64,000 nt of DNA from Chryseotalea sanaruensis. Lineage in GTDB: Bacteria; Bacteroidota; Bacteroidia; Cytophagales; Cyclobacteriaceae. The position numbers and the translations under genes were made by a program. Positions 1 through 64,000 of the stretch are shown piece by piece. The first letter of the stretch is position 1. Every line of letters starts with the position of its first letter. The stretch spans positions 62,001 through 126,000 of the forward strand of contig NZ_BHXQ01000004.1 of the NCBI RefSeq assembly GCF_003990915.1. Direction: 5' to 3'. The notes below the pieces were generated by a model. The model did no database searches, was not told the origin of the DNA, and saw only the letters and a program-made list of their open reading frames with translations.

Positions 1-1329
1 TAACGACACGGGCATTAAACCCGTACCACTGAAGTAGCCATTGCTACCTTCTACGGTTAGCACCATCATCCGGAAGTCGTGCATCCTTATTTCATCTCCG
101 GGAAATAAGCGTGGTAGTATTTCTGTTGTAGTAGGGGGTGTAAGTACAGGTGCTTGTCCGCAGGTGTATGGTCCGTCTTCCAGTGAGGTGGTGCTCATCT
201 GCAAGGGAGCACTGTACTCGCTAAAAATGCTATTGCGCTCTGACCTTACCTGTACTAAGTAGTTGGTAGAAGGATTCAGTTCGCCTAATGTATAGTAGCG
301 GTTAGTGGTAACAGATTCAAAGTAATTATTTGCAGGACTGCTGAGTGGTTTATACCGGATGCGGTATTGTGCAGGCATCTCTCCTTCACTTGGCAATTCC
401 CATTGCATTGAAAGTGTGGTTGCATTACCGCCTTGTTGTAAAACATTTCTTGGTATGCCAAGGGCATCACCATATTGAAAAACAAACACTTCACTTTTTC
501 CATTATTTCGAAAAAGGTCTCTGTCTTCTGTATCTGTTGCCTGCACTTGCCAGGCGTATTTTCTTCCGGCCATTAAAGTAGGTTCGGCAGGGCCGTACAC
601 CAATTGGTTTTGACTCAGGGTTGTTTCATATAACACCGGTTGACTTAAAAAAGCAGCATTGGCTGATTGACTAGTGGCATTGGGTGCCAACTCTACCATT
701 TTAAAAGTATAGTTTGTGGTAAAGGCTGCATTGGGTGAGCCTGTGTGGCGTGGTGTCCAGGTAAAAGCAATGTTGGTCGGTTCAAGTATGGCAATTTTAG
801 TATCGTTGTGTGGTAGGTTAAGCAAGGGCGGGTCGTTGAGTACTATCCAGGCGGTGGTACCAATTTTATTACTGACCAAGGTTCCTCTATTGTAATCGAG
901 TACTTCTATGGTAAAGCGGTAAACACCTTCAGGCAGGCGTTGTGTTCTTTCATACTGACTGCGGGTGAGGCCGACAAAGTCGAGGTTGGCAGGATTGAAG
1001 TAAGCTACCAGATCATCGCCATAAAAAAATTGTGGTATGCCACCACCTTCCAGGGTAATGGGTTGTGGAAGAAAAGTATTTTTTGTTCGTATGGTAATAC
1101 CGACTCCTTCAATGGTTAGTCGCAATTTGCAATTGTAAGTATTGATGGTGGGATCTTGCAGTCGCAAAGTGAGCCAGAAGCGTTGTGAGCCTAGTGCAGT
1201 TAAGTCGGCCATGTACGGACTATAAGGTGGGTTGAGTACAACGTTGCCTTGTACTGGAAATACCTGAGCCTTGAGGGAAAGTGATAACACCATCAAAAGG
1301 AAAAATAAAACATGTTTAGGTATTGACAT
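1..1329 (-). CDS. Secreted fibronectin-type-III-like protein (TANFOR-like), C-terminus outside window
   Basis: The reading frame is open from the ATG at 1327-1329 to the left edge of the window, so only the first about 443 residues are visible. It begins with a clear Sec signal peptide (MSIPK, a hydrophobic core, then SLKAQ). The next segment, with the motif LNPPYSPYMADL, resembles the N-terminal region of large Bacteroidota proteins annotated as TANFOR-domain or fibronectin-III proteins. Further on there are Fn3-like blocks (AFTWTPRHTGSPNA; YRIRYKPL followed by TNYLVQVRSE). Such proteins are usually large and exported to the cell surface, and the function is unknown. The TANFOR assignment is from memory of the family and not certain; the Fn3-like fold and secretion are better supported. 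Confidence 0.8.
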   Translation of the reverse strand, partial: MSIPKHVLFFLLMVLSLSLKAQVFPVQGNVVLNPPYSPYMADLTALGSQRFWLTLRLQDPTINTYNCKLRLTIEGVGITIRTKNTFLPQPITLEGGGIPQFFYGDDLVAYFNPANLDFVGLTRSQYERTQRLPEGVYRFTIEVLDYNRGTLVSNKIGTTAWIVLNDPPLLNLPHNDTKIAILEPTNIAFTWTPRHTGSPNAAFTTNYTFKMVELAPNATSQSANAAFLSQPVLYETTLSQNQLVYGPAEPTLMAGRKYAWQVQATDTEDRDLFRNNGKSEVFVFQYGDALGIPRNVLQQGGNATTLSMQWELPSEGEMPAQYRIRYKPLSSPANNYFESVTTNRYYTLGELNPSTNYLVQVRSERNSIFSEYSAPLQMSTTSLEDGPYTCGQAPVLTPPTTTEILPRLFPGDEIRMHDFRMMVLTVEGSNGYFSGTGLMPVSL

Positions 1330-1636
1330 GCGCGCCCGGTTGTTGCAAAACGAAGTGTAAAGCTTGACAGGGGGCGTGTCATGCGCAGCAGAAATTTTCT
1401 GCTGCACTGGTTAAGTTAGCGCAGGAGGATTGTATAAAACAATGCTGGATTTAATGCAGAAAACGTGAAGATTGTTTTTTAGCTTAATTTGGAAGGGTGG
1501 TGAATTTTTACGATGAAGATTGAGCTGGGGAGGATGAAGATTTTTTGGAGAGCGGATGGATGATAGAGGCTGGAGGTCAGGTGTTGTTCGTTTCATCTAA
1601 TTTGAATTTCCTATGCTTCATCACAGCATGCTCAGA

Positions 1637-1713
1637 CAAGGCATTATGCTATCTTCGGTCTGGCAGGGAATGTGTGCCTGCCTGCCGGTAGGCAGGGATA
1701 GCATAATGCCTTG
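1637..1713. repeat. Nested inverted repeat, 17-bp perfect arms
   Basis: CAAGGCATTATGCTATC at 1637-1653 is the exact reverse complement of 1697-1713. Inside the loop, at 1678-1697, is a second near-palindrome built from CCTGCC and GGCAGG. CTGCCTGCCGG-type palindromes are common dispersed elements in Bacteroidota genomes (knowledge, not tested here). The structure could be a miniature mobile element or a remnant. It is far from the flanking coding ends, so a terminator role is unlikely. Confidence 0.75.
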
Positions 1714-1889
1714 AATGAGTATGCGAGGCCCAGCGGCCTGAGAGCGAAAACTCGTTTGTTGTTATATGCTCTAATAATCTAAAAATAATGATGCATTTTT
1801 CTACTTCTTCAATCAAGGATAGGCACAACAAACTGGTGTAAACATGTAAGAGACTTATGCCCCGTTTTACTATGCATAAGTTCTTTTAA

Positions 1890-1949
1890 ACCGGATTTAA
1901 AATCCGGCATTATTAGTAGTTCGAGATGCGCTGCGCTAACATCTCGAAC
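1890..1949. repeat. REP-like double hairpin, copy 1
   Basis: Two hairpins lie side by side: CCGGATTT-A-AAATCCGG at 1891-1907, and GTTCGAGATG (1919-1928) paired with CATCTCGAAC (1940-1949) around an 11-nt loop CGCTGCGCTAA. About 47 of these bases recur almost unchanged at 36269-36316. The paired short palindromes in intergenic DNA resemble REP/BIME elements. No RAYT transposase gene is in the window. Confidence 0.75.
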
Positions 1950-2001
1950 AGCGGGGCACAGCGGGGCTGTTCTCTAAGTGATGCTGGTTGGAAAGAATCA
2001 A

Positions 2002-2140
2002 CGAATTACCGAATCAGCACATCAATCCAGATTGCTTCGTCATGCCACCACACATTCCAGATCAATTCCTCGCAAAGACGTGTATATTTTATTTAATTCT
2101 TTAATTAACAAATCATCGAATCACCGAATCAGCACATCAA
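2002..2140. repeat. 24-bp direct repeat pair flanking a short dispersed-repeat remnant
   Basis: The unit ending in CCGAATCAGCACATCAA occurs at 2002-2025 and 2117-2140 with one mismatch, 115 bp apart. The second copy ends one base before the gltD stop codon. Between them, 2029-2041 (AGATTGCTTCGTC) and 2068-2080 (CCTCGCAAAGACG) look like the two ends of a repeat often seen between genes in Bacteroidota. This is a visual match only. Confidence 0.55.
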
Positions 2141-3604
2141 CTAGACAACACTCAAAATTCCCTTCTCTTTCGCTTCTAAATTTGATTTTCCCATAAGGCT
2201 TTCATCAATCGCTCTTGCAGCTTCACGTCCTTCGCTTATGGCCCATACCACCAGACTTTGTCCTCTGCGACAATCGCCAGCGGCAAATACTTTTTCTTTT
2301 GAGGTCTTGAAATTTCTGCCTTTAACATTGCCGCGCTCATCGTACTCAAGGCCTAACTGATCAAGTAGTCCATTATGTTGTGGATGCAAGAAGCCCATGG
2401 CCAGTAAAGCGAGTTCGCAAGGAATTGTTTTTTCACTCCCCGGTACTTCTTCAAAGGTAGGTGCAGAGCCTGGATTAGTTTTCATCACTACATCGGCTAC
2501 TTTAATACCCTTAAGCTGGCCATGTTCATCACCCATAAATTCTTTAGTCACAATACTCCACTTACGTTCACAGCCTTCTTCATGCGATGTTGAAGTCCGC
2601 AATATCGTTGGCCAGTTCGGCCATGGCATAGCTTCAGTTCTTTCTTGCGGTGGTTTGTTTAGAATCTCAAGTTGTGTTACAGACTTTGCACCATGTCGGT
2701 TAGAAGTGCCCACGCAATCGGAACCTGTATCGCCACCACCAATCACCACCACATTTTTGTTAGTCGCCAACAATACTTCTTCTTTCACAGGTTTGTCTGA
2801 TACTCTTCGGTTTTGTTGTGTTAAAAAATCCATCGCAAAATGAACACCCTTTAACTGGCGGCCCGGTAAGGGTAAATCTCTAGGCACAGTTGAGCCCACA
2901 CAAAGTAATATAGCATCGAAGTTATCAAACAGTTGATCGACAGCATAGTTTACACCGATGTTTGTATTGGTTTGAAACTTCACACCTTCTTCCATCATCA
3001 ACTTGATTCTTCGATTGAGCACAAGCTTATCCAATTTAAAATCGGGAATGCCATAACGCAACAAACCTCCCACTTCATCTGCACGTTCGAATACAGTTAC
3101 GGTATGCCCTGCATAATTCAATTGCGCTGCCGCAGCTAAACCTGTTGGTCCGGAGCCGATGATGGCAACTATTTTATGCGTTCGATTGGCAGGAATGCGC
3201 GGCTTTACGTAACCAGCTTCAAATGCTTTTTCAATAATTGACTTCTCAATGTATTCAATTGCAACAGCAGGTTTGTTAATGCCTAACACACAGGATGCTT
3301 CGCAGGGAGCGGGGCAAATTCTTCCAGTGAATTCAGGAAAGTTGTTGGTGGAGATTAAAATTTCGTAAGCGAGTCGCCAGTTCTCCTGGTAAACAGCATC
3401 GTTAAATTCCGGTATGATATTGCCCAGGGGACAACCACTATGACAGAAGGGTGTGCCGCAATCCATACAACGGGAAGCCTGCTTGTTGGTGATATTAAAA
3501 TCCAGCGCACCATCAACTTCATTGTAATCTTTTACACGAATCTTTGGATCGCGTTTTTTTGGAAGTGCTCTGTTTTCTTCTAAAAATCCTGTTGGTTTCC
3601 CCAT
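2141..3604 (-). CDS. gltD: Glutamate synthase, small (beta) subunit
   Basis: This is the electron-input subunit of NAD(P)H-dependent glutamate synthase. It passes electrons from NAD(P)H through FAD and Fe-S clusters to GltB for the conversion of glutamine plus 2-oxoglutarate to two glutamates. The 487-residue product has the normal length. N-terminal cluster cysteines are visible at C46, C49, C54, C58 and at C97, C101, C105. An FAD-binding GSGPTG lies at 150-155 and an NAD(P)H-binding GGGDTG at 289-294. It starts with ATG 48 bp after the end of gltB, so the two are surely one operon in the order gltB-gltD. The gene ends directly against the 24-bp direct repeat. No terminator hairpin is evident downstream. 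Confidence 0.96.
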   Translation of the reverse strand: MGKPTGFLEENRALPKKRDPKIRVKDYNEVDGALDFNITNKQASRCMDCGTPFCHSGCPLGNIIPEFNDAVYQENWRLAYEILISTNNFPEFTGRICPAPCEASCVLGINKPAVAIEYIEKSIIEKAFEAGYVKPRIPANRTHKIVAIIGSGPTGLAAAAQLNYAGHTVTVFERADEVGGLLRYGIPDFKLDKLVLNRRIKLMMEEGVKFQTNTNIGVNYAVDQLFDNFDAILLCVGSTVPRDLPLPGRQLKGVHFAMDFLTQQNRRVSDKPVKEEVLLATNKNVVVIGGGDTGSDCVGTSNRHGAKSVTQLEILNKPPQERTEAMPWPNWPTILRTSTSHEEGCERKWSIVTKEFMGDEHGQLKGIKVADVVMKTNPGSAPTFEEVPGSEKTIPCELALLAMGFLHPQHNGLLDQLGLEYDERGNVKGRNFKTSKEKVFAAGDCRRGQSLVVWAISEGREAARAIDESLMGKSNLEAKEKGILSVV

Positions 3605-3652
3605 GTTAAAATGATTTAAATAGAATACCTGATGTATTTAGTTGAAAATATT

Positions 3653-6600
3653 TTAGCTGGTTGCTTGCTTAACTTTACCGGTAAGCTTTTGCTTCTCTAA
3701 AACAGCTTTGTACTCGACTGGCATTACTTTTACAAATTGTTTAAAGGCAGTTGGCCAATAACTGAGAATGTGTGCAGCAACATTGCTGTTAGTATAATCC
3801 GCATGTGCCTGAATCATTTTTTTCAAGCATACTTCATCTTCAGCCTCCAGCGTATCGAGTAATACCATTTCCATATTGCAGTTCTTGACAAAGTGTTTAT
3901 TCATATCCCAGACATAGGCGACACCACCACTCATCCCGGCTGCAAAGTTTCTCCCGGTTTCTCCCAGCACCACCACTACACCACCAGTCATGTATTCACA
4001 ACCGTGATCGCCCACGCCTTCTACCACAACCTGTACACCAGAGTTGCGCACTGCGAAACGCTCGCCCGCCATCCCATTGATGTAACTTTCACCAGAAGTG
4101 CCACCGAAGAAAGCAACGTTGCCTACGATAATATTTTTTGCTGCGTTGTACTTTGTTTTTTTATTCGGATGTAAAATCAGTTTAGCGCCTGAGAGTCCTT
4201 TACCAAAATAGTCATTGGCATCGCCTGCCAGTTTAAAAGTAATGCCATGTGTTGAAAAGGCACCAAAACTTTGTCCTGCTGTACCTGTAAAGGAAAACTG
4301 CAGCGTGTCGTCAGGTAGTCCTTTCCCTTTATAAATTTTTGATACTTCATTCGAGAGCATCGCACCAACAGAACGATCCTGGTTGGTGATGACAAATTCT
4401 CCTGCTACACTTTCACCGTTAAGTAAGGCAGGTTGTGCTGCAGTGATTAGTTTTCTATCCAATACATAATCGATATTATGATCTTGTGTTTCCTGCTGGA
4501 AGATGGCTGTGTCTAATTGTACAGCGGGCTTAAACAATAAAGGAGAAAGATCAAGATGTGTACTTTTCCAATGCTGATTCGATTCACGTAATGCTAAACG
4601 ATCACTCTGTCCTACCATTTCGTCCACCGTTCTGAAACCGAGCTCAGCCATAATCTCTCTTAGTTCTTCGGCAAGAAACTCAAAGAGGTTTACCACATGT
4701 TCAGGCTTGCCAGTATACAAAGCGCGTAGTTCTTTGTTTTGCGTTGCTACACCAACAGGACAGGTATTCAAATGACACTTACGCATCATAATGCAACCTG
4801 TGGTTACAAGTGCCGCAGTAGCCACACCCCATTCTTCAGCACCAAGTAAAGCAGCAATGGCTAAATCTCGCCCGGTTCGTATTTGTCCATCGGTTTGTAG
4901 CACAACACGTCCACGCAATTTATTTTTTACTAATGTTTGATGCGCTTCTGCTAAACCTAATTCCCAGGGCAAACCAGCATGACGAATGGAGCTGAGTGGA
5001 GAAGCACCTGTGCCACCATCGTGACCGGAAATTAGAATGACATCTGCATGTGCTTTGGCTACACCGGAAGCAATTGTACCAACACCGGCTTCACTTACTA
5101 ACTTAACGCTTATGCGCGCTTCGCGATTGGCATTTTTTAAATCGAAGATTAATTGTGCGAGGTCTTCTATTGAATAAATGTCGTGATGTGGCGGTGGTGA
5201 GATTAAACCAACCCCAGGTGTAGCATGACGCACGCGACCAATCCAATCATCTACTTTATGACCGGGTAATTGTCCACCTTCACCGGGCTTGGCACCTTGC
5301 GCCATTTTTATTTGTAATTCCTTAGCGTGCGTTAAATAGTTGCTTGTAACACCAAACCGACCAGAGGCTACTTGTTTAATGGCTGAGTTTTCCCAATCAC
5401 CATTTTCTTTTTTATAGAAACGACTTTCTTCTTCACCACCTTCACCACAATTACTTTTACCACCGATGCGGTTCATGGCAATCGCCAGTGTGCTGTGTGC
5501 TTCATGCGAAATGGAACCGAAAGACATAGCGCCCGTAGCGAAACGTTTAAAAATGTTTTCTTTCGATTCTACTTCATCAAGGGAAATAGATTTTCCTTTT
5601 TTGAATTTTAAGATACTACGCAGTGTAATGGCTTTTTCACTTTGCTCATTGATGAGTGCTGTATACTTTTTGAAAAGTGAATAATCTTTTGTTTGGGTTG
5701 ATTGCTGCAGCAAGTGTATGGTCTGCGGATTAAACAAATGCGCTTCTCCTCTTTGTTTCCATTGGTAAACGCCACCCACTTCCAATTTTGGTTGCGTGCC
5801 ATAATTTTTTGGAAAGGCAAACTGATGTTTAACCAATGCCTCTTTCGCAATATCATCCAGCGTTAAACCGCCAATACGGGAAACAGTCCCCGTGAAGTAG
5901 TGAGAGATTACACTTTGATGAATGCCCAGCGCTTCAAATATCTGAGCGCCATGATAAGACTGCAAAGTGCTGATGCCCATCTTACTCATGATCTTTAACA
6001 ACTCACCACCTACTGCTTTTTTATAGTTATAGATTGCTTTCTCCTCTGTCAAATCATTTTTTAACAGATTTTGTTTCTTCATGTCGTGTATGGTCTGGTA
6101 CACGAGGTAAGGATTTACACCTGAAGCACCATAACCAATCAGCGTTGCATAATGATGTGTTTCCCATACATCGCCAGCCTCAACTAACAAACCAACTTTA
6201 CCACGCAGACCTTTTCGGATCAGATCGTGATGTACTGCGGCAACAGCGAGTAGCGAAGGGATTTGCGTATGACCGCTGTCAAAGCTTCTATCAGAAAGAA
6301 TAATAATGGTAAAACCATCTTCAATGGCATCCTCTACATATTGACAAACACGATTGAGACCATTTTCCAACGAACCTGCTTTGCCATCAGCCCGAAAATA
6401 GGTGTAGATGGTTTTGGTTTGAAGATGAAGGTGATCGATGTATCTGATTTTTTCTAACTCAGTATTGGTAAGGATAGGCGTTGGTAATTCCAGTGTAATA
6501 CAATGCTCGGGTGATTCCTCCAGAAGATTTAACGAACCCCCTACATGAGAAGCAAGTGACATCACTAAACGTTCGCGAATAGAATCAATCGGTGGATTGG

Positions 6601-8173
6601 TAACTTGTGCAAAAAGCTGCTTAAAGTAATTAGATAAATGTTGCGCCTGATTAGACAACACAGCCAGTGGCGTATCATTTCCCATGGAACCGATCGCCTC
6701 TTTACCCGTTTCGCACATTTGCAAAAGTATGGTTTTGATGTCTTCTGATGTGTAGCCGAAAGAAATCTGGCGTTTTAAGAAAGTAACAGGATCGTATTTG
6801 TGAAAACTTCCTCCGGGCTCAGGCAGGTCTATGAGTCTTACTTTATTTTCTTTCAGCCATTTTCCATAGGGTTGCAGTGTACAAATTTCTCTTTTTAATT
6901 CATCGTCACTGATAATGCGGCCTTTCTCCAAATCAACCACAAACATTTTACCTGGTTGCAAACGACCTTTGGAAATAACCCTGGCTGGATCAATGTCTAA
7001 CACGCCCACTTCTGATGCCATGATCACCATGTCATCTTCTGTAACAATAAAACGCGATGGACGAAGTCCGTTTCGGTCGAGCGTAGCACCCACTATTTTA
7101 CCATCTGTAAAAGTGATAGAGGCGGGGCCATCCCAGGGTTCCATCAAATTAGCGTGGTATTCGTAAAAATCTTTTTTCTCCCGACTCATTGCTTCATTGC
7201 CATCCCATGCTTCGGGAATGAGCATCATCATCACATGCGGTAATGAACGACCGGCATGAACGAGCAATTCAATCGTATTGTCGAGGTTGGAAGAGTCCGA
7301 TTGTTTTGAATTACAAATCGGTAAAATCATGTCTAACTCTTCGCGGGTAAAATAAGGCGAAGCGAAAAATGTTTCTTTGGCTTTTAACCAATTGATATTA
7401 CCCTGCACAGTATTAATTTCTCCGTTGTGTGCGATATAACGGAAGGGCTGTGCTAATCTCCAGGAAGGAGAGGTGTTAGTTGAAAAACGAGAGTGGATTA
7501 CCGCGAGTGCTGAAACCACTTCTTCATTTTCCAGATCATGAAAATAATAACGCAGCTGCCCGGACATGAGCATGCCCTTGTATGAAATGGTTTTATAAGA
7601 TAGCGATGAGAAATAAAATTGATTATCGACACCCTTTACAGACTCCGTTATTAATTGCGTGACATATTTTCTAAGAATAAAAAGTTTGCGTTCGAAATCA
7701 TCAGGATTGGTACCATCATCCAGCCTTTTAATAAAGATCTGCTCCATTACCGGCTCAGACTGTAGCGCAGTTTCCCCCAATGCTTCGTTGCTGGTTTCGA
7801 GTGTGCGATAGCCCAACAACTGCATTTTCATTTTTTTGATTTGTCGGCTAAGCACCGTGCGACACTCTTCACGCACTTTTGCATCGCGTGGAAAAAAAAT
7901 GAGCCCTACCCCGTAGTTACCGAATGAAGGTAACTTAAAACCAAGCTTACGACATTCGCTGCTGTAGAATTCATGTGGCACTTGTATTAAAATACCTGCA
8001 CCATCACCTGTGTTGGGTTCGCAGCCACAAGCACCTCTATGCTCCATGCGTTCTAACATGGTAAGTGCATCGCTTATAATTTGATGCGACTTATGACCTT
8101 TAACATTCGCAATAAATCCAACACCACATGAGTCGTGTTCAAAACTTTCGTGATACAATCCGGCTAATGACAA
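3653..8173 (-). CDS. gltB: Glutamate synthase, large (alpha) subunit
   Basis: This is the catalytic subunit of glutamate synthase, 1506 residues, full length. Order of parts: class II glutamine amidotransferase (from C16 to about 430), central domain, FMN-binding synthase barrel (about 830-1200) and C-terminal GXGXG beta-helix (about 1290-1490). The sequence MSLAGLYHESFEHDSC shows a 15-residue propeptide whose removal would expose Cys16 as the N-terminal nucleophile (family knowledge). The 3Fe-4S ligands are C1127, C1133 and C1138 (CIMMRKCHLNTCPVG). The start codon is TTG at 8171-8173; upstream in frame there is no ATG before a stop codon. It is first in the operon with gltD. The 257 bp upstream contain no visible regulator gene. 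Confidence 0.96.
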   Translation of the reverse strand: MSLAGLYHESFEHDSCGVGFIANVKGHKSHQIISDALTMLERMEHRGACGCEPNTGDGAGILIQVPHEFYSSECRKLGFKLPSFGNYGVGLIFFPRDAKVREECRTVLSRQIKKMKMQLLGYRTLETSNEALGETALQSEPVMEQIFIKRLDDGTNPDDFERKLFILRKYVTQLITESVKGVDNQFYFSSLSYKTISYKGMLMSGQLRYYFHDLENEEVVSALAVIHSRFSTNTSPSWRLAQPFRYIAHNGEINTVQGNINWLKAKETFFASPYFTREELDMILPICNSKQSDSSNLDNTIELLVHAGRSLPHVMMMLIPEAWDGNEAMSREKKDFYEYHANLMEPWDGPASITFTDGKIVGATLDRNGLRPSRFIVTEDDMVIMASEVGVLDIDPARVISKGRLQPGKMFVVDLEKGRIISDDELKREICTLQPYGKWLKENKVRLIDLPEPGGSFHKYDPVTFLKRQISFGYTSEDIKTILLQMCETGKEAIGSMGNDTPLAVLSNQAQHLSNYFKQLFAQVTNPPIDSIRERLVMSLASHVGGSLNLLEESPEHCITLELPTPILTNTELEKIRYIDHLHLQTKTIYTYFRADGKAGSLENGLNRVCQYVEDAIEDGFTIIILSDRSFDSGHTQIPSLLAVAAVHHDLIRKGLRGKVGLLVEAGDVWETHHYATLIGYGASGVNPYLVYQTIHDMKKQNLLKNDLTEEKAIYNYKKAVGGELLKIMSKMGISTLQSYHGAQIFEALGIHQSVISHYFTGTVSRIGGLTLDDIAKEALVKHQFAFPKNYGTQPKLEVGGVYQWKQRGEAHLFNPQTIHLLQQSTQTKDYSLFKKYTALINEQSEKAITLRSILKFKKGKSISLDEVESKENIFKRFATGAMSFGSISHEAHSTLAIAMNRIGGKSNCGEGGEEESRFYKKENGDWENSAIKQVASGRFGVTSNYLTHAKELQIKMAQGAKPGEGGQLPGHKVDDWIGRVRHATPGVGLISPPPHHDIYSIEDLAQLIFDLKNANREARISVKLVSEAGVGTIASGVAKAHADVILISGHDGGTGASPLSSIRHAGLPWELGLAEAHQTLVKNKLRGRVVLQTDGQIRTGRDLAIAALLGAEEWGVATAALVTTGCIMMRKCHLNTCPVGVATQNKELRALYTGKPEHVVNLFEFLAEELREIMAELGFRTVDEMVGQSDRLALRESNQHWKSTHLDLSPLLFKPAVQLDTAIFQQETQDHNIDYVLDRKLITAAQPALLNGESVAGEFVITNQDRSVGAMLSNEVSKIYKGKGLPDDTLQFSFTGTAGQSFGAFSTHGITFKLAGDANDYFGKGLSGAKLILHPNKKTKYNAAKNIIVGNVAFFGGTSGESYINGMAGERFAVRNSGVQVVVEGVGDHGCEYMTGGVVVVLGETGRNFAAGMSGGVAYVWDMNKHFVKNCNMEMVLLDTLEAEDEVCLKKMIQAHADYTNSNVAAHILSYWPTAFKQFVKVMPVEYKAVLEKQKLTGKVKQATS

Positions 8174-8399
8174 TTCTTTAAGGTTAAGGTTGACGTAAGT
8201 CAGTCAATTTAAGTAATCAAAGAATCCTATCCTGACCATAAATGGAAAAGTGTTGTAAAAAAATCAAGAAGCGAACTAACGATCAGTAGCGAAAACGTTT
8301 GTTTTAGAGATATTAACACTTGTTTAGCATAGGCATGGGGTTGATTCCAAATTTTAAATTCCAAATTTGAAATCAATTCAGACAGAGATGGTCATTTTA

Positions 8400-8407
8400 T
8401 AATTTTG
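8400..8407 (+). promoter_or_regulatory. Bacteroidota-type -7 promoter element
   Basis: TAATTTTG matches the TAnnTTTG consensus exactly and lies 23 bp before the ATG of the gene at 8431. That would place transcription start near 8414 and give a 5' leader of under 20 nt. No good TTTG -33 box is seen at the usual spacing, so confidence is limited. Confidence 0.4.
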
Positions 8408-8430
8408 TAGAATAGTGTTAAATTACCTTC

Positions 8431-9333
8431 ATGCAAGTAAAAGCGCTGGTATTAAAACTGATGGTGCTTTGTTCACTTTCGGCAAACGCACAACAATTGG
8501 CTGACACTTTGTTCAAGCCCACGATTATAAATCCCGCTTATCAAAGAGGAACAGGATCTGTTGTTAGGATTGATGAAGCACATTATAACTTTCATACCAT
8601 GCGCGGGCGTTACCTTCCTTTTGCCCGCGTGCTGGAACAGGATGGTTACAGGGTTGAAAGGGGCACGCAACTTGTTTCAAGAGAAAATCTGGACTCAACT
8701 AAAATTTTTGTAATCGCTAATGCCTTGCATGCTTCAAACCAACAACGATGGACATTACCAACGCCCTCTGCTTTTACAGATGAAGAGATTGAAGCCTTAA
8801 CAAAATGGGTACAAGATGGCGGCTCATTATTTCTCATTGCCGATCACATGCCTTTCCCGGGAGCCGCTGAAAAACTTGCCAAGGCTTTTGATGTAGCATT
8901 CATCAATGGCTTCGCCATGAAAAATGGGGGCAGAGATATTTTTACTATCGATGATGGACTTGTCAGCAATACTTTAACGCAAGGTCGTGACGAAGAAGAG
9001 TCTGTTACAACTGTGCAGACTTTTACAGGTCAGGGATTTAAAATTCCAACTAACGCGCAGGCGATTATTACACTAAACGATAAGTACAAGGTCAAAATAC
9101 CTGAAGTTGCCTGGGAGTTTAATAAAAACACACCTTCAGTGTCAGGCGAAGATCTTGTGCAGGGTGCTTATATGAAATTTGGTAAGGGTAGAATTGTGGT
9201 GTTTGGGGAAGCAGCCATGTTTACGGCACAGCGACAAGGCAATAGTAAAATTGGTATGAATGAGAAAAGTGCTTCGCAGAATATGCAATTGCTCTTAAAC
9301 ATTATTCACTGGCTGGATGGCATGATTGATTAA
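8431..9333 (+). CDS. Secreted DUF4350 / GATase1-like protein
   Basis: A 300-residue exported protein with an N-terminal signal peptide (hydrophobic LKLMVLCSLSANAQQ, cleavage after AQ or nearby). The body has the layout of class-I glutamine amidotransferase-like (DUF4350/ThuA-type) proteins: an early RGRYLPFARVLEQDGY segment, a strand IFVIANA, EEIEALTKWVQDGGSLFLIADH, and a C-terminal GKGRIVVFGEAAMFT. No GATase nucleophile-elbow cysteine is visible; a histidine (ADHMPF) sits where the loop follows. It is probably a periplasmic binding or structural version of the fold and not an amidotransferase. It stands alone, converging on the YjbR-like gene 17 bp downstream. Fold assignment is moderately sure; function is unknown. 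Confidence 0.7.
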   Translation: MQVKALVLKLMVLCSLSANAQQLADTLFKPTIINPAYQRGTGSVVRIDEAHYNFHTMRGRYLPFARVLEQDGYRVERGTQLVSRENLDSTKIFVIANALHASNQQRWTLPTPSAFTDEEIEALTKWVQDGGSLFLIADHMPFPGAAEKLAKAFDVAFINGFAMKNGGRDIFTIDDGLVSNTLTQGRDEEESVTTVQTFTGQGFKIPTNAQAIITLNDKYKVKIPEVAWEFNKNTPSVSGEDLVQGAYMKFGKGRIVVFGEAAMFTAQRQGNSKIGMNEKSASQNMQLLLNIIHWLDGMID

Positions 9334-9350
9334 ATCAATTGCGCTGCCTC

Positions 9351-9695
9351 TTAATCTTTAGGCCTTACTTGTTCAGCCAGTTTTTTCGGTGCCACTTCAC
9401 AATATGCCGTAGTTAAAGCATCCACAAGTAAATCTTTCTGCACCTTTTTCATTTCAATCAATGTCCAGCCTTGCTTACCCCATTTATTGTCTAGTGGATA
9501 AATGATTGTTTTATCAGCTGAGAAAAACACGTGCTGATCAATTTCAGAAAGTTTAATGCAAAGTCTTTCATTTTTCTGGTCGTAGGTAGCAAATATCTTT
9601 GCTTTCACCATGAATGAAGTCTTTTCAAAATGTGGCATTTCTGTGGCTTCCGGAAATGAAAGCGCCAGTTTTCTCACGGCATTAATTTTTACCAT
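9351..9695 (-). CDS. MmcQ/YjbR family protein
   Basis: A 114-residue soluble protein of the YjbR (DUF419, MmcQ) family, which adopts a double-wing or CyaY-like fold. Family marks are the N-terminal ALSFPEATE, the KIFATYD segment, and the C-terminal KWGKQGWTLIEM followed by a DALTTAYCEVAPKK helix. The family is often labelled DNA-binding from its fold, but no cellular role is settled. It is convergent with the secreted protein upstream and is a probable single-gene unit. Confidence 0.85.
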   Translation of the reverse strand: MVKINAVRKLALSFPEATEMPHFEKTSFMVKAKIFATYDQKNERLCIKLSEIDQHVFFSADKTIIYPLDNKWGKQGWTLIEMKKVQKDLLVDALTTAYCEVAPKKLAEQVRPKD

Positions 9696-9853
9696 ATTTT
9701 AAGCCATTGTTCTGTTTATTCTTTGAAAAAATGTTTCCGCATAAATCTACATACAAATAAGTAAACGCTACAGAAGCCATTGACCGATCATCTACTTTTC
9801 CAACACTTATCAAGGTCAATCATTTAACTTCAATTTCCAACCAAGTCAATATT

Positions 9854-11746
9854 ATGAAGAAACCTAAACTCATGCTTGCCGTACTGCTATTCTTGCTATG
9901 CTTGATTAACGGATATGCCCAAGACAATACGAATGTACTGGAAGAACTTAAGAAAGTTGCCATCATAGATCAAAAGGTAATGATGCCGATGCGTGATGGC
10001 GTGCGCCTTTCAACCGACATCTATCGACCGAAAGGTGATGGCAAGTATCCGATAATATTCTCACGTACCCCCTATAATTTTAACAGCTACCGCGATGGTG
10101 AGTTGGTAACACGAACTTTGCAAACAGCATTAGATGCTGTACAAAAAGGATACGCTTATATAGTACAAAATGAACGTGGTCGCTTTTTCTCAGAAGGCGA
10201 GTGGGATATTCTGGGTACACCTACTACTGATGGCTATGATGCCTTTACCTGGATGGCAGCACAAAATTGGAGTAATGGAAAAATTGGAACTCTGGGTTGT
10301 TCTTCAACGGCAGAATGGCAAATGGCTGTTGCTGCACTAGAGCATCCTAATCTGGCTGCTATGGTGCCACAGGGTTATGGTGCGGGCGTGGGTCGCATTG
10401 GTAAATTCTACGAACAAGGCAATTGGTTTAGGGGTGGTGCACAACAAATGTTATTTACTGCATGGTTGTATGGAACCCAACACGATGAGTTTAAACCTTC
10501 CTTGCCTTCAAATATTACACAAGAGGATTTACAGCGTATACAACGTTTCTACGACATGGCACCACGTTACCCAAAAGTAGATTGGTCGGTAGGTTTGAAA
10601 CATTTACCAGTGCAGGATATTATCAAAAATGTAAATGGCCCAAAAGGCATATACGAAGACATGATCCGGAGAACACCCAACGATCCGGCATGGTATAAAG
10701 GTGGGTTATATCATGACGACATGCCATTTAACACACCAAGTTTCTGGTTTGTGTCGTGGTACGATGTGTCAAGCAGTCCTAATCTTGCTTTATACAATCA
10801 TGTGCGCAATAATGCGAAAGATGCTGCTGTGCGTGACAATCAATATTTAGTAATTGCACCAACTTTGCATTGTGCTTATACAAGAGCAACTGAAAATACC
10901 ATTGTGGGTGAGCGTAGTGTTGGTGATGCACGTCTTAATTACAACGAGCTTGTTTATGGTTGGTTTGATGTTTGGCTAAAGGGTGAATCAAGCGATGCCT
11001 TGAAAAAAATGCCTAAGGTTAAATACTTTACCATGGGAAGTAACCAATGGCAAAGTGCTGATACCTGGCCACCTGAAAATGCAGTGATGACTACCTACTA
11101 TTTAAACAGCCAGGGTAAAGCAAACACAGGTGCTGGTAACGGAACCTTGAGCACGAAAAAACCAACTAAAGATAATCCGGATACTTTTAAATACGATCCC
11201 ATGAATCCTGTGATGTCGTACGGAGGCAACGTTTGCTGTACTGGAAATGCAGTGCAAGGTGGATCGTTCGATCAGCAGGAAATGGAGAAGCGCGATGACA
11301 TATTGGTGTACACAAGTGAACCACTCACAGAGGGTATAGAAGTAAGCGGATTTATTGAATCTACTTTGTACATATCATCCGATATGAAGGATACTGATTT
11401 TACGATTAAGTTGATTGATGTATATCCGGATGGTAAGGCATATAACCTGGATGAAACCATTCAAAGAGTACGCTACCGCGAGGGCTACACAAAGGAAGTA
11501 TTTATGCAAGCTGACCAGGTGTATAAAGTGGATTTAACACCCATGTCAACCAGCAATTATTTTGAGAAAGGACATCGCATTCGTATTGAAGTATCGAGCA
11601 GCAATTTTCCTCGCTTCGACAGAAACTTAAATACAGGGGGAAATAACTTTGATGAATCAGAAGCGAAGGTGGCTACGAACAGTGTGCATCACGCAGCAAA
11701 ATATTTGAGTAGTATTCGTTTGCCTATTGTTAAAAAGAAGAAGTAA
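9854..11746 (+). CDS. Secreted CocE/NonD-type alpha/beta hydrolase (S15 family)
   Basis: A 630-residue protein with a signal peptide ([20 protein letters not shown] then YAQ). It has the X-Pro dipeptidyl-peptidase / CocE layout: alpha/beta-hydrolase domain with cap, then a C-terminal jelly-roll (about 430-625, ending [16 protein letters not shown]). The likely triad is S150 in [11 protein letters not shown]304 in SWYDVSSS and H339 in APTLHC, with spacing typical of CocE. The residue two after the serine, usually glycine in GxSxG, is threonine here. Relatives act as amino-acid ester hydrolases, glutaryl-acylases or peptidases on small substrates; the substrate cannot be read from sequence. A strong terminator follows, so it is likely monocistronic. 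Confidence 0.85.
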
Positions 11747-11780
11747 ATGTTTTCTGAAGAAAACATCTGCACTTAGAAAA

Positions 11781-11815
11781 GATCAGGAGTGATAAGTTCA
11801 CTCCTGATCTTTTTG
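11781..11815 (+). terminator. Rho-independent terminator after the CocE-type hydrolase
   Basis: Perfect 12-bp stem GATCAGGAGTGA (11781-11792) with TCACTCCTGATC (11798-11809), 5-nt loop, followed by TTTTTGTTT. It lies 35 bp after the stop codon. Confidence 0.9.
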
Positions 11816-12010
11816 TTTGATCATATTGCATTTTAAATTGTTATACGGTCTCTTGATAACCGTACTGAATCTTTTTGCTAAGATTTAACACTTACAGTCC
11901 TCGTTGTAATCAGCAGTTCGTCAATAAAAACAAGCCGTTTAAAGATGCAAATGCCTCACCACTCATCCACAATATTTCGTGTATCGTTTAAACAGTAAAA
12001 CCAGTATGCT

Positions 12011-12457
12011 ATGAATACGGAAAAACTATTGTACACAGATGGTCATAAGATCACTGTTACGGATTCAACTTTTAAAGTGAAGAAGAGCCTGTATCATTTG
12101 GAGGGAATTATCCGGCACGATTTCAGGGTAATTCCACCAAGACGTATTCCAGTGCTTGTTATGCTCGCGCTTGGACTTGTCTTTTTAGCCTTGGGTGTTT
12201 TTAACTTGACCCCTGTTAACGCTATACAAAATTTGCAGGTTGGTGAGTATATATTAACAGCACGTTTGCTTTCACTCATCTTCGGAGTTATGATGTTTCT
12301 GGCGGGAATTATTTTTCTGATAATTGAGAGAGAAAAGTATGGCGTGCAAATCGTAACAGCCGAAGGTGAAAAAGAAGTCGTTGTTAGTAAAGAAAGAGAA
12401 TACATCGCCATGATTCACGAAGCCCTTAGTAAAGCGTTGGAAAAATGGAGATTTTAG
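12011..12457 (+). CDS. DUF6232 family membrane protein
   Basis: A 148-residue protein with the DUF6232 pattern: a short N-terminal beta segment (LYTDGHKITVTDSTFKVKKS then YHLEGI), two adjacent transmembrane helices (about 47-67 and 83-104, the second with GVMMFLAGIIFLII), and a cytosolic beta/alpha tail ending in a helix (IHEALSKALEKW). The family is uncharacterised. It is flanked on both sides by terminator hairpins and so forms its own transcription unit. Confidence 0.75.
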   Translation: MNTEKLLYTDGHKITVTDSTFKVKKSLYHLEGIIRHDFRVIPPRRIPVLVMLALGLVFLALGVFNLTPVNAIQNLQVGEYILTARLLSLIFGVMMFLAGIIFLIIEREKYGVQIVTAEGEKEVVVSKEREYIAMIHEALSKALEKWRF

Positions 12458-12474
12458 ATTCTCTATCTAAAATA

Positions 12475-12505
12475 AAAAACCGGAGTAATCCGGTTTTTAT
12501 TTTTT
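12475..12505 (+). terminator. Rho-independent terminator after the DUF6232 gene
   Basis: Stem AAAAACCGGA (12475-12484) with TCCGGTTTTT (12489-12498), loop GTAA, then ATTTTTTAT. It sits between convergent genes and can work in both directions, also ending the DUF5686 transcript. Confidence 0.85.
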
Positions 12506-12536
12506 ATGAATAATCGATGTGTTACTGAAATAATTT

Positions 12537-15035
12537 CTAATAACTCCAATCCAGTTTCCAGGTATCAATAATATCAAATGATAATTTAAAACCTGAGGTA
12601 GGTTTTAGATTATTAGATTGTCCGATAATACCGTAAACGCCTAATCGTAGTCTTCTTCGAGGTCCTAACTTAAATATACGCTCAAGGCCACCAAAAATCT
12701 CCTGATGACGAAAGTTGCTCTCTTGTATCCACATAGCCCCTGCACCGGCAACAGTTCTTATTTTGGTTTTTTTGATTAATGGAATATTATTGATCATGGC
12801 GCCATTGAAATGATGGATGTAGTGTGCTTCTAAAAACCAGTTAGTGGTAGTAAGTGAAGTGTCTAATAATTGAAAGGAGTGTAACGGCTCGGAATACAAG
12901 ACTGGGTCTGCCTGTCTGAAACGTTTTATATCGATATCAGGAAGCTCTTTTGTGTTAACAAACCTGCCTGCCTGAAATGTGTACCTTGAATCACCAAGTG
13001 TGCCTAAAAGTAAATTTTGCTGAACGGAAAATTCTATGTAGTCGAAATCAACATCACTTCCGAAAATATAATCCCAACCCTTTTTATGATTAAAAGTAAA
13101 TGTTGGGTATTTGCTACCTAATACAACTTTACGTGTTGGCTCGGTCATGTATTGTTGACCAGGTGTATAGGAAATTGTGGTGTTAGATATAAATGCCTGG
13201 TAATTATTAAAAATGAGTGGATCACCCTGTTCATAGATGTCATCAATTATTGACGTTGCATTTAATGAATCGATAGGTTTTCGATTGGCAAAGCCCCACT
13301 GTGATCTTACATAAAAACCATTGAAAAGTTCTCTTCTGTAAAAAATGTCAGCGTGCTCGTGTAAAATGTAATTGGCAATTTTTAACTGGTTTAAGTACGC
13401 ATCAAAGGGATAGATGGTGTAAAAGGATCTTCCTACAAATCCACCCAGATCACCTAAGTGGTATGGATCATGTCTCCACCATGCATTTACGTTTCCTTGA
13501 ATGTCTTTATTCTTAAAACCTACATTAACAGAGCCGTTTATCCAAAGTGTTCTGTCATTTTCATATCTACGAAAATAACTGCCATAAGGGCCAAGTCGAA
13601 AGCCACCAACAACTGCAAAATCAATAAGACTGAGTAATGAGGCTATGTTGACTGAACTTTTCTTATTCCCATTTCTAAAGCCAACTCCGTGGTATAAAAC
13701 TTCACCGATAGTTACTTTATTAAATTTTGCATTAATAGAGTCGATATAGCGCTTACTGCTCCTTACTGCTTCAATACTATCACGGAGGGCAATTAACTTT
13801 TTCTCATCAGCAGAGAGTGCTTCAGGGCGAGCTTGATTCCAGTAACTTGAATCTTTTTTATAAGCATCTTTTGTTATGACGGAAACCTCATTGCCAAAAA
13901 ATCGCTCTGGGAAGGCAACGTCTTTTTCGTAGTTTGAATAGGCAAGAATGGTTTTCCCTTTAAAAATTCTTTCACTTGCTTTTGTTTCGTACGTAAATTC
14001 TTGCCTTGTTGGAATCCACCAGCCTTCACTTATCTCTTCGTAATTCTGTTTAATAATGAAGAGATCATAAAATTTTAACCCACCCTTTTCAATGGTAAAC
14101 TCAAGGCGATTAATATTCCAAGTGCTATCATTTACGTACAAAAATCCATTAACAGTTGCGTCACCACTTTTTCTTGGAATGACTTTTATTTTATAAACCA
14201 CCTTTTCATTTTCTTTCAAAACAGCATCTAGTTTATACTTGTATGATAGTATGGCTGTTCTGCTAATAGGAGAGATAAGTGGTATTTCAGAAATTCCCTT
14301 CATATCAACAAGGTTATGATAGAAATTGAAATCAGCTTGACTAAATATAGGTATGTACAAACCTGCTTTACTGCCATATAATTTATAGGCTGTTCTTTCT
14401 TCTTTATAGTTGTCGGGGTATTTATAATTTAGCGTGAGTTGCATTTCCACTAAATTGATTTGCATTAATCTGGCTTCTTCTTGCTTGCGCGCTTCTTCGA
14501 GAGGATCTTTTGTTGGATCTATTTTAGAAATTTCATCAGCTGGATTTTGTTGTGTTGATTTTTTCTTTTTGTCAGATTGCTCCAAAGCACGCACGTAGAT
14601 GTTTGTCTTGTAGCTTTTAACCTGTGTCAGGTGCTTTTCTTTATTGTCGATTACAGATTGTATAATTTCAAAAGCAGGATCACGCCTGCTGGCCCTAATC
14701 ACTAGTTCGTTAAGTTGGGTGCTTGAGGTTTGCAACTTTATATTTTTAATCAACTCGCTATCAGCCACAGTAATAACAAAGGCCTGCGACTCATAACCAA
14801 CACAAGAAACGGCAACATGATAAATGCCGGTATTCATTAGCATAAAATACTTGCCTTGCATATTAGTTGTAGTGCCCGAGTTTAACTCTCTTATAAAAAT
14901 GGTGGCGTATGGAACAGGCTGATTATTTTCATCTGTGATTGAACCGCTAATACTTTGACCCAAGCTATTTAAAGATAGGCAGAGCATGATGCTACTGTAC
15001 AGTAGTTGATGATATTTGAGGGAACCTTGTCTCAA
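12537..15035 (-). CDS. DUF5686 protein with CarboxypepD_reg-like N-domain (outer-membrane)
   Basis: An 832-residue exported protein. After the signal peptide (core LLYSSIMLCLSLNSLGQ) comes a carboxypeptidase-regulatory-like beta-sandwich (about 30-110; ISGSITDENNQPVPYATIFI) of the kind found at the start of Bacteroidota outer-membrane receptors. The remainder is DUF5686, with alternating strands and a C-terminal end in aromatic residues (TWKLDWSY) typical of an outer-membrane beta-barrel. There is no plug domain, so it is not a classical TonB receptor. Family members are common in the phylum and of unknown function. A Lys/Gln-rich low-complexity stretch (about 155-185) separates the N-domain from the rest. 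It appears to be a single-gene unit. Confidence 0.88.
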   Translation of the reverse strand: MRQGSLKYHQLLYSSIMLCLSLNSLGQSISGSITDENNQPVPYATIFIRELNSGTTTNMQGKYFMLMNTGIYHVAVSCVGYESQAFVITVADSELIKNIKLQTSSTQLNELVIRASRRDPAFEIIQSVIDNKEKHLTQVKSYKTNIYVRALEQSDKKKKSTQQNPADEISKIDPTKDPLEEARKQEEARLMQINLVEMQLTLNYKYPDNYKEERTAYKLYGSKAGLYIPIFSQADFNFYHNLVDMKGISEIPLISPISRTAILSYKYKLDAVLKENEKVVYKIKVIPRKSGDATVNGFLYVNDSTWNINRLEFTIEKGGLKFYDLFIIKQNYEEISEGWWIPTRQEFTYETKASERIFKGKTILAYSNYEKDVAFPERFFGNEVSVITKDAYKKDSSYWNQARPEALSADEKKLIALRDSIEAVRSSKRYIDSINAKFNKVTIGEVLYHGVGFRNGNKKSSVNIASLLSLIDFAVVGGFRLGPYGSYFRRYENDRTLWINGSVNVGFKNKDIQGNVNAWWRHDPYHLGDLGGFVGRSFYTIYPFDAYLNQLKIANYILHEHADIFYRRELFNGFYVRSQWGFANRKPIDSLNATSIIDDIYEQGDPLIFNNYQAFISNTTISYTPGQQYMTEPTRKVVLGSKYPTFTFNHKKGWDYIFGSDVDFDYIEFSVQQNLLLGTLGDSRYTFQAGRFVNTKELPDIDIKRFRQADPVLYSEPLHSFQLLDTSLTTTNWFLEAHYIHHFNGAMINNIPLIKKTKIRTVAGAGAMWIQESNFRHQEIFGGLERIFKLGPRRRLRLGVYGIIGQSNNLKPTSGFKLSFDIIDTWKLDWSY

Positions 15036-15384
15036 AGGATATAGGGATAGTTAATTTATTGCTTTGCATGAGTAAGGTTATTGCATTATCAACTTCCTGC
15101 ATTTACAAAGCTGTTAGATCATTTGCTTTGATAATACTCACTCTACGCAGCGCGCATTTACCTTTCCTTCCCGACTGCACATACCTTGACAATGTATATA
15201 AATGGATAAACACATCTTATATTGTGTGAGGCATGATTTTTTTCTTCTGGTAATTGTTTGGCAACTAATCTTGACAGGGAATTCCTTAATGGTCTGATCT
15301 TACATTTACGCAGTTTGAATTTTTAAATCAGCGTATTCAAATATCAATTAGAAGATTGAAAGTTTCTAAGAGATACTAAAAGTA
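15036..15384. other. About 350-bp spacer without recognised gene
   Basis: The region lies between the DUF5686 start and the tRNA terminator, and should hold the promoter of the DUF5686 gene on the minus strand. I see no open frame with protein features, no RNA fold that I recognise and no strong repeat. Confidence 0.5.
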
Positions 15385-15408
15385 AAAGACCAGAGATCTC
15401 TGGTCTTT
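15385..15408 (-). terminator. Terminator of the tRNA-Arg transcript
   Basis: A 24-bp perfect palindrome with arms AAAGACCAGAGA and TCTCTGGTCTTT. On the minus strand it is followed by TTTTACTTTTA. It starts 21 bp beyond the tRNA 3' end. Confidence 0.8.
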
Positions 15409-15428
15409 CAAGTAACAATATAATTAAG

Positions 15429-15500
15429 TAGTCTCACCCAGAATCGAACTGGGATCAAAAGTTTAGGAAACTTCTATTCTATCCGTTGAACTATGAGACC
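15429..15500 (-). tRNA. tRNA-Arg (anticodon CCT)
   Basis: On the minus strand the sequence folds as a cloverleaf. The acceptor stem is GGTCTCA with TGAGACT (seven pairs, one G-T). The D arm is GTTC...GAAT. The anticodon stem is GAAGT/ACTTT around loop TTCCTAA, giving anticodon CCT (reads AGG, arginine). The T arm is CCCAG-TTCGATT-CTGGG. The discriminator base is A and no CCA is encoded. It lies 22 bp after hflX on the same strand and may be processed from a common transcript. Confidence 0.95.
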
Positions 15501-15522
15501 ATTAGAATGCAAAAATATAAAA

Positions 15523-16731
15523 CTAAGTGGGTTGATCAGCTTCGGGATTATTAATAAATGAAAATTCATATCCATCTGTGATATAGTTAGGATAAAACTG
15601 CAGATGTTTCTTCTTCACCTCTTCAAACAGAAGTTGCTTCAACGCAGCAATGTTCAGCTTTTTGGCTGCCGCAATAAATATGATGTGTTCGAAGCCCATT
15701 TGTCTGTAATAGCCCTTAGCTGCTTCTTCATCAAAATCAGGTCGCTGCTCTTTTAGTATATCTACTTTGTTTAACACTAATACCACCGGTATGGAACCAG
15801 CATTAAGTTCAGCCAATGTTTTGGACACGACTTCAATATGGTTTTCATGATAAGGATGAGATACATCTACAACGTGTAGTATAATATCTGCCTCTCTTAC
15901 CTCGTCCAAAGTAGATTTAAATGATTCAATTAAGTGATGAGGTAACTTGCGGATAAAACCTACAGTATCCGAAAGTAAAAAGGGGATTGTTCCTAAATTG
16001 ATTTTACGCACCGTAGCATCTACTGTAGCAAAGAGTTTATTCTCGGCTAGCACATCTGATCCAGAAAGCAAATTCATTAATGTTGATTTACCCGCATTGG
16101 TATAACCGGCAATAGCTACCCGCACTATGTTCTGCCGAGATTTGCGTTGGGTAGCATGCTGACTTTCAATCTTTTTCAGTTTCTCCTTTAAAAGAGATAT
16201 CTGGTCGCGAATAATACGTCTGTCTGTTTCAATTTCTCGTTCACCTGCTCCCCCCCTTGTCCCTGTACCACCTCGTTGGCGCTCCAAGTGAGTCCACATA
16301 CGGGTAAGGCGTGGAAGTAAGTATTGGTTTCGGGCAAGTTCTACTTGTGTTCTGGCTTGGGAGGTCTGGGCTCTACGCAGAAAAATGTCTAGTATCAACA
16401 AGCTCCTGTCATAAATACGCACTTTAGCTTCCTCATCTTTTGGGTTCAGTTCCTTCTCCAGGTTCCGGAGTTGAGATGGGCTTAGGTCATCATCAAAGAT
16501 TACATGATTAGCAGGTAGTGCACGCACATATTCTTTCAATTCCTCCAGCTTTCCTTTACCGATAAAGAATTTGCCATCCGGCTTTTCCAGATTCTGGATA
16601 AGTCTTTTGCCGGTTTTAATTCCTGCAGTCTCAGCTAAAAAGGCCAGTTCGTGCAAATGCTCTTCAACAAGTTCCGGGTGTCGGCTGTTACCTAAAGCAA
16701 CGAGTACTGCAGTGTTTTGTTTTTCAGTCAT
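15523..16731 (-). CDS. hflX: GTPase HflX
   Basis: A ribosome-associated GTPase that splits stalled or stressed ribosomes in other bacteria. The 402-residue protein has the N-terminal HflX domain (about 20-190), including the glycine-rich segment before ETDRR that replaces the usual GPGE (here GGAGEREIETDRR). The G domain follows, with P-loop GYTNAGKST (K215), switch II DTVGFI and NKVD. A short C-terminal extension ends at YEFSFINN. The ATG start is at 16729-16731. It is divergent from the polysaccharide operon and lies upstream of tRNA-Arg. Confidence 0.95.
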   Translation of the reverse strand: MTEKQNTAVLVALGNSRHPELVEEHLHELAFLAETAGIKTGKRLIQNLEKPDGKFFIGKGKLEELKEYVRALPANHVIFDDDLSPSQLRNLEKELNPKDEEAKVRIYDRSLLILDIFLRRAQTSQARTQVELARNQYLLPRLTRMWTHLERQRGGTGTRGGAGEREIETDRRIIRDQISLLKEKLKKIESQHATQRKSRQNIVRVAIAGYTNAGKSTLMNLLSGSDVLAENKLFATVDATVRKINLGTIPFLLSDTVGFIRKLPHHLIESFKSTLDEVREADIILHVVDVSHPYHENHIEVVSKTLAELNAGSIPVVLVLNKVDILKEQRPDFDEEAAKGYYRQMGFEHIIFIAAAKKLNIAALKQLLFEEVKKKHLQFYPNYITDGYEFSFINNPEADQPT

Positions 16732-16772
16732 TTATAAATGGTGCGAAATAAACGGAAAAAAAGTATAGCTGG

Positions 16773-16803
16773 TTTCACTACAGGTTACTTTTTCTTAGAT
16801 TTG
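16773..16803 (+). promoter_or_regulatory. Promoter of the polysaccharide operon
   Basis: TAGATTTG (16796-16803) is an exact TAnnTTTG -7 element. TTTC at 16773-16776, one base from the TTTG -33 consensus, lies 19 bp before it, which is the Bacteroidota spacing. Transcription would start near 16809, leaving a leader of about 70 nt before the glycosyltransferase ATG. Confidence 0.6.
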
Positions 16804-16811
16804 TAGTATTA

Positions 16812-16871
16812 ATGTCTATAAATGTGCTTAAACGATTTTTTCGACTGACCATCGAGACTTCGTTGCTTTGA
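16812..16871 (+). CDS. Possible 19-codon leader ORF before the polysaccharide operon
   Basis: An ATG at 16812 opens MSINVLKRFFRLTIETSLL and stops with TGA at 16869-16871, 10 bp before the glycosyltransferase start. It begins within a few bases of the predicted transcription start, so it would be nearly leaderless. There is no codon run suggesting attenuation, and translation is unproven. It is listed because its stop abuts the first operon gene. Confidence 0.2.
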   Translation: MSINVLKRFFRLTIETSLL

Positions 16872-16881
16872 TCAGGGGCCT

Positions 16882-17994
16882 ATGAAAGTTGCTGTCGTGT
16901 TAAACACCTCCTGGAATATTTACAATTTCAGGCTAAATTTTATCAAATCTTTGCTGGCTGAAGGACATGAAGTTCATACCATAGCTCCAAACGATGATTA
17001 TACCCATTTTTTAACTGAAATAGGTTGTACCCATCACAATGTAAAAATGGACAGTCGTGGAGCTAATCCCATTAAAGACCTAGGATTACTTATAGAATTA
17101 TGGGCCATTTACCGAAGGCTAAAGCCAGAGGTAGTGCTTCATTTTACCATAAAACCTAACGTTTACGGCACCCTAGCAGCAGCTATGCTGGGTATTCCAT
17201 CAGTAAATAATGTGTGCGGTTTAGGCACAGTTTTTTTAAAAGACAATCTGGTTTCAAAAATTGCAATTGGGCTTTATAAAATCAGCTTTCGCTACCCTTC
17301 AAAAATATTCTTTCAAAACCCTGACGACCTCAAACTTTTCGTGTCAAGAAAATTAGTTGCTGCACAAAAAGCCGATATTGTTCCGGGTTCGGGTATTAAC
17401 CTTGAGCATTTCATGCCTGCTGATTTTCAGCGGAATGAGACTTTTACTTTTTTAATGATTTCAAGGCTTATAACTGATAAAGGTGTTTTGGAGTATGTCG
17501 ATGCAATTCAACGCTTTAAACAGCAAGGACTTAAAGCAAAATTCCAGGTACTTGGTGCAATTGATCCACAACACAAAAGAGGTATAAATGAAAAAACAAT
17601 TGCAAAATGGATTGAAGAAGGCACTTTTGAATATTTGGGAACTACCAACGATGTGCGTCAATTTATCCAGGCAGCAGATTGTGTAGTTTTACCTTCTTAT
17701 AGAGAAGGCACCCCCAGGACACTTCTTGAAGCAGCGAGTTCTGCTAAACCGATAATTGCAACTGATGTTCCTGGTTGTAACCATGTGGTAGAGAACAATA
17801 TCAATGGTTTGCTTTGTAAAATAAAGGATGAAAAAGATCTTGCAAACAAAATGGTTCAGATGCATGCCATGGATGATTCGAAACTTAAGGCTTTTGGCCA
17901 AAATGGCCGTGTAAAAATGGAGCGTCAGTTTGATGAAAAATTAGTGATCAACAAGTATCTTGCTGAGCTGAAAATCATACAAATTGCATCCTAA
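16882..17994 (+). CDS. Glycosyltransferase family 4
   Basis: A 370-residue GT-B enzyme that transfers a sugar from a nucleotide donor, presumably onto the lipid-linked polysaccharide precursor made by this operon. The N-terminal Rossmann half has a glycosyltransferase-4-like opening (NTSWNIYNFRLNFIKSLLAE). The C-terminal half has the GT4 donor-binding pattern, with MISRLITDKGVLEYVDA and the E-x7-E region SYREGTPRTLLEAA. No signal peptide is seen and it is probably peripheral to the inner membrane. It is the first gene of the operon and its 3' end overlaps the epimerase start by 11 bp. Sugar specificity cannot be told. Confidence 0.9.
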   Translation: MKVAVVLNTSWNIYNFRLNFIKSLLAEGHEVHTIAPNDDYTHFLTEIGCTHHNVKMDSRGANPIKDLGLLIELWAIYRRLKPEVVLHFTIKPNVYGTLAAAMLGIPSVNNVCGLGTVFLKDNLVSKIAIGLYKISFRYPSKIFFQNPDDLKLFVSRKLVAAQKADIVPGSGINLEHFMPADFQRNETFTFLMISRLITDKGVLEYVDAIQRFKQQGLKAKFQVLGAIDPQHKRGINEKTIAKWIEEGTFEYLGTTNDVRQFIQAADCVVLPSYREGTPRTLLEAASSAKPIIATDVPGCNHVVENNINGLLCKIKDEKDLANKMVQMHAMDDSKLKAFGQNGRVKMERQFDEKLVINKYLAELKIIQIAS

Positions 17995-18541
17995 CGTATC
18001 TTTTATTGAAACTGGCATAGCCGGACTTATTCAAATTGAGCCAAAGCTTTTCCTTGATGAGAGAGGCTATTTTCTCGAAAGCTATCGAGATGATTGGTTA
18101 ATTAATATTGATCCAGACATTCAATTTGTTCAAGAGAACCAATCGTTTTCTAAAAAGGGTGTAATCCGAGGGCTCCATTTCCAGTTGCCGCCTTTTGCGC
18201 AGGCTAAGCTTGTAAGGGTTATTTCAGGTAAAGTACTTGATGTCGTTGTAGATTTGAGAAGAGATTCTGCAACGTTTGCTAAAACCTATAGCCTGGTGCT
18301 TGATAGTGAAAAACAAAACCAATTGTTTGTACCAGAAGGGTTTGCACACGGCCTGGCAGCGCTAGAAGACAGTATTTTTTTCTACAAATGCAGTAAGGTG
18401 TACAATAAGGAATTTGAACGTGGACTATTGTGGAATGATCCCGATTTGAAAATAAAGTGGCCTTTCGATGAACCAATAATTTCAGAAAAGGACACATACC
18501 TCCATACATTACAAGAGTTAATTAGAAATTCAGTAATTTAA
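17984..18541 (+). CDS. rfbC: dTDP-4-dehydrorhamnose 3,5-epimerase-like (RmlC family)
   Basis: A 185-residue cupin epimerase of nucleotide-sugar synthesis. It has the RmlC order: IEPKLFLDERGYFLESY near the N-terminus, VIRGLHFQLPPFAQAKLVRV with the catalytic histidine, and VPEGFAHGLAAL. The start is TTG at 17984 inside the end of the upstream gene; a stop lies in frame four codons before it and no ATG is available, so translational coupling is likely. RmlA, B and D are not in the window, so the substrate (dTDP-rhamnose or a related deoxysugar) is an inference. Confidence 0.9.
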   Translation: MHPNVSFIETGIAGLIQIEPKLFLDERGYFLESYRDDWLINIDPDIQFVQENQSFSKKGVIRGLHFQLPPFAQAKLVRVISGKVLDVVVDLRRDSATFAKTYSLVLDSEKQNQLFVPEGFAHGLAALEDSIFFYKCSKVYNKEFERGLLWNDPDLKIKWPFDEPIISEKDTYLHTLQELIRNSVI

Positions 18542-18560
18542 CTGCTAAATCAAAGCGCCT

Positions 18561-19313
18561 TTGAAACCATTTTATTGGATAGTGCTTATCTCGTTATCAT
18601 TTGCTTCTTGTAGCTCGTACAAGCAGAGTATAATGTTTAAAACATCCGAATCTTCTGCAATCAAACAAGCCGCGAATAATCTCAATCAGGCCTATGTACT
18701 TACTAATTTTGATGAGATTTCACTAAAAGTTTTCACTAAAAATGGAGAACGCATTATCGACCCTGACGACTTGTTAATGCGTCAAGGCATGGCCAATCCG
18801 CAGCAAGCACAAGATCTTATAAAGACTCAAAATTTTGAGATAGATAAATTCGGTGTCGCTAAGTTGCCTATGTTGAATGAAGTTAAGCTCGCGGGCTTAA
18901 CCCTGCGAGAAACAGAGCTATTGCTTCAGAAGGAATTTACCAAATATTATGAAAATGCCTTTGTAACAGTTGAATGTGCCTCGCATCGAGTTGTGGTGTT
19001 GGGTTCAACTGGAGGACAAGTGGTGCCACTTACTTTTACTAACACTTCCGTATTAGAAATATTAGCACTTAGTAAAGCTTTTGCTATCGATTCAAAAGCA
19101 CAAAATATCAGATTGGTAAGGGGGAATGATGTTTACATACTCGATTTTAGTACAATAGAAAGCTACAGAAATAGTAACATGACTGTTTTGCCGGGGGATA
19201 TAGTATATGTAGAACCTGTACGAAGACCTTTGGCCGAGGGACTACGCGACTATGGTCAGTTGCTAGCGATCACCACCTCTATTGTTGCAATTTTAATAGT
19301 AACGCTAAGGTAA
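18561..19313 (+). CDS. Polysaccharide export lipoprotein (Wza/BexD-like)
   Basis: A 250-residue lipoprotein with lipobox FASC (acylated Cys17). A poly-export domain (about 45-135; LTNFDEISLKVFTKNGERI, then FGVAKLPMLNEVKLAGLTLRE) is followed by one SLBB-like domain (about 145-225). The C-terminus is a hydrophobic helix (YGQLLAITTSIVAILIVTL), as in Bacteroidota Wza-like proteins that cross the outer membrane. It should form the export channel for the polymer and partner the tyrosine kinase just downstream (9 bp gap). The start is TTG; no ATG is in frame before the signal sequence. Confidence 0.9.
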   Translation: MKPFYWIVLISLSFASCSSYKQSIMFKTSESSAIKQAANNLNQAYVLTNFDEISLKVFTKNGERIIDPDDLLMRQGMANPQQAQDLIKTQNFEIDKFGVAKLPMLNEVKLAGLTLRETELLLQKEFTKYYENAFVTVECASHRVVVLGSTGGQVVPLTFTNTSVLEILALSKAFAIDSKAQNIRLVRGNDVYILDFSTIESYRNSNMTVLPGDIVYVEPVRRPLAEGLRDYGQLLAITTSIVAILIVTLR

Positions 19314-19322
19314 ATCTGCTAT

Positions 19323-21638
19323 ATGGATAAAGGATTTACAAACGAATCGGAAACAATTGACTTCTCAAAACTCAAGTCTATTCTGCTGAAGAATACAGTT
19401 TGGATATTGTTATTATTTATACTTTGTAATTTATCAGCTTATCTCTACATACGTTATACTAAAAATGTTTACGAGGCAGAAGCAGAAATAAAACTTGAAG
19501 TAAATAACGAGGCAAATGAATTTGGTATCACCAAAATAATGGAAGACCAAAACCTGAATTTAATTTCGGGCGAAATTGAACTTATACAATCAAATTTATT
19601 TTTAAGCAGGGTAATTGACTCACTTAAATTGGATGTTTCTTATTATAGTGTGGGTGAGTTTTTAGATTATGAGTTGTATAAAAACTCACCGTTTAAAGTT
19701 ACCCCAATTGAAGTAAACAATTCGTACTATAATCTAAATCACACTATTGATAAAAAATCTGAAGCGCAATTTGAGATTACATTAAGTGATGGGGAAAAGT
19801 TAACTGGCAACTTTGGGAAAGTTGTGCAAATGGAGGGCTTTAAAGTATTAATAGAAAGTGCTAAGGGATATACCTACGAACCCAAGAACACATACTCTTT
19901 TATGCTTAATGATGCGCAGGCATTACGTGCGTATTTTACAGAGCGACTTATGGTAACTCCTAAAAATTATAATGCAAATACTATTCGCATTTCCTTTAAG
20001 GAGTTTAGTGCAGAAAAAGCCATGGACATTGTAAACAAAATTGTAAATATTTACCTGGGCTTTAGTAACGAACAAAAAAACTTTGCCAACAAACATAAGA
20101 TCGACTGGGTAAACAATGAGCTTGAGCAGATTGAAGAAAAAATGTCTCAGTATGAAGATTACTTTAAAGACTTCACGCTCAAAAACAAAACCCAAGACCT
20201 TACTGCTGACATGAGCAGAACGGTCGAACAGATTAACGCCCTTGATACCTCAAGTTTTACAATTAACAGTCGACTAAGGTTAATTCGTAAATTAAAGGAG
20301 GATTTAAAAGATGGAAAGACTGAGCGTTATGTAAGTCTTACAGATAAAGAGACGCTGCCACAAGAAGTAATAAACGATGTGTTAGCCTATCAGAAAAAAA
20401 GAGAGGCAATTAATGAACTAAAGCTTTCTTATAAAGAATCAACATTTGCATATCAGGAACTACAACGTGATATTGAATTTGCTGAAAAAGCCTTAGTCAT
20501 TCAGTTAACTGAGTTGGAGAAAATTGTACTGGATCAGGCAAGAAGAGCAGACACAAGACGCAGACTGTTAGAGAGAGAATTTGCAACTATGCCCGATAAG
20601 GCAACTGAATACAATAAGAACCAACGCTACTACAAGTTATACGAAGAGTTTTATTTTACGCTTATGCAATCGCGCTCTGAATTTGAGATTGCACAGGCAG
20701 GTACCATACCTGACTTTAAGATATTATCTGCTGCCAATCTACCAGGTAAACCGATTTCACCAAAGAGAATTTTAATAACAATCGGTGGTTTTACCACTAG
20801 CCTTGTGGTTATATTTTTCTTTGTAGGCTTTCTTTATTTGATTGATGATAAAATTACCAGTGTGCATGAATTGGAAAGAATTGCCAAGGTGCCTATTCTA
20901 GGTATCATTCCTGCTTTCAGAAATTCCCGAAAGGATAATTTACCCGTTCAAAATCAGCCTCATTCAATGGTATCAGAGTCCATTCGAACATTAAGAACCA
21001 ATTTGGATTTCTTTAATGTAAATGGTGTGCAAAAGGTTATTTCTATTTCTTCAACTGTATCAGGCGAAGGAAAATCTTTTGTAGCACGCAACCTGGGTGC
21101 CGTCATAGCAATGTCAAATAAAAGGGTGGTGCTTGTCGATTTGGATATGCGCAAACCTAAAGATGATCAGCCACCTCCATTTAATAATAAGGCACTTGGT
21201 GTTAGCGGTGTATTAATTGGTAAAAATACATGGCAGGAGTGTGCACAATCCACTTCAGTTGCCAACTTTGATGTTATCCCTGCTGGTCCACATCCACCAA
21301 ATCCATCGGAGCTATTAGTTAACGGTGCTTTTGAAAAGCTAATTCAAGAATTAAGACAAGCCTACGATTTTGTTATCATTGATACACCACCAGTAGGTAT
21401 AGTTACTGATGGTATTATGGCTATGAAGCGCTCAGACGTTTGTGTGTACTTATTCCGTGCTAATTATTCCAAGAAAGAGTTTCTTCATAATTTAAAAAGA
21501 ATTAATTCCCTTCATAATTTTTCTAATGTAACAGCTATCCTCAATGCTTTACCGGCCACCGCACAAACCTATGGCTATGGCTACTACCACGAAGAAAAGA
21601 AGTCTAAATATTTCGAATCCATTTTTTTTAACAGATAG
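19323..21638 (+). CDS. Polysaccharide co-polymerase / bacterial tyrosine kinase (Wzc/GumC type)
   Basis: A 771-residue inner-membrane protein that sets chain length and energises export through cycles of autophosphorylation. It has a first TM helix (about 26-46), a Wzz-type periplasmic domain with coiled coil (about 240-420), a GNVR/PISPKR-like segment before the second TM helix (about 480-502), then a BY-kinase domain. The Walker A motif is SGEGKS (K584), Walker A' is VDLDMRKP (D606) and Walker B is IIDTPP (D687). The tail from about 754 is tyrosine-rich (YGYGYYHEEKKSKYF), the expected phosphorylation cluster. Kinase and co-polymerase are fused, as usual in Gram-negatives. Its TAG stop overlaps the GTG start of the phosphatase gene by one base. 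Confidence 0.95.
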   Translation: MDKGFTNESETIDFSKLKSILLKNTVWILLLFILCNLSAYLYIRYTKNVYEAEAEIKLEVNNEANEFGITKIMEDQNLNLISGEIELIQSNLFLSRVIDSLKLDVSYYSVGEFLDYELYKNSPFKVTPIEVNNSYYNLNHTIDKKSEAQFEITLSDGEKLTGNFGKVVQMEGFKVLIESAKGYTYEPKNTYSFMLNDAQALRAYFTERLMVTPKNYNANTIRISFKEFSAEKAMDIVNKIVNIYLGFSNEQKNFANKHKIDWVNNELEQIEEKMSQYEDYFKDFTLKNKTQDLTADMSRTVEQINALDTSSFTINSRLRLIRKLKEDLKDGKTERYVSLTDKETLPQEVINDVLAYQKKREAINELKLSYKESTFAYQELQRDIEFAEKALVIQLTELEKIVLDQARRADTRRRLLEREFATMPDKATEYNKNQRYYKLYEEFYFTLMQSRSEFEIAQAGTIPDFKILSAANLPGKPISPKRILITIGGFTTSLVVIFFFVGFLYLIDDKITSVHELERIAKVPILGIIPAFRNSRKDNLPVQNQPHSMVSESIRTLRTNLDFFNVNGVQKVISISSTVSGEGKSFVARNLGAVIAMSNKRVVLVDLDMRKPKDDQPPPFNNKALGVSGVLIGKNTWQECAQSTSVANFDVIPAGPHPPNPSELLVNGAFEKLIQELRQAYDFVIIDTPPVGIVTDGIMAMKRSDVCVYLFRANYSKKEFLHNLKRINSLHNFSNVTAILNALPATAQTYGYGYYHEEKKSKYFESIFFNR

Positions 21639-22366
21639 TGTTTCATTGGTTTAAAAAGAAAGAAGAGTCCGTTTGGATGCCAGCGTTTACAACAGACGTG
21701 CACTCACATCTTTTACCAGGAATCGATGATGGCGTAAAATCACTTGAAGAAGCAGAGCAGGTAATTCTTAAACTTAAAGCACTTGGTTTTACACGACTTA
21801 TTACCAGCCCTCACGTACACGAATTATACAGAAATAGCTCTGAGACCATACAACAAAAACTAATCTTGCTTAAAGATTACCTGAAGGAGAGAAATGTTGA
21901 GGTGTCTTTATCAGCAATTGCCGAATATAATTTAGATGAATGGCTGATGCAACAAGTAGATGCTAAAGCTAAACTTCTTACTTTTTCTCAAAATCATTTA
22001 TTGTTTGAAACTAATTTCTTCTCAGAACCACTCATACTAAATGATTTTATTTTTAAAATTACTACACTAGGGTATAAGCCGGTTATGGCACATCCCGAAC
22101 GGTATATGTACTTGCTTAATAACAAAAGTAGAATTGAAGATTTACTATCGCGCGGTGTTCTCTTACAGGTAAACAGCATGTCATTAGGGGGGTTGTACGG
22201 CCCAGAAGTTGAAAAATTGGCACGCTTCCTAATCGACCAAAAATATGTAAACATGTTAGGAAGTGATTGTCATAATCTGCAACATGCTGAAATATTAAAA
22301 CGCGCACAAAAAAGCAAATACTATAGCAAAGCATTGGCGTTGCCACTTTTAAATTATTCTTTATAA
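21638..22366 (+). CDS. PHP-type tyrosine-protein phosphatase (CpsB/YwqE/CapC-like)
   Basis: A 242-residue metal-dependent phosphatase expected to reverse phosphorylation of the kinase tail encoded just upstream. Family metal ligands are visible: DVHSHLLPGIDDG (H22, H24), SPHVHELYR, the HPERY segment and SDCHN near the C-terminus. The start is GTG at 21638 in a TAGTG overlap. The fused Wzc-type kinase together with a PHP phosphatase, instead of the low-molecular-weight Wzb type, is the common Bacteroidota arrangement. It ends in a TAATG overlap with the next gene. Confidence 0.92.
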   Translation: MFHWFKKKEESVWMPAFTTDVHSHLLPGIDDGVKSLEEAEQVILKLKALGFTRLITSPHVHELYRNSSETIQQKLILLKDYLKERNVEVSLSAIAEYNLDEWLMQQVDAKAKLLTFSQNHLLFETNFFSEPLILNDFIFKITTLGYKPVMAHPERYMYLLNNKSRIEDLLSRGVLLQVNSMSLGGLYGPEVEKLARFLIDQKYVNMLGSDCHNLQHAEILKRAQKSKYYSKALALPLLNYSL

Positions 22367-23352
22367 TGATTGTTGTAACGGGAGCTAACGGATTGTTGGG
22401 TAGTTATGTGGTGAGGAGGCTGGTCGAAGCTAAGATTCCTTTTGTCGCCATGCGCAGAGAATCGAGCGACATATCATCGCTTGCTGATATAAATAATATT
22501 ATTCAATGGGTTGAAGGCGATATTACAGATCCAGACTCGCTGATTGAGATATTTTCTAAAGCAACCGGTGTTATCCATACTGCAGCTGTAGTTTCTTATC
22601 ATAAACAAGACGGAGAGATTGTTAAATCTATTAATGTAGAGGGCACAAGAAATGTAGTAAACGCCTGCTTAATAACAGGCATAAAACGTTTGCTACATGT
22701 AAGTTCGGTAGCCGCCATTGGAAAAGAAAAAGGGCAAGTATATATAGACGAAACAAGTAAGTGGATAGAGGGAGCTATTGTTAGTAACTACGCCACTTCA
22801 AAGTATCAGGCTGAATTGGAAGTATGGCGTGGACAAGAAGAAGGGCTTTGTACGGTAATTGTAAACCCCTCAGTTATTCTTGCCCCAACTGATTGGGATA
22901 AAAGCAGCGCACAACTTTTTAAATACGCCTGGCAGGAACGTCCCTTTTTTACTGATGGGTCTTTTAGTGCGGTAGATGTTCGTGATGTGGCGACCGCTAT
23001 CATCAAACTATATAATTCTTCAATTGAAGCTGAGCGTTTTATTCTTACGGCTGAGACGATTTCATACCTCGATTTTTTCACCAAGGCAGCAAATTATTTC
23101 GGTAAAAAGCCACCTTCAATACGTGTTAATCGGAAACTGATTCAATTTGCCGCACGGTTTGACGCTTTTCGCTCCTTTTTAACAAGGTCCAGACCTTTAA
23201 TCACCAAGGAAACAGCCCATTTAGCCGGAAAAAATTTCACTTACAGCAATATCAAGGTTAAGAAAGCTCTTGGACTTGAGTTTCAATCGATTGAAAACAC
23301 TATTTCCTGGTGCTGCGGGGAGTATAGGCAAAAAATAAGTCTTAAAAAGTAG
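22366..23352 (+). CDS. NAD(P)-dependent epimerase/reductase (extended SDR)
   Basis: A 328-residue extended short-chain dehydrogenase. It has the dinucleotide motif TGANGLLG (5-12), a DITDPDSL adenine-ring segment, the serine of HVSSVAAIG and the catalytic Y142-x3-K146 (NYATSKYQAE). The closest recognisable group is dihydroflavonol-4-reductase-like / sugar epimerase. Position as last gene of the export operon with a 1-bp overlap suggests a role in precursor sugar or lipid modification, but the substrate is unknown. Confidence 0.85.
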   Translation: MIVVTGANGLLGSYVVRRLVEAKIPFVAMRRESSDISSLADINNIIQWVEGDITDPDSLIEIFSKATGVIHTAAVVSYHKQDGEIVKSINVEGTRNVVNACLITGIKRLLHVSSVAAIGKEKGQVYIDETSKWIEGAIVSNYATSKYQAELEVWRGQEEGLCTVIVNPSVILAPTDWDKSSAQLFKYAWQERPFFTDGSFSAVDVRDVATAIIKLYNSSIEAERFILTAETISYLDFFTKAANYFGKKPPSIRVNRKLIQFAARFDAFRSFLTRSRPLITKETAHLAGKNFTYSNIKVKKALGLEFQSIENTISWCCGEYRQKISLKK

Positions 23353-23407
23353 GATTTGCTATTTAGTTTTGCCCTTGTATTTGTTAACTTTTGCAAACCG
23401 ATTGCAC

Positions 23408-24814
23408 ATGGCAAAAGAGTATCGTAAGCGGGAAGAAGAAAATGAGCTGATAAAGACTTTTGAGGAGAACCTGCGAAAAAAGAAACAAGGTTTTTTTGAT
23501 CTGGAAGCTTTTCAGGAAATCATAGATTATTATTTATTCAGAGGAAAAAATAATAAGGCATTACATGCAGCAAACTTGGGCATTAGTCAATACCCTTTCT
23601 CTGCAGAGTTAAAGGTTGTTAAAGCTCAAATTCTTTCCAACCTGGGTGAGCATGACGAAGCATTGGATATACTTAGTGACGTAGAAAGTATGCAACCCAA
23701 TGATCCAGAAGTTTTGTTAACCAAAGGCTCCATTTTTTCACTTCAGAATAAACATACAGAAGCAATTGAGTGCTACGAAAGAGCACTTAATCTTGCAGAG
23801 GATAAAGACGAAGTTTATTATAACATCGGTCTTGCTTACCAGCAAATTGAGCAATACCAACTGGCAATAGACGCCTATAAAGAAGCAATAGAATTAAACC
23901 TCAACCATGAAGGTGCATTATACGAGCTTGCCTTCTGTCTCGATGTAACGGATCAATTAGAAAGTAGTGTTGAGTATTATCAAAAATTTATTGACGAAGA
24001 TCCGTACTCAGCAGCAGCGTGGTACAACTTGGGTATTGTCTATAATAAACTAGAAAAATTTAGTGAAGCCTTAGTTGCCTACGACTACGCTATCACTATT
24101 GATGAAACTTTTGCCTCAGCATATTTCAATGTGGGTAACACTTACATGAATCTGGCAGAGTACACCAAAGCACTGGATTCATTTAAAAAGACAATAGAGT
24201 TAGAAGGACCAAGCGCAGAAGTGTATTGCTGCATTGGTGCTGCCTATGAAAGTTTAGAACAATTTGAACTAGGGCTTAAATATTATCAGAAGTCAACTAA
24301 GATCGACAGTTTGTATGATGAGGCTTGGTTTGGGTGTGGTGCTTGCCTTGAAAAGATGGAGAAATGGAGTGAAGCCAACCATCATTACACAAAAGCACTC
24401 AAGCTGCACACCGAAAATTCTGAATATTGGAAAGCTGTAGCACACTCTGATTTCAAAATCGGACATATTCCACGCAGTTTAGAATCTTATGAAGAGGCGG
24501 CCAAACTAGATCCATCAGATAAAGAAATTTGGCTCAATTGGTCATTTATTCATTACGATCAAGGCGAATTTGAGCGTGCTATTGGTATTTTAGCGGAAGG
24601 TTTTGTCGAAGTTCCCGATGATTCGGAAATGTTTTACAGAATGACGGTCTACTTAATTGCAGGAGGCAAATTTAAGGAGGCCTTTAACTATCTAGAAAAT
24701 GCATTAATTTTGGACTTTGATGGTCATACGATCCTCTTCGAGTTCTTTCCGCAGTTGGAAACGCAGAAAGCGCTCTATAAGATCATCGAACAATTTAGAA
24801 AAGAAAACAACTAA
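23408..24814 (+). CDS. Tetratricopeptide repeat protein
   Basis: A cytosolic protein of 468 residues made of about a dozen TPR units (for example AIECYERALNLAEDKDEVYY and AIDAYKEAIELNLNHEGALY). It has a charged N-terminal helix (AKEYRKREEENELIKTFEEN) and no signal peptide. The ATG at 23408 is preferred over an upstream in-frame TTG at 23369, whose extra residues look untranslated. The stop overlaps the comA ATG by one base (TAATG). I recall TPR next to comA, DUF368 and aroE in several Bacteroidota, but the partner is unknown. Confidence 0.88.
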   Translation: MAKEYRKREEENELIKTFEENLRKKKQGFFDLEAFQEIIDYYLFRGKNNKALHAANLGISQYPFSAELKVVKAQILSNLGEHDEALDILSDVESMQPNDPEVLLTKGSIFSLQNKHTEAIECYERALNLAEDKDEVYYNIGLAYQQIEQYQLAIDAYKEAIELNLNHEGALYELAFCLDVTDQLESSVEYYQKFIDEDPYSAAAWYNLGIVYNKLEKFSEALVAYDYAITIDETFASAYFNVGNTYMNLAEYTKALDSFKKTIELEGPSAEVYCCIGAAYESLEQFELGLKYYQKSTKIDSLYDEAWFGCGACLEKMEKWSEANHHYTKALKLHTENSEYWKAVAHSDFKIGHIPRSLESYEEAAKLDPSDKEIWLNWSFIHYDQGEFERAIGILAEGFVEVPDDSEMFYRMTVYLIAGGKFKEAFNYLENALILDFDGHTILFEFFPQLETQKALYKIIEQFRKENN

Positions 24815-25617
24815 TGAACTACGAACTAAAGAACCTGCCTGAGCGTACCCGTAAGCCCAGGCAATTCGGTTTTACTATGGCCATGGATAAAGGGCTTAGT
24901 GTGCGGGAAGCAGAAGACTTTGTGGCTACTTGTGCCGACCATGTTGACATTGTAAAACTGGGTTGGGCAACCTCTTTTGTTACCCCTAACCTGAAGGAAA
25001 AACTAAAAGTTTTTAAAGACGCTGGCTTACCCACTTATTTTGGAGGCACGCTGTTTGAAGCTTTTATTATTCGCGATCAGTTTGATGACTATCGCAGAGT
25101 GCTTGATAAATTTGATATGCAGTTTGCCGAAGTATCAGATGGTTCAATAGATTTAGATCACGACAAAAAGTGCGATTACATAGCAAAGCTATCTGAGCAG
25201 GTAACTGTGTTATCAGAAGTAGGGTCTAAGGATGCAGATAAAATTATCCCACCATATCAGTGGATAGAGTTGATGCAAAAAGAATTGGATGCCGGTGCCT
25301 GGAAAGTAATTGGTGAAGCACGCGAAGGTGGTAACGTAGGTTTATTCCGTTCAACCGGTGAAGTGCGTTCAGGTCTTGTTCAGGAGATCTTGACTAAAAT
25401 ACCTTTCGAAAAAATTATTTGGGAAGCACCGCAAAAAGCGCAACAAGTTTGGTTTATCAAATTGTTGGGTGCTAATGTAAACCTGGGGAATATCGCACCT
25501 AATGAAGTGATTCCGTTGGAAACAATTCGTTTAGGTTTAAGAGGAGATACTTTCTTACATTTCCTTGGTATTGAGCGAAAGAAAACAAATACAACACCAC
25601 CTTTTGAGGTTGAGTAA
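24814..25617 (+). CDS. comA: Phosphosulfolactate synthase (ComA family)
   Basis: A 267-residue TIM-barrel enzyme of the ComA family, which adds sulfite to phosphoenolpyruvate to give phosphosulfolactate. Family marks are DIVKLGWATSFVTPN, the FEAFIIRDQFDDY region, FAEVSDGSIDLD, VIGEAREGGNVGLFRSTGEV and IIWEAPQKAQQVWFI. In methanogens this opens coenzyme M synthesis. Here a role in sulfonate supply, for example for the sulfonolipids (capnine type) of gliding Bacteroidota, is an inference. ComB, ComC and sulfopyruvate decarboxylase genes are not in the window. It is translationally coupled to the TPR gene. Confidence 0.9.
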   Translation: MNYELKNLPERTRKPRQFGFTMAMDKGLSVREAEDFVATCADHVDIVKLGWATSFVTPNLKEKLKVFKDAGLPTYFGGTLFEAFIIRDQFDDYRRVLDKFDMQFAEVSDGSIDLDHDKKCDYIAKLSEQVTVLSEVGSKDADKIIPPYQWIELMQKELDAGAWKVIGEAREGGNVGLFRSTGEVRSGLVQEILTKIPFEKIIWEAPQKAQQVWFIKLLGANVNLGNIAPNEVIPLETIRLGLRGDTFLHFLGIERKKTNTTPPFEVE

Positions 25618-25625
25618 AAGTTAAT

Positions 25626-26564
25626 TTGAAAAATCCTGCTGATTATATTTTGTTGTACCTGAAGGGTATGGCTATGGGTGCTGCCGATGTTATACCAGGC
25701 GTTTCAGGTGGAACGGTAGCGTTTATAAGTGGTATCTATGATGAATTGCTCTCCTCGATCAAAGCAGTAGATGGAGAAGCTTTTAAATTATTGATTCGTT
25801 TTCGTTTTGCAGATTTCTGGAAAAAGATAAACGGCAATTTTTTGGTAACACTTTTTGCAGGGATCATCACAAGCTTGCTCTCATTAGCAAAACTGATGAC
25901 GCACTTGTTGCACACGCAACCCATCCTGATCTGGTCTTTCTTTTTTGGTCTTATTCTGGTTTCTGCGCCCCTTGTAATGCGCGAAATAAAACAATGGAAC
26001 GCTTCATCTATTTTAAGCTTTGTGGCGGGTGTAGGTGTGGCCTATTACATCACGGTAGTAACACCAACGGAAAGCCCGAATAACCTTTTCTTTATTTTCC
26101 TCAGCGGTACACTTGCCATTTGTGCTATGATCTTACCTGGTATTTCCGGAGCTTTCATTCTACTGCTGATTGGTAAATACCAATTCATGATAACTGCCCT
26201 CATTGAATTTAATCTAACTATTGTATCAATATTTGTATTGGGTTGTTTTGTTGGCATCATTTCTTTTTCAAGATTACTTTCATGGGTACTAAAGCATTAC
26301 CATAGTCTTGCCATAGCTATTTTAGCTGGTTTTATGATAGGCTCTCTCAATAAAGTGTGGCCATGGAGAGAAATTAAAGAATATGCCACCAACAGTAAAG
26401 GAGAACAAATTTCAGTTTTTGATCAAAGTATCTTACCAGGACAGTATTTTGAAGTAACAGGTAAAGATCCATTACTTTTACAAGCCATTTTAATGATGGC
26501 CTTAGGTGTATTTATTGTGATTTTGATTGAGCGTATTGCTACGCGACTAAAACTAAAACATTAA
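25626..26564 (+). CDS. DUF368 membrane protein (PopT-type polyprenyl-phosphate translocase)
   Basis: A 312-residue polytopic inner-membrane protein with the DUF368 signature near the N-terminus (KGMAMGAADVIPGVSGGTVA) and a second, inverted copy-like motif (CAMILPGISGAFILLLIGKY). About 8 helices are predicted by eye. Members of the family (PopT) recycle undecaprenyl phosphate across the membrane. That would serve cell-wall and the nearby polysaccharide synthesis, though the two are not in one operon here. The start is TTG at 25626; the family N-terminus matches from this codon. Confidence 0.88.
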   Translation: MKNPADYILLYLKGMAMGAADVIPGVSGGTVAFISGIYDELLSSIKAVDGEAFKLLIRFRFADFWKKINGNFLVTLFAGIITSLLSLAKLMTHLLHTQPILIWSFFFGLILVSAPLVMREIKQWNASSILSFVAGVGVAYYITVVTPTESPNNLFFIFLSGTLAICAMILPGISGAFILLLIGKYQFMITALIEFNLTIVSIFVLGCFVGIISFSRLLSWVLKHYHSLAIAILAGFMIGSLNKVWPWREIKEYATNSKGEQISVFDQSILPGQYFEVTGKDPLLLQAILMMALGVFIVILIERIATRLKLKH

Positions 26565-26565
26565 C

Positions 26566-27312
26566 ATGGAAAAAATATTTGGCTTAATAGGATCAACAGT
26601 TAGTCACTCTTTCTCAAAAGCTTATTTCGATGAGAAATTTTTCAGAGATGGATTAAGAGATCATCATTATGAATTATTTCCACTCGGTTCAATCAATGAA
26701 CTCACAGATTTAGTAGAAAAAAATAAAAGCTTAAGTGGATTAAATGTTACCCTTCCTTACAAAGAAAAAGTGATTGCTTTGATTGATGAGGTGGATGCCG
26801 CTGCAAAGGAAATTGGTGCCGTAAACGTTATTAAAATTCAGGACGGCAAACTTAAAGGATACAACACTGATGCTGCTGCATTTTACGAAACATTAGAACG
26901 TTGGCTTCCAAAAGGAACCGCTTTTAAAGCCTTGGTACTGGGTTCAGGTGGTTCTTCTAAGGCAGTGCGCCAGGCATTAAAGAAATTGAAAATAGAGCAT
27001 CAGATTGTTTCACGCGAAGCTGGCAAAGGACAACTCACGTACGAGGAATTAGACGCTAAAAACAAACAAATATTGAGTGAGTGTAACTTGGTAATTAACA
27101 CGACACCTCTGGGTATGCACCCTAATACCGAGACCATGGCACCCATCAGTATGGAAAACATTGGGAAGAATCATTTTGTTTATGATCTAATTTATAACCC
27201 AGCGAGAACCGTATTCTTGCAAAAAGCAGAAATGCACGGTGCAACCATTAAGAATGGCCTAGAAATGCTTCATGTACAGGCAGAGAAGTCCTGGGAAATC
27301 TGGAATTCATAA
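26566..27312 (+). CDS. aroE: Shikimate dehydrogenase
   Basis: Reduces 3-dehydroshikimate to shikimate with NADPH in aromatic amino acid synthesis. The 248-residue protein shows the substrate-binding N-terminus (GSTVSHSFSKAYF; GLNVTLPYKEKV with the catalytic lysine), then the GYNTDA motif, an NADP-binding VLGSGGSSKAV, and NTTPLGMHPN. It is slightly short at the C-terminus compared with AroE of Escherichia coli, as in other Bacteroidota. It starts 1 bp after the DUF368 stop codon. Confidence 0.95.
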   Translation: MEKIFGLIGSTVSHSFSKAYFDEKFFRDGLRDHHYELFPLGSINELTDLVEKNKSLSGLNVTLPYKEKVIALIDEVDAAAKEIGAVNVIKIQDGKLKGYNTDAAAFYETLERWLPKGTAFKALVLGSGGSSKAVRQALKKLKIEHQIVSREAGKGQLTYEELDAKNKQILSECNLVINTTPLGMHPNTETMAPISMENIGKNHFVYDLIYNPARTVFLQKAEMHGATIKNGLEMLHVQAEKSWEIWNS

Positions 27313-27332
27313 CCGCACTCCAAAAATTTCTG

Positions 27333-27376
27333 ATCCAAAATTCAAAATTATCACGTAATAATTTTGAATTTTGGAT
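27333..27376. repeat. 19-bp perfect inverted repeat between aroE and uvrB
   Basis: ATCCAAAATTCAAAATTAT (27333-27351) is the exact reverse complement of 27358-27376, around the loop CACGTA. The right arm ends 21 bp before the uvrB ATG. The hairpin is almost all A-T and has no T-run after it, so it is not a standard terminator. Related AATTTTGAATT-type strings occur at 56148-56200. Confidence 0.75.
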
Positions 27377-27397
27377 TTTGAGCCTTCCATTTACATA

Positions 27398-29422
27398 ATG
27401 GAGTTTAAACTTACCAGTGAATACAAACCCACCGGAGATCAACCAAAAGCCATTGTTCAATTGGTGGCTGGAGTGGAACGTGGTGAAGCGCATCAAACGC
27501 TGTTAGGTGTAACCGGATCTGGTAAAACTTTCACTATTGCCAATGTAATTGCCCAAACCAATAGACCCACATTGGTTTTAAGTCATAATAAAACCCTAGC
27601 GGCACAGCTCTACGGTGAATTCAAGCAATTTTTTCCTGAAAATGCTGTAGAGTACTTCATTTCATACTACGATTATTATCAACCTGAGGCTTTTATTCCC
27701 ACCTCAGGCTTATACATTGAAAAGGATTTATCCATTAATGAAGAAATTGAGAAACTGCGCCTGAGTGCAACTTCTTCTTTACTTACCGGCAGAAGAGATG
27801 TAATTGTAATCGCCTCCGTCTCTTGTATTTATGGTATTGGTAACCCTGATGAGTTTGGTAAAAACGTAATCAGACTTAAAGCAGGTGAAACCATTGCACG
27901 CAACCGTTTACTTTTTGCTTTAGTTGATATTCTCTACAATAGGACAGAAGCTGAATTCAAGCGCGGCACCTTTCGTGTTAAAGGTGATACTGTCGATGTT
28001 TTTCTTGCCTACGCAGATTATGCTTTACGCATTTATTTCTGGGGCGATGAAATTGAATCGATACAAAGAATAGATCCTGTTAGTGGTAAGAAAATTTCTG
28101 ACGAAAATGTTGTCACTATTTTTCCTGCTAATCTTTTCGTAACAGGAAAGGATTCGCTGCATCAGGCTATAAAGGAAATACAGGATGACATGGTGCTGCA
28201 AGTTAAAATGTTTGAGAGTGAGAAAAGACATTTAGAAGCGAAGCGCCTTAAAGAACGCACTGAGTTTGATATTGAGATGATGCGTGAGTTGGGCTATTGC
28301 TCAGGCATAGAAAATTATTCGCGTTACTTCGACAGACGAAAAGTCGGTCAGCGACCCTTCTGTTTGCTTGATTACTTCCCAGATGATTATTTAATGGTGA
28401 TTGACGAGAGTCACGTAACAGTGCCGCAAATCAGGGCGATGTGGGGAGGGGATAGATCTAGAAAAGTCAATTTAGTTGACTATGGTTTCCGTTTGCCTTC
28501 AGCATTAGACAACCGACCACTTACTTTTAATGAATTTGAAGAAATGCACAGACAGGTTGTGTATGTGAGTGCAACACCAGCTGAGTATGAGTTGAGAAAG
28601 TCAGAAGGTGTTGTAGTTGAGCAATTGATCAGGCCCACAGGTTTATTGGATCCCATCATTGATGTACGACCAAGCAAAAATCAGATTGATGATTTGCTTG
28701 AAGAAATTGATGAACGCATTAAGAAGAAAGAAAGAGTGCTGATTACTACTTTGACCAAACGCATGGCAGAAGAACTGACCAAGTATATGGACAGGGTAGG
28801 GGTAAAGTGTCGCTATATACATTCAGAAGTAAGTACACTCGATCGGGTTGAAATTTTACGGGAACTACGTTTAGGTGTGTTCGATGTATTGGTTGGTGTG
28901 AATCTATTGAGAGAGGGATTGGATTTGCCAGAAGTTTCCTTGGTAGCCATTATGGATGCTGATAAAGAAGGCTTCCTACGCAATCAACGTTCGTTGGTGC
29001 AGACCATTGGTCGTGCCGCACGTAATGAGAATGGTCGTGTAATCATGTATGCAGATAGAGTCACTGAATCGATGGAACAAGCCATTGATGAAACGAACAG
29101 GCGCAGAAAAATTCAGTTAGATTATAATGCAGAACATGGCATAACTCCTAAGACAATCATTAGAAGCAAAGATTCCATACTTGGACAAACTAAAGTGGCG
29201 GATTCGAAACGCAGCACAAAAAATTACTATATAGAAAATGAAGAGATAACATTAGCTGCCGATCCTGTTGTTGCATTTTTAAGTAAGGATGAATTGCAAA
29301 AAATGGCTGATCGCACACGTAAAGCAATGGAAAAGGCAGCTAAGGATCTTGAATTTATTGAGGCCGCAAAACTGCGCGATGAATACCTCGCTATTCAAAA
29401 ATTAACTGAAGAGAAAAAATAG
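27398..29422 (+). CDS. uvrB: Excinuclease ABC subunit B
   Basis: The DNA-damage verification helicase of nucleotide excision repair, 674 residues and full length. The ATG at 27398 (MEFKLTSEYKPTGDQPKAI) matches the family start; a longer frame from TTG at 27371 would run through the inverted repeat and is rejected. Seen are Walker A GVTGSGKT, the beta-hairpin YYDYYQPEAFIPTSGLYIEK, helicase motifs VIDESHV and QTIGRAARN, and a C-terminal UVR motif (DLEFIEAAKLRDEYLAIQ) for UvrA/UvrC contact. Confidence 0.96.
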   Translation: MEFKLTSEYKPTGDQPKAIVQLVAGVERGEAHQTLLGVTGSGKTFTIANVIAQTNRPTLVLSHNKTLAAQLYGEFKQFFPENAVEYFISYYDYYQPEAFIPTSGLYIEKDLSINEEIEKLRLSATSSLLTGRRDVIVIASVSCIYGIGNPDEFGKNVIRLKAGETIARNRLLFALVDILYNRTEAEFKRGTFRVKGDTVDVFLAYADYALRIYFWGDEIESIQRIDPVSGKKISDENVVTIFPANLFVTGKDSLHQAIKEIQDDMVLQVKMFESEKRHLEAKRLKERTEFDIEMMRELGYCSGIENYSRYFDRRKVGQRPFCLLDYFPDDYLMVIDESHVTVPQIRAMWGGDRSRKVNLVDYGFRLPSALDNRPLTFNEFEEMHRQVVYVSATPAEYELRKSEGVVVEQLIRPTGLLDPIIDVRPSKNQIDDLLEEIDERIKKKERVLITTLTKRMAEELTKYMDRVGVKCRYIHSEVSTLDRVEILRELRLGVFDVLVGVNLLREGLDLPEVSLVAIMDADKEGFLRNQRSLVQTIGRAARNENGRVIMYADRVTESMEQAIDETNRRRKIQLDYNAEHGITPKTIIRSKDSILGQTKVADSKRSTKNYYIENEEITLAADPVVAFLSKDELQKMADRTRKAMEKAAKDLEFIEAAKLRDEYLAIQKLTEEKK

Positions 29423-29428
29423 CTAACA

Positions 29429-30166
29429 GTGAACGGTTTTAAAAAAACGCTTTCCGCTTTTTACACAATTTGGGTCTTTGTTATTTTTACAGTATCCATG
29501 ATCATTTTACTCCCAGGAATTATCATACCTTTTCTATTGGGTGAACGTAGCAGCTGGCTGGGGAATAAGTTTTTACGGATATGGGCTTCTATATTTGATA
29601 AACTTACCGGTATACGTTATCGGCTTATTGGAAAGGAATTTATTGAAAAAAACAGGTCGTATATTTTTGTAAGTAACCATACTTCTTTTTTGGATATACC
29701 GGGTGTGCGTTTAATGATTCCTGGTGAATTTAAACCGCTGGCAAAAAAGGAATTAGGTAAAATTCCGATTTTAGGTTTAATCATCAAGTCGGCTTGTATT
29801 ATGTTAGACAGGGGTGATCAGAATAGTAGAAAGAAAAGTATAAGTAAATTGATTGAAGTATTGAAGCGGGGCACCTCACCTTTAATTTTTGCAGAGGGCA
29901 CACAGAATCGAACAAAAGAATTACTGCAACCTTTTAAAGATGGTGCATTCAGGATAGCCATTGATACACAAACTGACATTTTACCGATGGTAGTAATTGG
30001 CGCATCGAAATTAATGTATCCAGGTGAAATCAGAATTTCCTCTCCGGGAGTAATCAAAGTTGTAGCTGGTAAACCGATAGGTATCAAAGATTTTGGCAAC
30101 GATTTGGCAGCTTTAAAGCAACATACTTTTGAAGTTATGACTAACTTGATGTTAGACAAATCATGA
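29429..30166 (+). CDS. plsC: 1-acyl-glycerol-3-phosphate acyltransferase (PlsC family)
   Basis: A membrane-bound acyltransferase of phospholipid synthesis, 245 residues. The N-terminal TM helix is about 12-38. The catalytic NHTSFLD motif (H84, D89) and the phosphate-binding FAEGTQNR (about 154-161) are intact, followed by the LPMVVIGA segment. The start is GTG at 29429, 6 bp after the uvrB stop. It overlaps crcB by four bases (ATGA). A lyso-ornithine or other lipid acyltransferase is a less likely alternative. Confidence 0.9.
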   Translation: MNGFKKTLSAFYTIWVFVIFTVSMIILLPGIIIPFLLGERSSWLGNKFLRIWASIFDKLTGIRYRLIGKEFIEKNRSYIFVSNHTSFLDIPGVRLMIPGEFKPLAKKELGKIPILGLIIKSACIMLDRGDQNSRKKSISKLIEVLKRGTSPLIFAEGTQNRTKELLQPFKDGAFRIAIDTQTDILPMVVIGASKLMYPGEIRISSPGVIKVVAGKPIGIKDFGNDLAALKQHTFEVMTNLMLDKS

Positions 30167-30531
30167 AAAGTTTTTTACTGGTTTTTTTAGGCGGAGGATT
30201 AGGCAGTGCTGTGCGTTACTTCATAGCACGTATGCTTAATCCGTATGCCTTAGCATTTCCGTACGCAACACTAATATCAAATGTGTTAGCCTGCTTTATA
30301 TTAGGTGTTATTGTCGGAACGGCTGAAGAGAGACAATTAATCGGCAGTAGTGGTCGCTTGTTTTGGGCGGTTGGTTTTTGTGGAGGCTTTAGTACTTTCT
30401 CAACTTTCAGCCATGAAACATTGAGTATGTTTAATGCCCAGTTTCAGTTAATGTCTGTGTTATACATTGTGCTTAGTGTTACCCTCTGTTTGATGGCTGT
30501 ATTTACCGGACAATGGTTAGTGAGGCCATAA
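30163..30531 (+). CDS. crcB: Fluoride channel CrcB/Fluc
   Basis: A 122-residue four-helix membrane protein exporting fluoride as a dual-topology dimer. It has the family motifs GGGLGSAVRYF at the N-terminus, the asparagine in LISNVLACFILG and GFCGGFSTFSTFSHE. It is coupled to plsC (ATGA). No fluoride riboswitch precedes it, since it is internal to the operon. It faces rsmG with a 2-bp gap. Confidence 0.95.
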   Translation: MKSFLLVFLGGGLGSAVRYFIARMLNPYALAFPYATLISNVLACFILGVIVGTAEERQLIGSSGRLFWAVGFCGGFSTFSTFSHETLSMFNAQFQLMSVLYIVLSVTLCLMAVFTGQWLVRP

Positions 30532-30533
30532 TA

Positions 30534-31160
30534 TCATAGTGGCACATACACCACCTTTTTTGTTTCAAAGAATTCTTCCTTAAAATAATCAGATAGGTTA
30601 TTAAGTTGATAAGGCTTTTTTAATTCATTCAGCTCTTCATCAAGATCGCCCCCTTTTAAATAGAGTATACCGTTGTCCCTTTCATGTATAGACTTATCCT
30701 TCGTCTTATTATGAATCCACTGATGGAATTCTTTAATGCGTGTAACGGCTCTGCTTACAATAAAATCGTACTCACCTTTTAGTTGTTCCGCTCTTGCTTG
30801 TTCTGCTTTTACATTTTTTAGTCCCAGGGCAGTAGACACTTCTTTAACAACAGTAATTTTTTTCCCTATTGAGTCAACCAGATGAAATTTTACATCAGGG
30901 AAAAGTATAGCTAAGGGAATGCCTGGGAAACCTCCGCCAGTACCCACATCAAGAATGTCTGAACCGGCCATGAACTGTTGCACCTTGGCAATGCCTAGTG
31001 AATGCAGCACATGGTTGGTGTATAGATTATCAATATCCTTGCGGGAGATAACATTGATTTTCTCATTCCAATCTGAGTACAAATCGAATAACATTTCGAA
31101 TTGTTTTTTCTGTATGTCAGAAAGATCGGGGAAGTATTTTAGAATGATGGCGGATCTCAA
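30534..31160 (-). CDS. rsmG: 16S rRNA (guanine-527-N7)-methyltransferase
   Basis: A 208-residue SAM-dependent methyltransferase modifying G527 of 16S rRNA. It has the RsmG motif I DVGTGGGFPGIPLAI, HLVDSIGKK for the SAM ribose, and FIVSRAVTRIKEF. N-terminal residues KFPDLSDIQKKQFEMLFDLY are replaced by the family-like FPDLSDIQKKQFEML. It is last in a minus-strand run after the sigma factor, separated from it by an AT-only inverted repeat. Confidence 0.95.
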   Translation of the reverse strand: MRSAIILKYFPDLSDIQKKQFEMLFDLYSDWNEKINVISRKDIDNLYTNHVLHSLGIAKVQQFMAGSDILDVGTGGGFPGIPLAILFPDVKFHLVDSIGKKITVVKEVSTALGLKNVKAEQARAEQLKGEYDFIVSRAVTRIKEFHQWIHNKTKDKSIHERDNGILYLKGGDLDEELNELKKPYQLNNLSDYFKEEFFETKKVVYVPL

Positions 31161-31175
31161 GTTGAAGAATTTTTA

Positions 31176-31200
31176 AATTTTAAATTTCAAATTTAAAATT
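31176..31200. repeat. AT-only inverted repeat at the end of the sigma-factor gene
   Basis: AATTTTAAATTT (31176-31187) and AAATTTAAAATT (31189-31200) pair perfectly around one base. The hairpin includes part of the sigma factor stop codon and lies 16 bp before rsmG. It may weakly terminate or be a member of the AT-rich intergenic repeats seen also at 27333 and 8345. Confidence 0.6.
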
Positions 31201-31810
31201 AGATATGTTCTCTTTTGTTTTTAACCATTTCATACATCAGTTCTCTTGCTCTGTGTAGTTGTGCCTTTACAGTACCCAACGGTGCCTCTATACGCACTGC
31301 TATTTCTTCGTAAGAAAGTTCTTCGTAGTAACGCAGTCGCACCAGTTTCTGATACTTGGCTGGTAACTTATCAACAAAGATTAACAAAAGCTCAGCTTTT
31401 TGTGCACGAATGGTTTCTTCCTGAGGATTGTTGTTTTCGTCTTCTACATCAATAGAAACAGATTGACCATCATCATCTGTATAGGTGTTTTCTATGCTGA
31501 GTGTGTTGAGTTTCTTTTTTCGTATGTGGTCAATGGTATTGTTAGTGGCAATTCTGAAAAGCCAGGTGCTGAAAGTATAATCTTTTTTGAAACGGTGAAG
31601 GCTTCTGAAAGCTTTGGCAAAAGATTCGATGGTGAGGTCTTCTGCATCATCCACGTTTCTAACCATCTTAAGCACCATATGGTAAACGGCACGCTTATAC
31701 CGTTGCAAGAGTTTGGCATACGCGGCATCATCTCCATCAACGGCACGATCGATCAACTGGAAATCTTCCAGTGCTTTTTGAGAAAACCTGCTTTCGTCTA
31801 ATTCTTCCAT
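31199..31810 (-). CDS. ECF-type RNA polymerase sigma factor
   Basis: A 203-residue sigma-70 family protein. Region 2 (about 15-95) holds QRYKRAVYHMVLKMVRNVDD followed by AEDLTIESFAKAFRSLHRFK and the TFSTWLFRIATNNTIDHIRK helix. Region 4 (about 140-195) holds LPAKYQKLVRLRYYEELSYE and an HTH with GTVKAQLHRAREL. I chose ATG 31808-31810; upstream in-frame residues look unlike a sigma factor. The gene start overlaps the end of the GT2 gene by 13 bp, so its translation may be coupled. No anti-sigma gene is adjacent, which is unusual for ECF factors. Confidence 0.92.
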   Translation of the reverse strand: MEELDESRFSQKALEDFQLIDRAVDGDDAAYAKLLQRYKRAVYHMVLKMVRNVDDAEDLTIESFAKAFRSLHRFKKDYTFSTWLFRIATNNTIDHIRKKKLNTLSIENTYTDDDGQSVSIDVEDENNNPQEETIRAQKAELLLIFVDKLPAKYQKLVRLRYYEELSYEEIAVRIEAPLGTVKAQLHRARELMYEMVKNKREHI

Positions 31811-32931
31811 TGAATCTTTTTCGTTAACAGAGCGGTTGGAGCAGTGGTAAGATAGTAAATGCCGTAAATAATGTCTAACACCAACAGCGCCCAAAGCTCA
31901 AAACTATCACCTAAACGTTTTGTAGCGATATAGAGTGTGGTAGTCATGACGAGTAAACGTAATAAAAGCGCTGCGGCTATAAAAATGGGATTAGTGGAGA
32001 GAAAAAGTAAAGTAATGCCCAAAATAAGGCTTAGCAGCCAGCTTAAAAGAAAGGGAGCCAGTAGCAGGCGGTCAATAAACTTATACCGCTTCCCAGCTGC
32101 CATGTGCCGAATCTTTTGCTGAAAGAACTCGGCTACCGTGGTTTTAGGTACAGATGATACAAGTGTGTGCGCACCAATGGCCACTGCGGTATTGCTTCCC
32201 TTCGCATGTTTATTCACGAAAAGATCATCGTCACCACCTGTGGAGGAAAGCATGTTGGTGAATCCCTTATTGTCCATGAACAAAGATTTGCGGTAGGCCA
32301 TATTTCGGCCCACACCCATGTAGGGTCTTTTTAACAAAGCGAAACCCATGTATTGTAAGGCAGTTATAATCGATTCAAATCGGATAAAAAGATTAAGCCA
32401 TCCTGTCTTTTTTTGATAAGGAGAGTATCCTAAAATAATTTGTGTGCTTTCACTTATGCTCTCACTTAAGCCAGACAACCAATTAGTTGATTCAGGTAGG
32501 CAATCGGCATCGGTGAGTACAATCCAATCGTGTTTTGCCGCCCGGATACCGAGTGTGAGTGCATATTTTTTCCCATTAATATGATCGGGGGTATGGTCTA
32601 CGTGCACCATGCGCAATGAAGGATACAACTTTGTCTCTTCTAAAAGCCAATCACGCGTAGCATCATTACTTCTGTCATCAACAACAATTACTTCGAAATT
32701 GGGATGTTGTTGTTGCAAAAGTGAAGGTATAAGCACTTGAAGGTTTTCCAATTCATCATGTGCACATACTACCACAGAAAGGGGGGTAGCTGAAGGCAGA
32801 GACAAAGCACTAACAGCCTTGGTTTTCCTGGAAAAAGCAATTACAAACAGCGTGAAGTAAATAAGTTGCGCGATTATGGCAGCAAAGAAAATATATTCAA
32901 GGTACAGCAAGACAATAAATTTGGGGCACAA
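31798..32931 (-). CDS. Membrane glycosyltransferase family 2
   Basis: A 377-residue processive-type GT2. It has one N-terminal TM helix (about 8-29), a cytosolic GT-A domain (about 48-280), then three C-terminal TM segments (about 285-365). Catalytic marks are VVVCAHDELENL, VVDDRSND, the metal-binding DADCLPE, GGDDDLF and QQKIRHMAAGKRY, the Q/RxxRW-like acceptor site. It probably extends or adds a sugar to an envelope glycan. The start appears to be TTG at 32931; internal TTG codons a few residues later are possible. It lies 66 bp after the basic repeat protein gene on the same strand. Confidence 0.88.
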   Translation of the reverse strand: MCPKFIVLLYLEYIFFAAIIAQLIYFTLFVIAFSRKTKAVSALSLPSATPLSVVVCAHDELENLQVLIPSLLQQQHPNFEVIVVDDRSNDATRDWLLEETKLYPSLRMVHVDHTPDHINGKKYALTLGIRAAKHDWIVLTDADCLPESTNWLSGLSESISESTQIILGYSPYQKKTGWLNLFIRFESIITALQYMGFALLKRPYMGVGRNMAYRKSLFMDNKGFTNMLSSTGGDDDLFVNKHAKGSNTAVAIGAHTLVSSVPKTTVAEFFQQKIRHMAAGKRYKFIDRLLLAPFLLSWLLSLILGITLLFLSTNPIFIAAALLLRLLVMTTTLYIATKRLGDSFELWALLVLDIIYGIYYLTTAPTALLTKKIQWKN

Positions 32932-32997
32932 GTTAACGAAATGAAAAAGGAAGAAGAGGTCAATCGTTTAAAATTTTGATATGCTTTTAATCATACC

Positions 32998-35900
32998 TTA
33001 ATCATACCAAAGTCCGACCTCTCTTTTGTCATATCTTGGTTTGCGCACTTTCTCTTTAATGTTATCGGGTTGTGTTTCATTTTTGCGGAAGTTTTTTGCC
33101 CAGAACAAGCGAATATTGGTAAAGAGGTCCCGTTCGCCTTTCACATTGTTCTTATTTGTCTTCACAAATTGTGAGTCGGGATGATAATCTGGATTCTTGA
33201 AGAAGTTAAACTTCTGCATTTTAATATTACCCTGATAGTTGTTTGCCTTGGCAAAGGCTTTTCCAGGTTCGCGAACCTTCAATGCATCCTTACTAGAGGA
33301 TGGATTCCGGATATACTGATAGGCCTTAACCTTACCATAAATAGCATTGGTAGCAAACACAGACTTACTTGGATCGCGCTTCAACAGTGCGTCTTCATGT
33401 GCATTCTTGTTTCGTGCCCATCCTGGCTGTTTTACTTTAGTGGTGAGGTTATTAATGGCAAATGTTCCTGCACTTTGCTTGCGCTTCATAATTGAGGCGT
33501 CATGTGCATTAGGGTTTTGCTTATACCCCGGGCTCTTTATCCGAATTTGTAAGCCTTCAGTTTGAAACACTTTGCTACCAGGGTCTTTCTTTAGCAGAGC
33601 ATCTTCGTGCGCATTTTTGTTTCGTGCCCATCCGGGTTGCTTCAACCTGGTGGTAAGGCCATTGGTCTGGTAAGTCTGCTCCGATGGCTTGCGTTTAAGG
33701 ATAGAACCCGCGTTAGCATTTGGATTTTGTTTATAACCAGGGCTTTTAACAGCAATTTGTAATCCACCAGTCTTGAAAACATTTCCACCCGGATCTTTCT
33801 TCAGCATCGCATCCTCATGCGCATTTTTATTTCGTGCCCATCCGGGTTGTCTCATTTTTATAGGTACTCCGTTTGCCTGATAGGCATACTTCTGCTCTCT
33901 CTTCATTAAGGCGCTAGCATGTTGGTAAGGGCTTTTAAGGTATTTGCTCTGCTTTTTAAAACCTGTAAATGATTCTCCCTGATCTACCATAACCTTACCT
34001 ACACCAATAGTCCCTTTATAAGTGGCTGCTTGCATGCCCGTCTTTGAAGGTACACGCTGTGCAATGGGTCGGTTGTTGTTATTCCACATTTTGCCACTAA
34101 CACTTCCACCACCTTTTAGTGGTCTTGTGGCTGGGATGTTGCCTGCGTAGTTAATATTTTTAATACCAATACCTGGCTGTCTTGGGTTGATAGGCTGTCC
34201 ATTGTTATTCCACAGCTTGCCACTAATACTTCCACCACCTTTCTGTGGTTTACTTGCTTTTAGATTGCCTGCATAGTTTATGTTTTTAATACCAATGCCC
34301 GGCTGTCGTGGGGTGATAGGTTGCCCATTGTTATTCCATGTTTTACCGCTAATGCTACCACCACCTTTTTGGGGTTTACTGGCTTTTAAGTTGCCAGCAT
34401 AGTTTATATTTTTTATGCCTATACCCGGTTGTCGTGGAGTAATAGGCTGTCCGGAGTTATTCCATGTTTTACCACTGATGCTGCCACCACCCTTTTGGGG
34501 TTTACTTGCTTTTAGGTTACCAGCATAGTTTATGTTTTTTATGCCTATACCTGGCTGTCGTGGAGTAATAGGCTGTCCGGAATTATTCCATGTTTTACCA
34601 CTAATACTACCACCACCTTTTTGTGGCTTGCCGGCTTTTAAATTTCCCGCATAGTTAATACCTCTTATACCAATGCCTGGCTGTCGTGGCGATATTGGTT
34701 GTCCATTATTATTCCACTTTTTACCACTTATACTTCCGCCACCACTGATTACCCTTTTGCCATTAAGTCTGTTTTGATATCGCGCTGTTTTTTCTGCTTT
34801 TTTACCTGGTGTTTTTACAGGGATGGGCATACCTACTTTGCCAACATATTTACTCGAATAGGACCTGAAACCGCCAATACTTTTATTCTTTGGGTGATCA
34901 CCTACTTTTGCTTTAGCCAGTCGAGGTGCATAAATAGGAGCGTTACTTCCTCCTTTTTTAGATTTGAAATTGCGCCCACGAATCTTTCGACCTGCTAAAT
35001 CACCAACCCATGCTTTTGGTTGCTTGCGGGTAGCTGATTTATAAGATCCAGTCGGACCTTTATAGGAACGATCTCCTCTTGGCCTTTTACTTTTTGGATC
35101 TATAGTTGGTTTGATTACTGCCTGTGCAGGGGATCGAAAATTCCGCATACGCAAAGGTCTTCCGGCAAGATCTTTACCTGAGACATCGCCTTCTTTCCTC
35201 TTTACACTAAAAAAACCAACAAAAGGATTTAGTCCTTTATGACGAATAAATGCACGTGAAGATGATTTAGGTGTTGTGCTTATTCTTTTGGATGAAATTG
35301 GCCCTGAGCTACGAGTTTGCACCTTTCTTCCCGAAGCAGTGCGCGTACTTGGCCGTTGTGTGTCGCGTGGTTTGCGAGATGCATTGTTTACATAGCGATT
35401 ACCACGGTTAGAATAAACATTTTGTCGTGATGATTTTGCGGTGACTGACCGTACCTGAACACGCCTTTTTGGTCTGGCACCACTTGTACCCTGAGGATCT
35501 TTTGGTTTGCGTGAAGCGTTGTTTACATAGGGGTTTGATCGCTGAGAATAAACATTGCGCTTACTACTTTGTGCGCTAACACTCCTCACATTTTTTTGTG
35601 GGTAGATGTTGCGTTTGGATGCTGCGGCAGAAACAGACCTTACTTCTACACGTTTAGGAGGTCTGCCTGCTGAATTTTTCCTCTCTCGATCACGAGGTGA
35701 GCTGCTTACAATAGGTCTTATAGGAGTGCCAGCCCTGTCGCGTCCCTGACGCGGGCTACGTGTGGCAGTTCGGGGTTGCGGATAACTGGCATTGGCTTTA
35801 TTTGCCGAGGATTTATTTTTGGTCCTTAGTCTTCTACCAGCAATATCCTTGGTTTTGGCCCTATCGCCTTGTTTGGATTTAACTTTAAATCGTGTTTGCC

Positions 35901-36018
35901 TGGTTTCCTTTTTATTAGGTGCTGCCGGTCTGTCACCTTTGGTATTTTGAGCGTTTACTTGCTCGGATGTCAATAAAAATAATATCCATAGCACCAGCAA
36001 AGCTGGCCAGCGAAGCAT
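32998..36018 (-). CDS. Secreted, strongly basic repeat protein of unknown function
   Basis: I do not recognise this family. From the ATG at 36016-36018 the product has 1006 residues: a signal peptide (LRWPALLVLWILFLLTSEQ then VNAQ) and a mature chain dominated by Lys, Arg, Gly, Asn, Pro and Gln. Residue numbers in this entry count from the in-frame TTG ten codons earlier. Part one (about 40-435) is disordered-looking with recurring VRSVSA-x-SSKRNVYS, NNASRKP and DLAGR-x-(L/I)R-x-RN units. Part two (436-687) has six tandem 42-residue repeats (core GGGSISGK-x-WNN; ending PRQPGIGI-x-x-INYAGN), the last degenerate. Part three (about 700-965) has about seven 35-residue units alternating between (K/R)QPGWARNKNAHED and KSPGYKQNPNA types. 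It ends with a conserved-looking tail (FTNIRLFWAKNF; REVGLWYD). The protein could bind a negatively charged envelope polymer or DNA outside the cell; that is inference only. The GT2 and sigma factor genes follow on the same strand. Confidence 0.85.
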   Translation of the reverse strand: MLRWPALLVLWILFLLTSEQVNAQNTKGDRPAAPNKKETRQTRFKVKSKQGDRAKTKDIAGRRLRTKNKSSANKANASYPQPRTATRSPRQGRDRAGTPIRPIVSSSPRDRERKNSAGRPPKRVEVRSVSAAASKRNIYPQKNVRSVSAQSSKRNVYSQRSNPYVNNASRKPKDPQGTSGARPKRRVQVRSVTAKSSRQNVYSNRGNRYVNNASRKPRDTQRPSTRTASGRKVQTRSSGPISSKRISTTPKSSSRAFIRHKGLNPFVGFFSVKRKEGDVSGKDLAGRPLRMRNFRSPAQAVIKPTIDPKSKRPRGDRSYKGPTGSYKSATRKQPKAWVGDLAGRKIRGRNFKSKKGGSNAPIYAPRLAKAKVGDHPKNKSIGGFRSYSSKYVGKVGMPIPVKTPGKKAEKTARYQNRLNGKRVISGGGSISGKKWNNNGQPISPRQPGIGIRGINYAGNLKAGKPQKGGGSISGKTWNNSGQPITPRQPGIGIKNINYAGNLKASKPQKGGGSISGKTWNNSGQPITPRQPGIGIKNINYAGNLKASKPQKGGGSISGKTWNNNGQPITPRQPGIGIKNINYAGNLKASKPQKGGGSISGKLWNNNGQPINPRQPGIGIKNINYAGNIPATRPLKGGGSVSGKMWNNNNRPIAQRVPSKTGMQAATYKGTIGVGKVMVDQGESFTGFKKQSKYLKSPYQHASALMKREQKYAYQANGVPIKMRQPGWARNKNAHEDAMLKKDPGGNVFKTGGLQIAVKSPGYKQNPNANAGSILKRKPSEQTYQTNGLTTRLKQPGWARNKNAHEDALLKKDPGSKVFQTEGLQIRIKSPGYKQNPNAHDASIMKRKQSAGTFAINNLTTKVKQPGWARNKNAHEDALLKRDPSKSVFATNAIYGKVKAYQYIRNPSSSKDALKVREPGKAFAKANNYQGNIKMQKFNFFKNPDYHPDSQFVKTNKNNVKGERDLFTNIRLFWAKNFRKNETQPDNIKEKVRKPRYDKREVGLWYD
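33328..33852 (-). repeat. Tandem 105-bp coding repeats (35 residues), alternating types
   Basis: Five well-kept units (protein residues 733-907) alternate in the order A-B-A-B-A: A units start (K/R)QPGWARNKNAHEDA, B units start KSPGYKQNPNA. Degenerate units lie on both sides. The A-B pair makes a 210-bp higher-order period. Positions are calculated from the reading frame. Confidence 0.85.
33988..34743 (-). repeat. Six tandem 126-bp coding repeats (42 residues)
   Basis: Units lie at 34618-34743, 34492-34617, 34366-34491, 34240-34365, 34114-34239 and a degenerate one at 33988-34113. Units 2 and 3 encode identical peptides, yet their DNA differs at several synonymous sites. The repeat is therefore kept by selection on the protein or is not freshly duplicated. 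Confidence 0.9.
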
Positions 36019-36548
36019 ACAAGCGATATGACGGTGTGATCCTTGCAAAAAATTGGCTAAGTAAGGAGCTAAGATAACGAAAAAAATAGCACCACTGTAT
36101 TTAGAGGGCGTAAGTAAAAATTTCTAAGTGCGGAGCCTGTGCACCATAGTAAAAACACCAGTAGTCTGCCGTTAGCTACCTTTTGCAATGATGGTTTGTA
36201 TTTATACGCTCTGATATAATCGGTTTGCTGTTCCAGATGTTCCGAAGGGCATCTGGAACTTTTAATGTACCGGATTTTAATCCGGCATTATTGTAGTTCG
36301 AGATGCGCTGCGCTAAACTGTACAACAGATATAACAACCGTTCTGATCGCTGTATGCAATAACTAGAAGCGGTCTGACCGGTCGCTGTTGCTGAACCAAA
36401 ATCAATTTTTAAAATCGCTGAAAACATCTCGAACAGCTCGTCTGCTATAATCATCACTTACGAGCATGGTCGGCTTTTTATGAAAATTGGTCTTGGTACT
36501 AAATAGAAATCCAGGCGATTTTTAGCTGTATGCGCTACCTTCCAACTG
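36019..36548. other. Repeat-rich spacer of about 530 bp
   Basis: It lies between the divergent basic repeat protein and the GIY-YIG gene. It holds a GTTCCAGATG hairpin (36230-36259), a CCGGATT hairpin (36270-36285) and a split GTTCGAGATG hairpin (36296-36434). A short open frame on the minus strand crosses these repeats and is not credible as a gene. The promoters of both flanking genes must be here, but I see no clear one. Confidence 0.65.
36230..36434. repeat. REP-like element, copy 2, split by 108 bp
   Basis: GTTCCAGATG (36230-36239) pairs with CATCTGGAAC (36250-36259). CCGGATT-TT-AATCCGG lies at 36270-36285. GTTCGAGATGCGCTGCGCTAA (36296-36316) matches copy 1 at 1919-1939 base for base, but its partner arm CATCTCGAAC is displaced to 36425-36434. 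The intervening 108 bp (36317-36424) are absent from copy 1. The first hairpin differs from the split one by one base in each arm, so three related hairpins are present. Confidence 0.75.
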
Positions 36549-36851
36549 ATGGGAGGAGGCAGCATTTATATTGTTAGCAACGAAGACAACACCGTTTTTT
36601 GTGTGGGCTCAACTGCAAATTTGCCGGTAAGAATATGGCAACATCAAAACGGTTATCACCCCCACGTCTATTCAGCAATACATAAGCTTAACAAGTTAGT
36701 TTACTACGAACACCTTCTTACGATTGAAGAAGCATTAGCCCGCAAAGAATTTGTTAGAAGCCAAAAGAGAAAATGGAAAGAAGATTTGATTGCCATTAAA
36801 AATCCTGAGTGGTTGGATTTGTATACAGCACTGTTGGCGGAAGAGCATTAG
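36549..36851 (+). CDS. GIY-YIG nuclease-like small protein
   Basis: A 100-residue single-domain protein of the GIY-YIG superfamily (UPF0213/UvrC-N like). The two signature strands are SIYIVSNEDNTVFCVGST (I6-Y7 and V19-G20 in place of GIY and YIG), followed by the arginine helix ANLPVRIWQH (R28) and a C-terminal ARKEFVRSQKRKWKEDLI holding the candidate metal-binding Glu. Such stand-alone proteins are common and mostly of unknown role. This copy is divergent, sits beside the split REP-like element, and may belong to a small accessory patch. Confidence 0.8.
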   Translation: MGGGSIYIVSNEDNTVFCVGSTANLPVRIWQHQNGYHPHVYSAIHKLNKLVYYEHLLTIEEALARKEFVRSQKRKWKEDLIAIKNPEWLDLYTALLAEEH

Positions 36852-37039
36852 TTTTTGTGTAGCGCATAGCCTTTAGGTTAGACTAGTATAAGGTTGACAA
36901 GTTAGACTGATTATTAAATACCTTGATTTGTAAAGTATATAGCGATTGATTTGTGTTATGATCATTCACAATGTAAAGACTGATAGAATAAAAATATTAT
37001 TAGTAATTCTACGTTAGTCCAGTATCACTAAGCCAAATC

Positions 37040-37759
37040 ATGATGAAGCAATTTATGCTAGCAGTTATAATAGTAATCTGTTATTTGAATTCTGCTCTCG
37101 GACAAAACAAGACATATTTCGGAATCGAATTTTCGTCAGCTAATGACATTTACAAGATTACCGACAATGGTGATTACCTAATGAACGTGCCGCTAGGTAA
37201 CGCGGCAGGAGGTTTTCATATACGACAAGAACTAAACAAAAACCTTTTTATTGAAACAGGGTTGATACTAAAATATTACTGGCAAGGCTTTGGGTTCAAA
37301 ACAATACCTTATTACGGAAGTTCGAGCAGTGACCCTTCATGGATAATTCCGGTTCGTTTCGGTCTTAACTTGAATCTCTACAAGGAAAAAATTTCTCTGG
37401 TTCCTGTTGTTGGGTATTCATTTGGTATTAATCCTCCATTTGGTTACGGTTCAGGCTACGGCAATCAAACATCAGGTACTACAACAATAGAGTACAACTA
37501 CTCAGAGAACCCTGATGTATCTCGTTATTTTTCTCTCATACAAACAGGTATTGGTTTAGAATTTAAACTATTCGAAACCTTACTGCTTTCAATATCTACA
37601 AACTATTACAGCGGGCTGAACAAGACCACGCAAATAGACATTAATTACACGGCTAATAACGCAAACCCAGCGACAGGAACTGCAATTAGCAAAGGTGAGT
37701 TTTGGTGTGTGAGCACAGGACTAAAATATCCAATTAGTAATTTTTGGACAGCGAGGTAA
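37040..37759 (+). CDS. Outer-membrane beta-barrel protein
   Basis: A 239-residue exported protein with signal peptide (MMKQFMLAVIIVICYLNSALG) and alternating strands typical of 8-stranded porin-family or PorT-like barrels (NLFIETGLILKYYWQGFGF, SWIIPVRFGLNLNLY, SLIQTGIGLEFKLFETLLLS). A Gly/Tyr-rich loop lies near 135-145. The C-terminus (STGLKYPISNFWTAR) is not a typical phenylalanine end. No relative is recognised closely. It sits alone between the GIY-YIG and GxxExxY genes. Confidence 0.75.
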   Translation: MMKQFMLAVIIVICYLNSALGQNKTYFGIEFSSANDIYKITDNGDYLMNVPLGNAAGGFHIRQELNKNLFIETGLILKYYWQGFGFKTIPYYGSSSSDPSWIIPVRFGLNLNLYKEKISLVPVVGYSFGINPPFGYGSGYGNQTSGTTTIEYNYSENPDVSRYFSLIQTGIGLEFKLFETLLLSISTNYYSGLNKTTQIDINYTANNANPATGTAISKGEFWCVSTGLKYPISNFWTAR

Positions 37760-37799
37760 GGACTCGCTGGACAGTGATTTTTAAGATTAGAGGATTACT

Positions 37800-38216
37800 A
37801 TGATTGATGAAAAGTATAAGTATTCTGAGTTAACCGGAAGGATTATCAAGTGTGCTATGACGGTGCATAGTGCTTTGGGTAATGGCTTTCAGGAGGTTAT
37901 TTACCAGCGGGCATTGGAGATTGAGATGGGTCTGGCCGGTCTTGATTTCAGCAGAGAGTTTGAAATGCCCATATTTTACAGAGATGAGCAGATTGGCACC
38001 AGAAGAGTTGATTTTTTAGTGGCAGGTCTGATTTCAGTTGAACTAAAAGCAATCACAAAAGTTGAAGATGTTCACTTTGCGCAGGCCATCAATTATCTTG
38101 AAGCATATAACCTTGAGATTGGTCTGTTAATCAATTTTGGTGAACGGAGCTTGAACTTTAAGCGGTTTTCTAACAAGTACAAATCACAGCAATCTCACCA
38201 ATCAAATATATCATAG
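37800..38216 (+). CDS. GxxExxY protein (PD-(D/E)XK nuclease-like)
   Basis: A 138-residue protein of the GxxExxY family. The name-giving motif is G29-F-Q-E32-V-I-Y35 within HSALGNGFQEVIYQRAL. The PD-(D/E)XK-type acidic residues are D71 (RRVDFLV) and E81-L-K83 (SVELKAI), so a nuclease active site is intact. These proteins are scattered in bacteria with patchy distribution and unknown function. The stop codon is 29 bp from the end of the convergent E1 gene, with an 8-bp inverted repeat (AGAAAGTA / TACTTTCT, 38220-38246) between them. Confidence 0.9.
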   Translation: MIDEKYKYSELTGRIIKCAMTVHSALGNGFQEVIYQRALEIEMGLAGLDFSREFEMPIFYRDEQIGTRRVDFLVAGLISVELKAITKVEDVHFAQAINYLEAYNLEIGLLINFGERSLNFKRFSNKYKSQQSHQSNIS

Positions 38217-38244
38217 TGCAGAAAGTAAGCGAAAAAGATACTTT

Positions 38245-40224
38245 CTAGAACTTTAAGAGTTTCTCTATTGCCTCTTTAATTCTCCCCTTCGCTAAAAAAT
38301 TATTTTCTAAGGTTGGCGCAAAAGGAATGGGTGTATCAAGACTGGCAACACGCAAAACAGGAGCATCCAAATCCTCAAAACAATGTTCACTAATCCATGC
38401 ACTGATTTCGCCACCAATGCCACCAGTTAATGTGTCTTCATGAAGAATAAGCACTCGATTTGTTTTCTTCACCGTTTCAGCAACGGCTACTTTATCCCAG
38501 GGAAGCAATGTTCTTAAATCAAGTATGTCAGCTTTTACTTCAGGCATAGTGTTGATAATTTCTTTTGCCCAATGCACGCCCATACCATACGTAATGATGG
38601 ATAAATCACTGCCTTCATTGACAAGCTTAGCTTTACCAATTTCTATCGTGTAATAATCATCCGGGATCATCTCCTTAATGGATCGATACATAAGCTTATG
38701 CTCGAAGAACATGACAGGATTCGGATCATCAAAGGATGCACACAACAAACCTTTTGCATCATAAGGATTAGAAGGGTAAACGATTTTTAAACCAGGTGTG
38801 TGAAAGAACCAGGCTTCGTTACTCTGCGAATGAAAAGGTCCGGCAGCAGTACCGGCACCTGTTGGCATGCGCACCACTACATCGGCAGCTTGTCCCCAAC
38901 GCCAATGCGCTTTAGCAAGATTATTTACAATTTGGTTGAAGGCTTCAGTAACAAAATCAGCAAACTGCATTTCTACCATGGCCTTCATGCCTTTAATAGA
39001 CAAACCTAGACCTGCACCCGCAATGGCTGCTTCACAAATAGGTGTATTGCGCACACGTGCTTTGCCAAACTTTTCAACAAATCCATCTGTGATTTTAAAA
39101 ACACCTCCGTATTCAGCAATATCTTGTCCCATCAGCACCAGGTTGTCGTGGCGCTCCATACTTTGACGTAAGCCATCGCTAATAGCATCAATAAAACGTT
39201 TTTCGGTTTGATTGTTAGAGGCGGGAGCCACAACTGTTTGCACATAAGGTGCATGAACATCCTGTAATTCAAGTTCGGTACTGGCCTCGGGATGTGTTTC
39301 TTCAAAGGCTACAGCAAGTCCATCTTCAATTTCTTTCTTTAATTCTTTTCTAAGGTTTTCTATGTAGCCAGCATCTACTATGCCTTCTGTTAATAAAAAC
39401 TGTTCATAATTTTCGACCGGATCTTTTTTAGCCCAGGTTTCCATCAGTTCTTTAGGTACATACTTAGTACCACTGGCTTCTTCGTGCCCGCGCATTCGGA
39501 AAGTGATGCACTCTAATAAAACAGGTTTAGGGTCTTTGCGCATTTTTTCGGCAATGCGCACAACCGTGCTATACACTTCAAGAATATTATTACCATCGAC
39601 TTGGACACCTTCAATGCCATAGCCAATAGCCTTGTCGATAAACTGCCTGCATCGAAACTGCTCATTGCTGGGTGTTGAAAGGCCATAACCATTATTTTCT
39701 ACGATAAATATTACCGGCAAATCCCAAACCGCAGCCACATTTATGGCCTCATGAAAATCGCCCTCACTGGTGCCGCCATCACCATTAAACACAGCGGTTA
39801 CTTTTTTCTCGCCCTTCAGTTTGGTAGCCAATGCAATACCATCGGCCACACCATTTTGGGGGCCTAGGTGGGATATCATGCCTACAATATGGTGCTCGTT
39901 CGTGCCGAAATGGAAAGAACGGTCGCGCCCTTTAGTATAGCCCATCATGGTGCCTTGCCACTGTGCGAAAAGCCGATCGAAAGGCATTTCCCTACCTGTA
40001 AACACACCTAGATTGCGGTGCATTGGTAAAATATATTCATCCTTTTCCAGGGCTTGGGTAAGCCCCACAGAAATAGCCTCTTGCCCTATGCCGCTGAACC
40101 ACTTACTGATCCGGTTCTGACGTAGAAGAATAAGCATTTTTTCCTCGATTAATCGGGGAAACAGAATAGCACGATAAAGCTTTTTTAGCGTGTCGGGTGT
40201 TAGTTGCTGACGATCAAATTTCAT
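38245..40224 (-). CDS. 2-oxoacid dehydrogenase E1, alpha and beta domains fused
   Basis: A 659-residue thiamine-diphosphate decarboxylase/dehydrogenase with E1-alpha (about 1-320) and E1-beta (about 340-659) in one chain. The ThDP motif runs from GDG at 148-150 to NN at 177-178. The alpha phosphorylation-loop-like HFGTNEHHIVG and the beta segments GQDIAEYGGVFK and PTGAGTAAGPFHSQSNE are present. The most probable substrates are branched-chain 2-oxoacids (2-oxoisovalerate) or pyruvate; the sequence does not decide. No E2 or E3 gene is nearby. It is monocistronic, divergent from the TerB-like gene. Confidence 0.93.
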   Translation of the reverse strand: MKFDRQQLTPDTLKKLYRAILFPRLIEEKMLILLRQNRISKWFSGIGQEAISVGLTQALEKDEYILPMHRNLGVFTGREMPFDRLFAQWQGTMMGYTKGRDRSFHFGTNEHHIVGMISHLGPQNGVADGIALATKLKGEKKVTAVFNGDGGTSEGDFHEAINVAAVWDLPVIFIVENNGYGLSTPSNEQFRCRQFIDKAIGYGIEGVQVDGNNILEVYSTVVRIAEKMRKDPKPVLLECITFRMRGHEEASGTKYVPKELMETWAKKDPVENYEQFLLTEGIVDAGYIENLRKELKKEIEDGLAVAFEETHPEASTELELQDVHAPYVQTVVAPASNNQTEKRFIDAISDGLRQSMERHDNLVLMGQDIAEYGGVFKITDGFVEKFGKARVRNTPICEAAIAGAGLGLSIKGMKAMVEMQFADFVTEAFNQIVNNLAKAHWRWGQAADVVVRMPTGAGTAAGPFHSQSNEAWFFHTPGLKIVYPSNPYDAKGLLCASFDDPNPVMFFEHKLMYRSIKEMIPDDYYTIEIGKAKLVNEGSDLSIITYGMGVHWAKEIINTMPEVKADILDLRTLLPWDKVAVAETVKKTNRVLILHEDTLTGGIGGEISAWISEHCFEDLDAPVLRVASLDTPIPFAPTLENNFLAKGRIKEAIEKLLKF

Positions 40225-40324
40225 ACTGCAAATTCGATGCGAAGATAGGAGATTTTAGTGGATGCGCTTGCTAAGCCAAGGACACATCCTTATCTTCATC
40301 CCGACTTAATAACCCAGCCCTCTC

Positions 40325-40762
40325 ATGAAATTCTCTGAAATTCTTAATCTATTTAAACAAGGAAAAGGTACTGCCCGTAGTCACATGAAAAACCTGATTG
40401 AAATGGCTGCTGTAGATGGCAATTTTGATCCGGTAGAGTTTGAGCTACTTAAAACCATCGCCAAACGAAACGGTATTTCGGAAAATCAGTTGAAGGAGAT
40501 CAAAGCGAACCCCAACGATGTTGTATTTGAGGTTCCAGCTGATAAGCGAGAAAAATTTCATCAGTTATATGACCTTGTACACATGATGAGTGTTGATAAT
40601 GCCATCCATGACGAAGAGTCTAAGCTGTGTAATTTGTATGCTATAAAGTTTGGCTACAACCGCGATCGTATTAAAGAATTAATTGAAGCTGTACGTCATA
40701 ACATTCTCAACAAGCAAAACCACGATGAAACCATGAAGCGTGTGGAGTGGATGATTAATTAA
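40325..40762 (+). CDS. TerB-like protein
   Basis: A 145-residue all-helical cytosolic protein with the TerB/DjlA-N fold pattern: LIEMAAVDGNFDPVEFELL and MMSVDNAIHDEESKLCNLYA, each with an acidic metal-binding-like loop. TerB domains occur in tellurite-resistance and membrane-stress systems, but stand-alone copies like this are general Bacteroidota genes of unknown role. No ter operon partners are near. Confidence 0.8.
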   Translation: MKFSEILNLFKQGKGTARSHMKNLIEMAAVDGNFDPVEFELLKTIAKRNGISENQLKEIKANPNDVVFEVPADKREKFHQLYDLVHMMSVDNAIHDEESKLCNLYAIKFGYNRDRIKELIEAVRHNILNKQNHDETMKRVEWMIN

Positions 40763-40769
40763 TCCGGAT

Positions 40770-40787
40770 TTTAAGGCAAGCCTTAAA
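40770..40787. terminator. Possible hairpin after the TerB-like gene
   Basis: TTTAAGGC (40770-40777) pairs with GCCTTAAA (40780-40787). No T-run follows on the plus strand, so termination is uncertain. Confidence 0.35.
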
Positions 40788-40828
40788 CTAAGAAGAACTA
40801 TGTTTGTTATTGATTTTGTTCTTCTACC

Positions 40829-42073
40829 ATGATTTCATTCAACGAATTTACCCTTGATAACGGCCTGCAGGTAATTGTACACGAAGACACTAGTGTGCAG
40901 ATTGCAGTTCTTAATATTTTATATAATGTTGGCTCGCGCGATGAGCGTGAGGATAAAACAGGTTTTGCACATTTATTTGAGCACCTAATGTTTGGGGGCT
41001 CAAAAAACATTCCCAACTACGATGAGCCGTTACAGCGTGTTGGTGGCGAGAACAACGCTTTCACTAATACAGACATCACCAATTATTATCTTACTGTACC
41101 TGCAACGAATATCGAGACTGGCTTTTGGCTGGAGAGTGATCGTATGCTGAGCTTGTCTTTTGATCCGCAGGTTTTAGAAGTGCAGCGCAAAGTAGTTATA
41201 GAAGAATTTAAACAGCGATACTTAAATCAACCTTACGGTGATGTATGGCTCAAGCTAAGACCGCTGGCATATCAGGCGCATCCTTATCAATGGGCAACTA
41301 TTGGTAAAGAGATTAGTCACATTGAAAATGCCACGATGGATGACGTTAAACAATTTTTCTTTGAGCATTATGTGCCTAACAATGCTATTCTGGTAGTAGC
41401 TGGTAATATTAAACTAGATCAGGTAAAACAATTGTCGGAGAAATGGTTTGGACCAATTCCTTCAGGTAAACGACCAGAAAGAAATTTGCCAGTGGAGCCT
41501 AAGCAAACGCAAAAGCGTAGCGCAACTGTTGAAGCAAATGTACCTGCCGATGCTTTATACATGACATGGCACATGCCGGGTCGTTTTCATGATGACTATT
41601 ACGCCAGCGATTTATTAAGCGATATATTAAGCCGCGGCAAATCAAGCAGGCTCTATAATCAATTGGTTAAGGAAAATGAAATATTCACTTCAATTTCATC
41701 ATTCGTAATGGGCACTGTTGATCCGGGTATGTTTGTGATTAGTGGGAGAGTGAACAATGGAATAAGCCTGCATAAAGCAGAGGCTGCGGTGCAAGAAATA
41801 TTGACACAGCTTGTAAATGAAGGTATTGAAGAAGAAGAATTGGTGAAAGTGAAGAACCAGACTTTATCTACATTAGCTTTTGGTGAAGTAGAGGTAATGA
41901 ATCGCGCGATGAATTTAGCCTTTGCTAAATTATCAGGTGATGCTAATCTTGTTAATCAGGAGATGACTAAAATTGATGCTGTTACACGTGATGAAATCAA
42001 ACGTGTTGCAGGTTACATCCTGACAGAACAAAATCTGTCAACCTTGTATTATCAATCAACAAGTACTAAGTAA
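40829..42073 (+). CDS. M16 family zinc peptidase (pitrilysin/MPP type)
   Basis: A 414-residue single-unit M16 peptidase. The inverted zinc motif HLFEH has H48, E51 and H52; the third ligand is the Glu in VVIEEFKQRY about 75 residues later. The C-terminal half is the usual catalytically inactive M16C domain. No signal peptide is seen, in contrast to many Bacteroidota M16 proteins, so it may be cytosolic. It probably degrades peptides. It is followed 12 bp later by ispF. Confidence 0.92.
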   Translation: MISFNEFTLDNGLQVIVHEDTSVQIAVLNILYNVGSRDEREDKTGFAHLFEHLMFGGSKNIPNYDEPLQRVGGENNAFTNTDITNYYLTVPATNIETGFWLESDRMLSLSFDPQVLEVQRKVVIEEFKQRYLNQPYGDVWLKLRPLAYQAHPYQWATIGKEISHIENATMDDVKQFFFEHYVPNNAILVVAGNIKLDQVKQLSEKWFGPIPSGKRPERNLPVEPKQTQKRSATVEANVPADALYMTWHMPGRFHDDYYASDLLSDILSRGKSSRLYNQLVKENEIFTSISSFVMGTVDPGMFVISGRVNNGISLHKAEAAVQEILTQLVNEGIEEEELVKVKNQTLSTLAFGEVEVMNRAMNLAFAKLSGDANLVNQEMTKIDAVTRDEIKRVAGYILTEQNLSTLYYQSTSTK

Positions 42074-42085
42074 AATTTTATCGTA

Positions 42086-42574
42086 ATGAATATACGTATA
42101 GGCATGGGCTTCGATGTGCATGAACTGGAAGCTGGACGTAATTTTTACCTGGGTGGCATTGAGTTGACAGATGCGCCCAAGGGCGCTGTTGGCCATTCAG
42201 ATGCCGATGTGTTGATTCATGCTTTATGCGATGCGTTACTAGGCGCAGCTAATCTGAGAGATATTGGTTACCATTTTTCTAATACTGATAATCGATGGAA
42301 AGGCATGGATAGTAAATTCTTTTTAAAAGAAGTCGCTCAACTATTAGCTGAAAAAAACTGGCTTGTGGGAAATGTTGATTGCACCATTGTTTTAGAAAAG
42401 CCTAAAATAAATCCACACATTGAAGCCATGAAAAAAGTGTTGGCACCATTAATGAATGTGGAGGAAGATGCAGTGTCAATTAAAGCAACAACTAACGAAA
42501 CACTGGGTTACGTAGGTAGGGAAGAGGGAGTGTGTGCGTATGCTGTGGCTTTAATTTATAAAGGAAGCCTCTAA
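42086..42574 (+). CDS. ispF: 2-C-methyl-D-erythritol 2,4-cyclodiphosphate synthase
   Basis: Forms the cyclic diphosphate of the MEP isoprenoid pathway. The 162-residue trimeric enzyme shows the zinc ligands D10, H12 (GMGFDVHEL) and H45 (VLIHA), the GHSDADV motif and the TTNETLGYVGREEG segment near the end. Other MEP genes are not in the window. Confidence 0.97.
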   Translation: MNIRIGMGFDVHELEAGRNFYLGGIELTDAPKGAVGHSDADVLIHALCDALLGAANLRDIGYHFSNTDNRWKGMDSKFFLKEVAQLLAEKNWLVGNVDCTIVLEKPKINPHIEAMKKVLAPLMNVEEDAVSIKATTNETLGYVGREEGVCAYAVALIYKGSL

Positions 42575-42586
42575 AAAACTCCTTGT

Positions 42587-42640
42587 TCCCTTCTCTTTTG
42601 GAGAAGGGAGAAGCCTGCTGATTGGCAAGGGTTGAGGCTA
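42587..42640. repeat. Dispersed-repeat remnant with 9-bp hairpin
   Basis: TCCCTTCTC (42587-42595) pairs with GAGAAGGGA (42601-42609) around TTTTG. A following segment ends GGCAAGGGTTGAGGCT. This looks like the frequent CCCTTCTCC-TTTGGAGAAGGG-x-TTGGGGTGAGGC intergenic repeat of Bacteroidota, recalled from other genomes. It may also end ispF transcription, although there is no T-run. Confidence 0.5.
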
Positions 42641-42702
42641 CCAAAAAAAGAGTTTTTACATGTTCCCAAAGGAAAGTTCTCCTGTGATGAAATTGAATAA
42701 GC

Positions 42703-43368
42703 ATGATTGAGTTAATAACCACAGGTGATGGTTCACATTCATTACTGAATACATCTTTGGATGAAACCTATCACTCACGTCATGGTGCCCTACAGGAGTC
42801 TAAGTATGTTTTTATTAAACAAGGGCTTAACTTTTTTATTGAAAAAGCTGGGAATAAGCAAGTGTCAATCCTTGAAGTAGGTTTTGGAACCGGCTTGAAT
42901 GCCTGGTTAACCTTACAAGAGGCACAAGCATTGAATATTAGCATCCACTATACAAGTTTAGAGACCTACCCGCTGCCCAAATCTGTTTGGCCTTCATTGA
43001 ATTATGCAACCGGAAGTGAATTTGAAAAAGATTTCGAGAAACTTCACGAGGCTGAGTGGAATAAAGAGGTATTGATTAACAAAGACTTCAGTCTTCACAA
43101 AGTGGAGCAAAGTCTTCAGGAATTTGATGTTGTCGGAAAGAGTTTCGATATAATTTATTTTGATGCTTTTGCACCGAATAAGCAACCGGAATTGTGGGAA
43201 GCATCAATACTTCAAAAAGTTGTCATTTCACTGAATCCTTCAGGTGTATTTGTTACCTATTGCGCCAAAGGCCAGCTCAAGCGCGATCTCAAATCTTTTG
43301 ATCTGGTGGTAGAATCCTTGCCTGGTCCTCCGGGCAAAAGAGAGATGGTAAGGGCATTAAAAAAATGA
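42703..43368 (+). CDS. mnmD: tRNA 5-methylaminomethyl-2-thiouridine methyltransferase (MnmD-type)
   Basis: A 221-residue SAM methyltransferase finishing mnm5s2U34 in certain tRNAs. It has motif I EVGFGTGLNAWLTLQ, the acidic SLETYP loop and the DUF752 active-site segment YFDAFAPNKQPELW. The FAD-dependent oxidase half found in fused MnmC of Proteobacteria is absent, which is the normal stand-alone MnmD form. It ends with the SLPGPPGKREMVRA motif. Confidence 0.93.
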   Translation: MIELITTGDGSHSLLNTSLDETYHSRHGALQESKYVFIKQGLNFFIEKAGNKQVSILEVGFGTGLNAWLTLQEAQALNISIHYTSLETYPLPKSVWPSLNYATGSEFEKDFEKLHEAEWNKEVLINKDFSLHKVEQSLQEFDVVGKSFDIIYFDAFAPNKQPELWEASILQKVVISLNPSGVFVTYCAKGQLKRDLKSFDLVVESLPGPPGKREMVRALKK

Positions 43369-43388
43369 GTAATAAAACAGACTTGTTT

Positions 43389-43396
43389 TATCTTTG
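43389..43396 (+). promoter_or_regulatory. Bacteroidota-type -7 element before aguB
   Basis: TATCTTTG is an exact TAnnTTTG match. It covers the upstream TTG at 43394, which therefore should not be a start codon, and supports the GTG at 43415 as start with a leader of about 12 nt. No TTTG box is seen at -33. Confidence 0.45.
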
Positions 43397-43414
43397 CGGT
43401 CTAACGGAATAATT

Positions 43415-44296
43415 GTGTCGAACAAGAAAGTAAATATTGGTACCGTACAAATGACTTGTACGGCCAAACCAGCCGAAAACCTGGATAAGGCAATTGCAAA
43501 AATCAGAGATGCGGCCGCAAAAGGTGCGCAAATCGTTTGCCTGCAAGAGTTGTTCACTTCATTGTATTTCTGCGATGTGGAAGATTACGAAAACTTTAAA
43601 CTGGCAGAATCCATTCCTGGCCCCTCTACCGATGCACTTTCTGCGGTTGCTAAGGAATTGAATGTTGTAATCATTGCTTCCCTTTTCGAAAAAAGAACGG
43701 AAGGTTTATATCACAACACTACTGCCGTAATTGATGCAGATGGAAAATATTTAGGGAAGTATAGAAAAATGCACATCCCCGATGATCCGGCTTATTACGA
43801 AAAATTTTATTTCACACCGGGTGATTTAGGTTATAAAATATTTAAAACAAAGTTTGCCACATTTGGCGTACTCATTTGCTGGGATCAATGGTATCCTGAA
43901 GCTGCACGTATTACAGCTTTAATGGGTGCTGAAATTTTATTTTATCCTACTGCTATCGGTTGGGCCACTTCTCAGGATGAGGCAACCAATACTGAACAAT
44001 ACAATGCATGGCAAACCATTCAGCGCAGTCATGCAGTAGCGAATGGTGTACATGTGGTGAGCGTAAACCGTGTAGGCTTTGAACAAAATGGCGCCATGAA
44101 ATTTTGGGGAGGGTCTTTTATCTCAAATCCTTTTGGTAGTGTAATTTACCTGGCCTCACATGATAAAGAAGAAGTGCATGTTCAGGAACTTGACTTAGCC
44201 AAGACAGATCGTTACAGAACACATTGGCCATTCTTACGCGACAGACGCATTGACTCGTATCAGCCAATTACGAAGAGATATATTGACGAAGAGTAA
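43415..44296 (+). CDS. aguB: N-carbamoylputrescine amidohydrolase
   Basis: A nitrilase-superfamily enzyme that converts N-carbamoylputrescine to putrescine, CO2 and ammonia. With the GTG start at 43415 it has 293 residues. The catalytic triad is E45 (LQELF), K118 (YRKMHIPDDP) and C155 (LICWDQWYPE). The AguB-specific features HIPDDPAYYEKFYFTPGD and the tail THWPFLRDRRIDSY are present. The next gene supplies its substrate from agmatine. No arginine decarboxylase gene is in the window. Confidence 0.95.
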   Translation: MSNKKVNIGTVQMTCTAKPAENLDKAIAKIRDAAAKGAQIVCLQELFTSLYFCDVEDYENFKLAESIPGPSTDALSAVAKELNVVIIASLFEKRTEGLYHNTTAVIDADGKYLGKYRKMHIPDDPAYYEKFYFTPGDLGYKIFKTKFATFGVLICWDQWYPEAARITALMGAEILFYPTAIGWATSQDEATNTEQYNAWQTIQRSHAVANGVHVVSVNRVGFEQNGAMKFWGGSFISNPFGSVIYLASHDKEEVHVQELDLAKTDRYRTHWPFLRDRRIDSYQPITKRYIDEE

Positions 44297-44311
44297 TTTT
44301 GATAGTTGTTC

Positions 44312-44351
44312 GTTGCTGGTTGTTCGGGACCAACAACCAACAACCAGCAAC
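44312..44351. repeat. 13-bp inverted repeat between aguB and aguA
   Basis: GTTGCTGGTTGTT (44312-44324) pairs with AACAACCAGCAAC (44339-44351). The hairpin is low in complexity (AAC/GTT trinucleotide-like) and occupies nearly the whole 66-bp gap between the two genes. No T-run follows. Confidence 0.65.
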
Positions 44352-44362
44352 CAACAACCTGT

Positions 44363-45397
44363 ATGATACCAAAGCAACTCGGTTACCACTTTCCGGCAGA
44401 ATTTGCCAAGCATGATGCAACATGGTTAAGCTGGCCCCACAAAGAAGCCTCGTGGCCAGGTAAGATTGAAACTATTTATCCGCGATATGCTGAATTCATT
44501 AAGCTAGTAGCGGAAGGTGAGAAGGTGAAGATTAATGTGTTAAACGAAGCGATGAAACAAAAAGCACTTCGTCACATTACCGAGGCTGGAGCTGATCTGA
44601 ATAATATTGAATTCTTCTTTCATCCCACTAATGATGCATGGTGCCGAGATCATGGCCCTGCTTTTTTAATTAACCCTGCAGAAAAGAAAAAAATGATTGT
44701 TGATTGGGGTTACAATGCCTGGGGTGGAAAATATCCGCCATTTGATCTGGATGATGTAATTCCAACACTGATTGCTGAGCATTACAACATACCCGTAGCA
44801 CATCCTGGAATAGTAATGGAGGGAGGCTCAGTAGAATTTAATGGTAAGGGTACGTTATTGACTACACGCGCTTGCTTATTGAATGAAAACAGAAATCCTC
44901 ATTTAAACCAGCAGCAGATTGAAGAATATTTGATTAACTATTATGGTGTTAATCATATTTTGTGGTTAGGCGATGGAATCATTGGTGATGATACTGACGG
45001 ACACATTGATGACCTGACTCGTTTCGTAAATGAAGATACAGTTGTAACTATTGTGGAGGAGAATAAACAGGATGCGAACTATGAGATTCTACAAGAGAAC
45101 TTGAGAGACTTAAAAGGACTCAGACTAGAAACAGGAAAGCAATTGAACATTGTTGAGTTACCCATGCCATCACCTATTATTTATGATGACATGCGTTTAC
45201 CAGCTTCATATGCCAATTTCTATATTGCAAATAAATATGTGGTGGTGCCAACCTTCCGTGATAAAAATGACGACCACGCACTGGATGTTTTACAAAACTG
45301 CTTCACAGATCGTAAAGTAGTTGGTGTTGATTCAGTAGATATTATTTGGGGTCTTGGTTCATTCCATTGCCTTAGCCAGCAAGAACCTTCTATTTAA
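44363..45397 (+). CDS. aguA: Agmatine deiminase
   Basis: Hydrolyses agmatine to N-carbamoylputrescine and ammonia, feeding aguB. The 344-residue protein has WLSWPHKEASWPGK at the N-terminus, the NDAWCRDHGPAFL motif, NAWGGKYPPFDLDD, MEGGSVEFNGKGTLLTT, DDTDGHIDDLTRF, and the catalytic cysteine C336 in GSFHCLSQQEP. ATG at 44363 was chosen; a longer frame from TTG at 44306 would translate the inverted repeat. The last 8 bp overlap the end of the convergent gene. Confidence 0.95.
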   Translation: MIPKQLGYHFPAEFAKHDATWLSWPHKEASWPGKIETIYPRYAEFIKLVAEGEKVKINVLNEAMKQKALRHITEAGADLNNIEFFFHPTNDAWCRDHGPAFLINPAEKKKMIVDWGYNAWGGKYPPFDLDDVIPTLIAEHYNIPVAHPGIVMEGGSVEFNGKGTLLTTRACLLNENRNPHLNQQQIEEYLINYYGVNHILWLGDGIIGDDTDGHIDDLTRFVNEDTVVTIVEENKQDANYEILQENLRDLKGLRLETGKQLNIVELPMPSPIIYDDMRLPASYANFYIANKYVVVPTFRDKNDDHALDVLQNCFTDRKVVGVDSVDIIWGLGSFHCLSQQEPSI

Positions 45398-45962
45398 ATG
45401 ACCTTAACCCAGTGGGTGTCAGTATGGCATCCATCGGTACATCATGAGGATCAACGTCATCGATTATCTCAGTTGTATCAAAAAGTGAAACACCTATTTT
45501 TTTACAGGTAGGTTTGCATGCTTTTAAAAAGATATCGTAGTAACCTTTTCCATACCCTATTCTATTACCTTCAACATCATAGCAAAGGAGAGGCATAAGC
45601 ACCAAGTCTATTTTTTCTGCTGGTGTGGGCACACCATGTCTGGGTTCTTCTATTCCCCACTTATTTTTTTCAAGTTGATGAAGTCCTTCGAAATAAATGT
45701 TTTCCATTACTCCGGCAGCATTAATCTTTGGAAGTGATAATCGGATGTGAGGGAATTCCCTGCGTATACGATCGATGATCATCCAGGTATCAGGTTCATG
45801 CTTTTCGCGAATGGGTAAAAAAGTATGAACTGTTTTTAAAAAAGACAAATCAATGTTGGTGAAGAAAGCATGATAGAGCGCCAGGTTCAGTTGGTGATAG
45901 TTGACTTCGCCTAGATTTTGACGTTTTTGCAGGTATAGTTTTCTGAGCTCAGCTTTTGTCAT
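45390..45962 (-). CDS. 5-formyltetrahydrofolate cyclo-ligase
   Basis: A 190-residue enzyme of folate recycling that makes 5,10-methenyl-THF from 5-formyl-THF with ATP. It has the N-terminal TKAELRKLYLQKRQ helix and the EPDTWMIID segment. The nucleotide motif RIGYGKGYYDIFL is the strongest family mark, followed by IGVSLFDTTEI and a C-terminal DVPMDAILTPTG. It is also known as YgfA/FAU1 (MTHFS). It is convergent with aguA. Confidence 0.95.
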   Translation of the reverse strand: MTKAELRKLYLQKRQNLGEVNYHQLNLALYHAFFTNIDLSFLKTVHTFLPIREKHEPDTWMIIDRIRREFPHIRLSLPKINAAGVMENIYFEGLHQLEKNKWGIEEPRHGVPTPAEKIDLVLMPLLCYDVEGNRIGYGKGYYDIFLKACKPTCKKIGVSLFDTTEIIDDVDPHDVPMDAILTPTGLRSFK

Positions 45963-46087
45963 AATGATATGGCAACAATTTACAAAGCTTTCCGGGGAAT
46001 GGAAACAAATTCAACTTCACGATAAATGAATGTTGATCGACTAAAATTTGAGGATTTTAAGCACCAAATTGATTTTCTATTAATAAT

Positions 46088-46115
46088 AAAGTCAGGGCAT
46101 AGTTGCCCTGACTTT
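46088..46115 (-). terminator. Terminator after the lipoprotein gene at 46135
   Basis: AAAGTCAGGGCA (46088-46099) pairs with TGCCCTGACTTT (46104-46115), loop TAGT. On the minus strand it is followed by ATTATTATTAAT. The GTCAGGG stem is shared with the terminator at 51245 and with the intragenic hairpin in rdgB. Confidence 0.85.
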
Positions 46116-46134
46116 AATGCTGACAAGTTTTAAT

Positions 46135-46902
46135 TTAAACTCCCGCCACCCAGCTTCCTTCATTAACTACATTTCCATCTTCATCGTATTCTTCCCATGT
46201 ACCATTGCCCAGGGCATCCCATGATATAAGTGAAGTTAAATCAGTACCGATAAAGTACTCAACCTTACCTGCATTTGTTGTTTCATTAACTGTTATAACA
46301 GTGCTTACAGTAGATTCATTTTCAGTATAGAAATCATAGCGAAACACGATTGATTGATTTGCTCGTGTCCATGAATATTCAATAACCGCAAATGAGGCAT
46401 CTTCTGCATCTATGTCGAAGATTTTCATAAACCCACTACTCTGGTCTTTCTTTTCTTCGGCATATAAATAACGAAGCCATTGTGTACTACCTACATTTTG
46501 AAAGAATACTTCAAAAGAGTAACGATCTCCTAAGTCACCAAGTTGGTAGGCAATTCCACCCACTTGTGGATCTGACCAAGTGTAGACTAAGTATTCCCCG
46601 GTAGCAGAGGTGCGGGCGTTTGCGGCAACAATTCTATTTGTAGTTTTGGTGGCGCCTTCCGGAAATGCAAAAAAGCTAAAATAGACCGTCATGAGGTTAG
46701 CGCTAGAGGCATAACCATAAGCTGTTTGAGCATACGGATCAGAAGAGTTAATCAATCCTGCTGGCAGTTCGATAACTTCGTCTCTTTCTGCAAAGCTTAG
46801 GCGAATGTCTTCCAACTCGCTCACTTCTGGTTCGTCATCTTCAGAGCAAGAGAATGTGAAAAACGATAAGCTTATAAGGAGAAATAGTTTAACTAATTTC
46901 AT
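46135..46902 (-). CDS. Putative lipoprotein, function unknown
   Basis: A 255-residue lipoprotein with a signal peptide and lipobox FTFSC (acylated Cys19), followed by the acidic SEDDEPEVSELED linker. That linker matches the S-D/E-rich lipoprotein export signal used for surface exposure in Bacteroidota. The rest is beta-rich without a family I recognise (motifs FYTENESTVSTVITVNETT, WEEYDEDGNVVNEGSW). It resembles gene neighbours of secreted lipoproteins of unknown role. It is 40 bp downstream of the small beta-barrel gene on the same strand, so they may share a transcript. Confidence 0.7.
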   Translation of the reverse strand: MKLVKLFLLISLSFFTFSCSEDDEPEVSELEDIRLSFAERDEVIELPAGLINSSDPYAQTAYGYASSANLMTVYFSFFAFPEGATKTTNRIVAANARTSATGEYLVYTWSDPQVGGIAYQLGDLGDRYSFEVFFQNVGSTQWLRYLYAEEKKDQSSGFMKIFDIDAEDASFAVIEYSWTRANQSIVFRYDFYTENESTVSTVITVNETTNAGKVEYFIGTDLTSLISWDALGNGTWEEYDEDGNVVNEGSWVAGV

Positions 46903-46942
46903 ATTAAGTAATTTTCTATATAAGGTTTAATTTTTTTTTTGG

Positions 46943-47437
46943 TTAGAAGTTGAATTTCAAACCACCTGCCAATACCAATTGATCGAAATCACCAATGGTA
47001 TATTTAAGTTCGGCAAAGGGCGCAAAACTTTTACCGAGATTGAAATTAACACCCGCTCCTAAGTTTAATCCAATACTGCCTTCGCTTGCAGAGAAATCTC
47101 CAAAGAAAGTTTCGCCTTTTACTTTTACCTGTGTGTAGTTAAGGCCGCCAACACCATAGAAACTTGCAGATTCGGTAGAGGAGAAATAGTAATTTGCATT
47201 AGCATTGAGCTCCCAAATGGTTGATTTTATACCAAACTCTTCTTTAGGAAAGTAAAAAATGAAATTTGGAGCGATACTAAATTTGGAATCAGCAATGGGA
47301 AACTCGGCATTAACACCAATTCCTAGACTTTCCACTTCGGTGCCATAGGCCAGAAAGCCACCGATTTTTTTTTGATCCTGTGACCAGGCGAATGAACAAA
47401 CAAACAAAGCAATAACAACGAGAATCTTTCTTTTCAT
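46943..47437 (-). CDS. Small outer-membrane beta-barrel protein
   Basis: A 164-residue protein with signal peptide (MKRKILVVIALFVCSFAWSQ) and about eight alternating strands (LGIGVNAEFPI, FSIAPNFIFYFP, SASFYGVGGLNYTQVKV, IGLNLGAGVNFNLG). It ends on LKFNF, a classical C-terminal aromatic barrel signal. It belongs to the broad OmpA-like / porin-family barrels and no specific function can be given. It is probably co-transcribed with the following lipoprotein. Confidence 0.82.
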   Translation of the reverse strand: MKRKILVVIALFVCSFAWSQDQKKIGGFLAYGTEVESLGIGVNAEFPIADSKFSIAPNFIFYFPKEEFGIKSTIWELNANANYYFSSTESASFYGVGGLNYTQVKVKGETFFGDFSASEGSIGLNLGAGVNFNLGKSFAPFAELKYTIGDFDQLVLAGGLKFNF

Positions 47438-47685
47438 GACTGGTAATTTAATTGGGTTTTGTTTTATTATAATGATGCAAAATACAGTAAGGGGTGCGTT
47501 GCAGGAACCTCTATTGAGTATTGACAGACTTGTAACTTAGTGTAAGTAGTTTATGACTGAGAATCCAGAATTGAACTAACACCATTGGCGAAATACTCAC
47601 TTGGGTAAATCAAATACTAAGTTGTAGAGACAACTCTTGTATAAAGATTTTTTGGAATATGAATACAGTTGTAAATTACACCGAT

Positions 47686-49770
47686 ATGCGTGTGCCAAAA
47701 GTCTGTTTGTTAATAGTATTGCTAAGTATAACGACTCATTTGCGTGCTCAGCAATCAATGGAATCGTCCGAGATTTATCTGCTCTCAGAGTGGAATGGTC
47801 AAGTTCGTGTTTGTGAAATACAAGGCGCAAAACTTTTAAAGACAATTACTGTTAGCGCAAATGGAGATACTGTTAAGCAATTTATTCCCTTTACCTGTCA
47901 GACTCCCTCTTTAGCCGATACTATTTATACCATTGGTCTCACCGTTAGAAACGATTTAGAAACTGACGAAGTCATTTACTTTTATTCTGGATTCAATGAT
48001 TTTGTTCAGGTTTATATATACAATGAGGGTATTCTTGAACAAAAATTGAAAGTGGGTTACCGGGTTCCGGTAAATGAAGCCACTTTCGAAGCTCATTACT
48101 TCTATACAGCTTTCACCTTACCTTCTAAGGCAGATCGGGAGCTAGTGGTTACAATAAAAAATCGGGCGAAGAAAAAAGCAGAGTTCCAGCTTGCACTTCA
48201 TAGCGAGACTAGTTTTTACAAGACCATCCATATTTTTCGAGACACCCACACTACTTCCATTTTGCTGGCAACTTTTTTTCAGGGGGCTTTGGGTTTTATG
48301 GTGTTGTTCATGGCTTTCCTTTATTTTAAGAATAAGCAGGTCATTTATTTGTACTACTCATTTTATCTGGCATTTTGTGTGCTCTATGTAATGTTAAACA
48401 TGCCGCGACTTACCCTTATCGGGCAGTGGGTGGATTACTGGCCATGGTTGCGTATTTATGCAATTGAACCAGTTCAGTTTTTCTCTTTTGCAGCTTATAA
48501 TTTGTTCGCACTGGAATTGCTGCAAATTAAAAAGGCCGATGAAAAAATTTACAAGATTATCTGGGTAATGACTGTGAGTTACCTTGTATATATTCCTGCT
48601 ATTTTAATAGTGCAATTGGTAGAAGCGCCCGCAGCAATAGCATTGCCTCTTTTTATAGGAAGCAGAGCAATTATTTTTCCGGTCAACTTAATTGTGATAA
48701 TACAAGTGATCAGAAAAGTACATTCCCCAATTGTAAAGTATTTTATAAGCGGATTGAGTGCTTTTTTGCTCGGAGGTATTGTAGCAAGTTACTGTTATTA
48801 TGAACCAACTATTCTTCCACAGTTTTTTCCTGCACTAAAGCCTTCTAACATTTATCAAGCCGGTATTTTACTTGAAGTATTATGCTTTTCTTTTGCTTTG
48901 GGTTATAGAATAAAGTTAGCCGAGGATGAACGCAGCAAAAATCATCAGGCTTACGTACAACAAGTAGAGGCCAATAGACAAATGGCAGAAAATTATTCGC
49001 ATAAATTGGAAGAGGAGGTACTGCAACGTTCCGAAAAAATTATTTCTATAACACAAGAAGCTGAAAAGGAAAAAGCATCAGCGCAGCGTTCTGAACTGGA
49101 AAGAAAACTGATGGAAGCAGAAATGATGGCGTTGCGTTCGCAAATGAATCCACATTTCTTGTTTAATAGCCTTAACTCTATTAAGTACTTTATCATGAGT
49201 AACCAAAACGATAAAGCTTCCGGTTACTTATCTCGCTTTTCAAAGCTTATTCGACAAATATTAGATCATTCGCGACATAATCTTATTTCATTAGAAGCGG
49301 AATTAGCTGCACTTCAATTGTATTTGGAGATTGAGGCCAATCGTTTTGAAGGAAAATTTCAATTCTCGATAAATGTAAGTGATGAAGTAAATGCATCAGC
49401 CATTTTAATTCCGCCTATGCTGTTGCAACCCTTTGTTGAAAACGCTATTTGGCATGGGTTACTAAATTCTGAATCTAACGAAAAAAAATTAGGCATTTCT
49501 GTATTCGATGATGAAGGCACAGAAGATTATGTATTCATAATTGAAGATAACGGAATTGGCCGTAAGCATGCCAAGGCTATAAAAGCAACCCGTGTTAACA
49601 CGCATAAATCTGTTGGAATGGCTTTAACTGAAAGTAGAATTGAGTTGTTTAATAAAAATTTGAACAATGATATCCGTTTGGAAGTACAGGATTTATATGA
49701 ACAGGAAAAAGCAGTTGGAACACGGGTCATTATTCGCTTAAAAGTGAAGCAGGAAGTTAGAAGTATTTAG
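47686..49770 (+). CDS. LytS-type sensor histidine kinase with 7TM-DISM sensor
   Basis: An inner-membrane sensor kinase of 694 residues from the chosen ATG; an in-frame ATG at 47659 adds nine residues before the signal peptide (MRVPKVCLLIVLLSITTHLRA). A periplasmic DISM-type sandwich (about 30-175) precedes a seven-helix 7TMR-DISM membrane domain (about 185-400). A coiled coil (about 415-480) leads to the His_kinase domain with phospho-acceptor H490 (QMNPHFLFNSLNSIKYF) and a HATPase with IEDNGIGR. It is paired with the LytTR regulator 2 bp after its stop. The ligand is unknown; the DISM domain often senses carbohydrates. Confidence 0.93.
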   Translation: MRVPKVCLLIVLLSITTHLRAQQSMESSEIYLLSEWNGQVRVCEIQGAKLLKTITVSANGDTVKQFIPFTCQTPSLADTIYTIGLTVRNDLETDEVIYFYSGFNDFVQVYIYNEGILEQKLKVGYRVPVNEATFEAHYFYTAFTLPSKADRELVVTIKNRAKKKAEFQLALHSETSFYKTIHIFRDTHTTSILLATFFQGALGFMVLFMAFLYFKNKQVIYLYYSFYLAFCVLYVMLNMPRLTLIGQWVDYWPWLRIYAIEPVQFFSFAAYNLFALELLQIKKADEKIYKIIWVMTVSYLVYIPAILIVQLVEAPAAIALPLFIGSRAIIFPVNLIVIIQVIRKVHSPIVKYFISGLSAFLLGGIVASYCYYEPTILPQFFPALKPSNIYQAGILLEVLCFSFALGYRIKLAEDERSKNHQAYVQQVEANRQMAENYSHKLEEEVLQRSEKIISITQEAEKEKASAQRSELERKLMEAEMMALRSQMNPHFLFNSLNSIKYFIMSNQNDKASGYLSRFSKLIRQILDHSRHNLISLEAELAALQLYLEIEANRFEGKFQFSINVSDEVNASAILIPPMLLQPFVENAIWHGLLNSESNEKKLGISVFDDEGTEDYVFIIEDNGIGRKHAKAIKATRVNTHKSVGMALTESRIELFNKNLNNDIRLEVQDLYEQEKAVGTRVIIRLKVKQEVRSI

Positions 49771-49771
49771 A

Positions 49772-50545
49772 ATGAAAATGTATCAACCTATTAAAGTGGT
49801 GCTCGTTGATGATGAAAAGCACTGTACAGAATCATTAAGTATTCAATTAGAACAATTGGATATTCCCACTATTGTGTTGGGTAAATTTAACGATCCGCTA
49901 ACTGCGATGGCTTTCTTAAAGGAGAATTCATGCGACATGTTATTTCTTGATATTGAAATGCCAGCGATGAGTGGATTCGATTTATTGAACCGATTAAATC
50001 GTTTCTCTTTCGATGTTGTTTTTACTACAGCTTATGATCAATATGCTATCAAGGCATTTCAATTCAGCGCACTTAGCTATTTATTAAAACCAATTGATGA
50101 AATAGAGTTGACAGACTGCATTAACCGCTGGCTTGAAAAGAAACAAAAAACCTTGCAAACAGATCAGTTCAGCTTCATGTTAGATATGCTTAAGAATAGT
50201 GCAAAGCTGCAAACTAAGGTAGCCCTGCCCACAACTGATGGTTTGGAATTTATTGAGATTACAAAAATTATACGCTGTCAGGCTGAAAGTAATTACACAC
50301 ATATTTATTTGCAGGATAACATTTCGTTTCTCATTTGCAGAACACTTAAGGATGTAGACAGCATTTTGAGGCCCAATGGATTTTTACGGATTCATCAATC
50401 TCATTTAGTTAACCCTCAACATCTAAAACGTTATGTGAGAAGTGATGGTGGTTATGTGGTTATGAGTGATGACGCACAATTGAGTATATCAAAAGCTAAT
50501 AAGCAACAAGTTTTGGAAGTAGTTAATGCTATCGAGCGCTTGTAA
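49772..50545 (+). CDS. LytTR-family response regulator
   Basis: A 257-residue regulator. The receiver domain (about 7-125) has the acidic pair D13-D14, phospho-acceptor D60 (LFLDIEMPAMSG), the TAYDQYAIKAF segment and LLKPID. A LytTR DNA-binding domain (about 155-250) holds EITKIIRCQAESNYTHIYL and LRIHQSHLVNPQHLKRYVR. It is the partner of the upstream sensor kinase. Target genes are unknown; the next gene, 155 bp downstream, is a candidate. Confidence 0.93.
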   Translation: MKMYQPIKVVLVDDEKHCTESLSIQLEQLDIPTIVLGKFNDPLTAMAFLKENSCDMLFLDIEMPAMSGFDLLNRLNRFSFDVVFTTAYDQYAIKAFQFSALSYLLKPIDEIELTDCINRWLEKKQKTLQTDQFSFMLDMLKNSAKLQTKVALPTTDGLEFIEITKIIRCQAESNYTHIYLQDNISFLICRTLKDVDSILRPNGFLRIHQSHLVNPQHLKRYVRSDGGYVVMSDDAQLSISKANKQQVLEVVNAIERL

Positions 50546-50699
50546 TAGTTAGATACTAAGTGAGGTCGATTAGTTAAACGCCATACTGCAAGATGTACTA
50601 ACTCGCACCTCTTTATACTGCCATTACTATTATTTTTGGCATGAATCAGTTGATTAATACGAGATCAGCAAACCTGTAATTTGTTAAACGATTAAAAAT

Positions 50700-51173
50700 A
50701 TGAAGTATATTCTAATACTAATTTTTATATGTTCCATTACCACGAAAGCAAAAGCTCAGTGGCAAGGCCTTGAGGGGATAAAGTATTGTGAGGAGAATTT
50801 GCAAAACTCTGTAAAGGGCTGGGGAATAAAAATGAAAAATATCGAAGCTCGCTTTGAAGATGATTTCAGGAAAAACCCAGCTATGCGTACCAACCTTGAA
50901 CAGATCCATCTACAATTTAAAGCTAATGGAATACTGACAGTAGTCATGGGTGCACAAACTGCTCAAGGAACCTGGGGTATTGAATCAAAGGACAAAAATA
51001 CTACTGACACCAATCCGCTGCTGCTACTAAAAATTGGAGGTCAACCAATTCAAAAGTATACCATCATGGTGTTGGCTTATGGCAAGTTGTTGTTGCATGA
51101 CGAAAGTCCAGATCTACAAGATCAACGCATGCGATTAGTGGAATACGAAAATAGAGACAAGAAAAAGAAGTAG
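50700..51173 (+). CDS. Small secreted protein, function unknown
   Basis: A 157-residue exported protein with a signal peptide (MKYILILIFICSITTKAKAQ). The mature part contains KNIEARFEDDFRKNPAMRTN, QIHLQFKANGILTVVMG and a very basic tail (ENRDKKKK). Strand pattern LQFKANGILTVVMGAQTAQG followed by WGIESKD is reminiscent of lipocalin-like detection domains in Bacteroidota, but the match is weak. It lies just after the LytS/LytTR pair and before a shared terminator. Confidence 0.6.
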   Translation: MKYILILIFICSITTKAKAQWQGLEGIKYCEENLQNSVKGWGIKMKNIEARFEDDFRKNPAMRTNLEQIHLQFKANGILTVVMGAQTAQGTWGIESKDKNTTDTNPLLLLKIGGQPIQKYTIMVLAYGKLLLHDESPDLQDQRMRLVEYENRDKKKK

Positions 51174-51244
51174 TTCAGATACTTTGAAGATTAGCGGGCG
51201 ATGCAACGTTGGTGATCTGTTAAACCAATCAAATGGTATATAAT

Positions 51245-51276
51245 AAAAAAGTCAGGACACTCGCCCTGACTTTTTT
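51245..51276. terminator. Bidirectional terminator between the small secreted protein and ndk
   Basis: AAAAAAGTCAGG (51245-51256) and CCTGACTTTTTT (51265-51276) form a 12-bp stem flanked by A and T runs, so it works on both strands of this convergent pair. Confidence 0.9.
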
Positions 51277-51295
51277 ATTATAAAAATGCTTTTGC

Positions 51296-51715
51296 TTAAA
51301 ACTGTTCAAATTGAGAGAAAAAGAAAGCACCTTCAATAGCTGCATTCTCATCACTATCACTTCCGTGAATAGCATTCGCTTCAATCGACTTCGCAAATAA
51401 ATTTCTAATGGTACCAGGGGCAGCTTTAGCCGGGTCAGTTGCACCGATCAGTTTGCGGAAATCTTCAACAGCATTATCCTTTTCTAAAATCATAGGGACA
51501 ATAGCACCACTGCTCATATAAGCGCATAGATCGTTATAGAAAGGACGCTCCTTGTGTATTGCGTAGAATTTGCCTGCCAACTCTTTGCTTAGGGCAGTTT
51601 TCTTCATCGCAATGATACGGAAACCTGCTTCCTCAATCATTTTAGTAATTGCGCCTACATTGTTTGCCCCTGTAGCATCGGGCTTAATCATGGTAAATGT
51701 TCTGTTTGTTGCCAT
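51296..51715 (-). CDS. ndk: Nucleoside diphosphate kinase
   Basis: Balances nucleoside triphosphate pools by phosphate transfer through a histidine. The 139-residue protein is full length, with the N-terminal TFTMIKPDA, the central [14 protein letters not shown], and the active site NAIHGSDS with H117. Its 5' region carries an exact -7 promoter match (51780-51787) and overlapping hairpins (51751-51777). Confidence 0.97.
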
Positions 51716-51750
51716 TTTATCCTATTATTTTTTAGTTTCTATAAGAATGG

Positions 51751-51777
51751 ATTCGGGTATTTGGCCCCGAATTCGGG
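51751..51777 (-). promoter_or_regulatory. Overlapping alternative hairpins in the ndk leader
   Basis: ATTCGGG (51751-51757) can pair with CCCGAAT (51766-51772). The same CCCGAAT is also half of the palindrome CCCGAATTCGGG (51766-51777). The two folds exclude each other and lie within the predicted 5' leader of ndk. A regulatory role is inference. Confidence 0.35.
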
Positions 51778-51779
51778 CG

Positions 51780-51787
51780 CAAAAATA
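51780..51787 (-). promoter_or_regulatory. Bacteroidota-type -7 element of ndk
   Basis: On the minus strand the bases read TATTTTTG, an exact TAnnTTTG match, 65 bp before the ndk ATG. The -33 region is not recognisable. Confidence 0.45.
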
Positions 51788-51879
51788 GGCTTTTTTCGCT
51801 TAAATCACTATAAAACATCTAGAATTGGACAAATCAGGGTCGAATCATTAAAATCCATAAATACTGATTAAATCCTGAT

Positions 51880-51887
51880 TATTTTTG
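51880..51887 (+). promoter_or_regulatory. Bacteroidota-type -7 element of the nrnA gene
   Basis: TATTTTTG matches TAnnTTTG exactly, 16 bp before the chosen ATG at 51903. An in-frame TTG at 51885 lies inside the box and is not a plausible start. Confidence 0.45.
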
Positions 51888-51902
51888 CCTTCTTTTTTAT
51901 CT

Positions 51903-52919
51903 ATGGAACAGGCCCAAGCCTTAAAAGCATTTCTAGACCAACCCAGAAGAATTGTGGTTACTACACACCACAAACCGGATGCGGATGCCTTAGGCTCATC
52001 GTTAGGTTTAGCTGGTTATTTAAAAAAGAAAGGACATCAGGTTCAGGTGATAACACCAAGTGACTATCCAAATTTTTTAAGTTGGATGCCAGGCAATGAA
52101 GAGGTTATAGCCTACGAACCAGCCAAAGCAGCTTTGGTGGCTAATAAAATAAAAGAAGCTGAGATTATTTTCTGTCTTGATTTTTCAGCCTTATCTAGAA
52201 TTTATGATATGGCCGATATGGTGAGACAGGCCAGTGCGAAAAAGGTAATGATTGATCACCACCTTGAGCCGGAAGATTTTGCCGAGTTTGTGCAATGGAA
52301 TGTTAATGCTGCTTCAACAGCACAATTGGTTTACCAGCTAATTATAGAATTTGGAGAACGTGCTATTATAGACACTGACATTGCTTCGTGTTTGTATGCA
52401 GGACTTATGACTGATACAGGTGGCTTCAGACATAGCAATACCCATCATGAAGAATTTTTGATTGCGTCAGATTTAGTATCGCTTGGTGCGAACCCGTCAC
52501 GCATTTCTAAATTAGTTTACGAAACAAATACACTGGAACGTTTAAGACTTACAGGTTTTGTCCTCAGCGAAAAACTAGTGGTACTTCCTGAATACAAAAC
52601 TGCATACATAACACTTACTGATGAGGAGTTGAGACGCTTCAGCTCACAAACCGGTGATACCGAGGGCTTAGTTAATTATGGCTTGTCAATACAAGGGATA
52701 AAAATGGCTGCCTTCATTTATAAACGTAAAGAAGATGTTAAACTATCATTTCGTTCTTTAGGCAGTTTCTCGGTAAGTGACTTATCGCGCGCCCATTTTG
52801 AAGGAGGCGGGCATAAGAATGCAGCCGGGGGTCAGTCCAAACTTTCATTAGAAGAAACTATTCAAAAATTCTTAAAACTTCTTCCTACTTATAAAGAACA
52901 ATTAAACGCAATCGATTAA
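51903..52919 (+). CDS. nrnA: DHH-family oligoribonuclease / PAP phosphatase (NrnA-like)
   Basis: A 338-residue DHH/DHHA1 phosphoesterase that degrades nano-RNAs and adenosine 3',5'-bisphosphate in characterised relatives. Metal motifs are TTHHKPDADALGSSLG, FCLDFSAL, MIDHHLEP (the DHH motif) and MTDTGGFRHSNT. The DHHA1 glycine-rich end is HFEGGGHKNAAGG. The ATG at 51903 was chosen over TTG 51885. It opens a plus-strand run with two FKBP lipoproteins, rdgB and udk. Confidence 0.92.
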   Translation: MEQAQALKAFLDQPRRIVVTTHHKPDADALGSSLGLAGYLKKKGHQVQVITPSDYPNFLSWMPGNEEVIAYEPAKAALVANKIKEAEIIFCLDFSALSRIYDMADMVRQASAKKVMIDHHLEPEDFAEFVQWNVNAASTAQLVYQLIIEFGERAIIDTDIASCLYAGLMTDTGGFRHSNTHHEEFLIASDLVSLGANPSRISKLVYETNTLERLRLTGFVLSEKLVVLPEYKTAYITLTDEELRRFSSQTGDTEGLVNYGLSIQGIKMAAFIYKRKEDVKLSFRSLGSFSVSDLSRAHFEGGGHKNAAGGQSKLSLEETIQKFLKLLPTYKEQLNAID

Positions 52920-52928
52920 ATCTATACA

Positions 52929-53840
52929 ATGAAAATTACAAATGTATTTTTTGCAGCACTGGTAGTAATTAGCGCTGCTTGCAGTTCATCAGAAAAAGAA
53001 ACGCCCAACGGTTTTAAATATACTGTATTGGCCAAAGGAGATGGTAACCTTGCAAAGCCAGGTCAGCTGTTAATGGTTGATTTTGTTTTCAAAGATTCTA
53101 AAGATTCTGTTTGGAATGATACCTACAAAGCAGGTATGCCAGCTCCTGTAATGATTAACGATAGCGCATCTGCGGCTACTGAGTTTGGCGTTATGCAGAT
53201 GTTCCGAATGTTATCGCCTGGCGATAGCGTGACTTGCAGCATGCCAATTCAAAAATTCTTTAATGAAATGGCAGGCGGTCCTGTACCTCCTGGTATTGAT
53301 ACAACCTTAACCATGACTTACATTTTTAAGGTGAGAGAAATCACTGAGGTGGCAGATTTTCAAGCTAATCAAATGAAGCTTGCTGAAGAGCGCAGTGCTA
53401 AACAATTGCAATCAGATATTGAAGCAATTGATGTTCATTTGGCTGCTAAGGGAATCACTGCCGAAAAAATGGAATCGGGTATACGCTACGTAATTACACA
53501 AGCTGGTAAAGGGCCTAATGCTGAATCAGGACAGGCTACAACAGTAAATTACACAGGCTATACACTTGATGGCTTGTATTTCGATTCTAGCATTAAAAAG
53601 CTAGCTGAAGAAAAAGGAATCTATAATCCACAACGTGAGCCTTATGCACCTTTTGATGTAACTATCGACCAGACTGGTGTAATAAAAGGCTGGCACGAGG
53701 CGTTAAAAGTAATGAACAAAGGTTCTAAAGCTACTTTCTACATTCCATCACCACTCGCCTATGGTCCACGTAAGGTGAGCAACGAAATTAACGAGAACCA
53801 GATTTTAGTTTTTGACATTGAAATGGTAGACATAAAATGA
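52929..53840 (+). CDS. FKBP-type peptidyl-prolyl isomerase lipoprotein, two FKBP units
   Basis: A 303-residue lipoprotein (lipobox SAAC, acylated Cys18) probably facing the periplasm. The N-terminal FKBP-like unit (about 28-138) is degenerate (LLMVDFVFKDSKDSVWNDT; MLSPGDSVTCSMPI). A helical linker (about 145-180) precedes a better-kept C-terminal FKBP domain (about 185-303) with VNYTGYTLDGLYFDSS, GVIKGWHEALKVMNKGSKA and IPSPLAYG. It may help fold outer-membrane proteins. Gliding-associated GldI of flavobacteria is a similar lipoprotein, but identity is not shown. It overlaps the next gene by ATGA. Confidence 0.9.
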   Translation: MKITNVFFAALVVISAACSSSEKETPNGFKYTVLAKGDGNLAKPGQLLMVDFVFKDSKDSVWNDTYKAGMPAPVMINDSASAATEFGVMQMFRMLSPGDSVTCSMPIQKFFNEMAGGPVPPGIDTTLTMTYIFKVREITEVADFQANQMKLAEERSAKQLQSDIEAIDVHLAAKGITAEKMESGIRYVITQAGKGPNAESGQATTVNYTGYTLDGLYFDSSIKKLAEEKGIYNPQREPYAPFDVTIDQTGVIKGWHEALKVMNKGSKATFYIPSPLAYGPRKVSNEINENQILVFDIEMVDIK

Positions 53841-54394
53841 GATTAGGTTTATTTTTAATTGGAGCAGTGCTTTTTGTCTCACTTGCTTGTGGAGATGATG
53901 AGCCCAGCGCTCAAGAACAAATCAACAGTCAGTTGAACAAAGACACAATAGCTATAGATGCCTACTTGCAAAGCAGGGGTATAGTAGCAAAGCGTGGCAA
54001 TAGTGGTATTCGCTATGTCATTCACGAGAAAAGCAGCAGTACGGTGTCTCCTCAATTTTACACAAATATGCCAGGAGACTGTTTTGTTACCTCTTATAAA
54101 GGTTATGTTGTTGCTGTGGATACTGTTTTTGATGAAAGTGCTAATTTTGAGACAACCTTAGAAAGCAGTGTTCCAGGGGAGAATATCATAGCTGGTTGGA
54201 AGGTAGCATTCCAATTATTGGATGTTGGAGATTCAGCCACAATTTATATTCCATCAGTACTTGCCTACGGAAGTGCAGGAAGTGGTAAAGCAATACCACC
54301 TAACTCTAATTTGTATTTTCATGTAAGACTTAAGGAGGTATTTAAACAAGAACTTAACCCGTCAAATAATACCTATCGTTGTTTCTATGATTAG
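53837..54394 (+). CDS. FKBP-type peptidyl-prolyl isomerase-like lipoprotein
   Basis: A 185-residue lipoprotein (lipobox SLAC, acylated Cys18) with one FKBP domain (about 50-172): SGIRYVIHEKSS, SYKGYVVAVDTVFDESANFE, NIIAGWKVAFQLLDVGDSAT, IPSVLAYGSAGSGKAIPPNS. The linker IDAYLQSRGI mirrors the IDVHLAAKGI linker of the upstream protein, so the two arose by duplication of a linker-FKBP module. It is translationally coupled (ATGA overlap). Several catalytic aromatic residues appear replaced, so activity is uncertain. Confidence 0.87.
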   Translation: MRLGLFLIGAVLFVSLACGDDEPSAQEQINSQLNKDTIAIDAYLQSRGIVAKRGNSGIRYVIHEKSSSTVSPQFYTNMPGDCFVTSYKGYVVAVDTVFDESANFETTLESSVPGENIIAGWKVAFQLLDVGDSATIYIPSVLAYGSAGSGKAIPPNSNLYFHVRLKEVFKQELNPSNNTYRCFYD

Positions 54395-54396
54395 TT

Positions 54397-54981
54397 ATGA
54401 ACTCAATTTGTTTCGCCACTAACAATCAACATAAATTAGAAGAAGTCAGGCACGCGCTAGTGCCTGACTTTCTTGTTTTAAGTCTGCAGGAAATTAATTG
54501 TAATGAAGAATTGCCTGAAACAGGCAATACCCTTCAGGCAAATGCACTCCAAAAAGCAGATCACGTTTTCAAAAACTATGGCATAACATGCTTTGCAGAT
54601 GATACAGGTCTTGAGGTAGAGGCTTTAAATAATGAGCCTGGTGTTTATTCTGCGCGATATGCAGGACCTCAGCGGAACAATGAGCAAAACATCGATCTTT
54701 TACTCGAGAATCTTAAAAGTAAAAATAATCGAAAGGCGCAATTCAGAACTGTTATCTGTTGGCGAACTGCTGCTGGCGCACAATACTTTGAAGGAATTGT
54801 AAAAGGTGAAATTATTGATACACGCAGGGGTAAAGGCGGTTTTGGCTATGATGCCGTTTTTGTACCAGATGGCTTTACTAAAACTTTTGCCGAGATGAGC
54901 ATGGAAGAGAAAAATCAACTCAGCCACCGAGGACAGGCAGTGAAAAAACTGACTGCTTTTTTAAAAGAAAGCCTCAGTTGA
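54397..54981 (+). CDS. rdgB: Non-canonical purine NTP pyrophosphatase (RdgB/HAM1)
   Basis: Removes dITP, XTP and ITP from nucleotide pools. The 194-residue protein has FATNNQHKLEEV, the FADDTGLEVEAL and PGVYSARYAG motifs, GKGGFGYDAVFVPDG and a final LSHRGQAVKKL. It starts 2 bp after the second FKBP gene. An 11-bp terminator-like inverted repeat lies inside the first 25 codons (54443-54470), described separately. Confidence 0.95.
   Translation: MNSICFATNNQHKLEEVRHALVPDFLVLSLQEINCNEELPETGNTLQANALQKADHVFKNYGITCFADDTGLEVEALNNEPGVYSARYAGPQRNNEQNIDLLLENLKSKNNRKAQFRTVICWRTAAGAQYFEGIVKGEIIDTRRGKGGFGYDAVFVPDGFTKTFAEMSMEEKNQLSHRGQAVKKLTAFLKESLS
54443..54470 (+). promoter_or_regulatory. Terminator-like hairpin inside the 5' end of rdgB
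   Basis: AAGTCAGGCAC (54443-54453) pairs perfectly with GTGCCTGACTT (54460-54470), loop GCGCTA, followed by TTCTTGTTTTA. The stem core is the same GTCAGG used by true terminators at 46088 and 51245. Inside a coding region it could attenuate rdgB or be a coincidence of codon choice. Confidence 0.45.
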
Positions 54982-55014
54982 AATTTGTAATTTGCACCCT
55001 GAAACCTATCATCT

Positions 55015-55656
55015 GTGTTAACCTATACCATTGGCATTACCGGAGGCAGCGGTTCAGGCAAAACCTACCTGATCGAAAACCTGTCAAATCAGTTTAAACC
55101 TGAAGAAATCTGCCTGATTTCGCAAGACAACTATTACCGTACACGCGAAGAACAGATTACCGATGAAAAAGGCGTTAAAAATTTCGATTTACCCAATGCC
55201 ATTGATCACGAGCGTTTCTATGCAGACCTTATGAGGCTCAAGGGTGGGCATGAGGTGGAAAAACTGGAGTACACCTTTAACAATCCCAACGCTACCCCTA
55301 AAACCATTGTTTTAAAACCCGCACCCATCATCATTGTTGAGGGTATTTTTGTGCAGTACTTTAATGAGATTGAAAACGAGCTTGATCTTAAAATTTTTCT
55401 GGAGGCCAAAGATCACGTAAAACTAAGCCGCAGAATCCGTAGAGATAATGAACAAAGGGGCTACGATCTTGACGATGTATTGTACCGCTACCAGTACCAC
55501 GTTATGCCGGTTTACGAGAAATACATCGAGCCGCTAAAGCACAGTTCTGATCTTGTAATACCTAATAATAGCCATTTTGACAGGGCTATTGAGGTTTTGG
55601 TACTTTCTTTAAAGGCAAGGCTTCAGTATATGATGCCAACAGTTCATACAAAATAG
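55015..55656 (+). CDS. udk: Uridine kinase
   Basis: Phosphorylates uridine and cytidine in pyrimidine salvage. The 213-residue P-loop kinase has GITGGSGSGKT (K16), SQDNYYRTREEQ, the NFDLPNAIDHERF motif, ILVEG-like IIIVEGIFVQYF, and RRIRRDNEQRGYD lid residues. The start is GTG at 55015; there is no upstream ATG in frame near it. It lies 33 bp after rdgB. Confidence 0.94.
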   Translation: MLTYTIGITGGSGSGKTYLIENLSNQFKPEEICLISQDNYYRTREEQITDEKGVKNFDLPNAIDHERFYADLMRLKGGHEVEKLEYTFNNPNATPKTIVLKPAPIIIVEGIFVQYFNEIENELDLKIFLEAKDHVKLSRRIRRDNEQRGYDLDDVLYRYQYHVMPVYEKYIEPLKHSSDLVIPNNSHFDRAIEVLVLSLKARLQYMMPTVHTK

Positions 55657-55706
55657 ACCATAAAAGGCTTGCTCAATTCATCTAAAGGCTTACTTTTGCC
55701 ATCCGA

Positions 55707-56066
55707 ATGAACCAAAAAAACAAAATAGCGACATTAATTCTGGGTGTAACTACCGCTGTGGTAGTTGTATTCAGCCAGCTTTTTTGCTTTCAGGATTTTT
55801 CAATTGATGCAAAATCAGACGGTACAGAACAAAGTGCCAGCACTGAAAATGAATCAGATAAGACGACAGAAAATTACATTACACAACTTTCCTCTCCTTC
55901 TACGTCATCAAGTAGCATTGTAGTTGAGCAGGATTTCTCTTTTATCCAGGATATTAAGCAACAGGTAAAAGAAGTTAAGCAGGAATTAGTAAGCACATTG
56001 GTTGTCAGAACCAGCAAGTTTTTTCAAACACTCTTCAGCGCAATTATTTCTCCTAACGCGCCTTAA
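55707..56066 (+). CDS. Small membrane-anchored protein, function unknown
   Basis: A 119-residue protein with one N-terminal hydrophobic helix (IATLILGVTTAVVVVFSQLF), then a Ser/Thr/Glu-rich stretch (about 38-72) and a C-terminal amphipathic, possibly coiled segment (FIQDIKQQVKEVKQELVSTL). I do not recognise it. Helix plus no clear cleavage site suggests an anchored periplasmic protein. It is followed by a 140-bp AT-rich gap and secDF. Codon use looks like its neighbours, so it is probably a real gene. Confidence 0.6.
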   Translation: MNQKNKIATLILGVTTAVVVVFSQLFCFQDFSIDAKSDGTEQSASTENESDKTTENYITQLSSPSTSSSSIVVEQDFSFIQDIKQQVKEVKQELVSTLVVRTSKFFQTLFSAIISPNAP

Positions 56067-56147
56067 GCAATTATAAATTTCAGGTTAGAAAATTTCAAAT
56101 TAATGGAAACAAGCCATTAACATTGAGCTTTATACATTATGCCTGAA

Positions 56148-56200
56148 AACAATTTTGAATTTTAGATTTTTAATTTTGAATTAATTTTAATGTTGAATTA
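56148..56200. repeat. AT-rich AATTTTGAATT-type repeats upstream of secDF
   Basis: The strings AATTTTGAATTTTAGATTTT and TTAATTTTGAATTAATTTTA follow each other just before the secDF start. They resemble the arms of the inverted repeat at 27333-27376. Just before them, TAATGG and CCATTA (56103-56120) can form a small hairpin. Confidence 0.45.
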
Positions 56201-56205
56201 AGTTT

Positions 56206-59202
56206 ATGCAAAACAAAGGTTTCGTAATTACGCTCACGGTAGTCATCACGGCATTGTGCCTGTTCTACTTATCGTTTACCTATGTATCGCGCGGGGTGCA
56301 GCAAGATGCTGTTGCTTATGCTACCGATGCTACTGGTATTGTGAATTTAAATAAAAAGCAAGGTTATATTGACTCAGTATGGAATAAGCCTGTGTACAAT
56401 GTATTTGGGTATGAGTATACCTATAAAGATGTGAAAGACAATGAGCTTCACATGGGTCTTGACTTACAAGGCGGTATGCATGTTACACTTGAAGTTTCGC
56501 CTATCGATATTATCAGGGGATTAGCTGGTAACACAACTGATTCTGCTTTTGTAAAAGCTATAAATGCCGCACGTGTTGCACAGCGCAATAGCCAGGAAAG
56601 CTTTGGAGATCTTTTCTTTGATGCGTATCGTGATGCTAATCCGGGCAAAAAACTTTCATCTGTTTTTGCAAATGCTTCAACTCGTGGTCGTATCAACATC
56701 AGCGATGATGATGCCCAAGTTATGAAAGTTGTGAATGATGAGATAGAAAGTGCTATCGATCGTTCATATACTATCCTTAAAAATCGTTTAGATCAATTCG
56801 GTACTTCATCACCTAACATTCAACGTTTACCAGGCACTGGCCGCATTCAGGTAGAAATACCAGGTGCAGATAATCCACAGCGTATTCGTAAATTATTACA
56901 AGGTGTTGCTCGTCTTGAATTTTGGGATGTTGTGGAAACGTCTACACTCAGTAGCTCATTTATTGCCATCAACGATTTGCTGGTTAATGAACAAAAAGCA
57001 AAAGCAGCAGCACAAGCGCCAGTAAGTACTTCAACTCCTGAAGTTGGTTCAGATTTGGAAAGTCAATTAGCCGCTGACAGTACTAAGTCAGGATTAGATT
57101 CATTACAGAATCTTAACATTTCTCCTATCTACTCGCTGAGTGTGCCAATGGGTTCATTCCGCTATGATATAAAAGATACAGCTGAGATCAACGCTATCTT
57201 TAAGCGTCAGGATATCAAAAACATGTTCCCAAGAAATGTTGGTTTATTCTGGGCAGCAAAACCTGATAAGGATCAGCAAGGTAATGAAGCCATGGAATTA
57301 CACTTCCTTGATTTAGGAAGAAATGGCAAGTCAAGATTAACAGGTGAAGTAATCAATGATGCAAGATACGAACTTGACCCATTGAAAGGTGCTGCAGTAA
57401 GCATGACAATGAATGCAGCAGGCACACGGATGTGGTCTAAGATGACTGCTGATGCTGCTGCTAAATCACCGAAAGGAAGAATAGCGATTGTATTGGATAA
57501 TGTTGTTTACTCTGCTCCATATGTGAATGATGAAATTCCGAATGGCAATTCACAAATATCGGGTAGTTTCACTACCGATGAAGCAAAAGACTTAGCCAAT
57601 ATTTTAAAGGCTGGTTCTCTTCCTGCGCCAACACGCATAGTTGAAGAGGCTATTGTTGGTCCTACATTGGGGCAGGTGGCACAGAGCCAAGGCTTTATCT
57701 CTATCCTTAGTGGTTTCGCACTTGTAGTAGTGTTCATGGTGATGTACTACGCTAAAGGTGGTTTAATTGCTAACCTTGCATTGTTGTTCAACGTATTCTT
57801 CATCTTGGGTATTTTGGCTCAACCTACTTTGGGTACAGCATTAACACTTCCAGGTATTGCAGGTATTTTGTTAACTGTTGGTATGGCGGTAGATGCGAAC
57901 GTTTTGATTTTCGAACGGATTAAAGAAGAAATGGCAGCTGGTCTAAAATTGCGTGCGGCAGTTAAAAAGGGTTACGAAAAAGCTTTCTCGACTATTCTGG
58001 ACTCAAACTTGACAACTTTAATCACGGCCTTCTTCCTGTTTATATTAGGTACTGGCCCGATCAAAGGTTTTGCTATAACACTAATCATAGGTATAATCTG
58101 TTCATTCTTTACAGCAGTGTATATTTCACGCATTGTAGTTGAGTGGATGATTGCTAATAAAGGAGATGACAGCAATATATCATTCGATACAGTTATTGCA
58201 CGCGCTATTAAGAAGCGTAAGCATTTCAATTTTGTTAAATACAGCAAACCTGCTTACCTAGTTTCTTCTGTTATTATCCTTATTGGTTTTGTTTTAATAT
58301 TTATTCAAGGACTAAACCTTGGTGTGGATTTCAAAGGTGGTCGTTCTTACGTAGTGAGTTTTAGCAAGCCAGTAGTAGCAACAGATATGAAACTTGCACT
58401 TAGCGAAAGCTTTGAAAACTCAGGCACTGAAGTGAAAAACTACGGTGGTAACAATGTTGTAAAAGTTACTACTTCATGGTTGATAGATGACGAGTCAGAT
58501 CAAACAGATGAAAAGGTAAAAAATGCCTTAGTAAGCGGTTTGGCGAAGTTCACCGGACTGGAGTTTGCTGAAAACGAGAGTGCATTAGATGATACGCACT
58601 TTACCATTTCAAGTTCTACTAAAGTAGGGGCAACCGTAGCTGACGATATAAAGAACTCGGCCTGGAAGGCAAGTTTGTTCTCTCTTGTTGGTATTTTCTT
58701 ATACATCTTAATTCGTTTCCGTAAGTGGCAATACAGTGCAGGTGCTATTATCGCAACGTTACATGATGCTTTGTTTGTTTTTGCAGCCTTTGGCATTGCT
58801 CGCGCTTTTGGTATCTCATTTGAGATTGATCAGGTGTTTGTGGCCGCTATCTTAACCATCATTGGTTACTCTATTAACGATACAGTAATTATCTTCGACC
58901 GTATTCGTGAATATATAGGTTTGGGTACATCACACGACAAAGCAAAAATTGTTAATGATGCATTGAACGACACGCTTGCACGTACTATCATTACAGCAGG
59001 TACAACTTTATTAACTGTAGTAGCCTTGTTATTATTTGGAGGTGAAGTATTGAGAGGTTTTGCTTTTGCTTTATTAGTAGGTGTTGCTGTTGGTACTTAT
59101 TCTTCTGTATTTATCGCGGGTCCTACAGTGTTGGATCTTGATAAAGAAGATAGTGCTGATAAACAAACTGATGTAAAAAAGACTAAGCCTGCAACTGTTT
59201 AA
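56206..59202 (+). CDS. secDF: Protein translocase SecDF (fused)
   Basis: The proton-driven accessory of the Sec translocon, with SecD (about 1-640) and SecF (about 670-970) in one 998-residue chain, the usual form in Bacteroidota. Each half has six TM helices. SecD carries MGLDLQGGMHVTLEV in the first periplasmic domain, a Bacteroidota-type insertion near 260-330, and TVGMAVDANVLIFERIKEE. SecF carries NLGVDFKGGRSYVV and TIIGYSINDTVIIFDRIRE. It is followed by a strong terminator. Confidence 0.96.
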   Translation: MQNKGFVITLTVVITALCLFYLSFTYVSRGVQQDAVAYATDATGIVNLNKKQGYIDSVWNKPVYNVFGYEYTYKDVKDNELHMGLDLQGGMHVTLEVSPIDIIRGLAGNTTDSAFVKAINAARVAQRNSQESFGDLFFDAYRDANPGKKLSSVFANASTRGRINISDDDAQVMKVVNDEIESAIDRSYTILKNRLDQFGTSSPNIQRLPGTGRIQVEIPGADNPQRIRKLLQGVARLEFWDVVETSTLSSSFIAINDLLVNEQKAKAAAQAPVSTSTPEVGSDLESQLAADSTKSGLDSLQNLNISPIYSLSVPMGSFRYDIKDTAEINAIFKRQDIKNMFPRNVGLFWAAKPDKDQQGNEAMELHFLDLGRNGKSRLTGEVINDARYELDPLKGAAVSMTMNAAGTRMWSKMTADAAAKSPKGRIAIVLDNVVYSAPYVNDEIPNGNSQISGSFTTDEAKDLANILKAGSLPAPTRIVEEAIVGPTLGQVAQSQGFISILSGFALVVVFMVMYYAKGGLIANLALLFNVFFILGILAQPTLGTALTLPGIAGILLTVGMAVDANVLIFERIKEEMAAGLKLRAAVKKGYEKAFSTILDSNLTTLITAFFLFILGTGPIKGFAITLIIGIICSFFTAVYISRIVVEWMIANKGDDSNISFDTVIARAIKKRKHFNFVKYSKPAYLVSSVIILIGFVLIFIQGLNLGVDFKGGRSYVVSFSKPVVATDMKLALSESFENSGTEVKNYGGNNVVKVTTSWLIDDESDQTDEKVKNALVSGLAKFTGLEFAENESALDDTHFTISSSTKVGATVADDIKNSAWKASLFSLVGIFLYILIRFRKWQYSAGAIIATLHDALFVFAAFGIARAFGISFEIDQVFVAAILTIIGYSINDTVIIFDRIREYIGLGTSHDKAKIVNDALNDTLARTIITAGTTLLTVVALLLFGGEVLRGFAFALLVGVAVGTYSSVFIAGPTVLDLDKEDSADKQTDVKKTKPATV

Positions 59203-59224
59203 GATTAGTTTAATATTTAAGTTG

Positions 59225-59256
59225 AAAATGCCTCCGAGTTTCGGGGGCATTTTTGT
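59225..59256 (+). terminator. Rho-independent terminator after secDF
   Basis: AAAATGCCTCCG (59225-59236) pairs with CGGGGGCATTTT (59242-59253 with one G-T), followed by TGTTTTGTG, 23 bp after the secDF stop. Confidence 0.85.
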
Positions 59257-59398
59257 TTTGTGAATAATCCGCTTTGTTAATTTTACTTTACCATGCGTCA
59301 GGCCGATGATTGCTGAAGAATCTATCGTTCTGACACATTTGGTATTTTTGTTTTATAGCTATTGAAAGCCGTATAAAGTCATTGTATCTTTAAAAGAT

Positions 59399-60862
59399 AT
59401 GACTTTGTCCACTGAAAATATTTTACTGATTGGATCAATTTTGCTGTTTCTCAGCATCATTGCCAGTAAAACCTCTTTCAAGTTTGGTATTCCTTCTCTT
59501 GTAGTCTTTCTCGCTATTGGTATGCTGGCGGGTTCCGATGGACCTGGGGGTATTTATTTTAACGATCCCAAAGCCACACAATTTCTCGGTGCGGTAGCTC
59601 TTGCCTTTATTCTTTTTTCTGGTGGTTTAGATACAAAGATGGAAAGTATAAAACCTGTTTTAAGAACGGGTATATCTCTGGCAACGCTGGGTGTATTAAT
59701 CACTGCCTTTACATTAGGCACTTTTTCTGCTTACATATTAGATATTCCTTGGGTTGATGGTATGTTGATTGGTGCGATTGTTTCATCAACAGATGCTGCT
59801 GCAGTATTTTCAATTTTACGCTCGCGAAGTGTTGGGTTAAAAGGCAACTTAAGACCCTTACTTGAATTTGAAAGTGGCAGTAATGATCCCATGGCTTATT
59901 TTTTGACCATTAGTTTTATCTACCTGGTACAGGAGCCTGATGCTTCACTTGTTTCACTCATTCCAAGATTTTTTTATAACATGGCTGTTGGTGCCGTGTG
60001 CGGCTATGCCTTTGGCCGAATTATGATCTGGGTTGTTAACAAGATTAAATTAGATGTGGAGGGACTTTATCCGGTGTTGGTTTTAGCATTGTTATTCTTC
60101 ACATTTTCATTTACTGAACAAATCAATGGGAATGGTTACCTCGCCTTGTATATTTCTGCATTGATTTTGGGGAACAGTAATTTCATTCATAAGAAAAGTT
60201 TAATGAAATTTTATGATGGACAATCATGGTTAATGCAGATTGTGATGTTTCTGACTTTGGGTTTACTTGTTTATCCCTCTCAAATCGTGCCTGTTTTGGG
60301 GCCTGCTATACTGATAGCATTATGCTTAATTTTATTGGCTAGACCTTTAGCGGTTTTTGTATCGTTGGCTTTTTCAAAGGGATTTAACTTTAGAAAGAAA
60401 TTATTTTTGTCTTGGGTAGGTCTTCGTGGGGCTGTACCTATTGTATTTGCAACGTATCCTTTATTGGCGGGTGTAGAATACGCAGGGATGATTTTTCACA
60501 TAGTATTTTTTATATCAGCCACCTCCATTTTAATACAGGGCACAACTATACCGCTAATGGCAAAATGGTTACATGTAAGTGTGCCAGAAAAGTTAAAACG
60601 TAAATTTCCTGTTGATTTTGAATTGAAGGAACATTCTACTTCTGAATTGGTAGAGCTTGATATTCCGGATAACTCACCCGCTATTGGCAAGGCTATTGTA
60701 CAATTGAAATTGCCTAAAACCTCCCATATCGTTATGATTCACCGGGGTAATAAATACGTAACACCAAATGGAGAAACAGAGATACTCGCGAGGGACCACA
60801 TGCTAGTAATGGCAGATTCAACAGAGACCTCAACCCGTATCAGGGAAATTTTTGGTTGCTAA
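59399..60862 (+). CDS. K+/H+ (CPA family) antiporter with TrkA-C domain
   Basis: A 487-residue monovalent cation/proton antiporter with about 12-13 TM helices (NhaP2/CvrA type). The ion-site regions are IGAIVSSTDAAAVFSIL and ESGSNDPMAYFLT, and a cytosolic RCK_C/TrkA-C domain (about 405-485; SELVELDIPDNSPAIGKAIV) regulates transport in relatives. It is preceded by its own 195-bp upstream region after the secDF terminator. Confidence 0.93.
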   Translation: MTLSTENILLIGSILLFLSIIASKTSFKFGIPSLVVFLAIGMLAGSDGPGGIYFNDPKATQFLGAVALAFILFSGGLDTKMESIKPVLRTGISLATLGVLITAFTLGTFSAYILDIPWVDGMLIGAIVSSTDAAAVFSILRSRSVGLKGNLRPLLEFESGSNDPMAYFLTISFIYLVQEPDASLVSLIPRFFYNMAVGAVCGYAFGRIMIWVVNKIKLDVEGLYPVLVLALLFFTFSFTEQINGNGYLALYISALILGNSNFIHKKSLMKFYDGQSWLMQIVMFLTLGLLVYPSQIVPVLGPAILIALCLILLARPLAVFVSLAFSKGFNFRKKLFLSWVGLRGAVPIVFATYPLLAGVEYAGMIFHIVFFISATSILIQGTTIPLMAKWLHVSVPEKLKRKFPVDFELKEHSTSELVELDIPDNSPAIGKAIVQLKLPKTSHIVMIHRGNKYVTPNGETEILARDHMLVMADSTETSTRIREIFGC

Positions 60863-60905
60863 TAATCGTTATTTTTTATACTTTCATTTATAAACCTAAA
60901 AAATT

Positions 60906-61352
60906 ATGACAGGACAAATACTCGATGCCCCCTTCTCCAATGAGCAATCCCCTAAAAATTATGCTGGTTTTTGGATTCGTTTCGCAGCTTATTTAATTGA
61001 CGCAATTATATTGTGGATCATAGGAGTTATACTTAGCTATATCATTCTAGGCGGTTATAGCCTGGTTCAGGAAAGCCTTCTTTTAACAGCCTTACAATTT
61101 GTAGTAGGCATTTCTTATTTTGTTGTGTTAGAAAGTTCTGCTAAACAAGGCACCTTGGGTAAAATTGTAGTGGGCTTAAAAGTTGGCGATGAACACGGAA
61201 ATCAAATAAGCGCAGGCACAGCGGTTGGTCGTTATTTTTCAAAAATATTGTCTGCTATTATTCTATTGATTGGATTTATGATGGTAGGTTGGGATGATAG
61301 AAAACAAGGGCTTCATGATAAAATTATGGGCACTTATGTTTATTATAACTAA
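60906..61352 (+). CDS. RDD family membrane protein
   Basis: A 148-residue membrane protein with the RDD pattern: AGFWIRFAAYLIDAIILWI (first Arg/Asp), then two further helices and a C-terminal LGKIVVGLKVGDEHGNQI, ending with GWDDRKQGLHDKIMGTYVYY. RDD proteins are small transporters or ion-related proteins of varied role. In Bacteroidota an RDD gene is often next to a DUF58-MoxR cluster, as here, though convergent. Confidence 0.88.
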   Translation: MTGQILDAPFSNEQSPKNYAGFWIRFAAYLIDAIILWIIGVILSYIILGGYSLVQESLLLTALQFVVGISYFVVLESSAKQGTLGKIVVGLKVGDEHGNQISAGTAVGRYFSKILSAIILLIGFMMVGWDDRKQGLHDKIMGTYVYYN

Positions 61353-61371
61353 GATTAACTTGAGTTTAAAT

Positions 61372-61403
61372 AAAAATCCCGGAAGATATTTTTTGGGATT
61401 TTT
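61372..61403. terminator. Bidirectional terminator between RDD and DUF58 genes
   Basis: AAAAATCCC (61372-61380) pairs with GGGATTTTT (61395-61403), flanked by A and T runs on the two strands, in a convergent intergenic gap. Confidence 0.75.
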
Positions 61404-61418
61404 ATTTTGTTGGGTTCT

Positions 61419-62750
61419 CTAAATCATTCCCCTTGCTTTTAACTCCAGGTATTGATTAATAGCGTTAACTGTTAACTCTTCAGGACGCGTTAATAATGCA
61501 ATAATACCCAGTTGCCGTAATTGCTGTAACAATTGTAGTTTAGTAAAAGCGTATTGCTCAGCAGTTACCTGAGTGTAAATATCTTCGAGACTATCTATTT
61601 CTTTTGCAGTGTCTTTAGCGATTTCCGTATTTTCAAAAAAGATGACAACTAAAAGATGCTGACGATTCAATTTTTGAAGTTGCGGCAAAACGCGTTGCAA
61701 AGCATACTGACTTTCAAAATTGGTATAAAGCATGAGGAGGCTTCTTCCATTAATTACATTGCGACAGGTTAAATATAAATTTTCATAATTTGCCTCAACT
61801 AAATCTTCTTTCTCTTTATAAAGAGCATCCATAATTTTTCTGAGTTGATTTCTACTCCTGTCTGCCTTTACTATGGATTTAGTACTTTCTGCGAAACTCA
61901 ACAATCCCGCCTTGTCTTGCTTACCCAATATAATGTTACTCATTACAAGGGCTGAGTTTACAGCATAGTCAAATAAACTCAAGCCATGGAAGGGCATATG
62001 CATTACACGACTTTTATCAATGATACAATAAACCTGTTGTGATTTTTCATCCTCATATTGGTTCACCATTAATTGAGCCTTTCTACCTGTTGCCTTCCAG
62101 TTAATACTTCGATAGTCATCTCCCCGGTTATACGTCTTAATGTGTTCAAACTCGTAACTATGTCCAATGCGTCTTACTTTTTTTATTCCATTCTCAGTCG
62201 CTATTCGCGCAAATGTTTTTAACTCGTATTTTTTTAATTGGATTACGGATGGATAAACGGGCACCTGAATTTCTTTTCCGGTGCGTATTCGCCTTTGAAT
62301 TAAACCAAGTGCTGACTGACAGAAAAGTTGTACAGAACCAAATTCATACAAACCTCTGCTTAATGGACGTATGGTGTATTCAATTTTTTTCTCAAAGTTT
62401 GGGTCGAGGATTGTGTTGATGGTGAATGAACGTAATTGAAACTGTTCGGGCAGTTCATCAATTATGGTTATGCCCAAGCGTAGACGGGATTTATTCTTGA
62501 GGTATAGTCGGATTACATTATCATCACCAAGTGATAAGACATGTGGAATATTTCTTTCAACTTCCACATTTACTGCCCTGTTAAACAATGAAATTAAATC
62601 ATAGACAAATAAAACAGATAAAAGCACCAGAAGACTTTGTGCTACTGCCATCAAAATTGGAAAGGCAAAGGCTAACATTAGTAGTGTTATAACAAAGCCA
62701 AGCCCTACAAACAATCGTGTTCCTAGAAATAAATCTTTGATCAAGCGCAT
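61419..62750 (-). CDS. DUF58 domain protein
   Basis: A 443-residue protein with two N-terminal TM helices (about 12-50), a beta-sandwich region, and a DUF58/vWA-like segment (about 195-400) marked by RIGHSYEFEHIKTYNRGDDY and RSINWKATGRK. MIDAS-like residues are partial. It is the partner of MoxR in the conserved DUF4350-MoxR-DUF58 operon of unclear envelope or chaperone role. The ATG overlaps the MoxR stop by one base. Confidence 0.92.
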   Translation of the reverse strand: MRLIKDLFLGTRLFVGLGFVITLLMLAFAFPILMAVAQSLLVLLSVLFVYDLISLFNRAVNVEVERNIPHVLSLGDDNVIRLYLKNKSRLRLGITIIDELPEQFQLRSFTINTILDPNFEKKIEYTIRPLSRGLYEFGSVQLFCQSALGLIQRRIRTGKEIQVPVYPSVIQLKKYELKTFARIATENGIKKVRRIGHSYEFEHIKTYNRGDDYRSINWKATGRKAQLMVNQYEDEKSQQVYCIIDKSRVMHMPFHGLSLFDYAVNSALVMSNIILGKQDKAGLLSFAESTKSIVKADRSRNQLRKIMDALYKEKEDLVEANYENLYLTCRNVINGRSLLMLYTNFESQYALQRVLPQLQKLNRQHLLVVIFFENTEIAKDTAKEIDSLEDIYTQVTAEQYAFTKLQLLQQLRQLGIIALLTRPEELTVNAINQYLELKARGMI

Positions 62751-63739
62751 TAACGTGGTATTTCTAATTGCTCCGCAATTTCTTTTACTACCGTTTCAGC
62801 TTCAATACCTTCCATTTCACGCTCAGGAGTTAGTACAATGCGGTGATTCAAAACAGGCCCCATTACATATTTAACATCATCTGGCGTAACAAAGTCGCGG
62901 CCGCTCATGGCTGCAATTGCTTTGGCAGAACGCATAATCGCTAATGAAGCACGAGGTGATGCACCAAGTGTTAAATCTCCATGATTTCGTGTGGCATGTA
63001 CCAGCTTAGCGATGTAGGTAATAATCTCGTCTTTAATATGAATCTTTTCTATTAACGACTGACAACGTTTTAAATCAGCAATACTGAGTACCGCTTTTAC
63101 ATCATCCATACTGCGCTGCTTAAAATCATCTTTGAAACGATTGAGAATTTCAATCTCTTGCTCAAGACTTGGGTACTTCAGTTTTACTCTGAATAGAAAG
63201 CGGTCAAGCTGCGCTTCCGGGAGTCTGTAGGTCCCTTCCTGCTCAATCGGATTTTGTGTGGCTATTGCTAAAAATGGAAAATCTAAAACATAGGTAGTAC
63301 CGTCTATGGTAACCTGACGCTCTTCCATCACTTCAAATAATGAAGATTGTGTTTTTGCCGGAGCACGATTTATTTCGTCAATTAACACAAGATTGGTGAA
63401 GATTGGTCCTTTGTTAAAAGTAAACTCAGACGTTTTCATGTTAAACACAGTAGTGCCAGTTACATCGGTAGGCATTAGATCAGGTGTAAACTGTATCCTT
63501 GTAAAATTCACAGATAACGAACGAGCCAGCAACTTAGCGGTAAGTGTTTTGGCAATACCGGGTACTCCTTCTAATAAAATATGTCCACCGGTGAAAAGAC
63601 CAGCTAATAACAAGTCTATAGTTTTATCCTGACCAATAATCACTTTGCCTATTTCTTCTTTGATACGGCCAATGTGTTGTTGCAATTCTTGCAATTCCTG
63701 CTGCAGGCGGTCGTCAGGTAATGTTTGTTGCTCTTCCAT
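62750..63739 (-). CDS. MoxR-type AAA+ ATPase
   Basis: A 329-residue AAA+ ATPase of the MoxR subfamily. Walker A is EGVPGIAKT, Walker B LVLIDEINRA, followed by SLFEVMEERQVTIDG, the ATQNPIEQEGTYRLPEAQLD sensor region and the C-terminal GASPRASLAIMRSAKAIA. It is thought to act as a chaperone for vWA proteins such as the downstream DUF58 protein. It is translationally coupled at both ends (2-bp gap upstream; 1-bp overlap downstream). Confidence 0.95.
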   Translation of the reverse strand: MEEQQTLPDDRLQQELQELQQHIGRIKEEIGKVIIGQDKTIDLLLAGLFTGGHILLEGVPGIAKTLTAKLLARSLSVNFTRIQFTPDLMPTDVTGTTVFNMKTSEFTFNKGPIFTNLVLIDEINRAPAKTQSSLFEVMEERQVTIDGTTYVLDFPFLAIATQNPIEQEGTYRLPEAQLDRFLFRVKLKYPSLEQEIEILNRFKDDFKQRSMDDVKAVLSIADLKRCQSLIEKIHIKDEIITYIAKLVHATRNHGDLTLGASPRASLAIMRSAKAIAAMSGRDFVTPDDVKYVMGPVLNHRIVLTPEREMEGIEAETVVKEIAEQLEIPR

Positions 63740-63741
63740 GT

Positions 63742-64000
63742 TTATTTACAAGATTTATAAAATTGATCAATGGCAAAATAAAGTTGACTGAGTTTATCCG
63801 ACTCAACGTTAGTGTATGAATAGCGATCGATAAGGTGAAATTGCCGGGCAATAGCTTCAATGAGTTCTTTACTCACGTTCGATTTTTGAGCAAGAGCCTG
63901 CATACTCTTATCATTTTCTACTGACAATTGTATACCATAACGTTGTCGGATAAAGTAGAGGAAATACTTCATCTTTTTTCGGGCAATGTCTAGATGGTTT
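63742..64000 (-). CDS. DUF4350-family protein, C-terminal end (N-terminus outside window)
   Basis: The frame stays open from its stop at 63742 to the right edge of the window, continuing past an internal ATG at 63972 (residues NHLDIARKK precede it). The visible 86 residues are the helical tail (MKYFLYFIRQRYGIQLS, ELIEAIARQFHLIDRYSY, LYFAIDQFYKSCK) seen in DUF4350 proteins upstream of MoxR in Bacteroidota. The stop lies 2 bp before moxR. Family assignment rests on the tail and the operon order. Confidence 0.7.
   Translation of the reverse strand, partial: NHLDIARKKMKYFLYFIRQRYGIQLSVENDKSMQALAQKSNVSKELIEAIARQFHLIDRYSYTNVESDKLSQLYFAIDQFYKSCK

Follow-up and report, generated by a model that had tools for sequence, protein, structure and literature searches.

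Within the 64,000-nucleotide stretch of Chryseotalea sanaruensis DNA analysed here, hereafter the window, one very long open reading frame raises a double question: whether its basic, repetitive product is a protein maintained by selection, and in which compartment and on what partners such a chain might act. The original prediction had seen in it an extracellular scaffold made of two independent repeat families and ending in a unique C-terminus, possibly in partnership with an adjacent glycosyltransferase (GT2) gene.

The gene and its product

The open reading frame, read on the minus strand from ATG 36018 to 32998, encodes 1006 residues (110.8 kDa, pI 11.3), with 209 Lys and Arg against 46 Asp and Glu, i.e. 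a net charge of +163, so that the description as a giant basic repeat protein was borne out. The features considered below are:

32998..36048, minus strand: gene of the polycationic repeat protein; product of 1016 aa if started at TTG 36048 (likely), of 1006 aa if started at ATG 36018
35950..36048, minus strand: signal-peptide-like N-terminus with hydrophobic core, predicted cleavage between VNA and QN, and TTG in TTTTTTG (ortholog comparison)
34744..35949, minus strand: N-terminal Lys/Arg-rich region, residues 24-425, with VRSVSA units and repeated GD-R/K-A...D-[IL]-[AT]-G-R-x-[LIV]-R-x-[KR]-N motifs
33988..34743, minus strand: six 42-residue units, residues 426-677, GGGSISGKxWNNxGQPIxPRQPGIGIKNINYAGNLKASKPQK
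33223..33957, minus strand: about seven alternating 35-residue units, residues 688-932, with two small predicted beta-hairpins of low confidence
33001..33222, minus strand: conserved C-terminal module, residues 933-1006, ...HPD...NNV..ER...RLFWA..F.KNETQPDN.KEK..KPRYDKRE.GLWYD-COOH, matched by the family-wide profile
33088..33141, minus strand: predicted amphipathic helix, about residues 960-977 (AlphaFold2, best block pLDDT 77, and hydrophobic moment)
38245..40224, minus strand: fused E1 alpha/beta of a branched-chain-type 2-oxoacid dehydrogenase (Pfam E1_dh, Transket_pyr, Transketolase_C), the usual upstream neighbour

Comparison with the closest ortholog gave pN 0.19 and pS 0.84 over 929 codons, and pN 0.09 and pS 0.95 for the C-terminus, constraint being strongest on this end and less on the repeats. 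Since pN is lower than pS, the product is a selected protein; the gene is real and under strong purifying selection, and a chance or low-complexity open reading frame was ruled out by these values together with conservation.

Signal-peptide-like N-termini ending in AQ were found in nearly all orthologs, in agreement with the secretion originally proposed. Most resolved family orthologs lack an ATG in the start region; the best candidate there is a TTG that precedes the AQ cleavage site by 33-35 codons, frequently forms part of TTTTTTG and is often the sole possible start. Of the 87 orthologs in which a signal peptide was recognised, 62 offered only TTG or GTG, 19 had an ATG and six had none of these. 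In other families, compact orthologs such as L259, L262, L269 and L273 start with ATG. The true start of the window gene is probably TTG 36048. The recurrent TTG may be a conserved weak start, or may possibly reflect overlap with a conserved promoter element. A conserved TTATCTTAGC element was observed about 20-25 nt upstream of it in family orthologs (window site 36046-36052).

Searches of Pfam and NCBIfam with the full window chain, and of PDB sequences with the same chain (P0001), returned no match at E <= 1, the C-terminal profile reached a chance-level PDB match only (E 3.6), divergent orthologs yielded nothing convincing in Pfam or NCBIfam, and literature searches found no publication on the family. 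The protein is thus, as first stated, without a named family.

Variable middle and conserved carboxyl end

The series of 42-residue units is present as predicted, with five clear units; the sixth is degenerate, 27-28 of its 42 positions being unlike those of the others. The corresponding 126-bp DNA array was the strongest in the window (Tandem Repeats Finder score 734). Units 2 and 3 had been reported as identical in protein and not in DNA, and they indeed differ by 11 nucleotides, all synonymous, and by no amino acid, the constraint read from this being backed by the overall pN and pS. For the 35-residue series, six regular units (residues 723-932) preceded by one degenerate unit were distinguished. 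The claimed alternation of two types holds for the first five regular units (8-13 differences among units 1, 3 and 5, and 13 between units 2 and 4, versus 20-25 across types); it does not extend to the last unit, which differs from all others by 24-28 residues.

Both repeat families exist, but their independence may be incomplete, because they share a Y-x-G-N-I-K motif, written INYAGNLK in the 42-residue units and NYQGNIK in the last 35-residue unit. We infer from these sequences that both would have grown out of a single ancestral motif with its spacer. Across the family, [YF]-x-G-[NDESTG]-hydrophobic motifs occurred 264 times in 56 sequences, versus 19 expected from shuffles, and the spacing of Y-x-G motifs peaked at 43, 26 and 42. 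In many lineages Y/F-x-G-[ND]-[ILV]-[KR] recurs every 26 or 42-43 residues; some members, namely L270, L277 and L278, showed no Y-x-G motif.

Ortholog lengths range from 179 aa (L244/L245) to about 1,100 aa. Signal peptide, basic body and C-terminal module are constant, and the middle, cysteine-poor and strongly cationic, is rebuilt in each lineage, as PR[YF]S arrays, GGGSISG...NN...Y-x-GN units or 26-residue Y-x-GD units. In L075, L078, L081, L083 and L090, which belong to other lineages of the own family, V-[SA]-P-R-[YF]-S arrays stand between the same two ends, the repeat type being wholly replaced at one locus. As to composition, 39 family orthologs had 15-28% Lys plus Arg, 4-11% Asp plus Glu and pI values of 10.1-11.9, and net charge was +24 to +114 in 16 divergent members, compared with the higher value of the window protein.

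The C-terminus, which had been taken as unique, proved to be the most conserved segment of the protein and a diagnostic module shared by members from many families of the order. The amphipathic helix is followed by KPRYD-x-x-E-x-x-[LI]-W, which lies at the end of the chain or close to it, a short tail following in some members, and the window protein displays the family combination of signal peptide, strongly basic body and [KR]-P-[RK]-[YF]-D-x(2)-E-x(2)-[LI]-W. The D, E and W columns are conserved across distant members. Mean hydrophobic moment of the helix was 0.39 in 74 orthologs, versus 0.28 (s.d. 0.14) in shuffles.

AlphaFold2 modelling of the full chain with a 34-sequence alignment gave a mean pLDDT of 42 and a pTM of 0.23, with 861 of the 1006 residues below 50. 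The model contains only a signal helix, small hairpins (782-791 and 852-861) and a C-terminal helix, and, with these 34 aligned sequences, no regular solenoid in the 42-residue array, where pLDDT is mostly below 50. The C-terminal 120 residues, modelled with 74 sequences, showed one helix (pLDDT 59, pTM 0.22). These models, whose disorder calls rest on shallow alignments of repeats (34 and 74 sequences), suggest a chain mostly disordered apart from one C-terminal helix. High conservation of the tail with no confident fold suggests a segment that becomes ordered upon binding, within the limits set by the same shallow alignments. Such an invariant tail combined with a freely replaced cationic middle offers a natural series for studying conservation in disordered envelope proteins.

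Distribution and gene neighbourhood

Two profiles were used, A1 (last 88 residues) and the broader A4. A1 found one copy in 98 of the 148 genomes of the same family, Cyclobacteriaceae, with a second, weak match containing stop codons in one genome (G120); A4 added six of the remaining 50, giving 104 of 148. The narrow profile had suggested a family limited to Cyclobacteriaceae, and A4 overturned this view: across the order Cytophagales it matched 66 of 291 genomes, 14 from the own family and 52 from eleven other families, some of the weakest matches (E near 1e-3) being possibly due to chance. Carriers include Ohtaekwangia koreensis, Chryseosolibacter, Dawidia, Parachryseolinea and Fulvivirga. 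No profile match was obtained in about 350 genomes outside the order, and class-wide searches matched only Cyclobacteriaceae. The window protein is, on sequence grounds, an expanded form of a single-copy exported polycation present in many Cytophagales families. Part of the own family has no detectable member, and the function is therefore dispensable or replaceable.

A usual gene order was recognised in the own and in other families: E1 – polycation gene – ytxJ – (osmC) – predicted outer-membrane barrel – lipA, neighbours being named from reading of their sequences and E1 from Pfam. In 32 of the 39 family loci E1 precedes the polycation gene in the same orientation, mostly within 200 bp; downstream, ytxJ was found in 22 (by clustering), osmC in 17 (opposite strand), the barrel in 34 and lipA in 23. 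In other families, E1 was upstream in nine and ytxJ downstream in nine of the 14 loci where the polycation gene was identified. A putative E1-polycation fusion in one metagenome-assembled genome (L248:1341-4580) was rejected as an assembly error, because the E1 gene looks frameshifted at its 3' end, from where it continues in frame into the polycation gene, and because the signal peptide is internal.

The window departs from this order on both sides. E1 is on the same strand, 2.2 kb from the polycation gene, behind an inserted segment, the gap being 93 bp in a genus mate (L052). This 1.7-kb plus-strand segment (36549-38216), missing in L052, breaks the adjacency and carries, as judged by eye, a 100-aa GIY-YIG-like, a 239-aa barrel-like and a 138-aa GxxExxY-like open reading frame; the 239-aa one, the only one scanned, had no Pfam match. 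Downstream, ytxJ, osmC and the barrel are located elsewhere in the genus (G000:C8), and GT2, sigma factor and rsmG genes have moved in behind the polycation gene. The link to GT2 and an ECF sigma factor on which the original partnership was built was found in only 3 of 39 loci (L052-L054), all of the window's genus and several kb away in L053 and L054, the other loci showing E1 with ytxJ, barrel and lipA. On synteny this partnership was rejected, the result coming close to the refuting outcome set beforehand, namely that the gene would never be linked with this pair.

The predicted barrel, of about 245 aa (L067:8569-9300; G000:C8:175004-175687), has no Pfam family and usually lies just upstream of lipA. 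PDB sequences gave no match to it at E <= 1. Present in 142 of the 148 family genomes, single-copy in most, it is by sequence an unnamed core gene in its own right. Likewise, ytxJ occurs in 134 of 148 and gives no co-occurrence signal; neither it nor the barrel was taken as an obligate partner, since almost every family genome has both, with the polycation gene or without it. Sixteen family loci around the barrel, from genomes with no profile match, showed neither a basic exported open reading frame of the polycation type nor E1; at a 17th such locus (G010), a divergent member was present. Because the polycation is exported, it is unlikely to be linked to E1 or lipA through metabolism, and the adjacency probably reflects shared transcription or inherited order.

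Proposed role, alternatives and known systems

No type IX secretion (T9SS) sorting domain, type A or B, was detected in the full chain (Pfam and NCBIfam, E <= 1) or among the Pfam matches of 34 orthologs, and the window protein, cysteine-free from ATG 36018 on, offers no lipobox Cys at its predicted cleavage site. The default destination after Sec export would therefore be the periplasm, and the extracellular location first proposed was not upheld. The protein is most likely an envelope component, for which polyanion binding by the repeats is plausible. Our preferred reading, to which we give a probability of about 0.4, is that the protein is exported and polycationic, with a tail that attaches to a conserved partner and repeats that hold on to an anionic polymer of the envelope. 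Once exported by Sec, it would remain in the periplasm or along the periplasmic side of the outer membrane as a largely disordered polymer, and the invariant tail would fold upon binding a conserved envelope partner. The syntenic barrel would be the first candidate for this partner by position only, because it is kept also where the polycation gene is missing. The cationic repeats would act as multivalent stickers and spacers on peptidoglycan, LPS phosphates or an acidic glycan; binding of this kind would leave array length free to vary. Overall, the chain would tether the envelope, or form a mesh in it, by means of charge. In a bolder version, the single-copy, Sec-exported, disordered polycation would dock on the outer membrane with a tail that folds upon binding, and its Y-x-G-[ND]-[IL]-K stickers, variable in number and type, would join this membrane electrostatically to peptidoglycan or LPS. 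Such a Braun-lipoprotein substitute, within an undescribed Cytophagales envelope system, appears distinctly doubtful.

Another possible explanation follows the original prediction in placing the chain at the cell surface, where its repeats, by attaching to acidic polysaccharide or extracellular DNA, would hold cells together as a matrix or adhesive scaffold. Signal peptide, charge, sticker-and-spacer layout and fast repeat turnover, which is common in surface proteins, are in agreement with it; however, neither a T9SS C-terminal domain, a lipoprotein box nor another outer-membrane export signal was found, and the GT2 neighbour is confined to one genus, so that we consider this rather unlikely. 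An outer-membrane assembly factor or chaperone-like protein, holding outer-membrane proteins or LPS in transit with its tail on the assembly machinery, would suit the likely envelope location, the conserved carboxyl-terminal motif and the barrel gene in the neighbourhood. Its middle, however, is not conserved in sequence, unlike that of known folded chaperones, and it is absent from part of the family, which makes this role unlikely.

A functional amyloid or beta-stacked fibre, built of strand-turn-strand units with NNNG or NG turns and anchored by the C-terminus, draws on the Gly/Asn/Ser/Gln-rich 42-residue units with their periodic conserved Gly and Asn and on the short predicted hairpins. 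It is quite improbable given the lack of a predicted solenoid, the low confidence over most of the array, a very high net charge that disfavours stacking without counter-ions, and the quite different repeats of other lineages. Excision and release of the repeats as cationic antimicrobial peptides, suggested by tandem cationic units and an amphipathic cationic helix, is highly improbable, as no maturation protease or peptide exporter was recognised among conserved neighbours and constraint is weaker on the repeats than on the C-terminus.

The polycation family as a whole is order-wide and unnamed, shows an unusual mode of evolution and probably has an envelope-structural role. It is missing from the curated family libraries and literature searched, yet it is single-copy and recurs at a comparable chromosomal site in many families, which makes the gene a clear knock-out target.

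Among known systems, SprB-like T9SS adhesins of Bacteroidota resemble the window protein by phylum, secretion signal and large repetitive chain, and differ by the type IX C-terminal sorting domain, which was not detected here. Curli and Fap amyloids are likewise secreted and composed of tandem units that are a few tens of residues long and rich in Gly, Asn, Gln and Ser, whereas the window protein is strongly cationic, has no predicted beta-solenoid and has no secretion or nucleation genes recognised among its conserved neighbours. The HMM of PHROG 33418, an 82-aa phage family of unknown function, matched the 42-residue units (E = 3.8e-12 for the window chain; 23 of 34 orthologs) through several short repeat matches. 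As tblastn of phage records gave no match and the C-terminal module is not encoded on any viral contig, the resemblance seems to be one of short motifs and a phage origin is unsupported. Polycationic low-complexity secreted proteins of the stickers-and-spacers type share the high Lys/Arg content, the Gly/Asn/Pro/Ser-rich tandem units and the predicted disorder; no sequence relationship to them was found, and the polycation family is set apart from them by its conserved C-terminal module and its fixed chromosomal position.
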